From: a virus
DNA length: 64,000 bases
Reading direction: 5' to 3' (one strand)
IMG/VR virus record: IMGVR_UViG_3300042301_005314
Coordinates: 33,751-97,750 of that record
In this document: one piece after another, positions 1-64,000 of the stretch
How the letters are laid out: every line of letters starts with the position of its first letter
Position numbering within the stretch: the first letter of the stretch is position 1
Made by a program: the position numbers and the translations under genes
Notes under the pieces: generated by a model
The model's input: only the letters and a program-made list of their open reading frames with translations
Database searches by the model: none
What the model was told of the DNA's origin: nothing

Positions 1-85
1 TTAAATTTTTAAGATAATATAATGTATAATATTTTTATTATGATGGATATTTTACCAATTAAATTACTAGCCGAAAAGTTGAAAA

Positions 86-166
86 TGGAGGGTCAGGTAG
101 GATTTGAACCTACATCTCACAACTACAATATAAATGTGTGCGAATTACCAATTATTCTACCGACCC
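86..166 (-). tRNA. Irregular tRNA, anticodon uncertain
   Basis: Seven-bp acceptor stem (GGGTCGG with CTGACCC), a good D arm and a T arm with loop TTCAAAT are visible, and a 3' CCA is encoded (plus-strand tgg at 86-88). The anticodon region is about 5 nt too long and does not form a clean 5-bp stem with a 7-nt loop; UAU is one weak reading. Its D arm is identical to that of the irregular tRNA at 1194-1261. It may be degenerate. Confidence 0.55.
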
Positions 167-182
167 AATGTGGAAATTATTT

Positions 183-482
183 TTATTCTAAAGACAATTC
201 CATTGTATACAATTCTATTTCCCAAGATGGAATTATTCTAATAGATAGATCATATAAACTTAATACTAGATATTGTGAAATTGTGCTTATATCTTTTACT
301 TTTATGTCTGTTTCTAACGAACTTAGCAATTTTAATCCTGCGATAATAATTGCTTTATTTGGTTTTCGCTGAAATTCTTTTTTCCATTCTACTAACCATC
401 CTTCAATTACACTAATTATTATTGATGAAGATGGTAATATCGAACTTTCTAAGTTCTCGAATGTTGTTTTATAAACTTTCAT
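183..482 (-). CDS. Hypothetical protein, 99 aa
   Basis: I do not recognise this protein. It is a complete ATG-started frame of 99 residues, mixed hydrophobic and charged, with no signal peptide and no clear metal-binding or nucleotide-binding motif. It begins 11 nt after the stop of the HNH endonuclease gene and ends just before the leftmost tRNA, so it is probably co-transcribed with the tRNA block. A weak TAATAA box lies 7 nt before its start. It is supported mainly by frame length and orientation. Confidence 0.55.
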   Translation of the reverse strand: MKVYKTTFENLESSILPSSSIIISVIEGWLVEWKKEFQRKPNKAIIIAGLKLLSSLETDIKVKDISTISQYLVLSLYDLSIRIIPSWEIELYTMELSLE

Positions 483-492
483 ATTTTGTTTA

Positions 493-1053
493 TTATCTTT
501 GAATATTTAATTTAATAAGACGTTTCTTTACTGATACATCACTACATCCTACTATAGTAGCTATTTTAGTTCTTGGCAACCTTTTTGTTACGAACAAATC
601 ATGCAAGTCATATTTTTCCCAATCAACTTTACAACGTTTTTTAGCGGCACAATTTTTGGAACACGTTATTTGATGACAACTCTTTTCTCCGTTACAAATA
701 GGGCAATTATCGGTCAATTCTTTTCTTTTATTTGATTTATAATCTGCATAATTTTCATTAAATCTTGGACAATCTTGTGTAATTTCTCGATTATTATTAT
801 GTACCTCTCTATGGCAATTGGCGCATAGTAGCACACATTTTCTCATTTCTATAATTATTTTCTCCCATGATACCGGATTTGCTCTAATTGCACCAAAAGA
901 AAATTCTTTTTCTTTTGGATCAAGATGATGTAATTCTAATGCTTCTACACATTTATCATAACCACATGTTCCACATCTAGAATTAAATGCATCTACTATT
1001 CTTTGCTTTGTATTTCTTCTCCAATTTTTAACATGTTCTGAATTTTCGCTCAT
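493..1053 (-). CDS. HNH homing-type endonuclease with zinc clusters
   Basis: A 186-residue HNH nuclease. C27 and C30 (CGTC), the ELHHLDP segment with H42-H43, and CANCHREVH with C77, C80, H81 and H85 form the zinc-bound beta-beta-alpha HNH fold that nicks or cuts DNA. A second Cys cluster (CPIC, then CHQITC and C) follows at about 117-133. The C-terminal region (KIATIVGCSDVSVKKRL) looks like a small helix-turn-helix for target binding. Phage proteins of this architecture are usually free-standing homing endonucleases, and its place among tRNA genes fits that. A TAAGTA box sits 7 nt before the start codon. Confidence 0.85.
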   Translation of the reverse strand: MSENSEHVKNWRRNTKQRIVDAFNSRCGTCGYDKCVEALELHHLDPKEKEFSFGAIRANPVSWEKIIIEMRKCVLLCANCHREVHNNNREITQDCPRFNENYADYKSNKRKELTDNCPICNGEKSCHQITCSKNCAAKKRCKVDWEKYDLHDLFVTKRLPRTKIATIVGCSDVSVKKRLIKLNIQR

Positions 1054-1082
1054 ACAAAGTTACTTACTCTGTATCGAACCTC

Positions 1083-1101
1083 CGTGTTAAACCTTAACAC
1101 G
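1083..1101. other. Perfect 8-bp hairpin between tRNA-Asn and HNH gene
   Basis: CGTGTTAA and TTAACACG are separated by ACC, giving an 8-bp stem with a 3-nt loop. It lies in the 53-bp gap between the HNH start codon and the 3' end of tRNA-Asn. No U-run follows on either strand, so it is not a standard terminator. It could be a processing signal or a protein-binding palindrome. Confidence 0.5.
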
Positions 1102-1106
1102 AAATT

Positions 1107-1182
1107 TGGCACATAGGGGTGGGATCGAACCAACCTTCACTTGTTTAACAGACAAGCCGCTCAGCCGTGTGCGTTCCTATGT
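1107..1182 (-). tRNA. tRNA-Asn(GUU)
   Basis: Acceptor ACATAGG/CCTATGT, discriminator G and an encoded CCA. The anticodon arm is CTTGT-CTGTTAA-ACAAG with anticodon GTT, and the T loop is TTCGATC. The length of 76 nt is normal. The T stem has one mismatch. Confidence 0.9.
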
Positions 1183-1193
1183 ATAAAAATTAT

Positions 1194-1261
1194 GTTATTA
1201 GACAGGATTTGAACCTGTATACTCTCCCAATGAGAGGAATTACCAATTATTCTACTAATAA
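1194..1261 (-). tRNA. Irregular short tRNA, probably Pro(UGG) or Gln(UUG)
   Basis: Acceptor TTATTAG/CTAATAA pairs perfectly and the T arm ACAGG-TTCAAAT-CCTGT is good. The anticodon arm plus variable loop is about 5 nt shorter than usual. The loop ATTGGGA would give UGG (a 3-bp inner stem) and an alternative register gives UUG. No CCA is encoded. The D arm is identical to the tRNA at 86-166. Confidence 0.5.
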
Positions 1262-1268
1262 ACTAAAA

Positions 1269-1343
1269 TGGTGCCTCCGATGGGATTCGAACCCATAGCC
1301 TTCAGATTAAAAGTCTGTTATTCTACCGTTGAATTACAGAGGC
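1269..1343 (-). tRNA. tRNA-Lys(UUU)
   Basis: Acceptor GCCTCTG/CGGAGGC with one G-U pair, discriminator A and encoded CCA. The anticodon loop CTTTTAA has anticodon TTT, and the T loop is TTCGAAT. Confidence 0.92.
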
Positions 1344-1358
1344 ATATTTTTATTTAAA

Positions 1359-1434
1359 TGGCATCGCTAGGGGGAATCGAACCCCTCAACTCAAGATTGA
1401 AAGTCTTGCGTGATAACCGTTTCACTATAGCGAC
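1359..1434 (-). tRNA. tRNA-Glu(UUC)
   Basis: Acceptor GTCGCTA/TAGCGAT, discriminator G and encoded CCA. The anticodon arm CAAGA-CTTTCAA-TCTTG gives TTC. It is the first tRNA of the cluster reading leftward from the promoter at 1452-1479. Confidence 0.93.
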
Positions 1435-1451
1435 CTGTCTTTTCTTCTTCT

Positions 1452-1479
1452 ACTTTACCACAAAGTTTTCTGTTGTCAA
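1452..1479 (-). promoter_or_regulatory. Sigma70-like promoter for tRNA cluster
   Basis: On the minus strand: TTGACA, 16-bp spacer, TAAAGT. The tRNA-Glu 5' end lies 17 nt beyond the -10 box. It probably drives tRNA-Glu, Lys, the irregular tRNA and tRNA-Asn. Confidence 0.7.
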
Positions 1480-1510
1480 CATGTTTTAGGAGTTTTCTAC
1501 TTTTTTATAT

Positions 1511-1669
1511 TCAACGTTTATACCAACTTGAAAATATATCAGCTAAACAATCTCCTATTACATATAATATTATATATGTTAATATAACCCAAAACAATGT
1601 TGCTGCTCCTGCTCCAATCCAAAAATAACTATTAGATAAAAATTCAGGAATACTAAATGTCAATTTCAT
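1511..1669 (-). CDS. Small single-span membrane protein, 52 aa
   Basis: This frame begins at an ATG that overlaps the stop codon of the upstream gene (TAATG) and encodes 52 residues. Residues about 15-38 (from YFWIGAG to IILYVIG) form one long hydrophobic helix, followed by a short cytoplasmic-type tail ending YKR. I do not recognise a family. The stop-start overlap with the CoaB-like/aldolase gene argues for translational coupling and a real gene. Small one-span phage proteins include lysis inhibitors and superinfection-exclusion proteins, but nothing here allows that assignment. Confidence 0.6.
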   Translation of the reverse strand: MKLTFSIPEFLSNSYFWIGAGAATLFWVILTYIILYVIGDCLADIFSSWYKR

Positions 1670-2910
1670 TATACCAATCCTCCAGTTTTTTGTGACAAAT
1701 CAAAGTTATTTTCAATAAACGTCTTTACTTCTTCTGCAATACCGGGATCACTACTGTTAAACACTACATTTGGACCATGATTATCCAGAAATACTGCTTT
1801 TAGCCTACCAAAAGATTTCAATCCATTTGAAGTATTTTTCCCACATTCGTGACTTCCACATTCATATTCTTTTTGAGAAATTGTGGGAACAAGTGAGTTT
1901 TCTTTTTTTGGACAATGAAAATGAACAATACTGTCAAAATCCGGATGATCAGAAAATACAATTCTTTGACTTTGTCCACCCACGCTTGGTTTACTGCCAT
2001 ATGCAATTACTCTATCAGGACCGTCAGTTTCAACTAGAACTAATCCAACATTTTTAATATCTCCCAAATCAGTTTTACGACGAGAAGACAAAAATTTAGT
2101 TTCGCTTAGTTTTACTGCAAAATGTCCTGCGGTTACTCCTCGGAATTTTTTATATGCTCCTTTTTCCACACAATAATTTACAACTTCTCGCAATGATTCT
2201 GGAACCAGAGGTGAACTCCATTCACAAGGATTTCCTGCAACAACCGTTGATCTTGTAAAAGTTAATGTACTTCTTAGTAGTGCAATTTTTACCAATTCTT
2301 CCAAAACTTCTTTTCGATTATTAGTAACACAATAACGTGCTTCTTCTGGAACAATAATCATGTTTCGGCGATGCAATGTATCATTTGCCAGTACAAGATT
2401 AGCACTTGCTTTTTTAAGCAAATTCAATCCGGCCAAATATTGTTCATCTTCTGTTGCTCCACAAGTTGTCTTGAATGCAACAAGAGTAATATCTTTTCGA
2501 GTTTTTCTAAAAAGATCAACTACTTTTTCCGTATTAGGAATTAGTTTTGCATTATATTCTTTTTTAGAATCCAATCTTCCGCTATATTTTGGATTAGTTT
2601 CTTTATCCAAATTATCTGCATCTACAATCATTTCAAAATCGCAAACTGCTGGACTCCAAAAAACAATTTTTGTAGAAATGTCATTTACAATGTTTTCAGC
2701 AAGTTTAGCCAAATCTTTTGGACTTTGCAAATTATGATTTCCTCCTGCCATTGCAGTTAAAACCAATTCTGCATCCATTTCTGGTGCATGTTCTTGAACA
2801 AGACTCATTAGTGTTCGGGCAGTTGAGCCAAATGCAGGAGCATTCAAACCCAAATGGCAACTACTATGTGCTACTGTTCCGCCTCCAACAACATAAATTT
2901 TCTTTTTCAT
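1669..2910 (-). CDS. CoaB-like domain fused to class II aldolase-like domain
   Basis: 413 residues in two parts. The N-terminal half resembles phosphopantothenoylcysteine synthetase (CoaB): VVGGGT at 7-12, SPAVCDFE at 86-93 where CoaB has an AAVADF-like segment, a Lys-containing loop near 113-117, and NLVLANDTL at 171-179 matching the VaNd segment. The C-terminal third looks like a class II aldolase/adducin metal site: HFHCPK at 330-335, CGSHECG at 351-357 and LDNHGP at 375-380. CoaB joins 4'-phosphopantothenate and cysteine for coenzyme A; class II aldolases cleave sugar phosphates. Substrates here are unknown. It heads a minus-strand pair with the small membrane protein. Confidence 0.7.
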   Translation of the reverse strand: MKKKIYVVGGGTVAHSSCHLGLNAPAFGSTARTLMSLVQEHAPEMDAELVLTAMAGGNHNLQSPKDLAKLAENIVNDISTKIVFWSPAVCDFEMIVDADNLDKETNPKYSGRLDSKKEYNAKLIPNTEKVVDLFRKTRKDITLVAFKTTCGATEDEQYLAGLNLLKKASANLVLANDTLHRRNMIIVPEEARYCVTNNRKEVLEELVKIALLRSTLTFTRSTVVAGNPCEWSSPLVPESLREVVNYCVEKGAYKKFRGVTAGHFAVKLSETKFLSSRRKTDLGDIKNVGLVLVETDGPDRVIAYGSKPSVGGQSQRIVFSDHPDFDSIVHFHCPKKENSLVPTISQKEYECGSHECGKNTSNGLKSFGRLKAVFLDNHGPNVVFNSSDPGIAEEVKTFIENNFDLSQKTGGLV

Positions 2911-2943
2911 AATTATTATTTTTGGTTATCCTTTATAGGTTTT

Positions 2944-3300
2944 TCACTCTACACTTGTATCCGAGTTTGTCAATTCATTTTCGAGATTTCTGTACTTTGT
3001 GAATGCCTGTATAATAGATATTGCTATTTCATCTTTGATTTTATCATTAGATGATAAATCATCGAAATCAATTATACTGGAATGATATGGTGCATGAGTT
3101 TTAGCCCATTCAACCCAATAATCATGAATTTCTTTTGCTGATACATCTTTGTCTTCTGTTATCTTTTTTGCAACTCCAATACAAAGATTTTTATGATTTT
3201 CCGTTGCTTCTTCCCAACTTGAATATGGTTCCTCCCCTATACTAACCTTAAATGCCGAAATAGAATAATGTATCAATTTTCCTAAAAGTTCTAATTTCAT
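2944..3300 (-). CDS. Hypothetical protein, 118 aa, possible RyR-like fold
   Basis: A 118-residue acidic protein. The middle (KEIHDYWVEWAKTHAPYHS, then FDDLSSNDKIKDE) is reminiscent of small RyR-type domains, which share a His-x-x-Trp and a later Leu-x-x-x-x-Lys pattern, but this is a weak resemblance. The start overlaps the end of the upstream gene by 4 nt (ATGA type), indicating coupled translation in the thyX operon. No catalytic motif is visible. Confidence 0.6.
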   Translation of the reverse strand: MKLELLGKLIHYSISAFKVSIGEEPYSSWEEATENHKNLCIGVAKKITEDKDVSAKEIHDYWVEWAKTHAPYHSSIIDFDDLSSNDKIKDEIAISIIQAFTKYRNLENELTNSDTSVE

Positions 3301-3608
3301 ATCTTTTGTTCGTTCTTTAATTTATCTTTCCATGAAATATTTTCGATTTTTCTTTTTTCTGCCACATATTCAAGTATCCCATTATATTGTTTTTCTTTAT
3401 AAAGTTCATATATTTTTGGAATATCATCCATTGGAAATTTTTCATCGTCTGCTGCTGGATGAAAATAATCACTTACGTTAATGGTTAAACTAATTGAATC
3501 ATTTTCATCTGTTATCATTAGCACACATTCATCCAAAAGATATGCTATCATGTCTTCTTCGCGGGGAACATTTTCTCCTCCGTTCATTTCAATATAATAT
3601 CTTCGCAT
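3297..3608 (-). CDS. Hypothetical acidic protein, 103 aa
   Basis: Unrecognised 103-residue protein, acidic in the first half and lysine-rich at the C terminus (EKRKIENISWKDKLKNEQK). It lies 3 nt downstream of thyX and overlaps the next gene by 4 nt, so it is part of one polycistronic unit running from the zinc-binding proteins at 4.6 kb to about 2.9 kb. No membrane segment or known motif is visible. Confidence 0.6.
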   Translation of the reverse strand: MRRYYIEMNGGENVPREEDMIAYLLDECVLMITDENDSISLTINVSDYFHPAADDEKFPMDDIPKIYELYKEKQYNGILEYVAEKRKIENISWKDKLKNEQKI

Positions 3609-3611
3609 AAC

Positions 3612-4397
3612 TTATAAAACTACCTTTTTGAAATCGTTGTTTTTTACCAAATCATATACTCCCCAACGATCAAGAATCAAGCGTTCCAAAATTTCAATAT
3701 GATATGCATCTTCAAAATTCCAAAGCATTTTAGAAACTATTGGACATTCTTGGATAAGAATATCCCGGATAACTTCTGCCACTTCCCGGCATTCTTTTTG
3801 CGCTGTTTTATACAACCTTTTATTCAGTGTGGTAATCCAATCACGAAGTTTACCATTAAAAATAATTTTTGTAGTTGTTGCTTCTGGCAAGACGAATCTT
3901 GCTGTTTCTCGGGCAACGTTATTGTTTATTAGTTCCTGATATAGTTCAAAACTATTTTTCATATGTTCCTTGACTTTTTCACTTGCCTTTCCGGTTTTAT
4001 CGGTGAAAAAGTCATTATCAGAAACAAACAAAATTGGATCTACTAAATTTGTTGAACTTTGACGATTATTAGAACATTGCTCTCTCAGTTCAATTTCTTC
4101 ATATTCATTAACAATTTTATATCGTTGACTCAATTCTTGAGGTTGCAAGCTCCAATGCCTCAACAGTTCTCGTCCAATGGCACGGGACGTTTCAATCTCA
4201 ATTCCAAGATTAACCATTGCAAAAACACTCCAATGTCCTTCTCTTAGACAATGCCGAAGAAGTTTATGAGGTTCATTAAACAATTCATTTACATCTCTGG
4301 AACTGCTGAGTCTTGCAATTCCTACGGTAATTTCATCAATACTTTTGTCTGTATATTCTGCAACTCCTGCGGTTTTGGTGATTAAACGTGCTTTCAT
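3612..4397 (-). CDS. thyX: FAD-dependent thymidylate synthase ThyX
   Basis: 261 residues. ThyX makes dTMP from dUMP using methylene-tetrahydrofolate, FAD and NADPH, feeding phage DNA synthesis. The signature is at 80-93, RHWSLQPQELSQRY; the family pattern is RHRxxSxxExSxR, so R80, H81, E88, S90 and R92 are kept while the third Arg is Trp and the inner Ser is Gln. The downstream VARETARFVLP segment matches the conserved AR-x-x-LP helix of the flavin site. Length fits the family. It sits in an operon with two small zinc-ribbon proteins upstream and two unknown proteins downstream. Confidence 0.92.
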   Translation of the reverse strand: MKARLITKTAGVAEYTDKSIDEITVGIARLSSSRDVNELFNEPHKLLRHCLREGHWSVFAMVNLGIEIETSRAIGRELLRHWSLQPQELSQRYKIVNEYEEIELREQCSNNRQSSTNLVDPILFVSDNDFFTDKTGKASEKVKEHMKNSFELYQELINNNVARETARFVLPEATTTKIIFNGKLRDWITTLNKRLYKTAQKECREVAEVIRDILIQECPIVSKMLWNFEDAYHIEILERLILDRWGVYDLVKNNDFKKVVL

Positions 4398-4399
4398 TT

Positions 4400-4597
4400 T
4401 TAATTTGTTAAAATATATTCAATTTTTCCTTTGATAAAGTGGGGAGGATTTTTACCAAGATGTTCAAGACAGTCACAAGAAGAAACTGGTTCATCTGCAT
4501 ACACTCCTTCACAATACTTGCAAATGTATGCATCTCGCTGCACAAAACACTTAGAAGGTTTTTCTTTATTTTCAGGCATTGTTGATTCATCCGCCAT
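4400..4597 (-). CDS. Small Cys-rich protein, 65 aa
   Basis: A 65-residue protein with CKYC at 27-30 and a CDC at about 41-43, suggesting a small metal-binding knuckle. The start could be the first Met or the Met at residue 7. It lies 2 nt upstream of thyX in the same transcript. Function unknown; small zinc ribbons are common in T4-like genomes. Confidence 0.6.
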   Translation of the reverse strand: MADESTMPENKEKPSKCFVQRDAYICKYCEGVYADEPVSSCDCLEHLGKNPPHFIKGKIEYILTN

Positions 4598-4614
4598 AGG
4601 CTATTATAAGTTTT

Positions 4615-4818
4615 TTAAAGGAGACATCCAGTTCCTTCTGTCATACTCCATCCGCAAACAGTGCAATCTGCACCTGTTACCAACCAGAGATCCCACGGTT
4701 CCATTTTTCCATTACAAGAAGGACATGGTGGACAAACATCTTCCGGCTTTAAATTTTTAAAACCGTCTTGATATTTCTGGTCTAAAAATCTCGCATGTTC
4801 ATCTTTATTAATTAACAT
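4615..4818 (-). CDS. Small zinc-ribbon protein, 67 aa
   Basis: I start this gene at the ATG at 4818 (MLINKDEHAR), because the longer frame would run into tRNA-Pro. CPPCPSC at about 29-35 and CTVCGW at about 53-58 form a four-cysteine zinc ribbon. It lies just after tRNA-Pro and probably shares the promoter at 4911-4938. No function can be assigned. Confidence 0.65.
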   Translation of the reverse strand: MLINKDEHARFLDQKYQDGFKNLKPEDVCPPCPSCNGKMEPWDLWLVTGADCTVCGWSMTEGTGCLL

Positions 4819-4821
4819 AAA

Positions 4822-4898
4822 TGGTCTAGACGGCGGGATTCGAACCCGCAACCACATGATCCCAAATCATGTACTCTACCAAGTTGAGCTACGTCTAG
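4822..4898 (-). tRNA. tRNA-Pro(UGG)
   Basis: Acceptor CTAGACG/CGTCTAG, discriminator A and encoded CCA. Anticodon arm CATGA-TTTGGGA-TCATG gives TGG; T loop TTCGAAT. 77 nt. Confidence 0.94.
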
Positions 4899-4910
4899 TA
4901 GTATCTTTTT

Positions 4911-4938
4911 ACTATACACTGTAAAGTTCTTTTGTCAA
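4911..4938 (-). promoter_or_regulatory. Sigma70-like promoter for tRNA-Pro
   Basis: Minus strand: TTGACA, 16-bp spacer, TATAGT, then 12 nt to the tRNA-Pro 5' end. It probably also serves the zinc-ribbon genes and thyX. Confidence 0.7.
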
Positions 4939-4954
4939 AAGGAAAATGTGTATT

Positions 4955-5028
4955 TGGTGCTTCTAAAAGGAATCGAACCTTTTCATGTTGCTTATGAAAC
5001 AACTGTTCTACCACTGAACTATAGAAGC
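4955..5028 (-). tRNA. tRNA-Met(CAU)
   Basis: Acceptor GCTTCTA/TAGAAGC, discriminator A and encoded CCA. Anticodon arm GTTGT-TTCATAA-GCAAC gives CAT. It could be elongator Met or, if lysidine-modified, Ile(AUA). Confidence 0.9.
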
Positions 5029-5031
5029 AAA

Positions 5032-5102
5032 TGGTCTAGACGATGGGAATTAACCCCACAACCTGTATTCAAACTACCGCTCTCCCATTAAGCTACGCCT
5101 AG
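5032..5102 (-). tRNA. tRNA-Gln(UUG), somewhat irregular
   Basis: Acceptor CTAGGCG/CGTCTAG (one mismatch or wobble), discriminator A and encoded CCA. The anticodon stem CGGTA/TACAG has one mismatch and the loop GTTTGAA gives TTG. The T loop TTAATTC is atypical and the gene is short at 71 nt, so activity is less certain. Confidence 0.65.
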
Positions 5103-5110
5103 ATATACTT

Positions 5111-5556
5111 TCATCTTATCATATACCACTCAAAAGGTCCATTTCTAAACGTCGTAACATCAAATTTCGCAAATTTCAATATTTTATAATAACTTTTTAA
5201 CTTTTTAACATCAAAAGAACCTACTAAAATATATCCGTATTTTTTCGTCCACGTTTTTAACACAACTAGAAGTTGTTTTGCTACACCTATTTTAATATGG
5301 TCTGCTAAACATGGATATTTCCTATTTTGCTGTTCCGGATTAAAACAAAGACGTTCACCAGAGGTTAACCCCAGCCAATAATTATTACCCTCATCCTTGG
5401 CTAAAATAGAGTATATTCATCTAATTTAATTTCTTCTACCAGTTCCATATCAAATTCATCCGTATTTTGGATATAGTCTCCTATAAAAGATTCATTTATT
5501 AAATTTCCAGAACAATATTCTATTAGCATGTTTTCATATATCTGAGGTAATTCCAT
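5111..5556 (-). pseudogene. Frameshifted gene, about 148 aa if restored
   Basis: The ATG at 5556 opens a 51-residue frame (MELPQIYENM...) that stops with TAG at 5401-5403. Immediately after, the -1 frame is open for about 95 codons to TGA at 5111-5113 and reads like real protein (AKDEGNNYWLGLTSGER..., ending GPFEWYMIR) but has no ATG, GTG or TTG near its beginning. Adding one T to the TTTT run at the junction would join both parts. It may be a broken gene or a homopolymer error. No canonical slippery heptamer is visible. The family is not recognised. Confidence 0.65.
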
Positions 5557-5575
5557 GCTATTATTTATATAATAA

Positions 5576-5605
5576 TGGTGGAGGTTGTGGGTTACGATCC
5601 CACCT
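5576..5605 (-). pseudogene. tRNA 3'-half fragment
   Basis: A 26-bp stretch (5580-5605) is identical to the T arm and acceptor 3' strand of the tRNA at 5656-5734. Here it also carries a discriminator A and CCA, but the 5' half is missing. A run of ten C (5614-5623) lies beside it. Confidence 0.7.
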
Positions 5606-5684
5606 ATTCTGTGCCCCCCCCCCTCCAAACACAACGCATTGTTTTTCTCAAAATTTGGGGAGGTTGTGGGTTACGATCCCACCT
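5580..5684. repeat. 26-bp direct repeat
   Basis: The same 26 bp occur at 5580-5605 and 5659-5684, 79 bp apart. The unit is the T arm plus acceptor 3' strand of a tRNA. Confidence 0.85.
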
Positions 5685-5734
5685 GAATATCCTGTTTGCA
5701 AAACAGGCGACCACTCCAAGCAGTCCCAACCCCC
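5656..5734 (-). tRNA. tRNA-Ala(UGC), probable
   Basis: Acceptor GGGGGTT/AACCTCC, a D arm starting GACTGCTTGG, anticodon arm CCTGT-TTTGCAA-ACAGG giving TGC, and T stem GTGGG/CCCAC. The T loop ATCGTAA is unusual, the variable loop is long (about 8 nt) and the 3' end is ambiguous. The plus strand could be read as GCA (Cys), but D- and T-arm order favours the minus strand. Confidence 0.65.
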
Positions 5735-5738
5735 ATGT

Positions 5739-5969
5739 TTATTCTAAAAATATTTTATCTCCGCATCTAATCACCTTCATCGCTAATTTTTTGAATATAT
5801 ACTCTATATTTTCGCCAATTCCTTCTATTACACTTCCTGCCCGTGCAATTAGTTTACCAATGTTGACTATTAACACTAGTAACAATAATGTTGGTACAAA
5901 GATCACTAGGTTTAGGAGCAAATAAGAAATCGCTACTAATCCATCTTTAATTATTTTTAATATTTTCAT
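5739..5969 (-). CDS. Small membrane protein, 76 aa
   Basis: Start taken at the ATG at 5969 (MKILKIIKDG), because the longer frame overlaps tRNA-Gly. Residues about 11-40 form a long hydrophobic segment (ISYLLLNLVIFVPTLLLLVLIV), followed by an amphipathic tail with several Gly and Ile. Likely one inner-membrane span. It sits between tRNA-Gly and tRNA-Ala. No family is recognised. Confidence 0.55.
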   Translation of the reverse strand: MKILKIIKDGLVAISYLLLNLVIFVPTLLLLVLIVNIGKLIARAGSVIEGIGENIEYIFKKLAMKVIRCGDKIFLE

Positions 5970-5988
5970 GTTTCTGTTAATTATTATA

Positions 5989-6062
5989 TGGTGCGTGATG
6001 AGAGAATCGAACTCTCGTTCTAACATTGGCAATGTTATGTTCTACCACTAAACTAATCACAC
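5989..6062 (-). tRNA. tRNA-Gly(GCC)
   Basis: Acceptor GTGTGAT/ATCACGC, discriminator A and encoded CCA. Anticodon arm TAACA-TTGCCAA-TGTTA gives GCC; T loop TTCGATT. Confidence 0.92.
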
Positions 6063-6066
6063 AAAT

Positions 6067-6148
6067 TGGCACGTCAGAAGAGAATCGAACTCTTAAAGGT
6101 AATCAGTCGTTTTGGAGGCGACCCGCAACCACCACTTGCTGCTGACGT
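6067..6148 (-). tRNA. tRNA-Trp(CCA)
   Basis: Acceptor ACGTCAG/CTGACGT, discriminator G and encoded CCA. Anticodon loop CTCCAAA gives CCA; T loop TTCGATT. At 82 nt it has an enlarged variable or D region. Confidence 0.82.
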
Positions 6149-6159
6149 ATATAAAAACG

Positions 6160-6231
6160 AGGCCCATTACAGAATCGAACTGTAATTCGCTCTTTACAAG
6201 AGAGCTGTTTTAGCCATTAAACTAATAGGCC
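6160..6231 (-). tRNA. tRNA-Thr(UGU)
   Basis: Acceptor GGCCTAT/ATGGGCC and anticodon arm GCTCT-CTTGTAA-AGAGC giving TGT. Discriminator U; CCA is not encoded. Confidence 0.9.
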
Positions 6232-6246
6232 GATAATTATTTTCTA

Positions 6247-6322
6247 TGGCAGAACCAACGGAATTCGAATCCGCATCTTCAACCGTGACAGGGTTGCGTC
6301 TTGCCAGTTAGACTATGGTTCT
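6247..6322 (-). tRNA. tRNA-Asp(GUC)
   Basis: Acceptor AGAACCA/TGGTTCT, discriminator G and encoded CCA. Anticodon arm CAACC-CTGTCAC-GGTTG gives GTC. Its 5' end overlaps the last 15 nt of the upstream ORF. Confidence 0.92.
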
Positions 6323-6811
6323 ATATTGAAATGTGGTTAGCATCTTTTTTATTTTTTGAATTTCTTTTTCATTGAATTTCATTTTATACAAATCTTTTCT
6401 TTGAAAATCTTTTTTCAAAGCACTTGAAAGTTTTCTTTTTCTTGCTTTTGTTAACCCTTCTATACACCCTAATTCTTCTTCTGTCAAACTTCTTTTTTCC
6501 AAAAACTTGATTTTCCAAAACTGATAAGAATCATTTCTAAGACTCAATGTTTTTTCTTTTATTTCTTCTAATTCGGAAACTTTTTGGGAAATGTATTGGT
6601 TTTCTATCGCAAAATCTATTTCTTCTTTACAAGATTTACAAACAATTGTGCAATCACTTATTTTCTCAATTTTTCGGTTGAGAATAAACGAATGAACGAT
6701 TCTAGCGGTTCTGTTTTTACAAACAGTGCATTTCCAATCAGTTGATTGTTCTAATAGCTTTTCTATTTCTTTTTTATAATTTTTCATACGATTGTTACGG
6801 TTATTATTCAT
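6308..6811 (-). CDS. Hypothetical Cys-cluster protein, 167 aa
   Basis: 167 residues, lysine-rich. CTVC at about 29-32 and CKSC at about 58-61, with an intervening His, form a four-Cys metal site that resembles the first half of an HNH-type zinc cluster, but no HNH catalytic His is obvious. The C-terminal half is helical and basic (TKARKRKLSSALKK), consistent with nucleic-acid binding. The Met at residue 9 is an alternative start. The stop codon lies inside tRNA-Asp, so translation and tRNA processing compete for this RNA. Confidence 0.6.
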   Translation of the reverse strand: MNNNRNNRMKNYKKEIEKLLEQSTDWKCTVCKNRTARIVHSFILNRKIEKISDCTIVCKSCKEEIDFAIENQYISQKVSELEEIKEKTLSLRNDSYQFWKIKFLEKRSLTEEELGCIEGLTKARKRKLSSALKKDFQRKDLYKMKFNEKEIQKIKKMLTTFQYRTIV

Positions 6812-6904
6812 AACCCTGTTTCACAGATTAAATGATTATAGCTCATTTTTGGCCTTTTAAGTTGATTCTCGGTTTTGATCAACGACTATTTCTGATAAAA
6901 TTAA

Positions 6905-6927
6905 AGCCTCGCTTTTTGGGCGAGGCT
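6905..6927 (-). terminator. Rho-independent terminator
   Basis: AGCCTCGC/GCGAGGCT 8-bp stem with a 7-nt loop, followed on the minus strand by TTTAATTTT. It ends the transcript of the gene at 6954-7151. Confidence 0.7.
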
Positions 6928-6953
6928 CTGAAACTACAAATTATTACAGTTCT

Positions 6954-7151
6954 TTACCTACGCATTTTTACGGTTGTATCAAAATTTTTATTTTTTCCAG
7001 TTGTATTTTCTGTTTGAATAAAACTCTGACTTTTGCGCCAACCACTTGCCTCTGCTCCTGCAAAACTAGGTCGAGCTTCCGCCATAAAAGCACTACGGAA
7101 ATGAGTTGGCATTTCTTTTGTCGAAAACTTGTATGTTGGAAGATTTTCCAT
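6954..7151 (-). CDS. Hypothetical protein, 65 aa
   Basis: Start taken at the ATG at 7151 (MENLPTYKFS), which lies just after the stop of the upstream gene. The 65-residue product is basic, Ser/Thr/Gly-rich and probably partly disordered. It is followed by a terminator at 6905-6927. Not recognised. Confidence 0.5.
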   Translation of the reverse strand: MENLPTYKFSTKEMPTHFRSAFMAEARPSFAGAEASGWRKSQSFIQTENTTGKNKNFDTTVKMRR

Positions 7152-7161
7152 GTTGTTATTT

Positions 7162-7659
7162 CTACTTATTCTTTTTTGCAATTTTTTCTACAAGAAATTC
7201 TAAATGTTTTTCTAAACGTGCGATATTTCCTCCGATTTCTGTTTTCTTTTCGTTTATTGCCAGTTTAACTGTTTCATTCATTAATTTAAATCCATCAGAT
7301 TCTATAAAGTTCACTATATTTTCCCAATCAGATAGTTCTCGGGAAAGCAATACTTCTGTAGAATTTATACAAATATGTAAATCAGATAACATTGATAATA
7401 TCTCCGTTACGGTATCTGTATCGAAGATTATTGGTTGATTACGTCCTCTTAATGCGGTACTAACTTCATGTAATGATATTACATCTACATTCCGATGTGT
7501 CTCCCTATATGCTATTTTATGCAATTCTGTTGGAACTATAATTATAGGTTTTTTATCACTAAATGCAGCAATACTTTGCCTGAGTCCCAAACCTGTATGT
7601 CTGGTAGTACAAATATAGTGGTAAATATTTTTTAAATTTTCTATGATTGATTCGTTCAT
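7162..7659 (-). CDS. Hypothetical protein with degenerate P-loop-like N terminus
   Basis: 165 residues. The segment CTTRHTGLGLRQSI at about 17-30, followed by KPIIIVPT, has the layout of phage P-loop ATPases (Walker A, helix, then beta strand), but the Gly-Lys-Ser/Thr core is missing. IIFDTDTVTEIL at about 76-87 could stand where Walker B would be. I therefore describe it as a possible inactive ATPase-fold protein. It overlaps its upstream neighbour by 4 nt. The C-terminal third is a charged helix. Confidence 0.5.
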   Translation of the reverse strand: MNESIIENLKNIYHYICTTRHTGLGLRQSIAAFSDKKPIIIVPTELHKIAYRETHRNVDVISLHEVSTALRGRNQPIIFDTDTVTEILSMLSDLHICINSTEVLLSRELSDWENIVNFIESDGFKLMNETVKLAINEKKTEIGGNIARLEKHLEFLVEKIAKKNK

Positions 7660-7943
7660 ACTTTTATTGTTATCATGTGATCGTCTTTCTCTTCAAACAT
7701 AACATCAAAATTATGTTTTACTTGTTGCTCAAATTCAACCTGAATATTTTCTGGAACATGTGCGAGAAATGCTTCATAAAGTGCAATCATTGCGGATGCT
7801 ACATACCGTGGATAGAATCCCACATTCTGATTTTTATTCAAAATTATCGCCGCAGGACTACCCAAATCATCCGTGTGATTCTCTTCTAAAACTTTAGTAA
7901 TTAATGCAATTGGTATAATATTTTGAGGATTTTCTTCGGACAT
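7656..7943 (-). CDS. Hypothetical protein, 95 aa
   Basis: Unrecognised 95-residue acidic protein with no membrane segment. It overlaps the downstream gene by 4 nt and lies 4 nt after the gene at 7948-8148, so all three are probably one transcript with tRNA-Met at 8157. The C terminus (FEEKDDHMITIKV) is strongly charged. Confidence 0.55.
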   Translation of the reverse strand: MSEENPQNIIPIALITKVLEENHTDDLGSPAAIILNKNQNVGFYPRYVASAMIALYEAFLAHVPENIQVEFEQQVKHNFDVMFEEKDDHMITIKV

Positions 7944-7947
7944 ATTT

Positions 7948-8148
7948 TTAATTTTTCGGAAAATATCTAAGACAATGTTTGCATGTTACATGCTTCCAAT
8001 TTCTTACCATCAGACCGCGAGGTGGGCGCTGGGAATAATACCCTTTGCCTCCCCGACAAACAGTGGTCGGAGTCAATTCGTAGCGCCCAAATCCAACATA
8101 AACATTAACCTTAGATTTATAGTTAGCTTTATGGATTGTGATACTCAT
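7948..8148 (-). CDS. Hypothetical basic protein, 66 aa
   Basis: A 66-residue basic protein with a CKHC motif near the C terminus and one further Cys near residue 32, suggesting an incomplete metal site. The start codon lies 9 nt downstream of the tRNA-Met 3' end, so it would be translated from the processed tRNA transcript. Not recognised. Confidence 0.5.
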   Translation of the reverse strand: MSITIHKANYKSKVNVYVGFGRYELTPTTVCRGGKGYYSQRPPRGLMVRNWKHVTCKHCLRYFPKN

Positions 8149-8156
8149 AAATTATG

Positions 8157-8238
8157 TTGCTGGGGGAGGATTCGAACCTCCGAGGCTTGCGCAGAAGGTT
8201 ATGAGCCTTCCCTGATGACCAACTTCAGACACCCTGCA
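8157..8238 (-). tRNA. tRNA-Met(CAU), second copy
   Basis: Acceptor TGCAGGG/CCCAGCA with one A-A mismatch, discriminator A, no CCA. Anticodon arm GAAGG-CTCATAA-CCTTC gives CAT; T loop TTCGAAT. The variable loop is long (about 12 nt). Could be initiator-like or a lysidine-Ile tRNA. Confidence 0.82.
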
Positions 8239-8243
8239 ATTCT

Positions 8244-8272
8244 ATTTTACACCAAGAATAATAGGTTGTCAA
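8244..8272 (-). promoter_or_regulatory. Sigma70-like promoter for tRNA-Met
   Basis: Minus strand: TTGACA, 17-bp spacer, TAAAAT, then only 5 nt to the tRNA 5' end. The transcript would begin at about the mature 5' end. Confidence 0.7.
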
Positions 8273-8311
8273 CAACTTTTTGGTTTTTTCTACAAACCAT
8301 TGTTCCTTCCA

Positions 8312-8318
8312 ATAAATA
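8312..8318 (+). promoter_or_regulatory. Late-type box before giant structural gene
   Basis: ATAAATA 6 nt before the ATG at 8325, with no good -35 box. It matches the TATAAATA consensus of T4-type late promoters read by gp55. Confidence 0.6.
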
Positions 8319-8324
8319 ATTTTA

Positions 8325-11300
8325 ATGTTATTGAGTGCTATACAAATTGCTAATCCGTATCCAAATGAGAAAATAGACATTTCTTTTAATGAACTAAATC
8401 CTCAGTTGTCGAATGCTCGTTTTGGTGTGAGATTTCGTTATTTCTACTATGATACATGGGAAGGTAAAATCAATTTTAGAAAAACAAATGATTATACTTT
8501 AATTGGTAATAACACTGTTGGAACTGTTTTAAGTGCAACGTCTCCAACTAATTTTTTAAATCCTAATGATTTAGCACCTTTTCGTTGGAATGTTAAAAGC
8601 GACCGAGAATATCTTTATTTAACTTTATTAGGAGGTTTATCAGCATTAACAATTTGGCCAAGTCACCCAATGCCAAAAATGACTAAAAATAACAATTTTT
8701 CAATGTCATTGGATATTGGGGTTGTTAGTGCATCTGCATTCAATGGAGAAGTTCAAACTCCAGATTTTAGAAAATTAGTTAAAAAATCTAATTTTTCCAC
8801 AGTTGATTTTAGTGATTCAAATATTGATACTTTATCAGGTTATGCAACACTTGCAGGAGGAAGAAAAAATTACGAATATACAAGAAATATAAATTATTAC
8901 AGAGTTTTTAATTCTTCTAGTTTATCTCCTGATCTTATAGCTAATAGTTTACGAATTGATATTCCTGTTATTACGTCCACTAATATTGCAGTTGATGTTC
9001 CTGACCAAATTTTCATTTTAAGTTTTTATAATGACTATTTTACAAATGATAATTTCAATTATATCTCTAATAATTTTGTCACGAACTTGTCATGTTTAGA
9101 AAGTGAAGTATTAACAGAAATGGGAATAACAACTCCTTACACTGTTCAAGCAAGTATGAATGATAAAAGTGGTGGAGTATTAATTGAGTTAAAGCCACCA
9201 CTTTATATTAAACCAAATAGTGATATAACTGTTTGGTATGAAACATCTAGTCCAATTGCTCCGGGAGGCGTTCTTTTTCAAAAAACTGCAACCAATAATT
9301 TTTCATTAAGTGTTAATCAAGGAGTTTATCCAAATTCTCCAGTTTATCTATTTAATTATAATTTTGTATCTCCAACCAAAGATTTATTCACGGTAACATT
9401 TGCTCCTTCAAGTTTCGTTACATCACAAACAATTTCAAGTACAACTGTTGAAACTGTTATGGTTGATAATTATTATCAAAATTCATATGACATGCCAACA
9501 ACAAGCAATATATTGTTTAAACGTTTCATTGAAACTAGTGGAGATAATACATTATTAGCATATCGTGCTTCTGCTCCTGCAACAACTTATGTTAGTGAAC
9601 AATGGTTTCCTGCTAACTCTCACCAACAAATAATTTTCAAAAATAACGGAAGTGGAAATAAGCATAAAGTTCGTATACAATTACAAACTGCCGCAGGTGC
9701 TATTTTTGAAGAAGAAAATCAGATAGAGTTTTTACTAAATAAAGACAAAGTCGTTTTTAACTTATTCTTAACATCGTCAACCGATTCTACTGCAATTGTC
9801 GAAGCAAATATATTTCCAACTCCAAGCAATGAATATCGGGTAAAATGGGATGCGAATCCTCCAGACAATATAATCTTCAGAGATAGGAATGATAATATTC
9901 TTCAAAGAAATACATTTTATCCATTACATGTTTATTCCAAAGTTTCAAATTTAGGAATTGATAAAACTGAAATAGTTTTATATTCCGAAGAATATGATTT
10001 GTCCGCAAATACTTTCTGGTTTCCTCCAAGCAGTGTTTTTGGAAGCGCATATTTAGAAATAAAAGGAGAAACAAATGATTTTAATAGCACCAACTATTCT
10101 ACTCTTAGTGCATTTGTTAATCGTAATGGATATTCGTATAGAGTTCCTACAAACGCTAATATTATATGGAATGAAACTGCAAACGATAATCGTGGAAGTG
10201 TAGTGTTATATACAAAAGATAATTTAAAAACTATTAAAGAATCAACTATATATTCTAGTTCTAATAATTATTCTCTAATAAATGCAACCTTTTCTACAAT
10301 TCCTGTAGAATCCGATCCTAAACAAGTTTTATTCAATATCTCATGTAATTTGTTTCGTGATGATTTTAATTTTAATGCTACAAAAATGTTTAGTTTTCGT
10401 CAATATCCTCTCAAACAATATTTGTTTATTGATGCCAAAAAAGAAAGTGATTCAAATGTTTACCGTAGTGACGAATACACTAATATATTCTATTCCACTT
10501 CTGGAACGATTCTTTTATCAGCCATTTATGCAAACTTGAATGTTAATAGTGCTGATGTTAAATGGGATTACAAGTATAGCAATGGAACAGTTGGTAATGC
10601 AACAGGTTCATCGTTAAACATTACGTTAAATACGGCAAGTGCATGTGTTTATTTGTCTGCATTTAATGCAACTCCAGTTGATGGGGATTTTAAAGCATAT
10701 AATTTCACAGATTATATGTGTTTCTATTTGTTATCAAGTATTCAACCTTTTAGTTATATTGGAATACCAAGTAATATTTATGTTCCAATTTATCAACAAG
10801 AAATTGGAGATAGAGACGGAAATACTACCGCATTATCATTCCAGAATAATTCTTATTTAAACTCATTAGGAATGAGTGCATATAAACCATGTCATACGGA
10901 AAATTTCCAATTCTCTGCAACTCCCGGTTTTGATCGTTATGTTTGGAAAATAGGTTCTAAGATATATGAAACAAATAGTAGTTTTGCAGTTATCCCTGTA
11001 ACATACAATGATGTTTCATCAAACAATAAAGTTTCAGTTTCTGCATACAATTCAATCTTTATTGAAAGCAATCCTGTTTCAATTTACAATTCTGCATCTT
11101 CTGATAATTCTTCGGTGTTTCGTGAAGACGTTCAATTCTATGATTTCCCAAGTCCAGACGTATTTATAACACTGAGTAACAATTATTTTAATGTTAATAA
11201 ATATGCAGAAACCCCGGAATTAAATTGTACAATAAACACATCATATACAACTCTTGTTAATTATAATGTCAATTTGGTATTGAGTAGTGCTAATTTCTTT

Positions 11301-13544
11301 CAAACAAAATCTTTAAATGGAAATCAATCAATATTTTCTAAATTACTAAAAATTAATATTGAGAACTCTGATTTTATTATTAATGAAAATTCCGTTAATC
11401 ATTGTAAAGTATTCTTATCAGGAAATATAGGAATTAATATTCCCGGTTATGATTATTGCACTCAAAATGTACCATTATTTTCTAATATTGTGGATTTGAT
11501 TGCATATAATGGTCCTAATCTTTATTTGTACACTGGTAAGAATTTGCTATCTACCGGGGAAACTGCTACTTTTTATAATGGAAGTAATACGAACTTTTCG
11601 TCATTACCTTTTTCTGGATTTTCTTCATTTGTATTCGATAATGGGGAAGGATCTCTACAAAGTTCTTTATCAGAATTTTTAACTACTTCATACTCTTCAG
11701 AAGGAAATAAATCTCCTTCATTAACTGGAATTTTAAATGATGGCTCAACTACAGTTCAAACTTGGCATAATATGATTTATGTAAAAAACTCTTTTGAAAA
11801 ATATGACCCTAGCATTCAAAGAGAATTTTATGATGAAATAATTTTACCATATAATTTAGAAGAAACTAGAATTAACCCTAATGATTGGCAATTTGCTGAT
11901 AAAATAAATCAATGCTTAACGAAATTCCAAACAAATATGGAATACTTGAGTGCAAGTTGTTCTATAAACAATATCAATTTCCCTAAAGCAAATGCTGGTT
12001 TCTTAGGTTCGCTATTTGGGAATTTCAAATGGCATACTATTTATTCTCCTGATAATATTCAGGATATTTATTTTAAAAATTTGAAATCTGCACAAATCAT
12101 AGAAGACAAACTATTAACTGTTAATGAAAATTATATTCAGATATATTCAATTGACGAAACACCTGAATTATTATATTCTTTCAATCGTTTAGGAGATGGT
12201 GAAGTTTTAGAAGAACCAATTACCATTAGATATAATTCTAATGAAAAAAGATTGTTCATTCTTGATCGTGGAAAAAATACTTTTTTTGTTTGTGAATTTG
12301 ATATAAATGTTCCTCAAAATATCAAACTTACTCATTATTGGGGAGGTGTCGGTGAAAGAACTGATCGTACTAAACTAAACAGTCCTACTGATTTCTGTGT
12401 TGATAAAGATGAACAATTATATATTGTTGATAAAGATTCTTATATCATCAAAGTTTATAATAAAAATCTAAACTGGTTAAATAATATTCAGTTAGATAAT
12501 TTCTCTGCAAACAATCGTCCAATTTCTATTTCCGAAAAAGATGGAATTTTTATCGTATTAACAGAAGATAATTACATCACTGTATTCGATAAAAATGAAA
12601 AAATAATTAATTCTTTCTTTGTTCCTGAATGTAATAATGCGGTATTAAATCAAATTTATGATGGAATCGTATATGCTATTTCAAATAATACTCTTTTCAA
12701 ATATTCTCTCAACGGAACAAAAATTTCATCTAAAACATTCTTTGATCCAATAATTGAAGTATTTTTCGACTATACAAACCTATATGTTTTAACTCCTCAA
12801 TACATTTATCGTTATATTGATTTCACTGAAATAGACAAAATCATTGATGAGGATGAAGACAAAGCAGGTTTCCAATGGAATAATATTTTCGTATCAGAAA
12901 AAGAATTTGTAACTGCATACATTTATAACGATTCATTCCAAAAAATATATGATAATGCAAACTTGTTGAATAGCCGAATATTTAAAAAATTATATATTAA
13001 TATTGATGAAAAAGGTGATGTAATTTATCAATCTACTAGTTCAGTATCTCCGAGTGCATTGACTAATCGTCCTATATTACTAGGAACAAATGAGCCAGTA
13101 TTATATGACACAATTAATCGTAGTATTGAAAATCTATACAATAGTATTGTGGAGTTAAAAGATAACATTAATTATCTTAGCATTTACCCAAATCATAACA
13201 ATAATTTGCAATGGTCATGGAAATATCACTATATTGATTCTATTCAACGACCATCATTGAATAAAAATCCGATTTCTTGGAAAGAACTTCGTAGTAATCA
13301 AATAACTGGAAGTACACAATTAAGCGGCATTTCATCATGGTGCGTGCTTCGTGGTGGTGTTCCCGGAAATCATTCACTAATATGCTGGAATTTCCAACAA
13401 ACTCAATGCAATAGTTTATTCCCATTAACATGGGAAGAATTAGAATGTGGAAATTGCAGATATCCTTTTAGTTGGAGCGATTTAGAAAATAATTGCTGCA
13501 AAACTCCTGATTTCGTTTTTGAAGATTGCGTATCCCTCTGCTAA
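8325..13544 (+). CDS. Giant virion protein (fibre/adhesin-like), 1739 aa
   Basis: Very large Asn/Ser/Thr-rich, beta-strand-rich protein with low Cys content until the end, typical of phage fibres or baseplate-associated adhesins. Residues about 1-1200 look like serial immunoglobulin-like or beta-sandwich domains. About 1235-1500 has short repeated strands (LFILDRGKNTFFVCEF, LYIVDKDSYIIKVYN, IFIVLTEDNYITVFD) resembling an NHL-type beta-propeller. The last 95 residues are Cys-rich and carry three copies of a P-x-[ST]-W-x-[ED]-L unit (ISWKEL, LTWEEL, FSWSDL). I infer a surface-exposed host-contact protein. It starts a four-gene structural operon. Confidence 0.7.
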   Translation: MLLSAIQIANPYPNEKIDISFNELNPQLSNARFGVRFRYFYYDTWEGKINFRKTNDYTLIGNNTVGTVLSATSPTNFLNPNDLAPFRWNVKSDREYLYLTLLGGLSALTIWPSHPMPKMTKNNNFSMSLDIGVVSASAFNGEVQTPDFRKLVKKSNFSTVDFSDSNIDTLSGYATLAGGRKNYEYTRNINYYRVFNSSSLSPDLIANSLRIDIPVITSTNIAVDVPDQIFILSFYNDYFTNDNFNYISNNFVTNLSCLESEVLTEMGITTPYTVQASMNDKSGGVLIELKPPLYIKPNSDITVWYETSSPIAPGGVLFQKTATNNFSLSVNQGVYPNSPVYLFNYNFVSPTKDLFTVTFAPSSFVTSQTISSTTVETVMVDNYYQNSYDMPTTSNILFKRFIETSGDNTLLAYRASAPATTYVSEQWFPANSHQQIIFKNNGSGNKHKVRIQLQTAAGAIFEEENQIEFLLNKDKVVFNLFLTSSTDSTAIVEANIFPTPSNEYRVKWDANPPDNIIFRDRNDNILQRNTFYPLHVYSKVSNLGIDKTEIVLYSEEYDLSANTFWFPPSSVFGSAYLEIKGETNDFNSTNYSTLSAFVNRNGYSYRVPTNANIIWNETANDNRGSVVLYTKDNLKTIKESTIYSSSNNYSLINATFSTIPVESDPKQVLFNISCNLFRDDFNFNATKMFSFRQYPLKQYLFIDAKKESDSNVYRSDEYTNIFYSTSGTILLSAIYANLNVNSADVKWDYKYSNGTVGNATGSSLNITLNTASACVYLSAFNATPVDGDFKAYNFTDYMCFYLLSSIQPFSYIGIPSNIYVPIYQQEIGDRDGNTTALSFQNNSYLNSLGMSAYKPCHTENFQFSATPGFDRYVWKIGSKIYETNSSFAVIPVTYNDVSSNNKVSVSAYNSIFIESNPVSIYNSASSDNSSVFREDVQFYDFPSPDVFITLSNNYFNVNKYAETPELNCTINTSYTTLVNYNVNLVLSSANFFQTKSLNGNQSIFSKLLKINIENSDFIINENSVNHCKVFLSGNIGINIPGYDYCTQNVPLFSNIVDLIAYNGPNLYLYTGKNLLSTGETATFYNGSNTNFSSLPFSGFSSFVFDNGEGSLQSSLSEFLTTSYSSEGNKSPSLTGILNDGSTTVQTWHNMIYVKNSFEKYDPSIQREFYDEIILPYNLEETRINPNDWQFADKINQCLTKFQTNMEYLSASCSINNINFPKANAGFLGSLFGNFKWHTIYSPDNIQDIYFKNLKSAQIIEDKLLTVNENYIQIYSIDETPELLYSFNRLGDGEVLEEPITIRYNSNEKRLFILDRGKNTFFVCEFDINVPQNIKLTHYWGGVGERTDRTKLNSPTDFCVDKDEQLYIVDKDSYIIKVYNKNLNWLNNIQLDNFSANNRPISISEKDGIFIVLTEDNYITVFDKNEKIINSFFVPECNNAVLNQIYDGIVYAISNNTLFKYSLNGTKISSKTFFDPIIEVFFDYTNLYVLTPQYIYRYIDFTEIDKIIDEDEDKAGFQWNNIFVSEKEFVTAYIYNDSFQKIYDNANLLNSRIFKKLYINIDEKGDVIYQSTSSVSPSALTNRPILLGTNEPVLYDTINRSIENLYNSIVELKDNINYLSIYPNHNNNLQWSWKYHYIDSIQRPSLNKNPISWKELRSNQITGSTQLSGISSWCVLRGGVPGNHSLICWNFQQTQCNSLFPLTWEELECGNCRYPFSWSDLENNCCKTPDFVFEDCVSLC

Positions 13545-13547
13545 ATA
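13542..13547 (+). promoter_or_regulatory. Late-type box TAAATA
   Basis: TAAATA overlapping the stop codon of the giant gene, 7 nt before the next ATG (13555). Confidence 0.5.
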
Positions 13548-13554
13548 ATATATA

Positions 13555-14256
13555 ATGTCATCCTACACTAGAGAGATTTGTAAATTAACTGATAATCAAA
13601 TAGTTTTCCCAATCAAAGATTATGAAAATATTGGAGATTCATTATCTTCAATAAATTATAATTTTAAAGCATTGGAAGTGTATACATGTAATTTTGAATA
13701 TAGTGCAAATAATATTTGGAATCCACTATATTCCGCATTTACACAAAATAGTGCAATTTGGGAAAATCTAGTGAATAATGTGCAGACAAATAGTAGTTGT
13801 TGGCAAGAAACATATAATACTGTTAAAACTTTGAGTGCATATTGGTTAAAACCCGTTTCATTAATCTATCCTTATCCATTTAATATTGATGGTTCTGAAG
13901 AAGATATTATTAATGTAGTTTCTGTTTGGATAAACGAAACTATTCCAGTTGCCACTACAAGTTGTAGAAATTTTGTTGTTGGACAACAATTATTTGTTTT
14001 TACTCCTCAATATTCTCAAGTCAATAAGATATTTTCTCAAGAAGCAAACTTAGGAACAAAAACAATTGAGGTTGAATATACAGTGAATTGTATTGGTCGA
14101 GGAACCAGAGGAGGAGTAAAAACCGTGAATGTAGATTTGGGAAATCAAAGAATTGATATATCTGCTGCCGATCAGTTTATTAGTAATTTCGCAGGTTTAA
14201 AATTTGTTGTCAATCCTCAAGGAACTAGTTGGATTTATGATTCCGCACTTTATTAA
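13555..14256 (+). CDS. Structural protein, 233 aa, paralogous module with next gene
   Basis: 233 residues. The N-terminal 110 residues (DSLSSINYNFKALEVY..., SSCWQETYNTVKTLSAYW, then PVSLIYPYPF) align by eye with the start of the next protein (NGLAQINSNMNEFNVRID..., SANWKNSSDLVYNLQGYW, then PVQIAFYKTF). The shared module is helical with evenly spaced Trp. The C-terminal part is beta-rich with Gly (NCIGRGTRGGVKTVNVD). I infer a fibre or baseplate accessory protein. It follows the giant gene by 10 nt. Confidence 0.65.
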   Translation: MSSYTREICKLTDNQIVFPIKDYENIGDSLSSINYNFKALEVYTCNFEYSANNIWNPLYSAFTQNSAIWENLVNNVQTNSSCWQETYNTVKTLSAYWLKPVSLIYPYPFNIDGSEEDIINVVSVWINETIPVATTSCRNFVVGQQLFVFTPQYSQVNKIFSQEANLGTKTIEVEYTVNCIGRGTRGGVKTVNVDLGNQRIDISAADQFISNFAGLKFVVNPQGTSWIYDSALY

Positions 14257-14258
14257 TT

Positions 14259-15356
14259 ATGATTCAAGAAATTTCAGAGTACAAATATCTTGGTAATGGA
14301 TTAGCTCAAATCAATTCTAACATGAATGAATTTAATGTTAGAATTGATCTTTTGTATAGTGATATTAGTAAATGGAACTCTCTGTTGAAATTTAATGAAA
14401 TTGCGTCAAAATTGAGCGATCTTTCTACGTTTCTAAATTCTTATTCAGCTAATTGGAAAAATTCGTCTGATCTTGTTTACAATCTACAAGGATATTGGGA
14501 AGAACCTGTTCAAATAGCTTTTTATAAAACATTTAATTATGTGGCTAATTTTGTAGAAATTGAAACATGGTTAAATGATTATTTTCCTGCAACAGATTTT
14601 TCACCAACACAAATCTTGCGTTGCGATTTCTTATGTAAAAATTATAGTGACGAAATGCTGGAGGGTGCCCGTATATTAAATTATGATTCGTCTAAATTAG
14701 AAGAAATTGCTCTAAAATATACTACAACTGTTAAAAAAGTGTATAGATTTTTAGGAATCAAAAATCAATTAAATGCAATTATCTCTTTAATAAATTTCTT
14801 ATTAAAAAAGTACAATTATACAAATTTTTACGTTGATAAAATTAAAGACCTTAGCAGTTATTCTACATTTGTGGAATTTGATAAGAGTACAAACATTTTC
14901 AGTTCAACACAATTAGCTAATTTCAGTGAAATTGATTTAGCATATTTCGATTCATATATAACACAATATAATAATTTGTATAATATCTATAAATCTAAAT
15001 ATATCGAATTAGAAGTTATTCCTCCAGAAGAAATTATACTATTCGATTTAAAAGATGTTGCTGTTACAAGTGGTGGAGCATTTTTCTATAAAATTATAAA
15101 CAATTCTTGGACATATCATCCTTACTCCAATATCGAATTTTGTCCAAGAAATATTTGCAGTGATTGCTATAATTCATTGGATCTTAATGCCATTTATGAA
15201 AATCGTAAATATTGTGACAGTGTTCCTAAATATATTTTAACAGAATGTGGTGAAGCTATTCCTTATGGTGGAGCATTATCATTCTCCCCTAGTCAAATCT
15301 TTAATAGTCCAGAAGAATTATTAGCGATTGAACAATTATCTGATTTATTTTCATGA
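14259..15356 (+). CDS. Structural protein, 365 aa
   Basis: 365 residues with the same N-terminal helical module as the preceding protein (residues about 10-100, ending LQGYWEEPV). The middle is mostly helical; residues about 290-330 contain six Cys (CPRNICSDCYNSLDLN..., KYCDSVPKYILTEC), echoing the Cys-rich tail of the giant protein. It starts 2 nt after the previous stop and overlaps the next gene by 4 nt. Probably part of the same appendage; the exact role is unknown. Confidence 0.65.
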   Translation: MIQEISEYKYLGNGLAQINSNMNEFNVRIDLLYSDISKWNSLLKFNEIASKLSDLSTFLNSYSANWKNSSDLVYNLQGYWEEPVQIAFYKTFNYVANFVEIETWLNDYFPATDFSPTQILRCDFLCKNYSDEMLEGARILNYDSSKLEEIALKYTTTVKKVYRFLGIKNQLNAIISLINFLLKKYNYTNFYVDKIKDLSSYSTFVEFDKSTNIFSSTQLANFSEIDLAYFDSYITQYNNLYNIYKSKYIELEVIPPEEIILFDLKDVAVTSGGAFFYKIINNSWTYHPYSNIEFCPRNICSDCYNSLDLNAIYENRKYCDSVPKYILTECGEAIPYGGALSFSPSQIFNSPEELLAIEQLSDLFS

Positions 15357-15976
15357 ATTTCCGCACCGACGATCCACTATTCGCCAACTATAATGAGCAA
15401 TTTATTGAAATGTTTGTTAATGGCGTTCGTAAAAAATTCTTTGTTGAAAAGACTAATTCTTTTGCATTGCTATCATCAACTACTCTTTTTGATCCAAACC
15501 TTTATGATTACAGTTTTATCAAAGTTTCGGATGAACAAGAATGTGGAAACAAGTGTATTACTGAAGGTATTACTATTCGGGTAATATATTCAGGAAATCC
15601 GACTTATCAAGGTATTACAAATCCATGTCCACAACCTCATAATTGTAATGCGTCCAGATATTTGTTTTATGCAAATGGTTTATTTTTGGGCGATGTAAAC
15701 TTGGACAACTATCCTTCTGGAGGTGAAAGAGAAAGCTCATTTGTGTTATCTACTGCTGAAGCGGAAAGTATTGCATCTGTCGATGAAAAGAAAATAACAT
15801 TTCAATTAATTTGTAATGTCGCAGGAAATCCTAAAAAAGGAAAGAATGGTAGTCTCGGTCCCGGAGTTTGTCATGAATCTATTCCATGGGTTTATATCAC
15901 ATCAAAATCTGGAGCAGTATTATATAGCGGTTGTCCAAGTCAAAATGAATTTACTATTGAATTAATGTGTAGTTAA
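15353..15976 (+). CDS. Cys-rich structural protein, 207 aa
   Basis: 207 residues with about nine Cys (ECGNKC, NPCPQPHNC, GVCHES, SGCPSQ and the C-terminal MCS). The abundance of Cys is shared with its two upstream neighbours and is unusual for this genome. Its Gly-, Asn- and Ser-rich C-terminal half looks like an extracellular beta domain. It overlaps the preceding gene by 4 nt, so all four genes should be produced together late in infection. No catalytic motif is visible. Confidence 0.6.
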   Translation: MNFRTDDPLFANYNEQFIEMFVNGVRKKFFVEKTNSFALLSSTTLFDPNLYDYSFIKVSDEQECGNKCITEGITIRVIYSGNPTYQGITNPCPQPHNCNASRYLFYANGLFLGDVNLDNYPSGGERESSFVLSTAEAESIASVDEKKITFQLICNVAGNPKKGKNGSLGPGVCHESIPWVYITSKSGAVLYSGCPSQNEFTIELMCS

Positions 15977-15985
15977 CGGTTAATA
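15957..15985 (+). promoter_or_regulatory. Promoter for glycosyltransferase at 15992
   Basis: TTGAAT, 17-bp spacer, TTAATA, then 6 nt to the ATG at 15992, predicting a leaderless message. Confidence 0.55.
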
Positions 15986-15991
15986 TCTATA

Positions 15992-17038
15992 ATGAACCCA
16001 ACCGATAAAATTATACTATCCGGTTTAGCAAATAGTAAAACATCTCTCGGGGAAGTTTTCCGTCGTTATGTGGAATGTTTTCAACAATTTTCTAATCCTG
16101 ATGTTTTTGATATAAATATTTTTTCATCGAATTCTGAATCAGACGAAGTATTTTTTCCTAAATACACTAAAAAAATTGATCATAATATTCGATTTATTCA
16201 CACAACAATAAAAAATTATCTAGAACTTTCAAAAATAACTAAACCTCGTTGCAGTTGTTGTAGAAACCTAGATGATTATAAAAAAATCGGTTATTTTGTA
16301 TGGGAAAGTAGTAAATTAGAAGATGAAGAAGCAGAAATGTTATCTGATTTTGATGAAATATGGACCGCAAGTAATTATTGCAAACAAATATTTTCTAATT
16401 ATATTTCTTCCGATAAAATTAGAATAATAAAGCATCCCATTCCTTTTCCTTTGAAGAATTATAGCAAATTCGAGAAATTCACTATTCTAATCATGGGAAA
16501 TATATCTAGTAACATTGATCGGAAAAATATAATGGATAGTTTGAGTGTTGCAAAAACTGTGAAATCGTTGTATCCCGAAACCCGAATTTTATTTAAAACA
16601 TTTACAATATCTGATACAGAACGAAGTCTTATTTCTTATTTAAACCAAGACGCTGACATAACAGTAATAGACGAATATTACTCGTCATTACAAGTTCAAG
16701 AATTAATCGCAAAATCTCATGTATTATTATCCATGCATCGAAGTGAAGGTTTCGGATTGTGCTTGGCAGAAGCAATTCCATTAAATACAATTCCATTAGC
16801 AACGAATTATTCGGGTAATACGGATTTTATGTCTGATCCGAGATTATTAATAGATTATGATTTAGTGGATACAAATCATAATTTGTTTTTAGGGCAATGG
16901 GCAAATCCAAAATTTGACGATGCAGTGGATAAATTAGTAAATATTATTGAAAATTATGGGTCAACAACTTACAACTTCTCTAATATAAATGATTATTCAT
17001 TTGAAAATGTTACAAAATCTATAAAACAAATAATATGA
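15992..17038 (+). CDS. GT-B glycosyltransferase (group 1/GT4-like)
   Basis: 348 residues. The C-terminal half has the GT4 hallmark: SMHRSEGFGLCLAEAI at about 249-264 (the E-x7-E nucleotide-sugar site) followed by PLATNYSGNTDFM. FVWESSKLEDEE and VWTASNYCKQIF-like segments (IWTASNYCKQIF) are typical of the linker before the second Rossmann domain. A CSCC pair near residue 87-90 is unusual. It transfers a sugar from a nucleotide donor. Its position after the structural genes and before an FkbM methyltransferase suggests glycan decoration of virion proteins or a host envelope target. Confidence 0.82.
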   Translation: MNPTDKIILSGLANSKTSLGEVFRRYVECFQQFSNPDVFDINIFSSNSESDEVFFPKYTKKIDHNIRFIHTTIKNYLELSKITKPRCSCCRNLDDYKKIGYFVWESSKLEDEEAEMLSDFDEIWTASNYCKQIFSNYISSDKIRIIKHPIPFPLKNYSKFEKFTILIMGNISSNIDRKNIMDSLSVAKTVKSLYPETRILFKTFTISDTERSLISYLNQDADITVIDEYYSSLQVQELIAKSHVLLSMHRSEGFGLCLAEAIPLNTIPLATNYSGNTDFMSDPRLLIDYDLVDTNHNLFLGQWANPKFDDAVDKLVNIIENYGSTTYNFSNINDYSFENVTKSIKQII

Positions 17039-17700
17039 TATTTCGTAAAAATACAAACGATGAAATAGTATTCAACAGTGTATATTATTACAATGAGTAC
17101 AAGATTGACAAGTTTCTTGAGACTGATATTATATTAGATATTGGCGGACATATTGGGTCATTCGCTTTAAAAGCATGGGAATGCAATTCCAGAAATATAT
17201 ACACTTATGAACCGTTTCATGAAAATTTCCAAATATTATCTAATAATATAGAAGGCAAAGATATTCAGGCTTTTCAAAAAGCAGTTAGAGGAAATTATAG
17301 ATTAAAAAATATGCAAATAATCGTAGGAGATAATATCAAAAATGCAGAAATAAAAAATTATGGAGGATTATGCTTGGCAGAGGGGAATGATATAGAAGTT
17401 ATAACATTGGAAGAAATTGTTCAAAATCTTTCTTCCAATGTTAAATTGATGAAACTTGATTGTGAAGGTAGTGAATATTCTATAATATTTGAAAGCCCGG
17501 AATATATTTTTGAGAAAATAGAAAATATAGTAGGTGAAGTTCATCTTTGTGATTTACCTATAAACTTTGTAAATGGGAAATCATTAACTCATAAAGATTT
17601 CGTAGATAAATTAATTTCCTTGGGTTATACTGTAAAATATCAATCCATAGCAAATGATAATTCTCTGGCATTGTTTATTGCAACTAGAAACGATAAGTAG
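17035..17700 (+). CDS. FkbM-family SAM methyltransferase
   Basis: 221 residues. ILDIGGHIGSFALKA at about 32-46 is the SAM-binding glycine motif, TYEPFHENFQIL is motif II with the acidic ribose-binding Glu, and LMKLDCEGSEYSII at about 139-152 is the FkbM signature. FkbM enzymes O-methylate sugars or similar hydroxyl groups. The gene overlaps the glycosyltransferase by 4 nt, so methylation of the transferred sugar is a reasonable inference. Confidence 0.85.
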   Translation: MIFRKNTNDEIVFNSVYYYNEYKIDKFLETDIILDIGGHIGSFALKAWECNSRNIYTYEPFHENFQILSNNIEGKDIQAFQKAVRGNYRLKNMQIIVGDNIKNAEIKNYGGLCLAEGNDIEVITLEEIVQNLSSNVKLMKLDCEGSEYSIIFESPEYIFEKIENIVGEVHLCDLPINFVNGKSLTHKDFVDKLISLGYTVKYQSIANDNSLALFIATRNDK

Positions 17701-17706
17701 TTTATT

Positions 17707-18039
17707 ATGTTTAAGAAATTTATCGCAGCATTACAAATAGTTAAAAATCGTGAAAAAATAAAAGCGGTTTTGAATGGAACTTATGTAGCAATTAATAAAA
17801 CACTTGTTGCATTGAATTATATCAGTGAACATACAAACGATACAAAACTTGGTCAACTTCTTCAAAAGAATCTACCTCAAATTGTAAGCGTTTTATCTAA
17901 AGTAAAATTAGTTTTTGAAAAATTTGGTCCATATGTTGGCTTAGATTTAACCGTAACTGAACAGAAAGTTCAAACTGAAGAAGTTATGTTGCAAAACTTA
18001 GTAGTTGCGGAAAACCGACTTAATGAACTTCTTAAATAA
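17707..18039 (+). CDS. Hypothetical helical protein, 110 aa
   Basis: 110 residues, predominantly amphipathic helix, basic at the N terminus (FKKFIAALQIVKNREKIK), with no membrane segment and no Cys. It overlaps the start of the holin-like gene by 17 nt. Its position just before a small two-span membrane protein and the head-completion nuclease suggests a late function, but the family is not recognised. Confidence 0.5.
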   Translation: MFKKFIAALQIVKNREKIKAVLNGTYVAINKTLVALNYISEHTNDTKLGQLLQKNLPQIVSVLSKVKLVFEKFGPYVGLDLTVTEQKVQTEEVMLQNLVVAENRLNELLK

Positions 18040-18250
18040 TCAATCGTATAATCTTGTTAGATATACTTTTACATTAATAGCACTTTGTTCTATAATAATC
18101 GGCTTTTTCATGGGAAAAGTCGCTCCAGAAATTTTTTATGCAACGGTCGGAGGAATTATATCACATTTCTACCAAGAAACTACTATTAAAAAATTAAACT
18201 CAAAAGTCAAAGCACAAAACGATGAAATAAAAGTTTTAAAAAATGAGTAA
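18023..18250 (+). CDS. Small membrane protein, holin-like, 75 aa
   Basis: Start taken at the ATG at 18023 rather than an upstream in-frame TTG. Two hydrophobic segments (about 15-34, YTFTLIALCSIIIGFFMG; about 40-53, FYATVGGIISHFYQ) are followed by a highly charged coiled-coil tail (KKLNSKVKAQNDEIKVLK). Size and layout resemble small class II/III holins, but many phage membrane proteins look like this and the lysozyme gene is 5 kb away. It overlaps gp4 by 8 nt. Confidence 0.45.
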   Translation: MNFLNNQSYNLVRYTFTLIALCSIIIGFFMGKVAPEIFYATVGGIISHFYQETTIKKLNSKVKAQNDEIKVLKNE

Positions 18251-18728
18251 GAAACGCACGTATCGTGAATTTAAGCAAGGGTTCTTCAAACCTGTAGACT
18301 CAGCCAAGTGTCTTAACAAAACGCCTCCTGAGTACCGTTCCGGCTTGGAATTAAAGGTTATGAAAGTCTTGGATAAAAATCCTAATGTGTTGTCTTGGAG
18401 TAGTGAAAAAGTGATAGTTCCATATGTTCATCCTATAAAAACGGCTCAAAGTGGAAGAACAGAAATTGCACGGTATTTTGTAGATTTTTATATGAAATTA
18501 AGAGTCGGGGAAACTATTAAAGAATTTTTAGTGGAGATTAAACCGCATAAACAAACTAAACAGCCGACTACTCATGGCAACAAGAAAAAGTCTACAATTT
18601 TATATGAAAATGTACAATGGGCTATTAATCAGGCAAAATGGGAGGCTGCAAAAAAATATTGCGAAAAAAAGAATATGCAATTCATTATTATCGACGAAAA
18701 TAACATTGAAAAATTACTTTCCACATAA
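18243..18728 (+). CDS. 4: Head-completion nuclease, T4 gp4-like
   Basis: 161 residues, matching T4 gp4 (gp50/65) in size and pattern. The central motifs YRSGLELKVMKVLD (Glu), YFVDFYMKL (Asp) and FLVEIKPHKQTKQP (Glu-x-Lys) form the TnsA/restriction-like PD-ExK nuclease site. In T4, gp4 acts on packaged heads before tail joining. The C-terminal NQAKWEAAKKYCEKK helix is also typical. Lies directly upstream of phoH. Confidence 0.8.
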   Translation: MSKKRTYREFKQGFFKPVDSAKCLNKTPPEYRSGLELKVMKVLDKNPNVLSWSSEKVIVPYVHPIKTAQSGRTEIARYFVDFYMKLRVGETIKEFLVEIKPHKQTKQPTTHGNKKKSTILYENVQWAINQAKWEAAKKYCEKKNMQFIIIDENNIEKLLST

Positions 18729-18739
18729 CCCACGGTAAG

Positions 18740-18745
18740 TATAAT
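18740..18745 (+). promoter_or_regulatory. TATAAT box before phoH
   Basis: Perfect TATAAT 5 nt before the phoH ATG; the -35 region (TTTCCA, 16-bp spacing) is weak. Confidence 0.5.
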
Positions 18746-18750
18746 TATAC

Positions 18751-19476
18751 ATGGGAATACACCGTGCCAAAAACGTAAAAGAACGGATGAAAACTTCGTT
18801 CTTAATATCTGAGCCATTTTCTTGGAATTATAAACAAGAAGAGATTTTAGAAAAGATGTTGGATTGTAAATCTAAATGTATCATAGTCGATTCTTTAGCA
18901 GGAACAGGAAAAACAATAATGTCTACTTTTGCAGCACTACGAATTCTTCAGCGAAATAAATGTAAGAAAATATATTATGTTCGCAGTGCCGTAGAATCTG
19001 CTCAAAGTAAATTATGTGCGCTACCGGGCAGTTGGGAAGAAAAGATTGCTGTTTATGCAGGTCCATTTCATGATGCACTAAATAAACTCCTAAAACCTGA
19101 AGAAATAGACAATTTTACTAAAGATGGAATTATCGAAGTTATTCCGGTTTCCTATCTTCGCGGTCGAAGTCTTGATAATGCAGTTATTATTGTTGATGAG
19201 GGACAGAATTTTGTTATGAATGAACTTATTACAATTATGACTCGCTTGGAAGAAAATTCCAAAATGTTTTTAATTGCAGATTCTGATCAATGCGATTTGC
19301 CTAAAAACTTTCAACAAGAATTTTCTAAACTAGTTAATCTTTTCAATAATTCAGAATCTGAAAAACATGGAATACACTACTTTGAATTGCGTGATCCTGA
19401 ACTTGTTATGAGAAGTGCATTTGTAAAATACATTTCTAAACGATATAGCGATTATAAAAAATTGATAACCTCTTAA
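18751..19476 (+). CDS. phoH: PhoH-like ATPase
   Basis: 241 residues. Walker A DSLAGTGKT at about 47-55, Walker B AVIIVDEGQNF at about 145-155, and LRGRSLDNAV just before it are standard PhoH features. PhoH-like ATPases are very common in T4-type marine and large phages; a role in RNA metabolism or phosphate-stress response has been proposed but is not settled. The gene has its own -10 box and is followed by a strong terminator shared with the convergent gene. Confidence 0.9.
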   Translation: MGIHRAKNVKERMKTSFLISEPFSWNYKQEEILEKMLDCKSKCIIVDSLAGTGKTIMSTFAALRILQRNKCKKIYYVRSAVESAQSKLCALPGSWEEKIAVYAGPFHDALNKLLKPEEIDNFTKDGIIEVIPVSYLRGRSLDNAVIIVDEGQNFVMNELITIMTRLEENSKMFLIADSDQCDLPKNFQQEFSKLVNLFNNSESEKHGIHYFELRDPELVMRSAFVKYISKRYSDYKKLITS

Positions 19477-19480
19477 ATAA

Positions 19481-19510
19481 AAAACCCGGATAAAAATCCG
19501 GGTTTTTTAT
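19481..19510. terminator. Bidirectional terminator
   Basis: 11-bp stem (AAAACCCGGAT/ATCCGGGTTTT, loop AAAA) flanked by A-run and T-run, between the convergent phoH and 19513-19695 genes. Confidence 0.9.
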
Positions 19511-19512
19511 TT

Positions 19513-19695
19513 TTATTGATTTTCGAAATGAGTTATCGCTTCTTTTAAGATTGATAGTTCATCTTGTGTTAATAGTAATGTTCCTCCATGATCATCACGA
19601 AGTACAAAACTATTATTATCTGGGATTTTTTCAATTGAAGGGCAGCAAGAACCTGCTCTGCAAAGTTTAACAGTGTTTTGATTTATTATTACCAT
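19513..19695 (-). CDS. Hypothetical protein, 60 aa
   Basis: 60 residues with a CRAGSCCPSIE segment near residues 13-23 that could bind a metal, then an acidic helical C terminus. It has a clear promoter (TTGAAA, 16 bp, TAAATA) 7 nt before its ATG and a terminator after its stop, so it is an independent unit. Function not recognised. Confidence 0.6.
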   Translation of the reverse strand: MVIINQNTVKLCRAGSCCPSIEKIPDNNSFVLRDDHGGTLLLTQDELSILKEAITHFENQ

Positions 19696-19702
19696 ACGCT
19701 AT

Positions 19703-19730
19703 TATTTACTATTTTTCTGGGTCTTTTCAA
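19703..19730 (-). promoter_or_regulatory. Promoter for gene at 19695
   Basis: Minus strand: TTGAAA, 16-bp spacer, TAAATA, then 7 nt to the ATG. It overlaps the end of the upstream kinase gene. Confidence 0.6.
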
Positions 19731-20419
19731 ACTACATTCTTGATTTGACTTCTCAATGCAATTTCGTCATACATTGTTTCCAAGTCACCCAAAACTGATT
19801 GTTCAGTTTCAATCAAGTCACCTTCTGGATTTAAGTATTCCCGAATAGTGTTTATCTTTTCATGAACGTCACCTTCTAAAAGAATAAATGCAGGTTGATC
19901 TTCTTTATCAAAAACCACTCCGCTATTCTTTTTATAATGTTCATAAATTCCGTGAAAAACATTATCAATTTCTTCACGATATTTTTCACTAGTTGAACGA
20001 TTTGGGGACGGTGATAATTGTATATTCGGATTTAATGGAAGCCAAAAAATTATATCATAAAACTTCAGACTCTCTTTTGTCAAGAGAAGTGATGTTGCAA
20101 GAAATTCACTATTTGCATTTTCATCCTCTGATAGCTTATTATATTCTGCTAACCATAGGGAGTATGCCAAATTATCCAATACACACCGATCATGTAGAGT
20201 TTTTGTTTTTCCTGAATTTTCAAGTGCTTGATCAACAAGAAAATCACGAATAATTTTCTGTGATTCTAGTGTGCCATTTTCATTCAAAGTTAATTCTTTT
20301 TCTCTAATCAAGTCTCGGTAAGACTTCGTCGGGGTTTCATACATAGGCCAAAACTGTTTAAAAGTTTCAACTAATGTTGTTTTTCCATTGTTTTGCGTTC
20401 CTGTTATAGCAATTCTCAT
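19727..20419 (-). CDS. P-loop kinase/ATPase (AAA_28/NadR-like)
   Basis: 230 residues. Walker A GTQNNGKTT at about 7-15 is followed by a conserved LHDRCVLDNLAYSLWL segment at about 93-108, the DR-x-x-x-D pattern of NadR- and nucleoside-kinase-type P-loop proteins, and IIFWLPLNP, a typical beta strand preceding the lid. It probably phosphorylates a small nucleotide-like molecule. It overlaps the VWA gene by 4 nt, so the two products are made together. Confidence 0.75.
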   Translation of the reverse strand: MRIAITGTQNNGKTTLVETFKQFWPMYETPTKSYRDLIREKELTLNENGTLESQKIIRDFLVDQALENSGKTKTLHDRCVLDNLAYSLWLAEYNKLSEDENANSEFLATSLLLTKESLKFYDIIFWLPLNPNIQLSPSPNRSTSEKYREEIDNVFHGIYEHYKKNSGVVFDKEDQPAFILLEGDVHEKINTIREYLNPEGDLIETEQSVLGDLETMYDEIALRSQIKNVV

Positions 20420-21066
20420 ACAACTTCTTTATCATTCTCTTTTTCGTCAAAGCTAAAAGTGCGGCAATATGTTGATGCATCTGTTCGATCCAATGTTTTA
20501 TAAGAGGTATAGCTGTCACAAACTGATTTAAAACCTTCTGATATGCTTGTCGAATCTCTGGCAAAACCTCTAGAAGATGAACCTGTAATACCAAGAGATT
20601 GATGTTGCTTTAGCACTGCTTCTTCTCCTGCACCAAGGAAAACAAAATCCCATGCATATTTTTCACGTTGATGTTTAATTTTTTCCGAAACAGTGGATGC
20701 AGAGAATTCTTTGGATGCATTTTCAAATCCATCTGTTATAACTAAAAACAATACCCGATTAGGACGATCTTCTTCTGCCATTTTTACCAGTTTTTCTCCA
20801 ACAATTGTCATTGTTTTTCCAATTGCATCCAATAATGCAGTTGATCCTCTTGGGGAAATGGAAATATTAATATCATCTTTAATGTCCTTGTCGGTGAATA
20901 CTGTTTCGTATTGATCGTCAAATTGGTAAAATGATACTTTTGTTTCATCTCCGCTATTTTTTTCTTTTTCCAAAAAAGTTTTAATTCCTCCGGTAATATC
21001 ATGGGCAATACTGTTCATTGACCCACTTCTGTCTAAAATTATGTTCAAGTCTGTATAATTCTTCAT
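20416..21066 (-). CDS. Von Willebrand factor A-domain protein, 216 aa
   Basis: A single VWA domain. The MIDAS motif DRSGSM at 12-17, RGSTALLDA with the conserved Thr at about 74, and ITDGFENAS with the Asp at about 111 are all intact, so divalent-metal-dependent protein binding is expected. The C-terminal part (FVFLGAGEEAVLK) is typical of TerY/YfbK-like VWA proteins. It is coupled to a P-loop kinase. A second, larger VWA protein lies 4 kb downstream. The partner protein is unknown. Confidence 0.85.
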   Translation of the reverse strand: MKNYTDLNIILDRSGSMNSIAHDITGGIKTFLEKEKNSGDETKVSFYQFDDQYETVFTDKDIKDDINISISPRGSTALLDAIGKTMTIVGEKLVKMAEEDRPNRVLFLVITDGFENASKEFSASTVSEKIKHQREKYAWDFVFLGAGEEAVLKQHQSLGITGSSSRGFARDSTSISEGFKSVCDSYTSYKTLDRTDASTYCRTFSFDEKENDKEVV

Positions 21067-21073
21067 ACTTTAT

Positions 21074-21102
21074 AAGTTACATTATTTCTTTGTATTTGTC
21101 AA
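21074..21102 (-). promoter_or_regulatory. Promoter for VWA gene
   Basis: Minus strand: TTGACA, 17-bp spacer, TAACTT, then 7 nt to the ATG at 21066. Confidence 0.6.
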
Positions 21103-21287
21103 GATTTTTCCTCCGTTTCATTATCTTCCTTTTGAATTGGTTTTATCTTTTTTAAGAATTTAATAAAATCTTTTTTATTCAATTCCTTAATTTCTAATTT
21201 CTCCCAATCAATCATCATTTTATATTGGGAAAATAATTTACCCAACTGATCTAAAAACTTTTTTTCATGCTTGTCTAATTTAGCCAT
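21099..21287 (-). CDS. Hypothetical basic protein, 62 aa
   Basis: Start placed at the ATG at 21287 (MAKLDKHEKK) because the -10 box occupies the upstream in-frame GTG codon. 62 residues, very rich in Lys and Glu, probably helical. It has its own promoter, divergent from the phosphoesterase gene. Not recognised. Confidence 0.6.
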   Translation of the reverse strand: MAKLDKHEKKFLDQLGKLFSQYKMMIDWEKLEIKELNKKDFIKFLKKIKPIQKEDNETEEKS

Positions 21288-21293
21288 TCTTTT

Positions 21294-21321
21294 AATATAC
21301 ACTACAACATTTTCATGTCAA
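21294..21321 (-). promoter_or_regulatory. Divergent promoter, leftward
   Basis: TTGACA, 16-bp spacer, TATATT, then 6 nt to the ATG at 21287. Confidence 0.7.
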
Positions 21322-21326
21322 GAGGG

Positions 21327-21354
21327 TTGACAATTTTGCGGTATCATGTATCAT
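21327..21354 (+). promoter_or_regulatory. Divergent promoter, rightward
   Basis: TTGACA, 16-bp spacer, TATCAT, then 5 nt to the ATG at 21360. Back-to-back with the leftward promoter. Confidence 0.7.
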
Positions 21355-21359
21355 AATTT

Positions 21360-22163
21360 ATGAACACTCCTTACAAACTGAATCGTAATAGTTACGACAA
21401 TATCTACTTTTCCAGTGATTTCCACTACAATCATCAAAAAGATTTTTTGTGGAAGCCGCGTGGTTTTTCTTCTTTTCAAGATCATGATATGTTTTTGGAA
21501 AATGAAGTTTCTAAACTAACGAAAAACGATTTGTTAATTTTTCTCGGAGATTTTAGCCTAAATTCTCCCCCTGAACAAAGTGCTGCATTGTTGCAAAAAA
21601 TAAATGCCCGAATGTTTTACATTTTCGGCAACCATGAATCATATCACTCTCGTTTTTATAAAGATTCCCTTCGAAATTATTATAAGCAAACTTTTGATTA
21701 TTCTATGCGAGATGCAGGACATGATCACGGGTCATTAGACGGAATAAACACTGTTTCTGATCATCCGTTCCAAACTTTCCCATTTTCAGTGGGAAAATAT
21801 ACTAATTCAGGGTTTCCGGGACTTCGGAAAAAATTGAAAGATGTTCAAGAAAATGATATCGTTTATTGGGGCGAAGAAGGTTATTTCAAAATTGGAAATA
21901 CTTTTCTATTTTGCCGTCACATGGCTCCCCGAATTTGGGACAAAGTAAAGCATTCTAATTATGTGGCTATTTGTGGGCATTCTCATGGTCATTTATTTCC
22001 TGCAAATCCTGAATGTAAAAATCAAGGTAAAATCCTAGATGTTGGAGTCGATAATGCAATAAAGTATAATGGAACTGCATTCTTCAAAATAGAAGAAATT
22101 GAAACTATTATGCATAGTAAAACTATTGTTATTGAAGATCATCATGGATGCGAACATGTATAA
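21360..22163 (+). CDS. Calcineurin-like metallophosphoesterase
   Basis: 267 residues. SSDFHYNH at about 18-25, FLGDFSL at about 61-67, IFGNHESYH at about 89-97 and ICGHSHGHLF at about 203-212 form the two-metal site. The long insert (residues about 110-165) is characteristic of the phage subfamily. Substrate unknown; candidates are cyclic nucleotides, RNA ends or protein phosphates. It heads an early plus-strand cluster with a SLOG protein and a 2H phosphoesterase. Confidence 0.85.
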   Translation: MNTPYKLNRNSYDNIYFSSDFHYNHQKDFLWKPRGFSSFQDHDMFLENEVSKLTKNDLLIFLGDFSLNSPPEQSAALLQKINARMFYIFGNHESYHSRFYKDSLRNYYKQTFDYSMRDAGHDHGSLDGINTVSDHPFQTFPFSVGKYTNSGFPGLRKKLKDVQENDIVYWGEEGYFKIGNTFLFCRHMAPRIWDKVKHSNYVAICGHSHGHLFPANPECKNQGKILDVGVDNAIKYNGTAFFKIEEIETIMHSKTIVIEDHHGCEHV

Positions 22164-22701
22164 ATTTTTCGTCGGAATAGGAAGTCGAAGCACTCCTGAA
22201 TCGTATATTCCTTTAATTGAAAAAATATCAGAGAAATTAATTTCTCGTAATTATATTCTTCGTTCCGGAGGAGCAAGTGGTGCAGACACTTTTTGGGAAA
22301 ATGCATATGATAAGTTTGGTGGCAAAAAAGAAATATATCTTCCTTGGAAAAATTTTAACAATAATTCTTCGGAACTATATCATATAAGCAATGAAGCACT
22401 CGAAAGGGCAGAATACTATCATCCCAATTGGAGTTCTTTATCAGATGCTGCTAAAAAATTACATGCCAGAAATACATACCAAATATTAGGAGATGATTCG
22501 GGGCGTTATAATACAAATGGTCGATATTTTGGTTGGAGTTTTAGTGATATGGTTATCTGCTACACGGCAGACGGAAAAGATACTGGTGGAACAGGACAGG
22601 CGATAAGAATCGCTCGACAATATAACGTTCCTGTGTATAATCTCTACCATTACGGCGAAAATATCCTACAAATAATTGAACAATATGAATTATTTTCTTA
22701 A
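22156..22701 (+). CDS. SLOG/DprA-like Rossmann protein (YspA-type)
   Basis: Start at the ATG at 22156 (MYKFFVGIGSR), or 4 codons upstream at 22144; both overlap the phosphoesterase gene. 181 residues. GIGSRSTPES at about 7-16, LRSGGASGADTFWE at about 36-49 and DGKDTGGTGQAIRIA at about 139-153 are the ligand-binding loops of the SLOG superfamily, which bind nucleotides, NAD derivatives or related signals. Bacterial SLOG proteins act in signalling and defence; a phage copy may sequester or modify such a signal, but this is inference. Confidence 0.8.
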   Translation: MYKFFVGIGSRSTPESYIPLIEKISEKLISRNYILRSGGASGADTFWENAYDKFGGKKEIYLPWKNFNNNSSELYHISNEALERAEYYHPNWSSLSDAAKKLHARNTYQILGDDSGRYNTNGRYFGWSFSDMVICYTADGKDTGGTGQAIRIARQYNVPVYNLYHYGENILQIIEQYELFS

Positions 22702-23110
22702 ATCAGAAGGAAAATTAGAAATATCCAATGGTGCAGTTCGTTTAAAAGTATCAATGGATTTTATACGATATTACAAATCATTAATTGATAAAGAATATCG
22801 TATATTTTCTAATTTCCCCGCGCATGGAAGCCATATCACGCTATTTCATCCTAAAATTCATGGTGTTTTAGATTCGTTTAAAGTTAAATTTATTAAAAAG
22901 TTTTATATGGATAATAAAATACCTTTTGAATATAATCCATATATTATACAAGGAGGACATACTAAAAACTTCCGAAATTGGTATTTAAATGTAAAAAGTG
23001 TTCAATTAAACGAAATTGTTAATTACTTAGGTGCAAGTGTCGGTCACGGTTTGCATTTAACTATTTGCAATACAAAAGGAGGAGTTCGTCCTTATATTTG
23101 GCTTAAATAA
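22685..23110 (+). CDS. 2H phosphoesterase, possibly Acb1-like anti-CBASS
   Basis: 141 residues from the ATG at 22685 (an upstream TTG is less likely). Two H-x-T motifs: GSHITLF (H50, T52) and GLHLTICN (H124, T126), about 74 residues apart, plus a Trp three residues from the C terminus. This size, spacing and terminal Trp resemble T4 gp57B/Acb1, which cleaves the cyclic nucleotides of CBASS immunity. I do not see a clear counterpart of every Acb1 active-site residue. It overlaps the SLOG gene and converges on a second 2H gene. Confidence 0.65.
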   Translation: MNYFLKSEGKLEISNGAVRLKVSMDFIRYYKSLIDKEYRIFSNFPAHGSHITLFHPKIHGVLDSFKVKFIKKFYMDNKIPFEYNPYIIQGGHTKNFRNWYLNVKSVQLNEIVNYLGASVGHGLHLTICNTKGGVRPYIWLK

Positions 23111-23642
23111 CTGTTTTAAACGTCTCATTACCGACATTATTGGAAAACACAAACCTATTACTGGTAAATGTTTTTCCAATAATGTCGGTTTTTATTTTGG
23201 TATATTGTTCTCCTTTGCCGGGAAGAAGATATCCAATAGTAGAGTGAGGATGATACCTTGGATAGCTATCCGTTGCATCAAAATTATTAGTTATAATATC
23301 GTTTAATTCCATTAATGATTTTGATTTTACATCAAATTTCAAAACATCGTATGCTTTATTCCTAAACAATGAAATATTAGTTAATGAAAAAGTAATTGGT
23401 TCAAATTTCAACTTTTTTTCAAAAAAACTGAAATTTTGATCATGTAATCCATACTTGACGGTAATATGCGGTTTTTGCTCTAACCCATGTCTCGGTGTTA
23501 AATCATAAACATCGCAGGGACATATTTTTTCTTGTATTTTCTGAAAGTCCGGAAGAAGAAACCCTAAGTCTAACATTAAACATGCATAAGGTCTTGGAGT
23601 TGTATTTTCAATAAACAATTGGTAAAATTCTGTAAATTTCAT
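23103..23642 (-). CDS. 2H phosphoesterase with capsid-targeting-like N terminus
   Basis: 179 residues. H-x-T motifs at H59-T61 (QKPHITVKYGL) and H133-T135 (HPHSTIGYL) define the 2H fold (LigT/cyclic phosphodiesterase). The first 13 residues, MKFTEFYQLFIEN, match a motif shared with the adjacent lysozyme and other proteins here and resemble T4 capsid-targeting peptides. It overlaps the lysozyme gene by 4 nt and is co-transcribed from its late-type box. Its 3' end contains an 18-bp inverted repeat that can terminate transcription from the opposite strand. Confidence 0.75.
   Translation of the reverse strand: MKFTEFYQLFIENTTPRPYACLMLDLGFLLPDFQKIQEKICPCDVYDLTPRHGLEQKPHITVKYGLHDQNFSFFEKKLKFEPITFSLTNISLFRNKAYDVLKFDVKSKSLMELNDIITNNFDATDSYPRYHPHSTIGYLLPGKGEQYTKIKTDIIGKTFTSNRFVFSNNVGNETFKTVI
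23130..23195 (+). terminator. Terminator for plus strand embedded in minus-strand CDS
   Basis: 18-bp perfect inverted repeat (23130-23147 with 23172-23189, 24-nt loop) followed by TTTTTATTTT. It lies entirely inside the convergent 2H coding sequence. Confidence 0.75.
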
Positions 23643-24577
23643 TTGTAAGTGTTTTTATTAACATCTAAGGAGTAATTAGGATGAAGCGCATTTTCTATTT
23701 CGCCCGCATTTCGTTTCATACGTAATGCAATACCATATCCTTTTTGTTTAGGGTCTGAATATTTCTTATATTCACGACTGTTAAGGTATTCTTTTGCAGC
23801 AGCTTTTAAATACACTCTTGCTACTCTGTGTTCACCCTTGAAGTATGCATCCATTGCCTTCTTAATGAGCTTTTTGGCCGTGACTGATCCTGCCAGATCA
23901 CCTCGGAAAAACCCGTCCAGAATCGCCACCTTGAGCGATAATGGATATTCGTCAAATCCTAAAAACTGTTTCCGGACAGTTATTAATTTTTTCATCAAAT
24001 CTTTTTTGAATATTTCTACTGCTCTAGCTTTAGATATTTCTACTTTAACCAGTTTTTTATTTTTTGTTAACACCTCATCTGGTTTAAATGTGCCGTCTTT
24101 AAGATCCGAAGGTATTATTAAATGACCTATTCCAATTGTATTATATCCTTTATTATCTGGATAACTTTTTGTATGAATTCCTATTCCTTGAATTTCATGC
24201 TTCATAATATACTGCATTGCAGTGTCTATGAAATTTTTATACCGACTATATTCATCAACTGATGACTTATTCACTAATGTCGTTGTGACTGGAGCAATTG
24301 GTTGCTGATTAAATGAGTTTTTAGTTTTGTATAAATTTTGCAATTTTGTTACAAAATCTGGATCTTTTAACTTTTGATCAACTTCTGTTTTAATTTCTTG
24401 AAATTTCTGTGGATTTTCTGCCAATTTCGCCACCTTCATTTCTACATCACTTGGAACACTCCATGTTATTCCTGCAATTGCCAGCATTCCGATTTTTCTT
24501 AAAAAATCCTTTACTCCTTCTTCTACAACAATATCTCGGTGTTCAACTACTAAATGGAACAGTTCATCAAATTTCAT
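23639..24577 (-). CDS. GH24 lysozyme with capsid-targeting-like N terminus
   Basis: 312 residues. The C-terminal domain is a T4-lysozyme-type muramidase: E128 (KHEIQG), D141 and T147 in SYPDNKGYNTIGIGHL, with D-to-T spacing identical to T4 lysozyme and a four-residue longer E-to-D loop. It hydrolyses peptidoglycan glycan strands. The first 13 residues (MKFDELFHLVVEH) carry the capsid-targeting-like motif, followed by a hydrophobic stretch at about 29-40. AATAAATA lies 5 nt before the ATG. I infer a virion-associated rather than free lysis enzyme. Confidence 0.82.
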   Translation of the reverse strand: MKFDELFHLVVEHRDIVVEEGVKDFLRKIGMLAIAGITWSVPSDVEMKVAKLAENPQKFQEIKTEVDQKLKDPDFVTKLQNLYKTKNSFNQQPIAPVTTTLVNKSSVDEYSRYKNFIDTAMQYIMKHEIQGIGIHTKSYPDNKGYNTIGIGHLIIPSDLKDGTFKPDEVLTKNKKLVKVEISKARAVEIFKKDLMKKLITVRKQFLGFDEYPLSLKVAILDGFFRGDLAGSVTAKKLIKKAMDAYFKGEHRVARVYLKAAAKEYLNSREYKKYSDPKQKGYGIALRMKRNAGEIENALHPNYSLDVNKNTYK

Positions 24578-24582
24578 ATAGA

Positions 24583-24590
24583 TATTTATT
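24583..24590 (-). promoter_or_regulatory. Late-type box AATAAATA
   Basis: AATAAATA on the minus strand, 5 nt before the lysozyme ATG. Confidence 0.6.
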
Positions 24591-24603
24591 CTATATTGTT
24601 ATT

Positions 24604-25107
24604 TTATTTGGTTGAACTAAATGCATCTCTTTGGCGTTTTATAACATCTTCATTTGATTCAAATATATGAAGATTTGATGACTTGTAATATTCTATATCT
24701 TGTTTTTTCTTTTCTAATAATGTTTTTAAAAAATTCTGCATTTCTTTACCATTTTCCGTTTTCATGTCTAAGTTTAATATAATTTCATACAAAATAGTAT
24801 TTAAATCATTATTATATTTTCCAAAAAAGATACTGCTATATTTTACATCTACTTCTCTCTCAGAAACAATTGATTTCTTTTCTGTTACAATATCAATTAA
24901 TCTTCCTGAATCGTAGTCTCCTTCCCACTTAAATCGGTTCAAATTTATTTTATTATCAGTTAAACCCAACTCACTAAAAGAATATTTTTTAATAAGCATT
25001 TTCTGTAATAATGTTTCTGGAAACATAGAAACATCAAATGTAAAAGTTGTGAACTTTCTAGTAGAAAGATTAAATAATGCATATAAAAAGAAATTATTTT
25101 CGGACAT
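24604..25107 (-). CDS. Hypothetical protein, 167 aa
   Basis: 167 residues. Unrecognised. N-terminal half is beta-like with many Phe and Thr (LSTRKFTTFTFDVSMFP); the C-terminal half is charged helix ending near QRDAFSSTK. No membrane or catalytic motif. The start codon sits immediately after a 13-bp hairpin, and a TATAAT lies on the other side of the hairpin, so the message may start with that hairpin. Confidence 0.55.
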   Translation of the reverse strand: MSENNFFLYALFNLSTRKFTTFTFDVSMFPETLLQKMLIKKYSFSELGLTDNKINLNRFKWEGDYDSGRLIDIVTEKKSIVSEREVDVKYSSIFFGKYNNDLNTILYEIILNLDMKTENGKEMQNFLKTLLEKKKQDIEYYKSSNLHIFESNEDVIKRQRDAFSSTK

Positions 25108-25140
25108 AATAAAGGGAGGATTTTTAGTCCTCCCTTTATT
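25108..25140. terminator. Hairpin terminator between 25107 and 25173 genes
   Basis: 13-bp perfect stem (AATAAAGGGAGGA/TCCTCCCTTTATT) with a 7-nt loop, AT-rich flanks. It would end the VWA message but touches the next start codon. Confidence 0.75.
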
Positions 25141-25172
25141 ATAACTCTTCTTTTTTACCTTTTCAAGTATTA

Positions 25173-27185
25173 TTACAAATATTCATTAACTTCTGAAACT
25201 TTGAATACCAAATCATTATATTCAAACTTTTCAGCTTTATCAATATCGGCGAACCATGAATTTGTAACAATCATAAAGAACTTTTGAGAAGAGATTTTTT
25301 GTGCAAGAAGGTCAACAGTTTCTTCCACACCTTCCAAAGTTTTTTGGCAAAACTCTACAAAGGTTTCTTTACCCAAATTCTTCAATTGTTCATCATACTT
25401 TTTAAAGAGCGGCCAACAAATAACATCACCGGGATTTTGTTTACCGTTGGCTTTGTATTTCTTATAGCTTTCGCTTGCAGAAATCTTGCTTGCACCCTTT
25501 AATTGAGCAGTCAATTCTACGAATGGAATAAAGTCTGCATTCTCATCCTTCGCTTTGCCTTCGCTTTTTGGAGAATACCGCATAGCATAATCCAATCCCA
25601 TTTCCTCCAACAATACAGCACCTTCGGGACCATACATGCTTACTCGCTTATCTTCTGCATGTTTTTGGGACGCATGCGCTTTGATATACATTCGAAGTAC
25701 GCTTGCATGAGCTTTTTCAGAAATAAGAGTTTTATACAAATTGGAAAAACTCTTTATAGAAAGTTCTTTTTGATCTTCATCAAAAAGGTCAATAACATCA
25801 TTTGGAACAAGATTAATTACTTTATCCGTATTTTCATTATGAAGAACAATATTTCCAAAGTTGAAATCGCCATTTGCTACAAATGCATAATTTCGATATG
25901 TAGTGCTTTCAATCGGAAGAACAATTGGTGTATGCGAACGGGTATTAAATTCTTCTACTCGTTTTTTCAAATCTTCGTCCAGAATAGATTTAATCTGTCC
26001 TTCACGAACTGTGAGAAAACTAATATTTGCCCGATTTTCATTGCCAATGATATTTATAATTCTTGCAGGAGCAACACTTGTTTCGAATTCTACCTTGCTA
26101 ACATCCTCTCCTTTTCTGGAAATAGACTTGTATTGTGAATTATGTAGGTCAATGGTAACTTTACCAATATCCTTTTTAATATTCTTCAAGAATTCGGTAA
26201 GAGTCATTCCAGTATTTTGATCGGATTTTTCTACCGCAGAAAGACTAGTGGCTTTTTCCTTCAAGAAGTTTTCCGCTTGACCTTTTTGCAGAACAGTAAA
26301 TGCCTTTTGAAGTTTCTTTGCAGAAAGATTATCTCCAGCTTTTCTAAGAACCAGAACACCAAGATTTGCTTTATTCTTTTGAGAAAGAATTTGTGCCAAA
26401 GAATAAACAAACACAGGATTATTCAATTGTTCTGATGGAAGTGCATTCAACTCATTATAATTTACTGCAAACAGTTCGCTCTCCTTTTTCGTTGCCAATG
26501 CAGAAACCGTATTATCCGCTTTAACTTCCAATGGAAGAATATCCGTTTCGGTTACTTGCCAAACCAAATCAAAAGATTGAGGAAGTTTAACAGAAACAAG
26601 GGTTTTCTTATTAGAAATAAGATCAGATGCGCTCTTTTTCATTTCGGTGAAATCAGAAATATGATTAAACACACCTCCAATATTTTCTGCCATTTCAAGC
26701 AATAATTTACGATCATAATAGCTGGAATAACCAACCATCATTTTATATGAAAATGAATTTTTCAATGAAGCACAAACTTGAATAATATCATTGTATGATC
26801 CTCCCGAATTATGGTATCCATCCGATAGCCACATCAAAACATTCTCCGTATTTCCTGTTAATTGTCTAACATCTTTAATTGTTTCTTCTACAGTTTGAAG
26901 AATTTGGAGAAAATTGGTCAATCCTCTTGCATAAATTTTCTCCTCGATCAATTTATCAATTCCTTTCAAATTTGATGCTCCTTTACAAATCCAAGAATAA
27001 TCACCTGTGGAAGAGAAATACCCTAGAGTAAACGTGTCTCCCGGACTCATTAGGTCTTTTATAGAACTAATCGTTGCCTTCAAATCTCGGATGGAATAAG
27101 CCATTGACCCTGAGAGGTCGCAAATACACATATAATTCGTCGGAGAATTTTTGGAGTCATTATTTTTAGGAATTACTATTTTCAT
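25173..27185 (-). CDS. Large VWA-domain protein, 670 aa
   Basis: N-terminal VWA domain with an intact MIDAS: CDLSGSM at 22-28, GLTNFLQ around 93-99 and WLSDGYH at about 118-124. Residues about 200-330 and 350-670 are mixed alpha/beta without a recognised family. The length and organisation differ from the small VWA protein at 20.4 kb. VWA proteins usually build metal-dependent complexes, for example with MoxR-type ATPases; no such ATPase is adjacent. Early-type promoter and a terminator make it a single-gene unit. Confidence 0.8.
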   Translation of the reverse strand: MKIVIPKNNDSKNSPTNYMCICDLSGSMAYSIRDLKATISSIKDLMSPGDTFTLGYFSSTGDYSWICKGASNLKGIDKLIEEKIYARGLTNFLQILQTVEETIKDVRQLTGNTENVLMWLSDGYHNSGGSYNDIIQVCASLKNSFSYKMMVGYSSYYDRKLLLEMAENIGGVFNHISDFTEMKKSASDLISNKKTLVSVKLPQSFDLVWQVTETDILPLEVKADNTVSALATKKESELFAVNYNELNALPSEQLNNPVFVYSLAQILSQKNKANLGVLVLRKAGDNLSAKKLQKAFTVLQKGQAENFLKEKATSLSAVEKSDQNTGMTLTEFLKNIKKDIGKVTIDLHNSQYKSISRKGEDVSKVEFETSVAPARIINIIGNENRANISFLTVREGQIKSILDEDLKKRVEEFNTRSHTPIVLPIESTTYRNYAFVANGDFNFGNIVLHNENTDKVINLVPNDVIDLFDEDQKELSIKSFSNLYKTLISEKAHASVLRMYIKAHASQKHAEDKRVSMYGPEGAVLLEEMGLDYAMRYSPKSEGKAKDENADFIPFVELTAQLKGASKISASESYKKYKANGKQNPGDVICWPLFKKYDEQLKNLGKETFVEFCQKTLEGVEETVDLLAQKISSQKFFMIVTNSWFADIDKAEKFEYNDLVFKVSEVNEYL

Positions 27186-27193
27186 ATTCGTGT

Positions 27194-27221
27194 ATTATAC
27201 TCAGACTACTCCTTAAGTCAA
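27194..27221 (-). promoter_or_regulatory. Promoter for large VWA gene
   Basis: Minus strand: TTGACT, 16-bp spacer, TATAAT, then 8 nt to the ATG at 27185. Confidence 0.7.
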
Positions 27222-28208
27222 GAGCTTATTTTTGGCATTTTTTGCGTCTTCTTCTGAATCAAAATATCCAATCACTATCTGTTTTTTACCATTATAGTAA
27301 TATGCTCTCCACCTGCCATTTTTCATACAGTTTATTCCTTTCTCAGAAGATGTTTGATTTAAACGCTGTTTCCAATGTTCGATCTGAACCGAAAAATTAC
27401 TCAAATCATATTTGAAATTAGGAAAATTCAATGGTTTGTTCAATTTATAATAAATTATGAATTTATCAACTATATGTGCTGCTTCTTCTTCAGAAGATAT
27501 AAAATCTATTCTCATTTTTTCAGGAATTTTTAATATATCCAATCTAACTCTCCACTTAGTCTTCTTTTTATTACAAGACACATAATTATATTTTGATGTA
27601 TGGTGCGTTTTTATAAATTCATTATAGAAAGTTTCTAAATCTATTTTTATAAATTCTTCACGCCTGTCATCGAAATTGATCCGTGCATCATCACCGAACA
27701 AATATAAAACTAATTTATCATATGCTTCTGCTGCTAATAGCTCATTTTCGAATTTTCTAGATACAACTATTTTATTGACTCTTACTGATGTATGATACTC
27801 TCCACGTTGATCCACCCATACTCCCGTATATTTAGATGATTTTGTGTTCATAATTTTCTTATTTTTTCGCCCTTGGTTAATTTTTGATAACTTCCTCTTT
27901 GTGTCCTCATGGACAGTTATTTTGCCACATAATTCGTATTTTAAATTATATCCATTCGGACTTATACTATTGAACATATTTATGTAATCATACTCTGCCT
28001 TATTAATATATTCTCGACTTTCATTACCTTCAATAATTTCAAACGTAAAATTATCTTCTCCATATTTCTGAATAGCTCTAGAAATATAAGATACACACCA
28101 CTTACTTTTAAAATTTTTATGTTGATTAAATCTTTTTTCTGGATTATTTGTCTGACCAATATAAATCTTACCGTTAATTTTATTTGTTATCCTATATACA
28201 AAATACAT
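27213..28208 (-). CDS. GIY-YIG endonuclease with AP2-like domain
   Basis: 331 residues. The N terminus is a GIY-YIG nuclease: VYRITNKINGKIYIGQT at about 4-20, with Arg at about 26 and the catalytic Glu in the later ENKAEYD-like helix (INKAEYDYI). The region from about 120 (SSKYTGVWVDQRGEYHT) to 180 is an AP2-type DNA-binding domain, and a second such unit is suggested near 285-331 (GRWRAYYYNGKKQIVIGYF). This is the standard make-up of phage homing endonucleases. The stop overlaps the -35 box of the VWA gene, consistent with later insertion. Confidence 0.85.
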   Translation of the reverse strand: MYFVYRITNKINGKIYIGQTNNPEKRFNQHKNFKSKWCVSYISRAIQKYGEDNFTFEIIEGNESREYINKAEYDYINMFNSISPNGYNLKYELCGKITVHEDTKRKLSKINQGRKNKKIMNTKSSKYTGVWVDQRGEYHTSVRVNKIVVSRKFENELLAAEAYDKLVLYLFGDDARINFDDRREEFIKIDLETFYNEFIKTHHTSKYNYVSCNKKKTKWRVRLDILKIPEKMRIDFISSEEEAAHIVDKFIIYYKLNKPLNFPNFKYDLSNFSVQIEHWKQRLNQTSSEKGINCMKNGRWRAYYYNGKKQIVIGYFDSEEDAKNAKNKLLT

Positions 28209-28250
28209 ACTTCCTATTACTTAGTCGGAAGTATGTATTTTATGCAACTA

Positions 28251-28730
28251 CTATTCTGCCACTACCAAAGAATATCTTTGATATTTTACCGGACATACCC
28301 AATGAACTGAATCATAAGGAAAATCTATATATTGACCTGCTTTATCAAAAACTTTAACCAAATTATGATTTTGGTCTTCACAAACCAAACCATCAACTTC
28401 CGAATCAGTTAATGTAATCAAATGGATTTTTCTCACAATATATGCATCCCGATGAGGCGAAATATAATCTCCCGGATCATATCTTTGAATTTGAATAAAT
28501 GAATAGCAATCTTTTAATTCCTGTGGAAAATCAGAATTCTCAAAAATACAATTTTTCAAATCTTCACTCATTTGGTTATCTTTCAAAGTTTTAAACTTTG
28601 AAAAAATTCCCGGAATTAAACTTTCATGTTTATCTTCGTTTTCTCGGGGCTGAAATAAATGATCATGCAGTTTTATATAGATCATTATATCATCTACATT
28701 TCTAATAAAATTTGGAATAAGTGTTATCAT
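28251..28730 (-). CDS. 2-oxoglutarate/Fe(II) oxygenase (P4H-like)
   Basis: 159 residues. The iron facial triad is H93-x-D95 (SPHRDAY) and H143 (SVHWVCP), and R152 (YQRYSLV) would bind 2-oxoglutarate. The size and spacing match prolyl-4-hydroxylase-like enzymes found often in T4-like cyanophages and other marine phages. It hydroxylates protein or nucleic-acid side groups; the substrate is not predictable. It overlaps the upstream gene by 4 nt. Confidence 0.85.
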   Translation of the reverse strand: MITLIPNFIRNVDDIMIYIKLHDHLFQPRENEDKHESLIPGIFSKFKTLKDNQMSEDLKNCIFENSDFPQELKDCYSFIQIQRYDPGDYISPHRDAYIVRKIHLITLTDSEVDGLVCEDQNHNLVKVFDKAGQYIDFPYDSVHWVCPVKYQRYSLVVAE

Positions 28731-28933
28731 AATGCGAGTTGAACCTGTTTATTGTTTGATGTATTATGAACATGTAATAAATCATAGTTATAATTATCGG
28801 CTTTATCTTCGGCATATAAAACTGCTTTATCATCCGAAATTGAGGAAATTCCTTCTGTAAATAGGAAATAATTTAATTCTCCGTACTGATCTACAAATTT
28901 TTCCCGACTTTTAAAAACAGCTAAATATTGCAT
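28727..28933 (-). CDS. Hypothetical acidic protein, 68 aa
   Basis: 68 residues, acidic, unrecognised (contains AVLYAEDKADNYNYDLLHVHN). Has its own early-type promoter with a perfect TATAAT 6 nt before the ATG and is translationally coupled to the oxygenase. Confidence 0.55.
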   Translation of the reverse strand: MQYLAVFKSREKFVDQYGELNYFLFTEGISSISDDKAVLYAEDKADNYNYDLLHVHNTSNNKQVQLAL

Positions 28934-28939
28934 AACTTC

Positions 28940-28967
28940 ATTATACTATTGTTCTAATCTATGTAAA
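28940..28967 (-). promoter_or_regulatory. Promoter for 28933/oxygenase unit
   Basis: Minus strand: TTTACA, 16-bp spacer, TATAAT, then 6 nt to the ATG. Confidence 0.65.
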
Positions 28968-29519
28968 CTTATTTTTAGATATTTTATAAACAAAATTCCG
29001 TTTGCCTGTACCATAATAATTATCTAATTCATCTGGTGAATTTAAAATTATTTCCGTTCCTTTATCAGTATCCACTACAGTCAATTTTATATCTGAATCT
29101 TTTGCTAATCTTTTGTATAAATGGAATCCTTCTTTTGTATGAAAAGTAGAAGATAATATATAAGAAAAATTCAATAATAAATAATTTTTAAAAACATCTG
29201 ACATGTGAAATTCATAAGGCACACCTTTAATTGTTTCATATATTTGTATTCCGCCATCTTTTAAAAGATAAAAATCTACATTTCCTCTCGGAACGTCATT
29301 TGTTATAAAGAAAAGCCTTTTCAATTTTTCTTTATCATATAAAAATACATCTATTTCTGTCCCATACATTGTTTTGAACGGAACTATTTGTTTAGAATCA
29401 TGTTTATATTCTTGCCATTTATTTTGAACAGTAGTTATAGGATTAACATAAGAATCCCAAGGCTCACTCATTTCTCCTAAAAGCATTTTATAAAGATCCG
29501 AGAATTCCATATTAATCAA
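28959..29519 (-). CDS. Capsid-targeting-like N terminus, unknown domain, 186 aa
   Basis: 186 residues. MEFSDLYKMLLGEMSE (from Met4) matches the M-x-F-x-x-[LFY]-[FYL] motif shared with the lysozyme and 2H proteins. The rest is a compact alpha/beta domain (FKTMYGTEIDVFLYDKE, FHLYKRLAKDSDIKLTVVD) that could be a GNAT-like or other small fold but has no decisive motif. It overlaps the phosphoesterase gene by 8 nt and shares its late-type box. I infer a packaged protein of unknown activity. Confidence 0.6.
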   Translation of the reverse strand: MINMEFSDLYKMLLGEMSEPWDSYVNPITTVQNKWQEYKHDSKQIVPFKTMYGTEIDVFLYDKEKLKRLFFITNDVPRGNVDFYLLKDGGIQIYETIKGVPYEFHMSDVFKNYLLLNFSYILSSTFHTKEGFHLYKRLAKDSDIKLTVVDTDKGTEIILNSPDELDNYYGTGKRNFVYKISKNKFT

Positions 29520-30795
29520 AGAAGAAATGTAAAAATTGGGTAACTCCTTGTTCTTTTACTACTAATGCACTTTGACGAGGACGAGATTTATATCCGGAAT
29601 TATCTGCATAACGGCATCCTCCAACTAATGTAGAAAACATATAATGCTCCACATTAGTTAACTCAGAACTTTCCATGTGATGCTGATCTGCACTAATATA
29701 GTATAATCTTTTTGCATTTTGCATTTGTTCTGGTTTTGTCATAAACAAATTGTTTATATAGTTTTCTCGACCAGAACCGGGTGCAGGCAAACGACTTTTT
29801 GTAACTGCTGAATAACCGTGGTCCAAAAGGAACAAGTTTTGACCAACATTAAAAGTTAAAAATCTTTTATTCGTAATTTCAAAAGTTATGCGATGATCAT
29901 TTTGGAAAATTAACGAAAGCATTTTCAATAAGAAATAATCTCCAAAACTAGAATGATTTCCGGGAACTGCCAAAACTCTTACGTTATTATGAACTGTTAA
30001 TAAGTTCTGAATAAATTTCAAAGACGAATTTAATGCAGTTTCTAATTGTGCTTCTTGAATTGGATGCGCTTCTAATTTTGTTCCTTTATCAGTTAAACCA
30101 TCCAATCCGTGAATTAAATCTCCAAGAAATGCCAATGTAATTCTTTTGTATGAATTTTCTTTTATATGAGAAACCAGTTGATTTGAATAATCTTCGACCG
30201 TTTTTTCAGTTGCGCTAATATTCCATTCTTTTTGCGCATATAAATAGCGTTCATCTGCAATTAATCCATAATGCCAATCCGAGCAACCAACAATTAATTC
30301 CTGATCAGATTCTTTTTGATCTTTACTAAGAGTAGGAACAAAATATTTTGGAGGTGTCCAATTTTGGAGAAAACTGTCTATTACATTCTTATAATTATGT
30401 TCAAATAATTCCCATTTTTCGGCATTTTCTTTAATTTTATTAAATTCTACCTTTTCAAGTTTTTCTACAATTTTCGTCTTTTTAAATTCCAAAGTTTCAG
30501 AAACAACTTCTTCTGCGGGTTTGGAACTTATATATTCGTCTGTAAAAGAAAGAGAGTCATGTGTTATGTGCATGACTCTCAAAATGTGCTGAATTACTTT
30601 GGATGATATTCCTAGTTTATTTCCTATTTCTGTGGAAGTTAAATTTCCGGAGAACTTTGAATATAATTTTATTATTTGATTAATGCAACTATTTGTAAAA
30701 ACCAAATCAGAACCAAACTTCTTAGCTGTGAAAAATGTGTATTCATCTTTTGCTAAATCATACTCATAATGTTTATTCTTTTTGGTTAATGTCAT
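29512..30795 (-). CDS. Metallophosphoesterase with N-terminal helix-turn-helix
   Basis: 427 residues. About 36-85 looks like an HTH (TSTEIGNKLGISSKVIQHIL). The C-terminal two thirds is a calcineurin-like phosphoesterase: GCSDWHYG at about 169-176, FLGDLIHG at about 222-229, VPGNHSSF at about 274-281 and SADQHHME at about 365-372. The DNA-binding N terminus suggests a nuclease or nucleic-acid phosphatase. ATTAAATA lies 5 nt before the ATG, so expression should be late, which is unexpected for a replication enzyme. Confidence 0.78.
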   Translation of the reverse strand: MTLTKKNKHYEYDLAKDEYTFFTAKKFGSDLVFTNSCINQIIKLYSKFSGNLTSTEIGNKLGISSKVIQHILRVMHITHDSLSFTDEYISSKPAEEVVSETLEFKKTKIVEKLEKVEFNKIKENAEKWELFEHNYKNVIDSFLQNWTPPKYFVPTLSKDQKESDQELIVGCSDWHYGLIADERYLYAQKEWNISATEKTVEDYSNQLVSHIKENSYKRITLAFLGDLIHGLDGLTDKGTKLEAHPIQEAQLETALNSSLKFIQNLLTVHNNVRVLAVPGNHSSFGDYFLLKMLSLIFQNDHRITFEITNKRFLTFNVGQNLFLLDHGYSAVTKSRLPAPGSGRENYINNLFMTKPEQMQNAKRLYYISADQHHMESSELTNVEHYMFSTLVGGCRYADNSGYKSRPRQSALVVKEQGVTQFLHFFFD

Positions 30796-30800
30796 GACTA

Positions 30801-30808
30801 TATTTAAT
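30801..30808 (-). promoter_or_regulatory. Late-type box ATTAAATA
   Basis: Minus strand, 5 nt before the ATG at 30795. Confidence 0.55.
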
Positions 30809-30834
30809 CTACACTACCACTAGAATCCAGTCAA

Positions 30835-31509
30835 TCAAAAAGTTCCCGGACCAGTTGAATCAACTTCACTTCCTAGCAAGCCGCGTGTATCTCGACCAAA
30901 TTCTTGCTTCATTAATCGAAATACTTCTTTTATATTTTTCTCATTTATATCTGAAATATTAAGATTAAAATTGCTACTTCCTCGTAGCAGACTATTCAAT
31001 ATAATTCTCGTCCAATAAACTCTTTTACCATTGTCTAGTTTTTGTTCTTCAGGCAAATCTGAATTCATACTTTTAATTTTCTCAATAATACTTTGCCCTT
31101 TAAATTCTGGTTGTTCCGTCCATTTTGAACTAACTCCTTCATAACGATCCATTGCCCATTCTACAAATCCTAAAATAGGAAGTATTTTTTTAGTTTTTTC
31201 AAAATAATCAGGAATTTTTTCAAAAGGAATTAACTGATCTCCGACTTTCATTTTCAAGTTATGAACATCTTTACTGGAAGTATTAAAGTAAATTGCGCGA
31301 ACTGCAAGTTTAGCAAGTTCTAATTCTTCTGGAGGAACGATTTCAGCAGGGGCTAATTCTTCTGGGGGCATTTCACCTTCTGGAGGAACACCCTCGTCTG
31401 GAGGCGATTCTTGTGTGTTAGCTGGCGCTTCCTGATTTTGTAATTGACCTTCTTCTGGATTTTCTGCTTCCAGAAATAATTTAGAAATATATAAATCAAA
31501 ATTAGACAT
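30835..31509 (-). CDS. Capsid-targeting-like N terminus, Pro/Glu-rich protein
   Basis: 224 residues. MSNFDLYISKLFLEAE carries the shared N-terminal motif with a Leu-x-Glu/Ala junction that fits T4 prohead-protease cleavage. Residues 17-60 are almost entirely Glu, Pro and Gln (low complexity, probably disordered). The remaining 160 residues form a helical domain of unknown family. It overlaps the next upstream gene by 8 nt. Likely a head-internal or scaffold-related protein, by inference. Confidence 0.65.
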   Translation of the reverse strand: MSNFDLYISKLFLEAENPEEGQLQNQEAPANTQESPPDEGVPPEGEMPPEELAPAEIVPPEELELAKLAVRAIYFNTSSKDVHNLKMKVGDQLIPFEKIPDYFEKTKKILPILGFVEWAMDRYEGVSSKWTEQPEFKGQSIIEKIKSMNSDLPEEQKLDNGKRVYWTRIILNSLLRGSSNFNLNISDINEKNIKEVFRLMKQEFGRDTRGLLGSEVDSTGPGTF

Positions 31510-31918
31510 TAATTGGTCCTCCTAAGTTTGCTTGTTGGTTTGTTCTATTCTGGAAATATTTTTGAAGAGCAGGAGTTTTCTGAATTTTCATCATTAAATC
31601 ATTTCGCTCTTGTGGTGGAGTTTTTGGATCTAACATCATGTTATCATAGTGTGCTGCTACGGCATTTTGGAATTCCGGCATTTTCATTTCACGATCCCAA
31701 TCTGTAGATTGATTTTTGAAATATGCACCAACATCAAGTGCAGAATTGTTTTTGTTAGCAGAATTAGATTGTGAGGATGTTGTTGAACGATTCACGGTTG
31801 TTGAAGATGAATTATTATTCTGGGTAACTGCTGGACCTCTATTGGTCAAACCTCCTTGTCCCATAGTGCCTAAACCTTCTTCCATTATTTTTTTAACATA
31901 CGAATCAAACTGTGTCAT
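31502..31918 (-). CDS. Capsid-targeting-like N terminus, Asn/Ser/Thr-rich protein
   Basis: 138 residues. MTQFDSYVKKIMEEG carries the motif and an Ile-x-Glu/Glu-Gly cleavage-like site. Residues about 30-60 are a Ser/Asn/Thr low-complexity linker. The C-terminal part (MPEFQNAVAAHYDNMM..., PALQKYFQNRTNQQ) is helical. It follows a perfect TATAAATA late box by 5 nt and is coupled to the next protein. Probably a packaged structural protein; function unknown. Confidence 0.65.
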   Translation of the reverse strand: MTQFDSYVKKIMEEGLGTMGQGGLTNRGPAVTQNNNSSSTTVNRSTTSSQSNSANKNNSALDVGAYFKNQSTDWDREMKMPEFQNAVAAHYDNMMLDPKTPPQERNDLMMKIQKTPALQKYFQNRTNQQANLGGPINV

Positions 31919-31923
31919 AAAGT

Positions 31924-31931
31924 TATTTATA
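31924..31931 (-). promoter_or_regulatory. Late-type promoter TATAAATA
   Basis: Exact T4 late consensus on the minus strand, 5 nt before the ATG at 31918. Confidence 0.75.
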
Positions 31932-31957
31932 TTAAATGAATTGCGCTTTCTTAAAAT

Positions 31958-34150
31958 TTAGACTATATTATTTTTCATTTCCCAAAATAATTTAAATTTA
32001 GGTTTTTTTAAAAAAGTTTTCCAATTCGAACTCTCTTCTAACGAACTTTGTTTTATTATTTCTTTTATTTTTTCTGAATCTATTATTTTTTCAATCTCTT
32101 TTTGATTTTCTAATTTTTTATATTCGTTATATATATCTTTCAAATCAGGAGACACTAATAATTCTTGTAAATCATGTTGGTCTAATCCTTTATGACTGTA
32201 AAATACATTAATATATGATTTTTCTATGTCATCTTTTGCATGAGGAATTACTACAAAAAATATGTCGGCAGATTTAATCGCTAATTTTTTAATATAATCT
32301 TCGTTTATATTTCTGGAATAAAAATTTTTATCATCATCTTTATAAACTAATAATGATGATAATTTCGAACTATCTGGTTCAGCACTTTTCAAATTAAATA
32401 AAAAATCCAATTTATCGGTTGCTAAACTTTTTGTTAATTTTGGTAAAGATTCATAAATTCTGTCAAATATATAATCATTTATTTTCAATTTTATATTTCT
32501 TAATTTTTCTAATTTACCTCTTACATTTTCATATGACATATCAAATTCATATTTTCCCAATTCTATTCCATGCCAACTATAAATCCCATTTATGATATTC
32601 ATTTCTTCAATCATTTGAGATGCTGAAATTTCATTATCATTAATAAATGGGACTTCAAACAAATCGAATAAATTTTCTGTAATTTTCAGAGGCAAAATAT
32701 GCTGATTTTTTATTTTATAATTTGTTGTTAAATTTCCTGTTAAAACATTGATTACTTTTTGAGAAATTGCTGCACATTTATCATAAAACCTAGAAAAATT
32801 AAAATTCTCTGCTTCCTCCTCATCTAATAAATTTTCATAATATAACGGAAAATTTGCTACTACATTAAAATGATAATTTCCCCTAAAATCGTTTAAACTG
32901 ATGCGTATTCTTTCATCATATTTTTTGATATTTTGAAATTTTTCTTGTATTTTTGCCATATATTCCTCATTTTTGTTATTTTGGACTAAAAAATCATTTA
33001 TAACTTTTGGAAATTTAATTTTTACTTCAATATCTGTTCTTCCCATTGTTATATCTAAAAATTCATCATTTGAAGATAAGTCATACTCTTCATCTGTTAA
33101 TCTGCTCCATACTTCATTTAAAATATCATCATTTATATTTTCTCTAATATCATCTAAAAGTTGTTCCAATCTGTCATCATCTTCTTCTGGTCCAAATTCA
33201 CTTCTCAATTCATCATAATCACTTTTTTTTGTTACGTACTGTATATTTTTTCCCCAAATCTTTTTGATATTTTCTTTAACATCATGTCCGCTATCTTCAT
33301 AATTACCTCCTCTTAAAGTTAATCCATTATCCCAATTAAAATCTGAAACATCTTGTTTTTTTGCCCAAGTAGTTACTTGTTGTATGAATAAACTATTATA
33401 CCTCTTATTATAAGGAGCATAGACTTTTAAATTAGGAACTGCTAATTCATTTCCTGCTGAATCATTTACCAATCTTATTCTAATTCTTGCTTGTGGATTA
33501 ATTCCTTTTAGATTTCTATCATTATCTTTAAAAATTTCTTGTTTTTGTAAATTCTCATCTTTATGCAATTCATAAGTTTGATATTCTTCTTCTGAAACTA
33601 AATATGCAATTGCTCCTAAATTTCTTGAATCAGATAATGCACAATAAAAATAGTTATTTCCTGGAGTATGACAACTTTTCCAATCAAAATCACTCATTCT
33701 AGCCACATCAATCGGAGAACGAGAATAAATCACATAATCCGCAGTTGGATTTGCTTGTTCATATTGTTTTTGTAGATTTGTAGTTTTTAATAAATCATCA
33801 AGTGCTTTTATATTAATTTCCAATTTACGTTTTTGTTCTTCGTTTTCTATTGAAGAAAGTGTTTTTGTTAATGTTTCTTTTCTTTTAGTTAAAATTTTTC
33901 CCAAACGATTTGGATTTTTCTTTTCAATATCAGAAATTTTATATCCTGCCCATTTCTCAAAATCTATTTCGTATTGATCTCCTAATAAATCTTTTAATAA
34001 TTTTTGATAACTTGATTTGCCGTATAAAGGTTCAATAGTTCTTAGTTTATTTCCAAAAATTGCATCAAATGGGACTTTATTACTAGTTTTCATATAATCA
34101 AGATAATATGATGCTATTTCAGAAAATAAATTACTAGATTGTTTTTTCAT
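31958..34150 (-). CDS. Large conserved-looking unknown protein, 730 aa
   Basis: 730 residues, acidic and helical. The most striking segment is MSDFDWKSCHTPGNNY at about 152-167, followed by a beta-rich stretch (GAIAYLVSEEEY, ARIRIRLVND) and FNWDNGLTLRGGNYED; this looks like a folded enzymatic or binding domain of about 200 residues, but I cannot name it. The last 400 residues are long charged helices and beta segments. A degenerate late box (GATAAGTA) is 5 nt before the ATG. Its N terminus lacks a clear capsid-targeting motif. Confidence 0.6.
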   Translation of the reverse strand: MKKQSSNLFSEIASYYLDYMKTSNKVPFDAIFGNKLRTIEPLYGKSSYQKLLKDLLGDQYEIDFEKWAGYKISDIEKKNPNRLGKILTKRKETLTKTLSSIENEEQKRKLEINIKALDDLLKTTNLQKQYEQANPTADYVIYSRSPIDVARMSDFDWKSCHTPGNNYFYCALSDSRNLGAIAYLVSEEEYQTYELHKDENLQKQEIFKDNDRNLKGINPQARIRIRLVNDSAGNELAVPNLKVYAPYNKRYNSLFIQQVTTWAKKQDVSDFNWDNGLTLRGGNYEDSGHDVKENIKKIWGKNIQYVTKKSDYDELRSEFGPEEDDDRLEQLLDDIRENINDDILNEVWSRLTDEEYDLSSNDEFLDITMGRTDIEVKIKFPKVINDFLVQNNKNEEYMAKIQEKFQNIKKYDERIRISLNDFRGNYHFNVVANFPLYYENLLDEEEAENFNFSRFYDKCAAISQKVINVLTGNLTTNYKIKNQHILPLKITENLFDLFEVPFINDNEISASQMIEEMNIINGIYSWHGIELGKYEFDMSYENVRGKLEKLRNIKLKINDYIFDRIYESLPKLTKSLATDKLDFLFNLKSAEPDSSKLSSLLVYKDDDKNFYSRNINEDYIKKLAIKSADIFFVVIPHAKDDIEKSYINVFYSHKGLDQHDLQELLVSPDLKDIYNEYKKLENQKEIEKIIDSEKIKEIIKQSSLEESSNWKTFLKKPKFKLFWEMKNNIV

Positions 34151-34155
34151 AAAAA

Positions 34156-34163
34156 TACTTATC
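34156..34163 (-). promoter_or_regulatory. Degenerate late-type box GATAAGTA
   Basis: Minus strand, 5 nt before the ATG at 34150. One base from ATAAATA. Confidence 0.35.
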
Positions 34164-34171
34164 GAAAGTTG

Positions 34172-34200
34172 TTGACAACAGATTGCTCATACACTAAAGT
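34172..34200 (+). promoter_or_regulatory. Promoter reading into ORF-free structured region
   Basis: TTGACA, 17-bp spacer, TAAAGT, with the start expected near 34207. A CTAAAG-TAT-CTTTAG palindrome (34194-34208) overlaps the -10 box and start site, suggesting an operator. Confidence 0.6.
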
Positions 34201-34206
34201 ATCTTT

Positions 34207-34560
34207 AGCAGATTTTACATACAAAAACGCCACATGGTCTTAGGGGGCATGTGGGGCAGGACGTAACTTCTTATTCGGTTTATTCGTTCCGAACACTGCG
34301 AAAGAAGTTATAAGGTTTATACTCGACTCTATACGTACTAAAGAAATTTAGAATTGGTAAAGAGATGTAGTCCAAACTTCCTCAGATAACAAACTACTCA
34401 ATAACTAATAAAAATAGCTTATGGGGTAGGGGGTTATTTGACAGGAACAAAGGATTACCTCTCTCTACCGTATGAAAGACCTTCAAGATGGTTATCTAAT
34501 AATTTATATAATTTATTATATTATATAATAAGACCCTAACAAAATCAAGTTCAGGGAAAA
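34207..34560 (+). ncRNA. Candidate structured non-coding RNA
   Basis: No ORF covers 34151-34641. Plus-strand helices seen by eye: 34230-34254 (CCACATG/CATGTGG); 34263-34311 (10 bp, enclosing 34274-34278 with 34289-34293); 34338-34351, five bp capped by a GAAA tetraloop; and a long rod, 34356-34373 with 34452-34469 (16 of 18 pairs). The rod continues inward as TTCCT/AGGAA, ATAAC/GTTAT, CTACTC/GGGTAG and ATAA-CTA/TAG-TTAT. AT-rich (34504-34528) and CCCTAAC/GTTCAGGG (34534-34556) hairpins follow. A promoter lies just upstream. No known RNA class is assigned. Confidence 0.6.
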
Positions 34561-34607
34561 AATTTTGAATATTCAGGCAAAAAAAATTTCAGATAAACTT
34601 TTTTCAC

Positions 34608-34635
34608 TTGATTTTTCAATTAAATGTGATACAGT
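34608..34635 (+). promoter_or_regulatory. Promoter for RNase H gene
   Basis: TTGATT, 16-bp spacer, TACAGT, then 6 nt to the ATG at 34642. Confidence 0.6.
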
Positions 34636-34641
34636 GTATCT

Positions 34642-35106
34642 ATGTTTACAGTTTTTACAGATGGTAGTTGCGATTACAACAAAAAAGGATCGAATAATAA
34701 TGGATCTTTTGCATTTGTAATTATTAATGAAAATGGAGTCAAAATATTTGAAAAAGTAGAAACTAGCAAAAATACTACGAACAATAGAATGGAATTATCT
34801 GCAATAATATCTGCATTAAAATATTTAAAAGATAAAAACGAGGAAATAACTATTTGCACAGACAGTGAATACGTTTCTAATCCAATTAACAAAGGTTGGT
34901 TGGAAAAATGGAAAAAGATTAATTTCAAGAAAAAGCATTCAGAAATACTCAATTCTGATTTATGGAAAGAATTAGACTCTTTGTTAAAGCCGAATGTTAA
35001 AATAAAATGGATTAAAGGTCATTCAAAAGAAAATGTTTGGAATGAATATGTTGATAAAATGTGCTCAAATGCATATTCTAAAAACTATACAATTAAAAAA
35101 TCTTGA
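34642..35106 (+). CDS. Ribonuclease HI
   Basis: 154 residues, normal RNase HI length. Catalytic residues fit the family: Asp7 in FTDGSC, the Glu in NNRMELSAI at about 49, the Asp in CTDSEYV at about 72, and the last Asp in NEYVDKMC. It degrades RNA in RNA-DNA hybrids, removing primers. This is the bacterial RNase HI type rather than the FEN-like T4 gene rnh. First gene of the rightward replication region, with its own leaderless-type promoter. Confidence 0.9.
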   Translation: MFTVFTDGSCDYNKKGSNNNGSFAFVIINENGVKIFEKVETSKNTTNNRMELSAIISALKYLKDKNEEITICTDSEYVSNPINKGWLEKWKKINFKKKHSEILNSDLWKELDSLLKPNVKIKWIKGHSKENVWNEYVDKMCSNAYSKNYTIKKS

Positions 35107-35131
35107 AAAGGAGACTTATAAAAGATAGATA
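35103..35131 (+). promoter_or_regulatory. Promoter for 35137 gene
   Basis: TTGAAA, 17-bp spacer, TAGATA, then 5 nt to the ATG. The -35 box overlaps the RNase H stop codon. Confidence 0.6.
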
Positions 35132-35136
35132 AATTT

Positions 35137-36021
35137 ATGATTCTTCTTTTAGGTAAAAATGGATATGTTAGTTCTCGTTTTCAAGATTTTTTTAAATATA
35201 AAAAAGTAGATTACTCAGTAGAGAGTTTAAGAGAATATACCTCGCAATCTTATGTGAGTAGTCTCTTAAAAAAACATAATCCAAGTTTTGTAATTAATTG
35301 TATTGGATACACAGGAAACCCAAATGTAGATAGTTGTGAGGACAACAAGGAAAAATGCTTGTATGCAAATGTAACATTGGCAGAAATTATTGCAGATTCT
35401 TGTAAAGAAAGAAATGTTCCATTGGGCTTTGTTTCCAGTGGCTGTATATACAACGATTATACAGAAACTAATGAATACATCTTTTCTGAAAAAGACTTTC
35501 CTAACTTTTCTTTTCCGACCCGAACATGTAGTTGGTATAGTGGAACAAAAGCATTAGGAGAAAATATTGTTAGAAAAAGCTGGGAAAAAAGCTATATTTG
35601 GAGATTACGAATGCCTTTTAATCACCTTCCCGGTAATAAAAATTATATTTCTAAATTATTTGATTACTCTAAAGTATGGAGTTGCGATAATTCATTAACA
35701 AACATTGATGAATTTGTTCAAATTTGCTATTATTCTTTAATAAAAGAAATCTCGTATGGAACTTATAATTTGGTTAATCCAAATGGAATTTCAGCAAAAG
35801 ATATATTAGAAATAGCAAAAGAATATAATCTAAAAAAAGAGAAATATGAATATTTTTCAAATCTGGAAGAATTTTCCAGAGTTATAAAAGCACCAAGAAG
35901 TAATTGCATTTTAGATTCTTCTAAAATTTCAGAACAAGGTTTATCATTTTTGCCAGTTGAAAATTCATTGCATAAAAGTTTTCAATTTTGGAATAAAAAA
36001 GAAGAAAATCCTTTCTGGTGA
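35137..36021 (+). CDS. RmlD/dTDP-4-dehydrorhamnose reductase-like SDR
   Basis: 294 residues. LLLGKNGYVSSRF at 3-15 is a degraded nucleotide-binding glycine loop; VINCIGYTGNPNVDSCE at about 52-68, VSSGCIYN near 105-112 and SWYSGTKALGE at about 132-142 (Tyr-x-x-x-Lys) fit extended short-chain reductases of nucleotide sugars. Many large phages carry this RmlD-like protein. It lies outside the main glycan island, between RNase H and Dda, and could supply a deoxysugar nucleotide. Confidence 0.78.
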   Translation: MILLLGKNGYVSSRFQDFFKYKKVDYSVESLREYTSQSYVSSLLKKHNPSFVINCIGYTGNPNVDSCEDNKEKCLYANVTLAEIIADSCKERNVPLGFVSSGCIYNDYTETNEYIFSEKDFPNFSFPTRTCSWYSGTKALGENIVRKSWEKSYIWRLRMPFNHLPGNKNYISKLFDYSKVWSCDNSLTNIDEFVQICYYSLIKEISYGTYNLVNPNGISAKDILEIAKEYNLKKEKYEYFSNLEEFSRVIKAPRSNCILDSSKISEQGLSFLPVENSLHKSFQFWNKKEENPFW

Positions 36022-36029
36022 AAAGATTG

Positions 36030-36058
36030 TTGACAAATTTATTCAAAAAGTGTACTAT
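36030..36058 (+). promoter_or_regulatory. Promoter for dda
   Basis: TTGACA, 17-bp spacer, TACTAT, then 5 nt to the ATG at 36064. Confidence 0.7.
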
Positions 36059-36063
36059 AAGAG

Positions 36064-37404
36064 ATGTCAAAAATTGTCTTAAACAATGATCAAAGTAGTG
36101 CATTTCAAGCACTACAAAATTTTCTTGATGATCCAAATCAGCATTTGTTTTTGCTGGAAGGTGCAGCAGGAACTGGTAAAACTACTACACTAGGACAATT
36201 CGTAGAATGGGCAAGCAATAATTCTAAAAATGCTCATAGCATTTGTATGGCAAGTCCAACACACAAAGCACTAAAAGTAATGAAGGAAATGTGTCCGGAC
36301 ACTGTTAAAAGTTCCATAACATTTTCTACAGTGCATTCAATGTTAGGCTTAAAGCATGAAATTACCAAAGACGGTAAAGAAATTTTTGTTCGTGACAAAA
36401 ACATTATGACTAAATTTCCATTTTATGATTTGGTTATTGTGGATGAAAGCAGCATGATTGATAATCAATTGTTTTATGAAATGGAAGAACAGAATTATCG
36501 CAAGAAAAAAGTTTTATTCATAGGCGACAGTAATCAAATTAATCCAATTAATCACTCAATTTCAATTCCAATGAGTGAAGAAAAAAGGAAACAATATAAT
36601 ATTGGTCATTTTCGATTGAATACAATTGTTCGTCAAGCAGAAAATAATCCAATTATTAAGTATTCCCAAACAGTTATTAATCGGGAATTTCAATTTTCTC
36701 CGGGAACAAAAGAAATGGTGGACGAATCTGGAGTTGTAATGATGAGTGACACACAGCAAAATGTGTTTCTTCAATTATTGGATTACTACTTTAAGAGTGA
36801 AGATTTTGATAAAGATGCAAATTATTGCAAAATCATTGCATGGAGAAATGTAACAGTTGATTATTATAATAAATTGGTTCGTAAAATAAAATATGGACCA
36901 AAAGCAATGAAAATTGTATTGGATGAAAAACTAATTGTAGATCGACCAATTAAAAGTGATGATGGAACATTTGCAATGTTTAATACAAATGATGATTTGG
37001 TTGTAGAATCATTGGATATAAAATCCAAAAAAATGTATGATAAAGATTGGACTTATTATAGTTGTGTAGTGAGTGGAAGTGACTCAACAGAAAATATCAG
37101 CATTCTTCATGAAAGCGAAGAAATCGCTTTTCAGAAAAAACTAAAAGAATTTAGCAGTGCAGCAAAAGAAGAAAAAGATAATCCCAAAAGATTAAAACTC
37201 TGGAGAGAATATTTTAAATTAGTTGAAAGTTTTGCTAATGTAAAGTATAATTATGCAGTAACTGCACACAATAGTCAAGGCAGCACTTATGATAATTGCT
37301 TTGTGTTATCAACGGACATTGAATATAATAAAAAATCGGACGAAAAAAATCGAATTTTGTACACTGCAATGACTCGTCCACGAAAAATGCTTTATATTTT
37401 GTAA
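36064..37404 (+). CDS. dda: Dda-like SF1 DNA helicase
   Basis: 446 residues, close to T4 Dda. Walker A EGAAGTGKTTT at about 31-41, motif II VIVDESSMID at about 125-134, motif III GDSNQINPI at about 156-164, and the UvrD-like C-terminal motif TAHNSQGSTYDN at about 399-410. Dda is a 5'-3' helicase that acts early at replication forks and removes bound proteins. The ATG lies directly at the predicted transcript start. Confidence 0.9.
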   Translation: MSKIVLNNDQSSAFQALQNFLDDPNQHLFLLEGAAGTGKTTTLGQFVEWASNNSKNAHSICMASPTHKALKVMKEMCPDTVKSSITFSTVHSMLGLKHEITKDGKEIFVRDKNIMTKFPFYDLVIVDESSMIDNQLFYEMEEQNYRKKKVLFIGDSNQINPINHSISIPMSEEKRKQYNIGHFRLNTIVRQAENNPIIKYSQTVINREFQFSPGTKEMVDESGVVMMSDTQQNVFLQLLDYYFKSEDFDKDANYCKIIAWRNVTVDYYNKLVRKIKYGPKAMKIVLDEKLIVDRPIKSDDGTFAMFNTNDDLVVESLDIKSKKMYDKDWTYYSCVVSGSDSTENISILHESEEIAFQKKLKEFSSAAKEEKDNPKRLKLWREYFKLVESFANVKYNYAVTAHNSQGSTYDNCFVLSTDIEYNKKSDEKNRILYTAMTRPRKMLYIL

Positions 37405-37411
37405 GGAATCA

Positions 37412-37439
37412 TTGACAAAAGAAGAAAAGAATATAGATA
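37412..37439 (+). promoter_or_regulatory. Promoter for 37445 gene
   Basis: TTGACA, 16-bp spacer, TAGATA, then 5 nt to the ATG. The TTG of the -35 box is the start of a longer open frame that should not be used. Confidence 0.65.
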
Positions 37440-37444
37440 ATAGT

Positions 37445-37633
37445 ATGGAAACCTTTTATATAGGATTTTTTAAATACATTGATTCTAACCTTTGGCAAAA
37501 AACCAATTTATACAAAACTGAAAAAGAGTTAAAAGATTATATGGAATACCTTCCTTATATAGACTCTTCCACTATAAGAATTAAAACTATTGAATTGCCA
37601 GCAAAACCTAAAATTATAGAAAAATATGAGTAA
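37445..37633 (+). CDS. Hypothetical protein, 62 aa
   Basis: Start placed at the ATG at 37445 (METFYIGFFK), because the longer frame begins inside the -35 box. 62 residues, Lys/Tyr-rich, unrecognised. It overlaps the next gene by 8 nt. Confidence 0.6.
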   Translation: METFYIGFFKYIDSNLWQKTNLYKTEKELKDYMEYLPYIDSSTIRIKTIELPAKPKIIEKYE

Positions 37634-38297
37634 CGTAAACTTTGACAAAGAACAATATAAAAAGAAATTATTGTTGGAACTAGGAATTCCGTTAGACACT
37701 CCTGATACTGAATTAGTTAATTACAAAATGTCAGTTGGCAGTTTTTTCGGAAACAATGAGGAGCAAAGCAATGTGCTAGAATATATAACTTCAGAAATAA
37801 AAGCCGCAGAAGAATATTACTCTTCCTTTACAGAAGCAATGAAGATTGATAATTTTCAAGAGTTCAAGCCAATTGATATAAATGCTGTAATGAAAAGGTT
37901 GGATGATAAACTTGAAGAATATGACCAAATTGCAGTGGATTTAGGTTGGAAAGATCCTAGTTTACCGTTGTTGGAAATGCCGAAAATTGAAGATTTGAAA
38001 TTTATATATTTGTGTGTGGAATTTAATGAAACACCATACGTTATTGCATTTCCAGTTGATAACGAACTAAGAACTGCGGATCAAATAAAGCATATAACCC
38101 ATACAACATATTATATTGGAAAGAAAAATCCTGATTCTTTGAAATCAACAGATACAGTGATTTCATATTATCAATTCGTGAATTTGATAGAAAAAGAAAT
38201 TGCAAAACAAGCTAATGCAATTAGAACTAAAATTGGTGAAAATGTAGTTACAAATTTCCAAAGTTTGGAAGATTTATCAAATCCATTAGAATCATGA
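37626..38297 (+). CDS. Hypothetical protein, 223 aa
   Basis: 223 residues, acidic. N-terminal half is helical (SNVLEYITSEIKAAEEYYSS); the second half begins FIYLCVEFNETPYVIAFPV, a beta pair. No family recognised. It overlaps both neighbours and lies immediately before an ABC-type ATPase, so a partner role is plausible but unproven. Confidence 0.55.
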   Translation: MSNVNFDKEQYKKKLLLELGIPLDTPDTELVNYKMSVGSFFGNNEEQSNVLEYITSEIKAAEEYYSSFTEAMKIDNFQEFKPIDINAVMKRLDDKLEEYDQIAVDLGWKDPSLPLLEMPKIEDLKFIYLCVEFNETPYVIAFPVDNELRTADQIKHITHTTYYIGKKNPDSLKSTDTVISYYQFVNLIEKEIAKQANAIRTKIGENVVTNFQSLEDLSNPLES

Positions 38298-39082
38298 TTA
38301 AAAGTTTTCAATTCCTAAACAATTTTCCAACTGTTTATCCTCATTTAAAGGATCGTAAATTTGAATTTAATGATAAGTTCAATGTTCTTTTTGGTAATGT
38401 AGGTAGCTGTAAATCTACTGCATTAAAAACAATGGCTGCATATTGTGGCATATCAACTGGAGGATGGAGCACTATTTCCGAACCAGCAAAACTAGCATAC
38501 AACAATATCTCTCATTTTCCATTTTGTTATCGCAATTTTGCTCCAAATCAAATTGATGCAAATGTTGAATGGGATGGAGTTCCGACGTTTTATAATGACA
38601 GTGAGGCACTAGGTAAAAACGACAATACATGGTTCTTTAAGAATTCATCACAAAGCGCAGATGGTATTACTACAGAAGCAGAACAAATGGATATTATGGC
38701 TAGTAAGCCGAGTTCTGGTCAATATCGCATTCATAAAATTAATAAGATTATGAAGGTTATACAAAATCCGCCAGATTTGAGTATAATTCCTAATTATATT
38801 GTTGCAAAAGAATTGGCAAAATTAGAAGTACAATATATTAGTTCATTGTCCAGAGATGGTAAAATCTCTTTACTATTAGATGAACCTGAAAAAGGGTTGT
38901 CTATTCCAAAACAAATTGAATTGTTTGATGTTTTGGTACAATTAAGTGAACATTTTCAATTAATTGTTGCAACACATTCTTCTTTTATTTTAGATTATAA
39001 AAAAGCAAATCTTATAGATTATACACCCGGCTATGCCAAGGAATGTAGAAATCTGATTAAAAATCTTCAAAAAAGGAAATGA
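38294..39082 (+). CDS. ABC/AAA_21-type ATPase, 262 aa
   Basis: Walker A FGNVGSCKST at about 33-42, a possible signature SSGQ near residue 140, Walker B LLLDEPEKG at about 194-202 and the H-loop ATHSS at about 226-230. This is the OLD/RecF-like soluble ABC ATPase pattern, without an obvious TOPRIM or coiled-coil domain, so it is a minimal version. Coupled by 4-nt overlaps to the unknown protein before it and the protease-like protein after it. Confidence 0.75.
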   Translation: MIKSFQFLNNFPTVYPHLKDRKFEFNDKFNVLFGNVGSCKSTALKTMAAYCGISTGGWSTISEPAKLAYNNISHFPFCYRNFAPNQIDANVEWDGVPTFYNDSEALGKNDNTWFFKNSSQSADGITTEAEQMDIMASKPSSGQYRIHKINKIMKVIQNPPDLSIIPNYIVAKELAKLEVQYISSLSRDGKISLLLDEPEKGLSIPKQIELFDVLVQLSEHFQLIVATHSSFILDYKKANLIDYTPGYAKECRNLIKNLQKRK

Positions 39083-39666
39083 CTTCTGTAGATGCTTTTT
39101 TTAGCAAATGCATGAGGGAATTGATGAAATATGGAGTTACAATTCAATTCGTTAGCGAAGAAATATCAAATATAAATTATAGTTTTTTCGAAGTTGATCA
39201 TCGGGGTGAAAATCCTCGGTTATCTATGGTTTATTCAGAAGAAAACTTTTTAGATAATTTTCCATTATTTTTACATGAATATTGTCATTTTCTTCAATGG
39301 AAAAACGGTGAACATTTTGATAGCACTAGTTCTCTAACCAAGTTTGGTGAATGGATAGCATATAAATCCGAAAAATTCTCTATTAAAGATATTAGAAATA
39401 TTCAACAAATGGAATTGGATTGTGATAAAAAAGTAATTCGTTTAGTTAAAAAATACCAATTACCAATTGATATTTCAATTTATAAAAAAATGACTAATTC
39501 TTATGTACTGTCATATAATTACATTTTTGAAAAAAGAATTTTCTTCCATTCAGGATTTGATCATCCAGAAGTAATGAATTGTGTTCCTGATAGATTTTTA
39601 TCAATGAATGAAATAATTAAAGGAAATCAGAAGCACAAAGAATTATTTTTGAAACATAGTAAATAA
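39079..39666 (+). CDS. HExxH zinc metalloprotease-like protein
   Basis: 195 residues. FLHEYCHFLQW at about 70-80 contains the HExxH zinc site, and ELDCDKKVIR at about 113-122 could provide the third ligand, as in ImmA/IrrE- or wss-type peptidases. Substrate unknown. It ends the plus-strand operon; its terminator lies inside the convergent gene. Confidence 0.7.
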   Translation: MTSVDAFFSKCMRELMKYGVTIQFVSEEISNINYSFFEVDHRGENPRLSMVYSEENFLDNFPLFLHEYCHFLQWKNGEHFDSTSSLTKFGEWIAYKSEKFSIKDIRNIQQMELDCDKKVIRLVKKYQLPIDISIYKKMTNSYVLSYNYIFEKRIFFHSGFDHPEVMNCVPDRFLSMNEIIKGNQKHKELFLKHSK

Positions 39667-39671
39667 AATAT

Positions 39672-40157
39672 TCAACACAATTTCTTACTAAGAGAGGAAA
39701 ATAAATCTTTCAAATTATTCTCTTTCAAGAAACTTTTTAATTCTTTTGGATTAGCAGGTTTTTTCTGCTGTAAAAGCATTAACTCATCAACCACACTTCC
39801 GTCAAGTTCACTTATGAACGATGTTTCCGGAAGTGTGGTTTTTTGTTTTAAGAAAATTATTTTATTAGTCATCTTTTTCATTTTGTTTAATATCTTTTCT
39901 ATAAAATTCTGAACATCAATTTTCGAATAATAATTGAATAATTCATGAGAATCAGATAAATTTTTATCGTAATAGAAAATATGAGATTCTGATGAAGTTT
40001 TTATTTTTTCTGTAAAGTTTTTAACAAACAAGAAAAAGAAAATCTTTTTTGTATTCTTATCAAACTTTTCCAATAATTTATATTCATATAATGAATTTAT
40101 TATTTCGGTTTCAATAGAATATAAAAAGAAGTCGATTGATTCAAACGAATGAAGCAT
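39672..40157 (-). CDS. Hypothetical protein, 161 aa
   Basis: 161 residues, Phe/Lys/Ile-rich, helical, unrecognised. Its TATAAT box is 5 nt before the ATG. The segment around residues 106-125 is encoded by a 13-bp inverted repeat that also acts as terminator for the opposite strand. Convergent with the metalloprotease gene, 5 nt apart. Confidence 0.6.
   Translation of the reverse strand: MLHSFESIDFFLYSIETEIINSLYEYKLLEKFDKNTKKIFFFLFVKNFTEKIKTSSESHIFYYDKNLSDSHELFNYYSKIDVQNFIEKILNKMKKMTNKIIFLKQKTTLPETSFISELDGSVVDELMLLQQKKPANPKELKSFLKENNLKDLFSSLSKKLC
39789..39845 (+). terminator. Terminator embedded in minus-strand CDS
   Basis: 13-bp perfect repeat (39789-39801 with 39828-39840) whose 26-nt loop contains a GTTCA-CTTA-TGAAC hairpin, followed by TTTTTTGTTTT. 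It lies wholly inside the convergent 161-aa ORF. Confidence 0.72.
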
Positions 40158-40162
40158 ACAAC

Positions 40163-40191
40163 ATTATACTCTGTTACGGTAATCCTTTCCA
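40163..40191 (-). promoter_or_regulatory. Promoter for 40157 gene
   Basis: Minus strand: TGGAAA, 17-bp spacer, TATAAT, then 5 nt to the ATG. Confidence 0.5.
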
Positions 40192-40204
40192 CAAAAAACT
40201 AGAT

Positions 40205-40657
40205 TTAAGAAATTTCTTTAAATATAGAGTTTGTTATATTTTTATATTTTTCTTTTAATGCTTCTGGACATTTTCCTATTCTTACATGAATTATTCCATT
40301 ATGATACTCATTATTCAATAATACGGCATGTCTTAATTGCTCCAAAGTTTCCATATAAGCCATAGTCCATTTAGATTCACACAAGTGCAAAATAGTTCTT
40401 TTGAAATTTTCTGGTCCATGCAGGGCAAGTTCATTTTGTAAATCCTTAGATGAACCGTAATATTTTTTCCAATCCGATTCCTTTTTCACTTTTCTATTTC
40501 TAGTTTTTCCCTTTAATGGTTTAAGTGTTAAGTTGGACCAGAATTGCTTCTTCCCCAAATAGTATCTTTTCTCTCCGGGAAGTGCATTAGTTCGTTCGAT
40601 ACAATAAACAAAACCGAAATGTTCGTCTATATTTTCAGGTACGTTTTCCCAATCCAT
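40205..40657 (-). CDS. GIY-YIG-like nuclease
   Basis: 150 residues. GFVYCIERTN... then RYYLGKKQFW at about 15-41 is the divergent GIY-YIG beta hairpin typical of T4-like cyanophage proteins. Arg/Lys-rich loop (KTRNRKVKKESDWKKYYGSSKDL) and Glu in MAYMETLEQLRHAVL at about 109-123 complete the fold. Probably a free-standing nuclease. GTAAATA 6 nt before the ATG suggests late expression. Confidence 0.7.
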   Translation of the reverse strand: MDWENVPENIDEHFGFVYCIERTNALPGEKRYYLGKKQFWSNLTLKPLKGKTRNRKVKKESDWKKYYGSSKDLQNELALHGPENFKRTILHLCESKWTMAYMETLEQLRHAVLLNNEYHNGIIHVRIGKCPEALKEKYKNITNSIFKEIS

Positions 40658-40663
40658 AAAGGC

Positions 40664-40670
40664 TATTTAC
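40664..40670 (-). promoter_or_regulatory. Late-type box GTAAATA
   Basis: Minus strand, 6 nt before the ATG at 40657. Confidence 0.5.
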
Positions 40671-40687
40671 CCCTCATATAAGAGAAG

Positions 40688-41878
40688 TCAAAATTCGTCA
40701 ATTTCATCATATTCTGTTATTTCCAAAACATGGTATTCAGATTCGTCTATATTTGGAAAATCATCGAACTGTGAAGCAGTTGGATCTACAATAATGCCTT
40801 CAACTTCTAACCAAGTATGCCCATCGTCTTTATAAAATCCATGATGAATTTCTATATCCTCTACTCCATTTTCTTTTAATTGTTTTGCTAAAAAACTGCT
40901 CGCATCTTGGCAACCCATTTCACAACATGGCATTGTTCCCGGCTTTACATATTTTGAGATAACATTTTGTGCAGTATTTGATAAAGTTTCTAATGGATAA
41001 GAAAACCAAAAATTATTAATCACTCTGGTACTTTTCGGTTTGGATGCTTCGCTATAAATTTTCCGTTTTTTGCTTTTAATTTTACGTTTATTTTTGATTT
41101 TTCCTTTTCTTGAAATAGTTCCTAAAATTGCAGGAGTTCTGGCATCACTGGTGTCATAAGGTCCATCATTTCCCAAAACACTTGCATCTGTCATTTCTTC
41201 TATCTTTTCGCTATAATAATCATTTTCTGTTTCGTCATAATCATATATTTCTACAATAGAGTCATCAAAAATTACAAAATTATAAGAAACTTTTTCGTCT
41301 TTTGGTTTGTTTCGATCTAATTGAGTAATATACTTCAAGCCCTTTATTCCAGCATTCCAAAATAACTCAGACGCTTTTTTTGCACTACTATGATCATTTT
41401 GTACAAATTCGTATATATTCTTTCCAGTTGCTTTTTGAAATTCGATTAAATCGCTTTCATCAAAGGCAGTAATGGTTTTATCTGGAAAACCTTTTGAATC
41501 AACTACCTGTCCTTTAGTTCCATCACCATAAGTTTTCCATTTATATGATCTTATATGTTCTACTAGACGTTTTAACTTATCTTTTACATATGCCGACTGC
41601 TCTTCAAATGAGAGGTCATAGTTTAACAATTCATCTTCTTTTGCATCTATATCTACAGTGTAATTATAGATTTTTTCATGCCCTCGGAATTTGAAAGAAT
41701 TTGTATAGTGTTCTGCCACTTTTGGATTGTCAGTAAAGTATAATCCATAGCCATATCTTTGATTCCCTTCTCCAGTTCCAATATATTTTAAACTAAATTT
41801 ATCAGAAATGAAATTCGGACTAGAGTGAAAAACTCTTTCCAATAAGTTGTCAAAAAAGTTGTCAAAATTTTCTGTCAT
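40688..41878 (-). CDS. ADP-ribosyltransferase-like protein with capsid-targeting-like N terminus
   Basis: 396 residues. Residues 1-15 (MTENFDNFFDNLLER) carry the shared packaging-like motif with a Leu-x-Glu site. About 16-200 match the ART domain of phage polyvalent proteins: FHSSP with H18, IGTGEGNQRYGYGLYF at 33-48 and SYNFVIFDDSIVEIYD near the end. ARTs transfer ADP-ribose from NAD+ to host proteins. A basic linker (GKIKNKRKIKSKKRK) is followed by a C-terminal domain with ASSFLAKQLKENGVED and GHTWLEVEGIIVDPTASQ, which looks like a papain/transglutaminase-type fold. Late TAAATA box 7 nt upstream. Confidence 0.75.
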   Translation of the reverse strand: MTENFDNFFDNLLERVFHSSPNFISDKFSLKYIGTGEGNQRYGYGLYFTDNPKVAEHYTNSFKFRGHEKIYNYTVDIDAKEDELLNYDLSFEEQSAYVKDKLKRLVEHIRSYKWKTYGDGTKGQVVDSKGFPDKTITAFDESDLIEFQKATGKNIYEFVQNDHSSAKKASELFWNAGIKGLKYITQLDRNKPKDEKVSYNFVIFDDSIVEIYDYDETENDYYSEKIEEMTDASVLGNDGPYDTSDARTPAILGTISRKGKIKNKRKIKSKKRKIYSEASKPKSTRVINNFWFSYPLETLSNTAQNVISKYVKPGTMPCCEMGCQDASSFLAKQLKENGVEDIEIHHGFYKDDGHTWLEVEGIIVDPTASQFDDFPNIDESEYHVLEITEYDEIDEF

Positions 41879-41885
41879 TTTATAC

Positions 41886-41891
41886 TATTTA
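41886..41891 (-). promoter_or_regulatory. Late-type box TAAATA
   Basis: Minus strand, 7 nt before the ATG at 41878, next to the divergent early-type promoter. Confidence 0.5.
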
Positions 41892-41892
41892 C

Positions 41893-41921
41893 TTGAAAAT
41901 ATACTTTAAAGGATGTATCTT
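41893..41921 (+). promoter_or_regulatory. Promoter for 41928 gene and helicase operon
   Basis: TTGAAA, 17-bp spacer, TATCTT, then 3-6 nt to tandem ATGs at 41925 and 41928. Confidence 0.65.
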
Positions 41922-41927
41922 AAAATG

Positions 41928-42332
41928 ATGCAAAAAGATCCTAATGTTTTATTAGAAGAGTATTCCAAAGAAATAGAAATGGATACTTCTATTGATGTAA
42001 CAAATATTTTAGAAAAACAATTTTCCAGCCCGAATACAAAGCATAAATGGCTTTTTAGATTAACAAAGGCAAAAAGAGAATTGTTAAATTTAATAAATGA
42101 GAAAGATAATTTTTTAAATAACGTAATGAATAGAGATAATCCTTTGAAATTGTCAAAAGCTGTTATTTCTAATAAATTAGATAGTCATGAAGAATATAAA
42201 GCGTTACAAAGAAAGATAAAAGATCAAGAAATTTTAGTAGAATATTTAGACAGTAATGTGAATAAAGTGTTTAGTCAAATGAGTTTTGATTTTAAAAATC
42301 TTATTGAGTTAATGAAAATGGAACAATTATAA
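41928..42332 (+). CDS. Hypothetical helical protein, 134 aa
   Basis: I start at the ATG at 41928 (MQKDPNVLLE), just at the predicted transcript start; 41913 and 41925 are alternative in-frame ATGs. Mostly charged helix, unrecognised, immediately before uvsW with the stop adjacent to its GTG. Some T4-like genomes have small replication accessory proteins near here, but no motif supports a name. Confidence 0.55.
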   Translation: MQKDPNVLLEEYSKEIEMDTSIDVTNILEKQFSSPNTKHKWLFRLTKAKRELLNLINEKDNFLNNVMNRDNPLKLSKAVISNKLDSHEEYKALQRKIKDQEILVEYLDSNVNKVFSQMSFDFKNLIELMKMEQL

Positions 42333-43760
42333 GTGGTTGAGAAAATTAAAATAGATTTTCAGAAAAAAGGAGGAGTTTTAACATGCTCCAAAGATATTCT
42401 GAAATTAGTAAGAGAAAAGTTTTCTGTAAAGAATCCTAGTTTTCATAGTCGTCGTTTTGCACCTCGTTTGTATGCAATAACACCGTCAGGAGCATTTCAA
42501 GTAGGATTATGGAATGAGATTGAAAACTATATTCGTAGTTTAAATATACCAATTAGCATAGAGTTAACAGATGAATTTAAAAAACAATTTCTTCCAAAAA
42601 CAGGAATAGAAGAAATATCTAAAATCGACTCTTTCAACTATTATGATTATCAGGAAGATGCTATAAAACAATTTGTAGAAAATGGAAGAGGAATTTCTCT
42701 GATTGCCACAGGTGGCGGAAAGGCTCTGTGTATAGCAGGATTAACTAAAACATTTTTAGATCATTATCCGAACTATAAAATATTAATAATAGTTCCCAAT
42801 GTTAGTTTGCTTAATCAGTTATATTATTCATTTATTGATGAATTTAGTATTAATGATGTTACTCGCTGGGGAGACGGCAAAACTCCTGATTTATCCCAAA
42901 ACATAATTATAGCTAATAATCAAATATTAATCGCAGATATAGATTATACATTATCGGTTGTAAAGGATTTTGATGTAATTATTGTTGATGAAGTTCATAC
43001 AATTAATGAAAAGAAAAATAAAATTAGTAAAGTAATTCATAATATTAAAACACCGTTTAAATTTGGATTAACTGGAACATTGCCGGATTCTATGATGGGT
43101 GCATGGAATGTTATTGGAAAAATAGGTCCGATAGTTTATGAAAAAAATTCATTTGAGCTTCGCAAGCAACAAACTATAACAGATGTTGAAATCAAAGTAG
43201 TAGTTTGTCAACACATTAAAAAACCAGTTCCTACCACAGTTTTTACGGAACCAACTGATGCATACATGTTTGAATATGATTATGTAATGAATTATGCACC
43301 TCGCAACAATGTTATTGCAAAAATTGCTAAAAAGTTAAATGGAAACACTCTTATTGTTGTAGATAGACTTCAATACATTAGTTCAATACATGATTGTTTG
43401 AAAAATTGTGGAAAAAAGATTTACATTATTACAGGAAATACTCCAACGGACGAAAGAACCGTTATTCAGAATACAATGGATGCAGAAGACAACATAATTT
43501 GTATTGCAATGAGTAAATGCTTTTCCACTGGTATTTCTATTAAGAATTTACATTATGCTATTTTTGCATATATGGGAAAAGGAGGAGTAAAAACCGTTCA
43601 AACAATTGGTAGAACTGTTCGAAAACATTCATCCAAAGAAAAAGCTGTTATTTTTGATATTTCAGATGACTTAAATTATTCAGTTCGTCATTTAAAAGAA
43701 CGTTTGAAAATTTATAAAGATCAAAAGATAACATACACTCTTACAAAAATAAAAATTTAA
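42333..43760 (+). CDS. uvsW: UvsW-like SF2 DNA helicase
   Basis: 475 residues; T4 UvsW is about 500. GTG start. The N-terminal small domain precedes YYDYQEDAI (Q motif), then ATGGGKALCIAG at about 124-135 in place of Walker A (the usual Ser/Thr after Lys is Ala), VIIVDEVHTI (DExH) at about 216-225, FGLTGTLPD at about 244-252 and QTIGRTVRKHSSKEK (motif VI) at about 426-440. UvsW unwinds R-loops and branched DNA and drives late-stage recombination-dependent replication. Operon with gp55 and gp47. Confidence 0.88.
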   Translation: MVEKIKIDFQKKGGVLTCSKDILKLVREKFSVKNPSFHSRRFAPRLYAITPSGAFQVGLWNEIENYIRSLNIPISIELTDEFKKQFLPKTGIEEISKIDSFNYYDYQEDAIKQFVENGRGISLIATGGGKALCIAGLTKTFLDHYPNYKILIIVPNVSLLNQLYYSFIDEFSINDVTRWGDGKTPDLSQNIIIANNQILIADIDYTLSVVKDFDVIIVDEVHTINEKKNKISKVIHNIKTPFKFGLTGTLPDSMMGAWNVIGKIGPIVYEKNSFELRKQQTITDVEIKVVVCQHIKKPVPTTVFTEPTDAYMFEYDYVMNYAPRNNVIAKIAKKLNGNTLIVVDRLQYISSIHDCLKNCGKKIYIITGNTPTDERTVIQNTMDAEDNIICIAMSKCFSTGISIKNLHYAIFAYMGKGGVKTVQTIGRTVRKHSSKEKAVIFDISDDLNYSVRHLKERLKIYKDQKITYTLTKIKI

Positions 43761-43761
43761 T

Positions 43762-44499
43762 ATGTGGAACTCACCAGAAACCTTTGATGAAGATTTAGAT
43801 GAAATTGAAGAACCTGAAATTGTTCTTGAAAAACCTCGTAAAAGAACTCGCCGCACAAAAGACGAGAGTAGAGAAACGGTTGAATATGTTACAAAGGATG
43901 AAATGTGGAATGAATTATATAATTACTATAAATCTTTAGGTGATGATTATGATTGGGAAACTCAAAAGCCTCATCGAAAAGATACCTTTCCGCCTATTTC
44001 AAAACGATTAACTGTTATTATCAACGATATTAGTACCAAAATGGGATATCGGGCAAATTTCTGTAATTATTCATGGATTGACGAAATGATGGGAGATGCA
44101 CGATTAAAAATGGTTAAAGCAATTCGAGATTGTTCATTTAAGTGCTATACAATTGCGGAAATTATTGACACAGTAATTGATAGTGACAATCAGACAATTA
44201 TATATTATATTGATAAAAAAGGGAAAACTCAAGACAAAGCTCAAGAAGAATCTGATGAGTTTTTCACAGAAAATAATAAGAACTTTATCAAATTCAAAGC
44301 AAATCCATTTGGATATTTTTCAAGAATAACTAGCCATTCATTTTTAAATAGAATGAAAAAAGAAAATTCTTTAGAAGAAACCAAGAGAGCATTTCAGACT
44401 AAAACATGGGATGAATTATATGCAAATGAGAATTTTAGAAATGTTCGCAGACCGAAATATATTGATTCGGACGAAAATGATGGTATGTTTGAAGAATGA
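43762..44499 (+). CDS. 55: Late sigma factor, gp55-like
   Basis: 245 residues, somewhat longer than T4 gp55 because of an acidic and basic N-terminal tail (EEPEIVLEKPRKRTRRTK). Sigma region 2-like segments are WNELYNYYKSLGDD, YSWIDEMMGDARLKMVKAIR and NPFGYFSRITSHSFLNRMKKE, the last closely resembling the T4-family NPFAYF region. gp55 directs host RNA polymerase to TATAAATA late promoters, boxes that occur in this window. Starts 1 nt after uvsW and overlaps gp47. Confidence 0.87.
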   Translation: MWNSPETFDEDLDEIEEPEIVLEKPRKRTRRTKDESRETVEYVTKDEMWNELYNYYKSLGDDYDWETQKPHRKDTFPPISKRLTVIINDISTKMGYRANFCNYSWIDEMMGDARLKMVKAIRDCSFKCYTIAEIIDTVIDSDNQTIIYYIDKKGKTQDKAQEESDEFFTENNKNFIKFKANPFGYFSRITSHSFLNRMKKENSLEETKRAFQTKTWDELYANENFRNVRRPKYIDSDENDGMFEE

Positions 44500-45488
44500 A
44501 AAATTCCAAAATTTTAGTTATCGGGGATTTACATATAGGAAACAATCGAAACAATCCTGATTTTTTTAAAATTGTGTTGGAATACGGAGATTGGATAAAT
44601 CAGATTTGTAAATCAAAGAATATACAGAATATAGTTCAATTAGGTGATGTTTTTCATTTCCGAGAAATGGTACATAATCCATCAATTAATTGTGCTCATC
44701 AATTTTTCGAAAAACTTCAAAATTATAATATACATATAATTACTGGAAATCATGATTCTTTTTACAATGATAGTAGCGAGGTACATTCACTGAAATTATT
44801 GAGTAATTGGCCAAATATAACAGTTCACGAAAAAGTAACAGTTTTAGATAACATTTGTTTTTGTGGATGGGGAGCTAAAATAGACCATATACCATATTCT
44901 GATATATTATTTGGTCATTTTGATATAAAAGGATTTCAAGTTAGTTCTGCCAAAGTATCGGAGCATGGGTTTTCTGCATCAGACCTTATGCAAAAGTGTA
45001 AAATATTAATGAGCGGTCATTATCATAAACCTCAAATCAGATTTTATGATAAAAAACCATTAATCTATTCAGGTAGTGCATTCCAATTAAATTGGGGAGA
45101 ATCTGGAGAGAAAAAATATGTGTATATTCTGGACTCAGAAACTCTTCAGTATGAAATGATCGAAAATGAAATTAGTCCTCGGTTCGAATATATTCGAAAT
45201 GAAAAAGATTATGAAAAGGCAAATAATAATTTTGTTTCTGTTGAAATTAGTGATCCCGCTGAATTTAATAAAATAGTAACAAAGTTGAAAAAATTAAATG
45301 CAAAAGATGTACGAACCACTATAAAACCAGTTAAACAAATTTCTGATAGTGTTGCAATGACAGAGTTTAAAGGAGTTAACTTTGATGATGCCGCAGATGA
45401 ATATACTAGTTTATTAGAAGTTAGTTTGGATGAAAAGGAATATCTAGCAAACCGTTTTAAACAATTGTATAAAACTTGTACTAGATAA
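44496..45488 (+). CDS. 47: Recombination nuclease subunit gp47 (Mre11/SbcD-like)
   Basis: 330 residues. Metal-binding motifs: VIGDLHIGNN at about 5-14, QLGDVFHFRE at about 47-56, ITGNHDSF at about 81-88, LFGHFD at about 148-153 and MSGHYHKPQI at about 172-181. With gp46 it resects DNA ends to initiate recombination-dependent replication. In most T4-like genomes gp47 and gp46 are close together; here gp46 lies about 11.7 kb downstream. Confidence 0.92.
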   Translation: MKNSKILVIGDLHIGNNRNNPDFFKIVLEYGDWINQICKSKNIQNIVQLGDVFHFREMVHNPSINCAHQFFEKLQNYNIHIITGNHDSFYNDSSEVHSLKLLSNWPNITVHEKVTVLDNICFCGWGAKIDHIPYSDILFGHFDIKGFQVSSAKVSEHGFSASDLMQKCKILMSGHYHKPQIRFYDKKPLIYSGSAFQLNWGESGEKKYVYILDSETLQYEMIENEISPRFEYIRNEKDYEKANNNFVSVEISDPAEFNKIVTKLKKLNAKDVRTTIKPVKQISDSVAMTEFKGVNFDDAADEYTSLLEVSLDEKEYLANRFKQLYKTCTR

Positions 45489-45517
45489 TTGAAAAAAGAT
45501 TAAAACAAATATAAATT
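45489..45517 (+). promoter_or_regulatory. Promoter for 45524 glycosyltransferase
   Basis: TTGAAA, 17-bp spacer, TAAATT (inside TATAAAT), then 6 nt to the ATG. Confidence 0.65.
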
Positions 45518-45523
45518 AAACAA

Positions 45524-46372
45524 ATGTCAAATTTAAATCGTTATAAAGAGAAAACCGCAGTTGCATTAATTTCTTGCAATCGAGAAGATTTTCTACATAA
45601 AGCATATGATTCCATAGATCATGATTCCGTAGAAAAAGTGTATATAATAAATGCAGGAAGTCAGTTTAAGAAAAATCCTGAAAATGCAAAAATTATACAA
45701 TGTGCCCGCAATCCAACTGTTGTAGGAATTGCCAAGAATATTGCATTAAAAGAAATGAGAAATGCAGGATATGATTTCTTATTCTTAATGGAAGATGATG
45801 TATTTATAAAAGATAACAACGTGTTTCAGAAATACATTGATACTGCTATGGATTCGGGCTTGTGGGCAGGGCAATTGTCTTATGGTACTCACGGTGGGGT
45901 TGGTGGTGGAAACGTTGCAGATGACGGCACACCGCTCAAAAGATTAACGGTACAGTATACCCAGCACAAAGTTGACTTGTATAAACATAGTCTTCATGCA
46001 TTTGTCTTGTATCATTCTAATACTCTTCCTCATATTGGATATATGGGAGAAAATTATTGCAATGCCGCAGAACATTTGGATCACTATTATACATCATACT
46101 TAAAGAAATTAGGAGCCAATTATTGGTATTTTCCAGATATAGAAGATTCATTTGAATATCTAGAAGATATTGACAGTAATCATACAAACAGTGTTATTCG
46201 CAATAGTACAGATTTTCGCAAGAATTTTTCAGAGAGTTGGGGAATCTTTAAATCTAAATTTTCTGCATTTCCTCATGAGATAAGTGATTCAACAATTGAA
46301 GAAGTTCAGGAAAGATTAGATTTCTTGGAAAAGAATTATTCACAAAAGCAATTTTTACAACAAAATTCTTGA
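45524..46372 (+). CDS. GT-A glycosyltransferase (GT2-like)
   Basis: 282 residues. AVALISCNREDFL at about 11-23 is the nucleotide-sugar-binding strand; NPTVVGIAKNIALKE and FLFLMEDDVFIKD at about 84-96 (acidic DxD-type motif) are typical GT2. A later AAEHLDHYYTSYLKK has acceptor-site character. Paralogous to the gene at 47676, with which it shares the EDD motif and the WYFPDI segment. First gene of the glycan island. Confidence 0.8.
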   Translation: MSNLNRYKEKTAVALISCNREDFLHKAYDSIDHDSVEKVYIINAGSQFKKNPENAKIIQCARNPTVVGIAKNIALKEMRNAGYDFLFLMEDDVFIKDNNVFQKYIDTAMDSGLWAGQLSYGTHGGVGGGNVADDGTPLKRLTVQYTQHKVDLYKHSLHAFVLYHSNTLPHIGYMGENYCNAAEHLDHYYTSYLKKLGANYWYFPDIEDSFEYLEDIDSNHTNSVIRNSTDFRKNFSESWGIFKSKFSAFPHEISDSTIEEVQERLDFLEKNYSQKQFLQQNS

Positions 46373-46396
46373 CGAGAACTTTTTCCTCTCTATAAA
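46369..46396 (+). promoter_or_regulatory. Promoter for 46403 AAA gene
   Basis: TTGACG, 16-bp spacer, TATAAA, then 6 nt to the ATG. Confidence 0.65.
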
Positions 46397-46402
46397 TGAG
46401 GT

Positions 46403-47602
46403 ATGAACATTCATCAAAAACTAAAAGACCTTGGAATTGAACATGAGGACGAATTTCTCAATCATGAGCAATTCAGTAAAGTCACTTTAACAAGAGACGT
46501 AGGAGTACAAGGTCAATTTATATATTTTATTAAATATAATAGAATTCCGTCCAGTTTGGAGTTTTCTATAAAACTAAAGGATTTTGATGAATTTATTAGG
46601 TATGTTGCAAGTTTGCGATTTAAAGTAATATTCACTAATACTACTATTGACCGATATTGGCGCAGTACAGTTTATCTGAGTGATTATTCGATTGGTATGG
46701 GTCATATAATGATTGAAGTGGAATATAATCTTGGTCGTAAAAATAACAGAGATAATCAGGATATATTGGATAAGGTTTTGCAAAAAACTGAAGATGAAGA
46801 GGAGGAAGAAGATGATGCTACTTGCAGTGTAACAATATATCATTCGGCATATAATCCTAAAATTTACGAAATTTTTGATAAATTTGCGATTTCTCCAAAA
46901 ACTGAACAAGAAGGTAAAGTTCTTCTTTTCGAAAAGGATAGTTATGGTGAAATTGTATTGACCCCTCATAAAATCAAAAATTATGATTTGGATATTAGCA
47001 AAAATTATAACGATGATTTTAGCCAAGTTCATGATAAAGTGTCAGAGTGGGTAAATGACTTTAAGACTAAGAACAATAAATTGGTGCTGTTTCATGGTGT
47101 TCCCGGTTCCGGAAAAACTAATTATATTAAATATCTTTTGAGCCTTCCTTCTGATGTAAAAAAGATTTATATTCCTCCATATTTTATTCAAAGCATGGCA
47201 GATCCTGCATTCTTGCCAATTATCAAACGTGAAAAGAAAAGCGTTCTTATTATTGAAGATGCAGAAAAAATTCTCTTGAAAAGAGAAGATTCCTCAGATA
47301 ATAGTATTATTTCAATTTTACTTAATCTTTGTGATGGTATTATGGCAGACATTCTAGACTTCAAGATTATTGCAACTTTTAACACTGACGAAGAATTGAT
47401 TGATGATGCACTAAAGCGTAAGGGAAGAATGTTTTTGAAATATAAGTTTGATGCACTTTCAGAGCAAAAAACAAAAAATCTTTATGGAGAAGTTCATGGA
47501 ACTGAGCCACCAAAGAAAAACATGACACTTGCTGAAATTTATAACAGCGAAAACAATTTCGGGAAAAAGGAAGAACCAAGAAAAGTCGGTTTCGGAATTT
47601 AA
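46403..47602 (+). CDS. AAA+ ATPase, 399 aa
   Basis: N-terminal 220 residues are an unrecognised substrate-binding region with an acidic tract (EDEEEEEDDATC) near 130-141. The AAA module follows: Walker A HGVPGSGKTNYI at about 231-242, Walker B VLIIEDAEKIL at about 283-293, sensor 1 KIIATFNTDEELID at about 326-339 and the arginine-finger-like KRKGRMFLKYKF. It resembles BCS1-type and phage AAA proteins; probable remodelling of a phage or host complex. Own promoter and terminator. Confidence 0.82.
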   Translation: MNIHQKLKDLGIEHEDEFLNHEQFSKVTLTRDVGVQGQFIYFIKYNRIPSSLEFSIKLKDFDEFIRYVASLRFKVIFTNTTIDRYWRSTVYLSDYSIGMGHIMIEVEYNLGRKNNRDNQDILDKVLQKTEDEEEEEDDATCSVTIYHSAYNPKIYEIFDKFAISPKTEQEGKVLLFEKDSYGEIVLTPHKIKNYDLDISKNYNDDFSQVHDKVSEWVNDFKTKNNKLVLFHGVPGSGKTNYIKYLLSLPSDVKKIYIPPYFIQSMADPAFLPIIKREKKSVLIIEDAEKILLKREDSSDNSIISILLNLCDGIMADILDFKIIATFNTDEELIDDALKRKGRMFLKYKFDALSEQKTKNLYGEVHGTEPPKKNMTLAEIYNSENNFGKKEEPRKVGFGI

Positions 47603-47615
47603 GAAAAAACAATAT

Positions 47616-47657
47616 AAAAAGGCCAAATCCAGTATTTTTCTGGATTTGGCCTTTTTT
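47616..47657 (+). terminator. Strong terminator after AAA gene
   Basis: 17-bp stem (AAAAAGGCCAAATCCAG with its complement, 7-nt loop) followed by TTTTTT. Confidence 0.9.
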
Positions 47658-47662
47658 GTTGG

Positions 47663-47669
47663 TTAAATA
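47663..47669 (+). promoter_or_regulatory. Late-type box TTAAATA
   Basis: 6 nt before the ATG at 47676, directly behind the terminator; no good -35 box. Confidence 0.5.
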
Positions 47670-47675
47670 AATGCT

Positions 47676-48443
47676 ATGAGTAAACGAGGTTTAGCTATTA
47701 TTACTTTTAATTCGGAAGATTATTTTAATGATTTATACAAAACAGTTCCATTTGAAAAATTAGATGAAATTGTTGTGGTCAATGGAGGAGAAAAATATAA
47801 AAACAAATATGATAAAGTTCATTGGATTCAGCACGAAGAAGTAAAATACCCTTCGGTTGCAAGAAACGATGGTTTGAAATATCTTTTCGATAAAGGAGTT
47901 GATCATTTTTTTGTATGTGAGGATGACATGCTTATTAAGGATTCGAATATTTTCGAGAAATATGAGAATGCTAGTAAAATTTCAAATCTTCAATATTTCA
48001 TCTATGCATCAATTAGTTGGGGAAGTGGGCCGAAACATAATCGAACACCTACTATGAAAATAGGATATTCTCCAACTGATGAAATATATCTTTTTTCTAA
48101 TATGTGTAATGAATTCACTTACTCTTCTAAAAAATTAATAGAAGACGTTGGTTTGTATGATGAACGGTTAAAAAATTTATTTGATGTTGATTATGCATAT
48201 CGGGTTTCACAATCAAAATATGGGATTCCTTTTTGGTATTTTCCTGATATTGCTAATTCAGACGATTTAGTTGATAATAATCCTGATGCAAAATCGCGTT
48301 TAGATCATGATGGACAAAGAACATCTAGGCTTGCACCAGAATATGCTATTTTTCAAGAAAAACATCATTTACAAATTCAAAATATTTTCCGAGAAACTGA
48401 GGAAAAAGTTGTCGAAAAATTAAAAAATATAAAGCCTATATGA
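47676..48443 (+). CDS. GT-A glycosyltransferase (GT2-like)
   Basis: 255 residues. GLAIITFNSEDYF at about 5-17, VARNDGLKYLFDKG, then FVCEDDMLIKD at about 89-99 (DxD-type). FWYFPDI at about 188-194 is shared with the GT at 45524. Transfers a sugar from a nucleotide donor. It overlaps the next gene by 4 nt. Confidence 0.8.
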   Translation: MSKRGLAIITFNSEDYFNDLYKTVPFEKLDEIVVVNGGEKYKNKYDKVHWIQHEEVKYPSVARNDGLKYLFDKGVDHFFVCEDDMLIKDSNIFEKYENASKISNLQYFIYASISWGSGPKHNRTPTMKIGYSPTDEIYLFSNMCNEFTYSSKKLIEDVGLYDERLKNLFDVDYAYRVSQSKYGIPFWYFPDIANSDDLVDNNPDAKSRLDHDGQRTSRLAPEYAIFQEKHHLQIQNIFRETEEKVVEKLKNIKPI

Positions 48444-49282
48444 AAATAAAAATCATTACAAATACATTTAATGATTATCATCGTCAAAAAGTAGCAGTAG
48501 ATTCTTGGTTGCATCTTAAAAATTTGTATCCAGAAATGGAAGTAATAAATTTGCAATTTTTTGATGAGCAAGAACAATTCTCGAATTTTTATCCTGACTT
48601 AACCACTAAGTTTCTTTTAAGGCAATCTAGTCAATCATATTTAGGTAGTTCAGAAAAGAAATTACCTTTGGTACGAGATTTATTCAATGCAGGAGTGAAC
48701 GAAGATTGTGAATATTTCATCACTACTAATTCTGATGTAATTATTATGCCTAGTCTTATTGAATATATTCAAAATAAAAAACCTGATGCCATGGCATGTT
48801 CTCGTCTTGATATAGAGGAGATAAGTTCATTTCAAAGTATAGTTGATCAAAAAGTTGTTCCTGTTCGTTGGGAACCTGCGGGATTTGACACATTTGTTTT
48901 TAAAAAAGAATGGGCAGTAAAGAACAAACATCTTTTTCAAAATCCATATTTTCTAGGAAAGCCAAAATATGATGTTGTTTGGGCAGGTTATATGAAAATT
49001 TTTGGTGACAATACTCCTCTTGGTAACGATTATCCTCCATACTGTTTTCATATTCATCATGGAAACAGTGCATGTTATCTAGAATGTATTGAAAAAGATT
49101 GGAACCATGCTATATTAAGAGATGAACACTTGGATTGTTTGATGCATAATATAATGGTTTTACATTTGAAAACTAATCTTTTAAAGAGAACTCCATGGGG
49201 AGCATTCTTAAATATCCAAAATGAAGAAAAACAAGTTGAAAAAGACTTTTTTGATATATTGAACATACACAACATTGATTAA
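48440..49282 (+). CDS. GT-A-like glycosyltransferase, 280 aa
   Basis: 280 residues. IKIITNTFNDYHR at about 2-14 and FITTNSDVIIMPSLIEYI at about 94-111 (a Ser-Asp-Val in the DxD position) suggest a GT-A fold. CFHIHHGNSACYLECIEKDW near 201-220 is Cys/His-rich and unusual. Overlaps the next frame by 8 nt before its preferred start. Specificity unknown. Confidence 0.65.
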   Translation: MKIKIITNTFNDYHRQKVAVDSWLHLKNLYPEMEVINLQFFDEQEQFSNFYPDLTTKFLLRQSSQSYLGSSEKKLPLVRDLFNAGVNEDCEYFITTNSDVIIMPSLIEYIQNKKPDAMACSRLDIEEISSFQSIVDQKVVPVRWEPAGFDTFVFKKEWAVKNKHLFQNPYFLGKPKYDVVWAGYMKIFGDNTPLGNDYPPYCFHIHHGNSACYLECIEKDWNHAILRDEHLDCLMHNIMVLHLKTNLLKRTPWGAFLNIQNEEKQVEKDFFDILNIHNID

Positions 49283-49283
49283 A

Positions 49284-49967
49284 ATGAAAATAGTAACATT
49301 ATATAGCCCGAGTCACAAAAATATGTACGAGAATTATTTTCTGCCATCGTTTCCAAAAGACGACCGATTGGATTTAAGGGTAGTGAATGCTCCACAATTA
49401 GCAGGAGAAAAACCGTCATTTAACAGTCCAGATTGGAAAAATTTCATGCATATAAAAGCTGAAGTTTTATATGACGAATTAATTAACATTCCTGAAAATG
49501 AGATTTATGGATTTTTAGATGTTGATATTATTAATGTTAATAACTTTCACGATTTTATAATTAAAGAAATGGAAGGATTGGATTTTTTATGTCAGAATGA
49601 TTCTAACAACCCTAATTTTTTAAATGCATGTACTGGAGTTATTTTTTTCAGAAATACACAAACTTGCCGGAATCTATTACTATTAATGAATACGTATTTG
49701 GATAAATTTAATAATGAACAAGAAGCATTTTCATATTTCGTCAATAGTTATCGCAGCATTCAACAGATTCAAACGTTGTCTTATAAATTTTTACCATTTT
49801 CTAATGCTTTCACATATGGTGCATTTGGTAAAGGAGTGTGGTACAATCAGGACTTAGATTTTGCTATTCCTGATAAAAAAGATTTATACTGGTTACATGC
49901 CAATTATTGTCATCATGAATATAAAGAACCATTACTTGATTTATTTCTGAAAAAACTACATGTCTAA
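49284..49967 (+). CDS. Nucleotide-sugar transferase, GT-A fold
   Basis: Start taken at the ATG at 49284 (MKIVTLYSPS), immediately after the previous stop. 227 residues. The motif IYGFLDVDIINVNNF near 71-85 contains a DxD metal site (DVD), and ACTGVIFFRNTQTC follows, a pattern of GT77/GT8-like enzymes. It overlaps the next gene by 8 nt. Confidence 0.75.
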   Translation: MKIVTLYSPSHKNMYENYFLPSFPKDDRLDLRVVNAPQLAGEKPSFNSPDWKNFMHIKAEVLYDELINIPENEIYGFLDVDIINVNNFHDFIIKEMEGLDFLCQNDSNNPNFLNACTGVIFFRNTQTCRNLLLLMNTYLDKFNNEQEAFSYFVNSYRSIQQIQTLSYKFLPFSNAFTYGAFGKGVWYNQDLDFAIPDKKDLYWLHANYCHHEYKEPLLDLFLKKLHV

Positions 49968-50850
49968 TATTCTAAATTTTGCAGATTTACGTCCAGCACC
50001 AAAATATCCTCTTTATCCGGGAAATTATGTTAATCCAGATGAATATTTGGAACAATATTTTTTTAAATATTTTGTAGATAATATTTTAAATAAAAACGTA
50101 AAATTGTCGAGAAAATATTTGCCTATTTGGTGGACAAATTTAGCAGTCGATAATCACAACATAGATATTCAAAAATATATAAATTCTTTAAATTGGAATG
50201 ATAAATGGTTTACAGTTTGTCAATTGGATGACGGGGTTAGATACCATTTACCTCCTGATACAATCGTGTTTCACGCAGGAGGAAATTCTGGAAATGGTCA
50301 ATTAGTACCGATTCCTTTAATTGCCAGTCCTATACCAGAACATTTAAAATCTTCTACGCCTAAAAAAACCAACATATTCGCATCTTTTGTGGGAACATAC
50401 ACTCATCCAGTTCGAACGGAAATTTATAATAGTTTAAAAAGTAATAATGCATACTATTTCAACACTCCTAGAAATTGGTCACAAACAGTATCAGATGAAG
50501 CATTGGACGAATTTATAAAAATCACGGAACAATCATTATTTTGTCTAGCACCTGCGGGATATGGCAATTCCAGTTTCAGATTATATCAAGCATTTGAATT
50601 AGGAGCAATTCCAGTTTATATTTCAGATCGTCCACATTGGCTTCCTTGGAAAAATGAGTTGAATTGGGACGAATTATGTGTTATTGTAAATCGTGTAGAT
50701 ATTCCACATATACATGATATTTTAATCAAAAAAACTTTAAACGTTGATGAAATGCTTAATATGAAAAGAAAAATAACGGAAAAATATAGTGAGTATTTTT
50801 CTTTGGAAGGAACATGTCGGCAAATTATAAAAACATTGACAACCGAATGA
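49960..50850 (+). CDS. Exostosin-like glycosyltransferase (GT47-type)
   Basis: 296 residues. IFASFVGTYTHPVRTEIYN and SLFCLAPAGYGNSSFRLYQ, then AFELGAIPVYISDRPHWLPW (about 212-231), are the exostosin signature around the donor site. Bacterial and phage homologues add a sugar to polysaccharide chains. It belongs to a run of coupled GT genes. A promoter for the next gene lies in its last 15 bases. Confidence 0.85.
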   Translation: MSNILNFADLRPAPKYPLYPGNYVNPDEYLEQYFFKYFVDNILNKNVKLSRKYLPIWWTNLAVDNHNIDIQKYINSLNWNDKWFTVCQLDDGVRYHLPPDTIVFHAGGNSGNGQLVPIPLIASPIPEHLKSSTPKKTNIFASFVGTYTHPVRTEIYNSLKSNNAYYFNTPRNWSQTVSDEALDEFIKITEQSLFCLAPAGYGNSSFRLYQAFELGAIPVYISDRPHWLPWKNELNWDELCVIVNRVDIPHIHDILIKKTLNVDEMLNMKRKITEKYSEYFSLEGTCRQIIKTLTTE

Positions 50851-50863
50851 TCAATCATAAGTA
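50836..50863 (+). promoter_or_regulatory. Promoter for 50869 GT
   Basis: TTGACA, 16-bp spacer, TAAGTA, then 5 nt to the ATG at 50869. Confidence 0.65.
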
Positions 50864-50868
50864 GAAAA

Positions 50869-51645
50869 ATGAAGTATTTGTTTGTATTAAGTGCATATTC
50901 AGACTATAGACAGAATATATTCGATGAAGTTATTTCTCCGAGAAATAAAGAATATTGCGAAAAACATGGGTTTAAATATGTCGAAATAAGAAAAGAACAC
51001 AATATTACACCTTTTAGAAATAATCTAACGTGGAACAAATGGTCGATTATTAAAAGTTTAATAGATGAAGATAAATTGTTAGATGGTGATATAATAATCC
51101 AACAAGATGCAGATGTAGTAATTGTGGATTTAGCTGCTACATATGAACCACCTTTAGATAAGTCCATGACAATATGTATTGATAGTGGTAATACATATTG
51201 TCATGGAATATTCGGGTTAAGAATCAACTCATGGTCTAAAAAGTTGGTAAATAAAATTTTAGATGACGAAATATTTCAACGAATGTCAAAAGAGTTAACG
51301 GCTCATGATGGATTTCCGAATAGACATAAAACGTCTTTTATAGGAGAATTTAGAGAACAAGCAGTTTTCTATAATCTTTTTGGAATAAAAAGACATTCAT
51401 GGGTTCCATTTACTAAATTGCCACATAATGGCATTCACTCGGATAAGACAGATAATACTTTCTATCCTATTGAAGATTTTAATAATAATATTGAAATATT
51501 ACCAGTTGAATATAATTTAACTATTTGGCCTGGAGAATCAGATGAAACATTCTTGATAAATAGATTTGATAAATCAAAAAATGATGTTAAATTCCGTCAT
51601 TTTACAGGAAGTAATTGGGAAGTTGCAAAAAATTGGATTTTATGA
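50869..51645 (+). CDS. GT34-like glycosyltransferase
   Basis: 258 residues. FKYVEIRK..., LTWNKWSIIKSLI at about 53-65 and IIIQQDADVVIVD at about 79-91 (DAD as the DxD metal site) follow the layout of GMA12/MNN10 (GT34) galactosyl- or mannosyltransferases. The C-terminal FRHFTGSNWEVAKNW helix is also typical. It overlaps the following gene by 4 nt. Confidence 0.75.
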   Translation: MKYLFVLSAYSDYRQNIFDEVISPRNKEYCEKHGFKYVEIRKEHNITPFRNNLTWNKWSIIKSLIDEDKLLDGDIIIQQDADVVIVDLAATYEPPLDKSMTICIDSGNTYCHGIFGLRINSWSKKLVNKILDDEIFQRMSKELTAHDGFPNRHKTSFIGEFREQAVFYNLFGIKRHSWVPFTKLPHNGIHSDKTDNTFYPIEDFNNNIEILPVEYNLTIWPGESDETFLINRFDKSKNDVKFRHFTGSNWEVAKNWIL

Positions 51646-52385
51646 AAATTGATAAATTAACTATAAACTTACATTGTGGATGTTCCAGAGATGTAGTAAA
51701 CAAGCAAAAAAACGATTTATCAAACTTAACAGATCATTTTTCAGATATCGACTTTAATTTAAGAATAGATAGATATCCAAAAGCATACCCCTCATATTCT
51801 CAACTCATGAATCATGCTATTGCTACTAGCAAGTATGAATTTATGATATTCGCTAATGATCGGACAACAGTTTCTGTAGAAGAAACACTTAAAATAGTAA
51901 ATCTATTAGAAAATGGGTTTGCATGTGTTTATCTTTATAATGTTGGTTATATGGGATTTTCTAAAGAACTTGTTCGACAAATAGGTTGGTGGGATGAAAG
52001 ATTTTTATTGGGAGGATGGGAAGACAGAGATTGGACGTTTAGATTGGCACAGTCCAATTTGGCGTTATATGAGAGTCAAGAAGCATCTTATGATTATTCA
52101 TGGAAAAGTCCTCTTCAAGAAATAGGGCATCAATGCAGGCTATCAGAACCTCATTGGAATGCGAAATGGGATACTAGTAATATAAATTATATTACACAAC
52201 GTATTTCTAATGAAGATTACATACATTGGAATTTATTTTTAGGGGATAGTAATACAGATATAAAAAAATCTTGGAAATCTTGGAATGAATCTATGTTGAG
52301 TATAATGTATGATAAACCTAATAGTGGACCCTCCACGTCGAGTATTATAAATAACCGAGTATTCAATAAAATAAATAATAGTTGA
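51642..52385 (+). CDS. GT2-like glycosyltransferase
   Basis: Start at the ATG at 51642 (MKIDKLTINL), overlapping the previous stop. 247 residues. YEFMIFANDRTTVS at about 67-80 and FLLGGWEDRDWTFRLAQ at about 124-140 (Glu-Asp then Trp) are the donor and acceptor motifs of rhamnosyl- or GalNAc-type GT2 enzymes. Several Trp-rich segments follow. Last GT of the run. Confidence 0.75.
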   Translation: MKIDKLTINLHCGCSRDVVNKQKNDLSNLTDHFSDIDFNLRIDRYPKAYPSYSQLMNHAIATSKYEFMIFANDRTTVSVEETLKIVNLLENGFACVYLYNVGYMGFSKELVRQIGWWDERFLLGGWEDRDWTFRLAQSNLALYESQEASYDYSWKSPLQEIGHQCRLSEPHWNAKWDTSNINYITQRISNEDYIHWNLFLGDSNTDIKKSWKSWNESMLSIMYDKPNSGPSTSSIINNRVFNKINNS

Positions 52386-52410
52386 CATAAAAGGGGGGTT
52401 ACAGTAAAAT
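52382..52410 (+). promoter_or_regulatory. Promoter for 52416 methyltransferase
   Basis: TTGACA, 17-bp spacer containing GGGGGG, TAAAAT, then 5 nt to the ATG. Confidence 0.65.
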
Positions 52411-52415
52411 AATAT

Positions 52416-53039
52416 ATGAATTATAGTCTTCATGATCTAGATATTAAAATGGAAAAATATTTATGTAAAATTCAAAATGGGTTTTATATTGAAGCAGGAG
52501 CGAATGACGGAATATACCAGTCAAACACAAAATATTTTCAAGAAAAATATAAATGGAAAGGGTTATTAATAGAGCCGAATCCAATATATTATCAGTTGTG
52601 TAGACAAAATAGACCTGACGATATTGTGGAACATGCGGCATTATGTGATATATCATATAATGAACCTACGATTTCGGGGTATTTTTTAAATTCCGATAAA
52701 AATGAAAGTTGTATGGGACAAACCATTGATGAAAATAGATATCTTTATGAAAAACCGGGATCAACTATTATAGAAGTGCCCGCACAACCTTTAAATTATT
52801 ATATAAAAAAATATAATATACGGAGTATAGATTTTTTCTCGCTGGATGTAGAAGGATATGAAATACCAGTATTAAACGGTTTGAATTTAAATGAGAATCG
52901 ACCGACTTATATTTTAGTAGAAACATCAAATTTTAAAAATAGACAAGAAGAAATGAAAAATTACATGAAAAATTATGGTTATGTCTACTTAGAAAGTCCT
53001 AGTGGTAATGATGATCTATTCACTAGTGAAATACAATAA
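52416..53039 (+). CDS. FkbM-family methyltransferase
   Basis: 207 residues. FYIEAGANDGIYQSNT at about 24-39 is the SAM-binding motif, LLIEPNPIYYQL at about 51-62 motif II, and IDFFSLDVEGYEIPVL at about 139-154 the FkbM signature. It probably methylates a sugar made or moved by the neighbouring enzymes. This stretch uses ATA and AGA codons freely and looks even more AT-rich than the genome average. Confidence 0.85.
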   Translation: MNYSLHDLDIKMEKYLCKIQNGFYIEAGANDGIYQSNTKYFQEKYKWKGLLIEPNPIYYQLCRQNRPDDIVEHAALCDISYNEPTISGYFLNSDKNESCMGQTIDENRYLYEKPGSTIIEVPAQPLNYYIKKYNIRSIDFFSLDVEGYEIPVLNGLNLNENRPTYILVETSNFKNRQEEMKNYMKNYGYVYLESPSGNDDLFTSEIQ

Positions 53040-53049
53040 TATTAATACT

Positions 53050-53640
53050 ATGAACTACCGATACGAATTGATAAATTACCTCATTGAAAAAAATAATTAT
53101 AAAAATTATCTTGAATTAGGTATTGGACCTTATAAAGAAAATTTCAATAATATTACTACAGAGGTACATAAAACTGGAGTAGATGTGATAATTTCTGGTG
53201 AAAATATATTAACAACTACAACTGATCATTTTTTTGAAAAAAATACTGAAAAATTTGATATTATTTTCATAGATGCCGATCATAATGAATCTGCCGTAAT
53301 ACGGGATTTTTATAATAGTTTAAAAATTATAAAAGAAAAGGGGATGATTTTGTTACATGATATAGGACCAGAAAATATAGAAAATACTGGTATAAACTCA
53401 AGCGGAACGGCATATCTAGCATGGTTAAAAATTAGACAAGAATCTTTCTATACCGCAAGTTTTCGTTTTTTACCTGACTTTGTTTTTCCTAAAGGTGATG
53501 TATTGGGCATTGTTATACCCGATAAACAAGGAAATCCACTTACACACATAGAACTTACATGGGATTTTTATACACAGAACAGAAATTCAGTTTTAAATGA
53601 ACTTATTATTCAAGATATCAATAAATTATTAAATATATGA
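53050..53640 (+). CDS. Class I SAM methyltransferase (Methyltransf_24-like)
   Basis: Start at the ATG at 53050 (MNYRYELINYL); the upstream frame overlaps the previous gene. 196 residues. YLELGIGPYKENF at about 21-33 is motif I, DIIFIDADHNESAVIRDF at about 72-89 and KGMILLHDIGPEN at about 97-109 are typical of cephalosporin-hydroxylase/CmcI-like methyltransferases acting on sugars. It overlaps the next gene by 4 nt. Confidence 0.78.
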   Translation: MNYRYELINYLIEKNNYKNYLELGIGPYKENFNNITTEVHKTGVDVIISGENILTTTTDHFFEKNTEKFDIIFIDADHNESAVIRDFYNSLKIIKEKGMILLHDIGPENIENTGINSSGTAYLAWLKIRQESFYTASFRFLPDFVFPKGDVLGIVIPDKQGNPLTHIELTWDFYTQNRNSVLNELIIQDINKLLNI

Positions 53641-54575
53641 TTAAATCTCAGAAAATCTTTATAACAGGAGGAGCAGGATATTTAGGAAAACATTTAATTA
53701 AAAAATGGTACAATGATAACGAAATAACAGTGTTTTCTAGAGATGAAGCAAAACATTATTTTTTAAAAAAACTGTATCCAGAAGTTAATTTTATTGTAGG
53801 GGATGTAAGGAATAGGGACTTGTTGACAAAATCTAGTCAAGGTCATACTATGGGAGTATTTGCTGCATCTTTGAAACAAATAGAAGCATGTGAAAAAAAT
53901 TATGAAGAAGCAACTCAAATAATAGTGCAAGGAGCATTTAATTCAAAACATGCGGCAATAGTAAATAATTTTATTTCTGCATGTTATATATCATCTGACA
54001 AAGCGATTTCTCCAACCACTATATATGGAATGTGTAAGGGTCTAGCGGGTGAGTCATTTATATCGAATAATAACAATATCTCTCCATCCTTTACCACAGC
54101 AATATATGGTAATATTTTAAATTCTACAGGCTCTATTATTCCTGTCATATGGGAACATATTCGCAATAAAACTGAATTTGTTCTTTATGGAGATGAGATG
54201 ACACGGTTTATACTAACAGTGGACGAAGCAATAGATATTATTGAAAAAAGTGTTAATTTTTCAAACACTAATATATTGCCGATTGCTAAAAGTTTTAAAA
54301 TCAAAGATATGGTGGATATTTTTCATGAAGAATTTGGGCTGCAATATAAAATAACTAAACCTAGAGAAAACGAAAAGATTCATGAATTACTAGCATCTAA
54401 TGAACATCTACCCAGATTAACTTTTAATCCTATACATAATTGTTTGTTGATGAATAAAGAAATATCTAGCAATCCGTTTAAATTAGATTTTTCCGAATAT
54501 TCATCAAAAGATCATTGTCTCAAAAAGGAAGAATTATTTGAATCATTAGAGCAATTCGGTTTTTATGAAAGATAA
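53637..54575 (+). CDS. UDP-GlcNAc 4,6-dehydratase-like (PseB/CapE family)
   Basis: 312 residues. ITGGAGYLGKHL at about 8-19 is the NAD(P) loop; FAASLKQIEACEKNYEEA at about 75-92, SSDKAISPTTIYGMCKG at about 119-135 (including the Tyr-x-x-x-Lys), YGNILNSTGSIIPVIWEHI and MTRFILTVDEA at about 186-196 follow the PseB/FlaA1/CapE pattern closely. These enzymes turn UDP-GlcNAc into a 4-keto-6-deoxy sugar, the entry to pseudaminic acid, FucNAc or QuiNAc. The partner reductase is next door. Confidence 0.85.
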   Translation: MIKSQKIFITGGAGYLGKHLIKKWYNDNEITVFSRDEAKHYFLKKLYPEVNFIVGDVRNRDLLTKSSQGHTMGVFAASLKQIEACEKNYEEATQIIVQGAFNSKHAAIVNNFISACYISSDKAISPTTIYGMCKGLAGESFISNNNNISPSFTTAIYGNILNSTGSIIPVIWEHIRNKTEFVLYGDEMTRFILTVDEAIDIIEKSVNFSNTNILPIAKSFKIKDMVDIFHEEFGLQYKITKPRENEKIHELLASNEHLPRLTFNPIHNCLLMNKEISSNPFKLDFSEYSSKDHCLKKEELFESLEQFGFYER

Positions 54576-55410
54576 AAGAATAATAGTTATTGGAGCTAAT
54601 GGTATGTTGGGGAATTATATCTATACATATTTTTTACAAAAAGGTATTGATGTAGTTGGGTGTACGCGGAAAAATTTTGATATTGTATTCAGTACCTTTT
54701 CAGAAATACAGTATAAAATTTTAGAAAAAGTGGACATGAGAAAGGAAAATACAATAATTAATTGCGTAGGAGAAATCCCTCAAAGAAAAAATATTAAAAG
54801 TTCCGATATGATACTGATTAATTCCGTTTTTCCCCATTGGTTACAGGAGATATGTGGATCATCGTCAAATTGTAAATTAATAAACATAACTACTGATTGT
54901 GTTTTTAGTGGAAAAAAAGGAAATTACGTTGAGACAGATGTACACGATTCGTTGTATTTATACGGAAAATCTAAAAGTATGGGAGAACCGCCCGAAGCAA
55001 TGAATATAAGAACTTCTATTATAGGAGAAGAAATATATAATAAACTATCTTTATTAGAGTGGGTCAAATCCATGTCAAATACCTCAATCGAAGGATTTAT
55101 AAATCATATATGGAATGGAGTAACTTGTTTAGAATTGACTAAACATATAGAATCCTTATTAAGAGATGATATTTATATAAAAGGCGTTAGACACCTATTC
55201 ACGGAAGAAAAATGCAATAAATTCCAATTGGTCAATACAATAAATGATATATGGAAGTTGAATATAGAAATAGTTCCTGTAAATACAGAATTAATTGACC
55301 GAAGTTTAAATACCATCTACAAAAATAATATAACTAAAAATATAAAACAACAATTAGAGGAACTCAAAGATTTTGATTTGTACTATAAAGTTGGTGAAAT
55401 TTCAAGTTAA
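54565..55410 (+). CDS. Nucleotide-sugar reductase, RmlD/CapF-like
   Basis: 281 residues. IVIGANGMLGNYIYTYF at about 7-23 is an intact dinucleotide loop; INCVGEIPQR at about 67-76, ITTDCVFSGKKGNYVE at about 110-125 and YLYGKSKSMGE at about 131-141 (Tyr-x-x-x-Lys) match reductases acting on 4-keto-6-deoxy sugars (RmlD, CapF/FnlB). It overlaps the dehydratase gene by 11 nt, so I infer they make one activated deoxy-amino sugar together. Confidence 0.82.
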   Translation: MKDKRIIVIGANGMLGNYIYTYFLQKGIDVVGCTRKNFDIVFSTFSEIQYKILEKVDMRKENTIINCVGEIPQRKNIKSSDMILINSVFPHWLQEICGSSSNCKLINITTDCVFSGKKGNYVETDVHDSLYLYGKSKSMGEPPEAMNIRTSIIGEEIYNKLSLLEWVKSMSNTSIEGFINHIWNGVTCLELTKHIESLLRDDIYIKGVRHLFTEEKCNKFQLVNTINDIWKLNIEIVPVNTELIDRSLNTIYKNNITKNIKQQLEELKDFDLYYKVGEISS

Positions 55411-55434
55411 ACTAGACTTTAGAGAAAAACCTCA

Positions 55435-55441
55435 TTAAATA
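55435..55441 (+). promoter_or_regulatory. Late-type box TTAAATA
   Basis: 7 nt before the ATG at 55449; no good -35 box. Confidence 0.5.
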
Positions 55442-55448
55442 ACTTATT

Positions 55449-55697
55449 ATGGCAATGACAACAGGCAGAGTTTTCGGAATTGTTCGCCCCGGCGATCATG
55501 TTCAAACATTTACAGCAAATGCTGATGCTCCAAAAGCAGAGACACCAAGCACTCCTACGTACACTACAGGTACGGATGCGGTACAACCCTCGTCGGCATC
55601 TAAAGTCCTCGTAGAGGCAACACAGAGGTTTTTAGCAGGCGAGATTACAGCAAGTGACTTGGAGAAAATCCGAGATTCACTAAAAGTCTTGGGTTAA
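55449..55697 (+). CDS. Small GC-richer late protein, 82 aa
   Basis: 82 residues, Thr/Ala/Pro-rich in the middle (ADAPKAETPSTPTYTTGTD) with a helical C terminus (RFLAGEITASDLEKIRDSL). Its codons are visibly more GC-rich than its neighbours. Late-type box upstream and a strong terminator downstream make it a separate, probably highly expressed unit. It could be a minor virion or decoration protein; no family recognised. Confidence 0.65.
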   Translation: MAMTTGRVFGIVRPGDHVQTFTANADAPKAETPSTPTYTTGTDAVQPSSASKVLVEATQRFLAGEITASDLEKIRDSLKVLG

Positions 55698-55708
55698 CTA
55701 CTAACAAT

Positions 55709-55739
55709 AAAAAAGGTCGCTGAAATAGCGACCTTTTTT
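55709..55739. terminator. Bidirectional terminator
   Basis: 13-bp stem (AAAAAAGGTCGCT/AGCGACCTTTTTT, 5-nt loop) between convergent genes. Confidence 0.9.
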
Positions 55740-57156
55740 ATTTTATACTTTTAAGATTTCGTGTTGGATTTTCTGGAAAAGTTTTTTTACGAATAATCTT
55801 TAAATCATTTAATGCATTTCTACAACGAGTAACATCATCATAAAGATAATGATCTATTCTTTGTTTTTTCTGATTTTCTTTGAGTCTTTTTTCAGAATTA
55901 TCTTTTTGGGCATTAATCTCTTCGAATATTTTATCGAACAATTCATTCACTAACGTTTGGGATGATTTTCGATAATCTATTTCAATCGCAGAATTGAAAT
56001 GGTAGGAATTGTATGCATTTGAGTATTTGCTCTTATTTTTTAAAGATTTCTTTATATTAATTGTTAATGTATCATTATAATCACTTCCAAAAATATTAAA
56101 ATAAATTTTACTTTCTTCATGAGCATAATTCCTAACAATCATAAATCCTTCATAATCATTTTTTTCTAATCTTAATCCATATAAATGTGCAATGTCCTTT
56201 ATTATATTATTAGTTTTTTGTTCGACTTCCGGGTTTGGTCCAAGTTTTTGTTTTAATGCATTTATAAGATTGTTCAAATCATGAAAACAAGCTCCATCTC
56301 CCCGACCAATGTTACTAAAATCTTTAGTAAATTTTAAACGATGCTCATGATTTACAATGACAGTTATATCAAAATTATTTGCATCAAAATATAGATAAAA
56401 ATAATTATTTTTATGACTAAAAACGATTTTTTTATTGCTATCATATCTTGATTTTTCTTCGGTAATTTTAAAATTTGGAAATTCTTTTTTGAAAATTTTG
56501 ATTATATTTTGTGTTGGATTTTGGTTAATAACATCCACCACTATAAATGCATCTTTTTTCAAATAAACTATTTGAATTGGTTCATTACTATGAACTATTG
56601 CAAGTCCCGGATCATATATTGCATTATAAGGTGTTTTATTAAAAAGAATGTTCCAAGAGTTATTTTTTGATAAATTGTTCTTATGGCGATAAGATTCTAT
56701 ACTTGCCCAAAATTTATGTCCCGGCGTTAATTTATCATCTGATACTGACCGATGATATAAATCTGGATGATCATAATATTCATCAGAGATTCCCATAGAA
56801 TAGAGAATTTTTCTAGCTTCTTCCTCAGACATATTTAAATTTAATATATTTGCTTTATTACTAGGTTTTATTATATATGCATATTTTTTATTAGCAAACA
56901 TTGAATTTTTAAGCAATAGGTTATTTAATACATATTCTTTTGGAAAAACATAAGTTCCCAATGGATCATGATGACCCGGTGTTAATCTAGTGGCAAGAAA
57001 TGGAGTGGTGTCGTTAGGTTCTCGGTTTTTTGGAATTCCTCCTGAAAAATGAACACCAATTAATGGATCAGAACTATTCTTTAATATATCGAATAATTTT
57101 GGATTAAATTCTTCCGAACTTTCATGAATTAAATTTAATAAGTGGTCAAATGTCAT
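55738..57156 (-). CDS. ADP-ribosyltransferase-like protein with capsid-targeting-like N terminus
   Basis: 472 residues. MTFDHLLNLIHESSEE has the shared motif and an Ile-x-Glu/Ser site. About 30-205 shows a diverged ART-like layout: IGVHFSGGIPKN (His), GTYVFPKEYV, then YAYIIKPSNKANILNLN, and NAIYDPGLAIVHSNEPIQIVYLKKDAF, comparable in order to the ART domain at 41.8 kb. The remainder (about 210-472) is an unrecognised alpha/beta and coiled region, ending very basic. Perfect TATAAATA 5 nt before the ATG. The ART assignment is tentative. Confidence 0.6.
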   Translation of the reverse strand: MTFDHLLNLIHESSEEFNPKLFDILKNSSDPLIGVHFSGGIPKNREPNDTTPFLATRLTPGHHDPLGTYVFPKEYVLNNLLLKNSMFANKKYAYIIKPSNKANILNLNMSEEEARKILYSMGISDEYYDHPDLYHRSVSDDKLTPGHKFWASIESYRHKNNLSKNNSWNILFNKTPYNAIYDPGLAIVHSNEPIQIVYLKKDAFIVVDVINQNPTQNIIKIFKKEFPNFKITEEKSRYDSNKKIVFSHKNNYFYLYFDANNFDITVIVNHEHRLKFTKDFSNIGRGDGACFHDLNNLINALKQKLGPNPEVEQKTNNIIKDIAHLYGLRLEKNDYEGFMIVRNYAHEESKIYFNIFGSDYNDTLTINIKKSLKNKSKYSNAYNSYHFNSAIEIDYRKSSQTLVNELFDKIFEEINAQKDNSEKRLKENQKKQRIDHYLYDDVTRCRNALNDLKIIRKKTFPENPTRNLKSIK

Positions 57157-57161
57157 AATGT

Positions 57162-57169
57162 TATTTATA
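57162..57169 (-). promoter_or_regulatory. Late-type promoter TATAAATA
   Basis: Exact late consensus on the minus strand, 5 nt before the ATG at 57156. Confidence 0.75.
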
Positions 57170-57181
57170 TAATTTAAAGTG

Positions 57182-57210
57182 TTGCGTAAAACCTATGGTT
57201 GTGGTAAAAT
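57182..57210 (+). promoter_or_regulatory. Promoter for gp46
   Basis: TTGCGT, 17-bp spacer, TAAAAT, then 5 nt to the ATG at 57216. This decides the start codon. Confidence 0.6.
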
Positions 57211-57215
57211 ATTAC

Positions 57216-58955
57216 ATGATTTCTAAAATTGTAGAATTTCAAAAAATAAAAGTTAGAAACTTTTTATCATATGGGGATGATCCTATCGAAGTAGAGTTCA
57301 AAAATGGAATAACATTTATTACAGGTTATAATAAAGACACTGATTCGCACAATGGGGTTGGAAAAACATCGTTAATAGTTGAATCATTATCATTTTTATT
57401 GTTTGGGGAAACTTATCGGGATATTAATCAAAAACTTATTAGAAATAAAGATTCTAAAAAGAGTTGTATTGTGGAAGGTTGGTTAAAAGTTAATGACGAC
57501 GAATTATATGTGGTTCGTTCATTAAATCCGGGTAAATTGATTTTAACTGTTAATGGAGATAGTGACAATTTTACAAAAAGTATTCCCGAAACAAACAAAA
57601 GTATTATTGAAATGCTTGGTATTAGTAAAACAATATTTACTAATACTATTGTAATGACAAATCGGGATTCCATGGCTTTTTTAAATCAAAAGAAAGAAGT
57701 AAAGACAAAATTCGTGGAAGGAATTTTAGGTTTGGAAGCATTTACCGAATTCCTAAAACTAGCAAAAGAAGAATATAAAATTGCGGAAGATAATAAAAAT
57801 CGCAAATTGTTTGAAGTAACTCAAACACAAAGAGATTTACAATCGGATATAGATTATCAGCAAAGAGAAAAGGAAAAGAATGAAAGAAATATTCTAGATT
57901 TATCTAATAAAATCCAATCATTAAAAAGTGTTCAACCAGTTGATAATTCAAGTCGAATAAATGAATTAATTGCAGAGAATGAACTTATTCAAAATTCTTT
58001 AATTGAAAAAGAAGATAAGATTCGCAGAGGCAATGAAAAGAAATACGGGATGGAAGCAGATAAAAATGAAAAGCAGAAGATTTTAACTAAATTAAAAGGA
58101 ACATTAGCAGAATGTCCTTCTTGTAAAAGACCATTTGAAGAGCATAACAGAGAAAGTATCGAAAATGAAAAGAAGGTTTTATCAGAAGAAATAACCACTT
58201 TAGTTGAAGGAATATCTCGGTTGAATAATGGAATAAACAAAGTATCAAATGATGTTAGTTCTGGGAAAAAAACTATTTCGGAAAACAATCGAACAGTTCA
58301 AATTCTAAATCTGGAACAACAAAAGTTTGTAAAAAGTCAAACAGAAATAGAATCTTTAGAAAATGAATTAATCAAATTACAGAATTTTACTAATCCATTT
58401 AAAGAGAAAATTGATGAAACTCAGAAAAAGTTAACTATTCTTCAATTAGAAGAGAAAGAACTATCAAATAAAGCAAGATTGGCAAACTTAATTAAAGAAG
58501 GTGCATCGCCAACAGGAATTAAAGCACTTTTAATTAAGAAAATTATCAATTCCTTAAATGATCGAATCAATCATTATCTTATACGATTGAATTCTCCGTT
58601 TCGTGTGTATTTTGATGAATTTTTTGAAGAAACATTTAAATCGGTTAATGGAGAAGATTATAGTTATGGCAGTTTAAGTGGAGGTGAAGCAAAACGAGTT
58701 GATTTTGCAATGCTTTTCGCATTCAGGGATATAAGAAGATTACAAAGTAATGTTCATGTCAACTTAACTGTTATGGATGAATTATTCGATTCTGCATTAG
58801 ACGGTAGTGGCATGCAAGCAATTTTAGAAGTGTTAAAAGAAAACAGTGATGAATGCTATTTGATTGTAACTCATCGGGCAAGTAATGTGGAGTTGTTTGA
58901 TTGTAATATTATTGATTTAATTAAAGAGAATGGCATTACACGATTGAATAATTGA
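57216..58955 (+). CDS. 46: Recombination ATPase gp46 (Rad50/SbcC-like)
   Basis: 579 residues from the ATG at 57216 (MISKIVEFQKIKVRNFLSYG); a frame-extending ATG at 57195 lies inside the promoter. Walker A region GYNKDTDSHNGVGKTSLI at about 36-53, a coiled coil interrupted by the zinc hook CPSCKRP at about 299-305, signature LSGGEAKRVDFA at about 487-498 and Walker B LTVMDELFDSALD at about 517-529. With gp47 it processes DNA ends. The hook is intact and the length is close to T4 gp46. Confidence 0.92.
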   Translation: MISKIVEFQKIKVRNFLSYGDDPIEVEFKNGITFITGYNKDTDSHNGVGKTSLIVESLSFLLFGETYRDINQKLIRNKDSKKSCIVEGWLKVNDDELYVVRSLNPGKLILTVNGDSDNFTKSIPETNKSIIEMLGISKTIFTNTIVMTNRDSMAFLNQKKEVKTKFVEGILGLEAFTEFLKLAKEEYKIAEDNKNRKLFEVTQTQRDLQSDIDYQQREKEKNERNILDLSNKIQSLKSVQPVDNSSRINELIAENELIQNSLIEKEDKIRRGNEKKYGMEADKNEKQKILTKLKGTLAECPSCKRPFEEHNRESIENEKKVLSEEITTLVEGISRLNNGINKVSNDVSSGKKTISENNRTVQILNLEQQKFVKSQTEIESLENELIKLQNFTNPFKEKIDETQKKLTILQLEEKELSNKARLANLIKEGASPTGIKALLIKKIINSLNDRINHYLIRLNSPFRVYFDEFFEETFKSVNGEDYSYGSLSGGEAKRVDFAMLFAFRDIRRLQSNVHVNLTVMDELFDSALDGSGMQAILEVLKENSDECYLIVTHRASNVELFDCNIIDLIKENGITRLNN

Positions 58956-58972
58956 TTATACAGTCTTAAATA
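58944..58972 (+). promoter_or_regulatory. Promoter for 58979 GT
   Basis: TTGAAT, 17-bp spacer, TAAATA, then 6 nt to the ATG. The TTAAATA also resembles a late box, so it may be read at both times. Confidence 0.6.
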
Positions 58973-58978
58973 TCGTTA

Positions 58979-60313
58979 ATGGCTAGAATAATTAAACCCA
59001 CAACGATAAAAAAAGTTCCGAAAGTTCAAAAAGAAAGCATTCAGAATTCTCAATATGGAAATATAAATTTTCCATATAATAAAAAATATGGAGCGGTAAC
59101 AAATAATGTTGCAACTGTTCAGCAAACAGTTGCTCAACAAAGTCCAAAAATTCTGCCTCCGGGGGATGGATTGCCAAGAGTGATTCATTATTGTGCTGAT
59201 CAAAGTGGGTGTGCTTTTTGGCGAATGATTTGGCCCGCAGACGACTTGTTGGCATACAACAAAGCTGTAGTTATGACATTATATCAAATGGTTACTGTAG
59301 GTCAATTCTATGGTGGAATTGATGCAGTGCGATTACAAAGACAATGTACCGAACCTCAGTATGAATTTGTAAAATTCTTGCGGGAGGTTTCTAATCAACT
59401 AAAAGCACAAACCGGAAAAGGATTTCGTATTATTTATGAGGTCGATGATATTGTACTTCCCTCCCAGGATATTCCAGATTATAATGTTTGTAAAAGCGCA
59501 TTTGAAGGAGATGCAGTATTAAACACTGTTAGAAAAATAATGCCATTTGTTGATGAAATGACCGTTGTTTCCGAACATATGAGACAGCATTACAAAAAGT
59601 ATTTAAATTTTGATAAAATTACGGTTATCCCTAATTATGCACCTAAAAACTGGTTTGAAAAAAATTATAATAGGGAGGAAATAATTAATCGTTATAAAAA
59701 ACACCAAAGTAAGCCAAGAGTATTGTATGCAGGAAGCGGAACACATTTTGATGTAGCTAATAAAGTGTCACAAAATGATGATTTTGGTCATGTAGTAGAT
59801 GCAATAATTCAAGATATACTTGTTCATAAAAAATATCAATGGGTATTTTTTGGAGCATTGCCATTAAAATTACGCCAATTTATTAATAATGGAATCGAAT
59901 TTCATGATTGGTGTCCAATTAACGAATATACCGAAAAACTGAAAAGTTTGAATGTTAATATATCAATTGCTCCATTACAAAAGAATAACTTTTCAAGAGC
60001 AAAAGCAAATATTAAATTAACTGAAGCAGGAATCCAAGGTATTCCTTGTATTGCTCAAAACTTGGAAGCATATAATTTTAATGGATGGGAATATTTATTC
60101 AATTCTTCAGAAGAATTATTCCAACAATTAGAAAAGGTGTTGAGTAGTGAAGAAAATTATATGAATGCATCCGATTTTTCTCGTCAATACTCCGAAAAAT
60201 ATATCTTGCAAGATCATCTTGATGAGTATATGCTCTTGTATACTACAGAATACGGAAGTTCTAAAAGAAAAGAAAATTCAACTTTCTTACAGAACAATCC
60301 AGAACAATTCTAG
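58979..60313 (+). CDS. GT-B glycosyltransferase with basic N-terminal extension
   Basis: 444 residues. The first 60 are a basic, low-complexity extension (MARIIKPTTIKKVPKVQK), followed by a GT1/GT4-type core: VDEMTVVSEHMRQHYKKY at about 193-210, VIPNYAPKNWF, RVLYAGSGTHFD at about 245-256 and the donor-site region ISIAPLQKNNFSRAKANIKLTEAG at about 326-349, in which the usual first Glu is replaced. Unlinked to the main glycan island by gp46. It may glycosylate DNA or protein. Confidence 0.78.
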   Translation: MARIIKPTTIKKVPKVQKESIQNSQYGNINFPYNKKYGAVTNNVATVQQTVAQQSPKILPPGDGLPRVIHYCADQSGCAFWRMIWPADDLLAYNKAVVMTLYQMVTVGQFYGGIDAVRLQRQCTEPQYEFVKFLREVSNQLKAQTGKGFRIIYEVDDIVLPSQDIPDYNVCKSAFEGDAVLNTVRKIMPFVDEMTVVSEHMRQHYKKYLNFDKITVIPNYAPKNWFEKNYNREEIINRYKKHQSKPRVLYAGSGTHFDVANKVSQNDDFGHVVDAIIQDILVHKKYQWVFFGALPLKLRQFINNGIEFHDWCPINEYTEKLKSLNVNISIAPLQKNNFSRAKANIKLTEAGIQGIPCIAQNLEAYNFNGWEYLFNSSEELFQQLEKVLSSEENYMNASDFSRQYSEKYILQDHLDEYMLLYTTEYGSSKRKENSTFLQNNPEQF

Positions 60314-60325
60314 TAGTTTTATAGA

Positions 60326-62914
60326 ATGCTAAGAAATATTTTTTACGATAAGAAAAAATCAATTATTCATCATTGGCTGTATGCAAATGATGGAGAACCG
60401 ATTTATCGGAAAGTTCAATACAAACCATATCTTTATATTCCAACTAAAGATAATCGTTTGGTAATTTCTCACGGTATTGATGGAACTCCTTTGGCAAAAA
60501 AAGAATTTTCTAGTGAATGGGAAAGAACGGAATATCTTAAAACTTATAAAGGAACCAAATATTTTAATCTTCCTGCAACTCAGCAATATCTTTTAGAGAA
60601 CTATTATGATTCTGATATTATAGATTTGACTCGACAACCTTTGAGAATTTTTTATTACGATATCGAAGTTATTTCTGAGGAATTCCCTGATCCAAAAGAT
60701 GCAAAATTTCCATTAACATCAATTACAGTTTTTGATAGTAAAACCAAGAAGTATTATGTATGGGGAGTTAAACCATATAATCATTATTCATGCAAAGATC
60801 ATTTGGAAAATATTGAACCAGAAGAAATTGTTTATAATTTTACTCCTACTGAAAAAGAACTACTTCAAAAGTTTTTGAGATTTTGGAGAGCGAATTTTCC
60901 TGATCTTATTGTTGGATATAATTCTTATAGTTTCGACATGCCATACATTGTGCGTCGTATCGAATCAGTTCTTGGAGAAGGAAAATCAAAGAACTTGTCT
61001 CCTGTCGAATATATTTACGGTCAAGAAAAAGAGAACAAGTTTAAACAAACGTATACAGAATATACCATTGGCGGAGTTTCCCATTTGGATTATATGATTT
61101 TATATAAAACTTTCACTCCCGGTGAACGGGAAAGTGATGGATTGGATTTTGTTGCAAAAGAAGAATTAGGAATGGGTAAATTAGATTATGGTGAATTGAG
61201 TTTACACGATTTGTGTCACACCGATTGGAATAGATTTATCAATTACAATATTTGGGACGTAAAATTGCTTATATTGATTGATGAACGACGAAAATATCTG
61301 GAAATCGCTAAATTCTCTGCTTTTAGTGGATTTTGTAATATTGATAAAGCACTTGGTAAAGTTGCAATTATTACAGGAATTATTGCTAAACAAGGGTTGT
61401 TGAAAAATAAGATTATTACTACACAAGACGAAGGAGTAAAAGAGAGAATTCCCGGAGGCTATGTTAAGCAACCGGAAAATACAATGCATACTGATATTGT
61501 TAGCTTTGATGCAAACAGTTTGTATCCTAGTACAATTATTACATTAAACATTTCTCCTGAAATGAAGGTTGCTAAAATTGTTAAAGAAGAAAATGATCAA
61601 GTAGTCTTATTTTTCTTTAAAAAAGGTGTTGTAACGTCGATTCCAAAAGACAAACTTCAACAATTTTTAGTTAGAAACGATTGCAGTATTTCAGCAGCAG
61701 GAATAGTTTTTCATCAAAAAGAAAAAGGTTTAGCTGCATCATTTTGCGATGAACTTTATGAAAAACGAAAGAATATTCGTAAAGAAGTGGAAATCATGGA
61801 AAAGAAACTGGAAAAATTAAATCCAGAATCGAACGAATATATTTCGCTTCGTAAAACTGCGGATCAAAAAGATACAGAACAATATCTTTATAAAATCTTA
61901 TTGAATTCTACATATGGTGTTTTCTGTAATCGGTTCTTTGCATTATTCGATCCTGACTGTGCTCGCAGCATTACATTAACAGGGCAAGAAATGATTCGTA
62001 AAACTGATCAGACTATTAATGATTTCGTATCAAAGGAATGGGATTTGGAATGGAAAGATATTGTTGTTGCAGGTGATACTGATTCGTGCCTAATCACAAT
62101 TAAAGATATTAAAGACAAATATAAATTCGAACTAATTGATGAAAATGGTGATTTGACCCCTGAATTTGTTGAAGTGGAAAATAAAATTTCTGATCATATC
62201 AATTCTACAATTCGCCAATGGGCAATTGATAAATGGAATTCCAAAGATCCGCGTTTTTTCTTTAAAAGAGAATCCGTTTGTCCAAGAGCAATTTGGACAG
62301 GAAAGAAGCATTATATTCTCCACCTTGTTAATAAGGAAGGAAAGAAAATGAATAAATTCAAATATTCTGGATTGAGTCTTGCTAAAAGTACATGGAGTAT
62401 TCCAGTCAGAAATCTGGCAAAAAAGATTGTCGAAACAGCAATTATGATTTCCAAGGATAATAAGCAAGCAAATGATATGATTAATGAAATCTTCAATACA
62501 GATTTTCAACAATTATCACCAAATGATATTGCACAAAGAACATCAATTAAGGTATTGAATAAATGGGAAGGTAAAAACAACAAGTTTGATATAGCCACAG
62601 GAACACACGGAACTGCTAAATTATGCATTTACCATAACGAATTATTGAAGACATTAAATTTAACAGATAAGTATCCAAAGATTGTAAATGGTTCTAAAGT
62701 AAAAATTGTGTTTTTAAAGGAAAATAAATTTAATCTGCCTGCTATTGCATATCAAAATGAATTACCTCCTGAATTCAATTTGACAATTGATTATACACGA
62801 CATTTCTTTAAAGGATTTTTGCAATCTTTGACTCCTATATATGAAGCACTCCGATGGAACCTCCCAGACCCTAGAAAACAAGTTGAATTCTCGTTGGAAG
62901 ACCTTTTCGGCTGA
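60326..62914 (+). CDS. 43: Family-B DNA polymerase gp43
   Basis: 862 residues (T4 gp43 is 898). Exonuclease motifs: YYDIEVI at about 111-117, NSYSFDMPY at about 198-206 and YNIWDVKLL at about 308-316. Polymerase motifs: FDANSLYPS (A) at about 393-401, KILLNSTYGVFCNR (B) at about 522-535 and VVAGDTDS (C) at about 580-587. The C-terminal EFSLEDLFG resembles the clamp-binding peptide of T4 polymerase. Uninterrupted: no intron or split. Confidence 0.96.
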   Translation: MLRNIFYDKKKSIIHHWLYANDGEPIYRKVQYKPYLYIPTKDNRLVISHGIDGTPLAKKEFSSEWERTEYLKTYKGTKYFNLPATQQYLLENYYDSDIIDLTRQPLRIFYYDIEVISEEFPDPKDAKFPLTSITVFDSKTKKYYVWGVKPYNHYSCKDHLENIEPEEIVYNFTPTEKELLQKFLRFWRANFPDLIVGYNSYSFDMPYIVRRIESVLGEGKSKNLSPVEYIYGQEKENKFKQTYTEYTIGGVSHLDYMILYKTFTPGERESDGLDFVAKEELGMGKLDYGELSLHDLCHTDWNRFINYNIWDVKLLILIDERRKYLEIAKFSAFSGFCNIDKALGKVAIITGIIAKQGLLKNKIITTQDEGVKERIPGGYVKQPENTMHTDIVSFDANSLYPSTIITLNISPEMKVAKIVKEENDQVVLFFFKKGVVTSIPKDKLQQFLVRNDCSISAAGIVFHQKEKGLAASFCDELYEKRKNIRKEVEIMEKKLEKLNPESNEYISLRKTADQKDTEQYLYKILLNSTYGVFCNRFFALFDPDCARSITLTGQEMIRKTDQTINDFVSKEWDLEWKDIVVAGDTDSCLITIKDIKDKYKFELIDENGDLTPEFVEVENKISDHINSTIRQWAIDKWNSKDPRFFFKRESVCPRAIWTGKKHYILHLVNKEGKKMNKFKYSGLSLAKSTWSIPVRNLAKKIVETAIMISKDNKQANDMINEIFNTDFQQLSPNDIAQRTSIKVLNKWEGKNNKFDIATGTHGTAKLCIYHNELLKTLNLTDKYPKIVNGSKVKIVFLKENKFNLPAIAYQNELPPEFNLTIDYTRHFFKGFLQSLTPIYEALRWNLPDPRKQVEFSLEDLFG

Positions 62915-63161
62915 AATAAAAAGAATTTTTGCTATTGTTTTTGAACAAAGAGATATTGAAATTATTCGTGAAGACCATTTTTCCGGCAAATGGATTTCAA
63001 AAGCTGAACTAATTCAACTCATAGAACACGAAGAAAATCAGTTTATAATAACTTATTCAGCACTTCAAAAAGATTATCATGATTTATTACAATCATTCAA
63101 TTTGAACAGTCTTTCAAATTATCAACTTTTAGAAAGAAAAATGCAAGGAAAATTAAAATAA
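62841..63161 (+). CDS. Hypothetical protein, 106 aa, overlapping gp43
   Basis: 106 residues. The only in-frame ATG lies 74 nt inside the gp43 gene; there is no GTG or TTG after the gp43 stop, so either this long overlap or a rare ATT start is used. Helical and charged (RIFAIVFEQRDIEIIRED, YSALQKDYHDLLQSF). Unrecognised. Confidence 0.5.
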   Translation: MKHSDGTSQTLENKLNSRWKTFSAEIKRIFAIVFEQRDIEIIREDHFSGKWISKAELIQLIEHEENQFIITYSALQKDYHDLLQSFNLNSLSNYQLLERKMQGKLK

Positions 63162-63164
63162 TGC

Positions 63165-63193
63165 TTGAAATAGGAGTTTATTAAGAGTTAATA
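63165..63193 (+). promoter_or_regulatory. Promoter for 63199 gene
   Basis: TTGAAA, 17-bp spacer, TTAATA, then 5 nt to the ATG. Confidence 0.6.
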
Positions 63194-63198
63194 TTGAT

Positions 63199-63561
63199 AT
63201 GGACATTAAAGTTATTGGAATCCTTAAAAACATAAGCGAATTAATCGTTGCAACACTCGTAAATGAAACTGAAACTAGTTTGGTTGTGAAAAATCCTGCA
63301 TTCTTAGGAATTGGCGGACAAGATGGTCAAGTAAATATCAATTTCATTCCTATTGAAATGCTTAGTATTTCACCTCCAGTAAATCTACGCAGTTTACTTG
63401 CAAATCCAACTGAAGATATTCTGTATACCTTTGCAAAAGATAGTGTATTAAATGCTAATCTTGCATTGGCTGCAAATGTTGTGGAAAATTATACAAATCT
63501 TACCCTAAAGCAAGCTCCGCAAGTTCCTTCAACGGAAGAAAATATTGTTAAACTTTTTTAA
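63199..63561 (+). CDS. Hypothetical protein, 120 aa, possible Sm-like barrel
   Basis: 120 residues. The first 65 (DIKVIGILKNISELIVATLVNETETSL..., VNINFIPIEMLSIS) have the beta-strand rhythm of a small SH3/Sm-like barrel; the rest is helical (ANLALAANVVENYTNLTL). Found between polymerase and uvsX, so a replication- or RNA-related role is possible. The fold guess is only by eye. Confidence 0.5.
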   Translation: MDIKVIGILKNISELIVATLVNETETSLVVKNPAFLGIGGQDGQVNINFIPIEMLSISPPVNLRSLLANPTEDILYTFAKDSVLNANLALAANVVENYTNLTLKQAPQVPSTEENIVKLF

Positions 63562-63563
63562 TT

Positions 63564-63821
63564 ATGGAAACACTACAAAACCTAACAGAAAATGAGAAGA
63601 AAGTAATCGACCTAGTCAAGGATTTTCTTGAAGATGCTGCTAAATTTCGCACCAAAGGAACTGCAAGTGCCGCAGTTCGTGCCCGCAAAGGCGCAAGTGA
63701 ATTGAGTAAACATTTGAAAGTTGTTCGTAAAGAACTTCAAACGGATAAACTTGTAAAAGTAGCAGAAAAGAAAAGTGCAGAAGTTACCTCTTGCAGTGGT
63801 AGTTGTGCATGCGCAGACTAA
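63564..63821 (+). CDS. Histone H1/Hc1-like small basic protein
   Basis: 85 residues. LVKDFLEDAAKFRTKGTASAAVRARKGASELSKHLK resembles Hc1-type histone-like proteins, in which an Ala/Arg-rich helix with A-x-R-x-R-K binds DNA. The C terminus is Cys-rich (CSGSCACAD), which is not typical. Two nt after the previous gene, followed by a strong terminator. Likely DNA binding. Confidence 0.55.
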   Translation: METLQNLTENEKKVIDLVKDFLEDAAKFRTKGTASAAVRARKGASELSKHLKVVRKELQTDKLVKVAEKKSAEVTSCSGSCACAD

Positions 63822-63844
63822 TTGATTTTCTTTGAGTGTAAAAG

Positions 63845-63878
63845 AAAAAGGCGAAAGATGAAAATCTTTCGCCTTTTT
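63845..63878 (+). terminator. Strong terminator before uvsX
   Basis: 15-bp stem (AAAAAGGCGAAAGAT with complement, GAAA loop) followed by a T-run. Confidence 0.92.
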
Positions 63879-63889
63879 CAATTTTAGTA

Positions 63890-63917
63890 TTGAATCAAAT
63901 TAGAAATGTGGTATATT
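63890..63917 (+). promoter_or_regulatory. Promoter for 63925 gene
   Basis: TTGAAT, 16-bp spacer, TATATT, then 7 nt to the ATG. Confidence 0.65.
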
Positions 63918-63924
63918 TTATGGT

Positions 63925-64000
63925 ATGTCAAAACTCTTAGAGAAACTTAGAAAAAATACAATTTTAAAACCAGAAATATTAAAAAATAGCAGATATTTTA
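63925..64000 (+). CDS. uvsX: Probable UvsX recombinase, N-terminal fragment
   Basis: Only 25 codons are in the window (MSKLLEKLRKNT..., LKNSRYF), continuing past the right edge. The basic N-terminal helix and position right after gp43 agree with UvsX of T4-like phages, whose N terminus reads similarly (MSDLKSRLIKAS..., ASKFF). UvsX is the RecA-like strand-exchange protein. The ATPase core is outside, so the assignment is provisional. Confidence 0.5.
   Translation, partial: MSKLLEKLRKNTILKPEILKNSRYF

What the first reader, a model, noticed from the sequence alone, without database searches (positions are those of the whole stretch)
40688..41878. Packaged ART fused to a papain/transglutaminase-like C-terminal region
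The protein has a packaging-like tag, an ART domain (H18, YGYGLYF, late acidic motif) and, after a Lys/Arg-rich linker, a C-terminal region with a conserved-looking Cys (near ASSFLAKQ) and His (GHTWLEV) and Asp (IIVDPTASQ), in the order Cys-His-Asp of papain-fold enzymes. T4 Alt is a packaged ART injected into the host; this would be an analogue with a second activity.
Basis: partly seen in the sequence, partly recalled or inferred. Interest (0 to 1): 0.62.

Follow-up and report, generated by a model that had tools for sequence, protein, structure and literature searches.

The report
Packaged phage ART with swappable parts
[quoted passage not shown] near-identical viruses carry a different version at the same spot, so the slot seems to swap its cargo.

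Summary
The ORF is real: minus strand, 40688-41878, 396 aa, found identical in three other assemblies. It has four parts. (1) A capsid-targeting-like N-terminal tag ending in LLE. (2) An ADP-ribosyltransferase domain of the phage polyvalent-protein type (H18, Y47 and D205 invariant in 17 relatives), not the R-S-E Alt type. (3) A conserved 'VLGNDG-YDTSD-R-P' segment with a Lys/Arg-rich tail. (4) A C-terminal transglutaminase/papain-like domain with invariant C323, H354 and D365; its profile matches the phage isopeptidase PeiW. The ART sits inside that carrier and the Cys-His-Asp domain behind it. A near-identical phage carries a 49%-identical ART-only allele, with a mosaic break covering exactly this gene and its SegE-type neighbour. 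The transglutaminase-like domain is fused to an ART independently in Tunturiibacter phage Tunturi_5 and, by motif, in one IMG/VR phage. Best reading: an injected, head-packaged, modular ART effector with a thiol-enzyme partner. Packaging, both activities and the targets are inferred, not shown. New variant of a known kind.

The parts
40688..41878 (-). Whole ORF, 396 aa: tag + ART + carrier segment + transglutaminase-like domain
   Evidence: identical in three independent IMG/VR contigs
41837..41878 (-). Residues 1-14 MTENFDNFFDNLLE: capsid-targeting-like tag ending in an [LI]xE prohead-protease-type site
   Evidence: aromatic spacing i, i+3 as in the T4 IPIII CTS (positions 4 and 7) and L/I-X-E rule (PMC9026906)
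41228..41836 (-). Residues 15-217: ADP-ribosyltransferase domain, polyvalent (Tox-ART-HYD2 / PF18760-like) type
41825..41827 (-). Codon of H18, ART strand 1, invariant 17/17
41738..41740 (-). Codon of Y47, ART strand 2 (YGxGLYF), invariant 17/17
41264..41266 (-). Codon of D205, end of the NFVIF strand, invariant 17/17
41054..41203 (-). Residues 226-275: IEE site + ASVLGNDGPYDTSDARTPAILGTISRKG segment and Lys/Arg-rich tail; with the tag it forms a free-standing 58-64 aa protein in relatives
40691..41053 (-). Residues 276-396: transglutaminase/papain-like domain
40910..40912 (-). Codon of C323, predicted nucleophile, invariant 9/9
40817..40819 (-). Codon of H354 (GHTWLEV), invariant 9/9
40784..40786 (-). 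Codon of D365 (VDPTASQF), invariant 9/9
40678..41080 (-). Stretch absent from the near-identical phage L020/L154: the transglutaminase-like domain is present/absent between alleles
41080..41208 (-). 129-bp stretch, 91.5% identical between the two alleles although both sides are diverged; encodes the carrier segment
40175..41940 (.). Mosaic block replaced between otherwise ~99% identical phages (SegE-like gene and target gene)
40205..40657 (-). Adjacent SegE-type GIY-YIG gene (PF19835, E 7.6e-30), about 50% identical between the two alleles
41913..43760 (+). UvsY-like and UvsW-like genes that mark the conserved locus on the other side
   Evidence: synteny in all contigs that carry the carrier segment; UvsY/UvsW names from sequence reading

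Best explanation
The gene encodes a head-packaged, injected effector of a T4-type phage, built by grafting cargo onto a small basic capsid-targeted carrier protein. Proposed steps: (1) the N-terminal tag brings the protein into the prohead core (inferred); (2) a gp21-type prohead protease cuts at LLE14 and probably at IEE228, freeing the ART from the tag and from the basic YDTSD segment (inferred); (3) on infection the ART enters the cell with the DNA and ADP-ribosylates host macromolecules, doing by a different ART family what T4 Alt does (ART fold and H-Y-D site shown by sequence and model; activity and target inferred); (4) the C-terminal transglutaminase-like thiol domain (C323-H354-D365) is a second effector activity, peptidase, deamidase or cross-linker, or processes the fusion (fold family supported; activity inferred). 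The slot diversifies by exchange of whole cargo parts between related phages, possibly helped by the adjacent SegE-type endonuclease (exchange pattern shown; driver inferred).
For: ART: PHROG 873 'head and packaging' E 3e-8; homology to an ART-PolyVal protein in the head-gene cluster of Sulfitobacter phage phiGT1; H18/Y47/D205 invariant in 17 relatives; Foldseek top matches cyanophage A4 pre-ejectosome 9k3a (probability 0.99), MbcT (0.97), then PARPs and ParT. Tag: 6/81 ORFs against 0.23 expected; three tagged ARTs (window, L020, L044) group together (96/94). Carrier: 58-64 aa free-standing protein at the same syntenic place in other phages; one of these contigs, G006, has T4 gp23 (E 5e-90) and T4-type terminase and sheath. 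[LI]xE precedes the YDTSD segment in every form. C-terminal domain: invariant C/H/D, Pfam Transglut_core3 and Transglut_core hits in the 42-45% identical relative L035, PDB profile match to PeiW E 2.2e-4 and to an arylamine acetyltransferase E 0.009 with Cys aligned in both and His in PeiW, model pLDDT 87.8 and pTM 0.82. ART partnership: Tunturi_5 gp225 is ART / transglutaminase-like / ART next to the portal gene; L126 fuses the domain to a YRGM...SWS...EKE protein (motif only). Exchange: sharp mosaic between near-identical phages.
Against: No gp21 homologue was found in any of these incomplete contigs. [LI]xE is a weak motif: 10 occur in the protein against 4.3 expected from composition. The tag is inferred from sequence only. 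Foldseek gives no significant PDB hit for the C-terminal model. The ART falls below the gathering score of its Pfam families. SegE-like genes are present in all relatives, so a role in the exchange is circumstantial.
Confidence: 0.6

Rival explanations
1. The C-terminal domain is a self-processing or maturation protease, not a host-directed effector: it trims the fusion so that the ART is released from the carrier, as proposed for the built-in peptidases of polyvalent proteins.
For: Polyvalent proteins use embedded peptidases to release domains (PMC5512222). The domain sits next to ARTs in different proteins and orders.
Against: The ART-only allele in L020 does without it. The same family is common as stand-alone 107-136 aa phage proteins with nothing to release. 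Two [LI]xE sites already flank the ART.
Confidence: 0.2
2. The protein is made and acts inside the infected cell (like T4 ModA/ModB) and is not packaged; the tag-like start is a coincidence or has another role.
For: No virion data and no prohead protease found. The perfect TATAAATA late-promoter motif is not found just upstream of this gene.
Against: Tag enrichment in the window; the same start on the small carrier protein and on independent cargo forms; ART relatives lie in head-gene clusters or resemble an ejection protein.
Confidence: 0.15
3. The C-terminal domain acts on the cell wall during entry, like the phage isopeptidase PeiW, rather than on host proteins.
For: PeiW is the best profile match among solved structures.
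Against: Only the superfamily core is shared (57 columns). Known PeiW substrates are pseudomurein of methanogens (PMC4592898), and there is no sign of such a host here. The partner domain is an intracellular-type ART.
Confidence: 0.08
4. The two alleles and the ART insertion are assembly artefacts.
For: All relatives come from metagenome assemblies.
Against: The window form is in four records (G000, L001-L003) and the ART-only form in two (G002, G003), each without breaks.
Confidence: 0.02

Closest known systems
ART-PolyVal (PF18760) / Tox-ART-HYD2 ARTs of phage polyvalent proteins (Iyer et al. 2017)
   Same: Homologous ART domain with H in strand 1, Y in strand 2 and D after the NFVxF strand; relatives lie in head-gene clusters
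   Different: Here it is a small protein with a T4-style capsid-targeting-like tag, inserted in a short carrier, not a large multidomain polyvalent protein; it scores below the Pfam cut-off
T4 Alt
   Same: Proposed biology: ART packaged in a T4-type head, cut by the prohead protease, injected
   Different: Different ART family (Alt is R-S-E, this is H-Y-D); no Alt homology; a second catalytic-looking domain
T4 internal proteins IPI-IPIII (CTS-tagged)
   Same: Short N-terminal tag with aromatic residues at spacing i, i+3, ending in [LI]xE; small basic packaged proteins; variable cargo
   Different: No sequence homology beyond the tag pattern; carries enzyme domains
Phage pseudomurein endoisopeptidase PeiW / transglutaminase-like superfamily (Transglut_core, YunG)
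   Same: Cys-His-Asp order, Cys at the helix start; profile match to PeiW E 2.2e-4
   Different: Much smaller domain; fused to ARTs; a distinct family with an HxWLEVxGxIVDPTAxQF signature; substrate unknown
SegE and other free-standing GIY-YIG endonucleases of T4
   Same: Adjacent gene belongs to PF19835; T4 segE lies next to uvsW and causes non-reciprocal exchange there (PMC2988022)
   Different: Here it flanks a packaged-type effector gene, and both are exchanged together; in L004 it is fused to a terminase fragment

Membership tests
Tox-ART-HYD2 / ART-PolyVal | His in strand 1, Tyr in strand 2, Asp in strand 5 (PMC5512222) | tested here: met
   H18 (strand 13-20), Y47 (strand 46-49), D205 (just after strand 199-203); all 17/17
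Tox-ART-HYD2 / ART-PolyVal | Sequence match above the PF18760 gathering score | tested here: not met
   Window protein: no PF18760 hit, DUF3990 at E 0.0024; relatives phiGT1_5 E 1e-6 (just under cut-off) and L044 E 6.7e-5. Described as a divergent relative, not a Pfam member
ADP-ribosyltransferase superfamily | ART fold | tested here: met
   Foldseek: 9k3a_B 0.99, MbcT 0.97, PARP and ParT chains
T4 Alt / Alt-VIP2 clade | R-S-E active site | tested here: not met
   H-Y-D instead; rule from PMC5512222
Transglutaminase/papain-like thiol enzymes | Conserved Cys, His, Asp in that order | tested here: met
   C323, H354, D365 invariant 9/9
Transglutaminase/papain-like thiol enzymes | Core fold: Cys at start of a helix, His and Asp on following strands | tested here: inconclusive
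   Secondary structure of a confident model agrees and PeiW profile match E 2.2e-4, but no significant Foldseek hit in PDB; geometry not measurable here
Transglutaminase/papain-like thiol enzymes | Thiol-dependent catalysis | not testable with these tools
   Needs an assay
CTS-tagged capsid internal proteins of T4-type phages | N-terminal tag with aromatic residues at spacing i, i+3 and an [LI]xE cut site | tested here: met
   F5, F8 and LLE14; enrichment 6/81 against 0.23; rule from PMC9026906
CTS-tagged capsid internal proteins of T4-type phages | Phage has T4-type head genes including the gp21 protease | tested here: inconclusive
   gp23 and T4-type terminase in relative G006; gp21 not found, contigs incomplete
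CTS-tagged capsid internal proteins of T4-type phages | Protein present in virions | not testable with these tools
   Needs proteomics
Genuine polyvalent protein | Large multidomain protein, injected with DNA, several enzymatic domains | tested here: inconclusive
   Two enzymatic-looking domains but only 396 aa and a T4-type carrier; injection not shown

The most novel reading that the evidence does not exclude
Some T4-type phages keep a dedicated, exchangeable cargo slot: a 58-64 aa capsid-targeted basic carrier with a fixed VLGNDG-YDTSD-R-P segment, between whose tag and segment unrelated effector domains are inserted, bounded by prohead-protease sites, with further domains added behind; whole cargo parts are exchanged between near-identical phages beside a SegE-type endonuclease, with the fixed segment as homology anchor. 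The ART + transglutaminase-like pair would be one load of this slot, and the transglutaminase-like family a recurrent partner of phage ARTs not described before.
Probability: 0.4. Interest if true: 0.75.

Novelty: new variant of a known kind. Interest (0 to 1): 0.58.

Why it matters
Head-packaged ARTs are known from T4 Alt and predicted in polyvalent proteins, but how phages acquire and exchange injected effectors is poorly documented. Here the empty carrier, two ART-loaded alleles and one loaded with an unrelated domain occur at the same locus, so the history can be read from sequence and the carrier can be tested as a natural delivery scaffold. The repeated joining of ARTs to one transglutaminase-like family points to an unstudied pair of activities; the paper on polyvalent proteins lists four peptidase superfamilies and this is not among them (PMC5512222).

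Tried and rejected
(a) Alt family: rejected on active-site residues. (b) Direct database naming of the C-terminal domain: Pfam, NCBIfam and PHROGs gave nothing strong for the window protein itself; only relatives and the profile against PDB did. (c) Foldseek with the C-terminal model: top PDB hit human NAT2, probability 0.47, E 0.53; top BFVD hit probability 0.98 to an oddly named Myoviridae protein, and a Caulobacter phage 'transglutaminase' at 0.44; kept as weak support only. (d) The YDTSD segment as a copy of the mature gp23 N-arm: in four of six forms the best local alignment falls in the same register (Y...D.R.P..L....RR), but scores reach only z = 0.8-3.5 against shuffles; kept as a lead, not a claim. 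(e) gp21 search by Pfam and by KVP40 gp21: empty, uninformative because contigs are incomplete. (f) More carrier family members: the profile scan of IMG/VR returned the same 15 contigs. (g) T4-type late promoter: TATAAATA lies directly upstream of tagged ORFs 31502-31918 and 55738-57156, but not of this gene.

Full report
WHAT IS THERE. The reported stretch holds one ORF on the minus strand, 396 aa; the plus strand is full of stops. The window is bases 33,751-97,750 of a 97,750-base virus record, and the same protein occurs, 100% identical, in three other IMG/VR contigs. Neighbouring genes are of T4 kind by sequence reading (UvsW-, UvsY-, SbcCD- and Dda-like).

ART DOMAIN (15-217). Pfam sees it weakly (DUF3990, E 0.0024), PHROGs as part of a 'head and packaging' family (phrog_873, E 3e-8). 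tblastn against annotated phages finds relatives in Sulfitobacter phage phiGT1, in a gene between a structural protein and the scaffold gene, and in Tunturiibacter phage Tunturi_5, next to a minor head protein. The phiGT1 protein hits PF18760 ART-PolyVal at E 1e-6. A profile pulled 80 IMG/VR loci. In 17 aligned relatives H18, Y47 and D205 are invariant; they lie in strand 1, strand 2 and just after the NFVxF strand of the model. That is the H-Y-D arrangement described for ARTs of polyvalent proteins, which the same paper separates from the R-S-E Alt/VIP2 clade (PMC5512222). Foldseek with the model places it with ART folds, first a cyanophage A4 pre-ejectosome chain (probability 0.99), then MbcT, PARPs and ParT. 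The match to a pre-ejectosome protein supports a virion role, but the paper was not in the library.

C-TERMINAL DOMAIN (276-396). tblastn finds Tunturi_5 gp225 and a stand-alone 124-aa protein of Alteromonas phage PT11-V19. Profiles added L035-L039, L125 and L126 from IMG/VR and L119 and L120 from bacterial genome contigs. Nine sequences share C323, G347, H354, W356, D365, T367, Q370 and F371 without exception. The relative L035 (42-45% identical) hits Transglut_core3 (E 1.5e-4) and Transglut_core (E 8.5e-4); L039 hits YunG (E 1.4e-4); all are below Pfam cut-offs. The family profile finds phage isopeptidase PeiW among PDB sequences (E 2.2e-4), with the Cys and His columns aligned, and an arylamine acetyltransferase (E 0.009); PeiW has the Cys-His-Asp triad of transglutaminases (PMC4592898). 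The AlphaFold model is confident (pLDDT 87.8, pTM 0.82): C323 starts a helix, H354 is on a strand and D365 is at the end of the next. Foldseek against PDB is not significant. I take membership of the superfamily as likely and catalysis as an inference.

TAG AND CARRIER. The start MTENFDNFFDNLLE fits the T4 capsid-targeting rule: aromatic residues at spacing i, i+3 and an L/I-X-E cut site (PMC9026906). The pattern is found at the start of 6 of 81 ORFs, against 0.23 in shuffles, though one of the six is a probably spurious 47-aa ORF. The unexpected point is a relative phage (L004) with the same gene order and no ART: there the ORF is MTENFDNFVAEILKEDGMAVAGVLGNDGAYDTSDTRTPNVLGPMQRRGSIKNRRKKRSR, 59 aa, which is the tag plus the counterpart of residues 226-272 of the window protein. 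Searches for the motif gave 15 contigs: the free form in L004, L011, L016, L018, L019, L022, L024 and L026; an ART-loaded form of 260 aa without the C-terminal domain (L020; L021 partial); a 217-aa form with an unrelated inserted domain (L017, L025); and the window form. All occupy the same place between UvsY/UvsW-like genes and a SegE-type gene. An [LI]xE stands just before the conserved segment in every form, and loaded forms have a second site, or for L020 a site-like FIE, at the end of the tag. The motif is weak, with 10 in this protein against 4.3 expected, so the two-cut model is plausible, not proven. L018's contig carries T4 gp23 (E 5e-90), T4-type terminase and sheath.

EXCHANGE. Contigs G002 and G003 are nearly the same phage as the window: the flanking genes are 95-100% identical in protein, most of them 99% or more. 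The target gene is 48.6% and the SegE-like gene 50% identical. At the DNA level identity is 100% up to about 40,170, about 55% to 40,600, 94% over 40,610-40,677, nothing over 40,678-41,080 (the C-terminal domain), 91.5% over 41,080-41,208 (the carrier segment), about 58% over the ART and tag, and 100% again from 41,950. Parts have been exchanged or lost around conserved anchors. T4 SegE lies between inh and uvsW, cuts uvsW and is responsible for non-reciprocal exchange between T-even phages (PMC2988022); a SegE role here is a reasonable but untested guess. A second such place is 31,937-34,145, where the window has a 730-aa ORF and L020 a tagged 703-aa ORF read through into the next tagged small protein.

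WHY TWO DOMAINS. In Tunturi_5 gp225, next to the portal gene, the transglutaminase-like domain lies between two ART-PolyVal domains. In L126 it is fused to a protein with R-S-E-like ART motifs (YRGM, SWS, EKE; motif reading only, no database hit). In L044's phage a tagged ART and an untagged, divergent relative of the domain are separate genes. In L125 a stand-alone copy shares its N-terminal 16 residues with both neighbours. So the pairing recurs, in different orders, which argues for a functional link.

MECHANISM AND CONFIDENCE. ART fold about 0.97; active ART about 0.85; head packaging about 0.75; transglutaminase-like fold about 0.85; active thiol enzyme about 0.7; release by the prohead protease about 0.5; target unknown. 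These are my estimates, not computed values. It works like T4 Alt but is not an Alt. The parts are of known kinds; the carrier architecture, the exchangeable cargo and the ART/transglutaminase-like pairing were not found in the papers searched, which cover open-access literature only.

Noticed in passing
window 23103-23642 (-): Tagged ORF (MKFTEFYQLFIE) is a 2H phosphoesterase with two HxT motifs; Pfam 2_5_RNA_ligase2 E 6e-8 and anti-CBASS Acb1 E 2e-4 (below cut-off). Possible packaged anti-CBASS enzyme.
   Followed up: partly
window 31937-34145 and L020:1778-3889 (-): Second place replaced between the near-identical phages: 730-aa ORF in the window, tagged 703-aa ORF in L020 that reads through into the next small tagged protein (MTQFDSYVKKIM...).
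   Followed up: partly
window 55738-57156 (-), 31502-31918 (-): Tagged ORFs with a T4-type late promoter motif TATAAATA directly upstream; functions unknown.
   Followed up: no
window 23639-24577 (-): Lysozyme-like ORF also starts with the tag pattern (MKFDELFHLVVE), as if a cell-wall enzyme were packaged in the head.
   Followed up: no
L004:8214-9374 and L011:1059-2219: SegE-type GIY-YIG domain fused to an N-terminal fragment of T4-type terminase (shown for L004; L011 by similarity).
   Followed up: no
L132:1318-1605 (G008:36158-36265): Short ORF of 95 aa holding a 36-aa piece 58% identical to the mature gp23 N-terminal region, away from any gp23 gene.
   Followed up: no
L134:14826-16379 and carrier segment: Carrier segment Y-x3-D-x-R-x-P-x2-L-x4-RR lines up in register with the N-arm of mature gp23 of the related phage; suggestive only, z up to 3.5.
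   Followed up: partly
L125:277-3908: Three consecutive genes share an N-terminal M+L+GI.DSG[LI]RRIAQ peptide: a KptA-like/ParB-like protein, the transglutaminase-like protein and an unknown; looks like another tag system in a different phage.
   Followed up: partly
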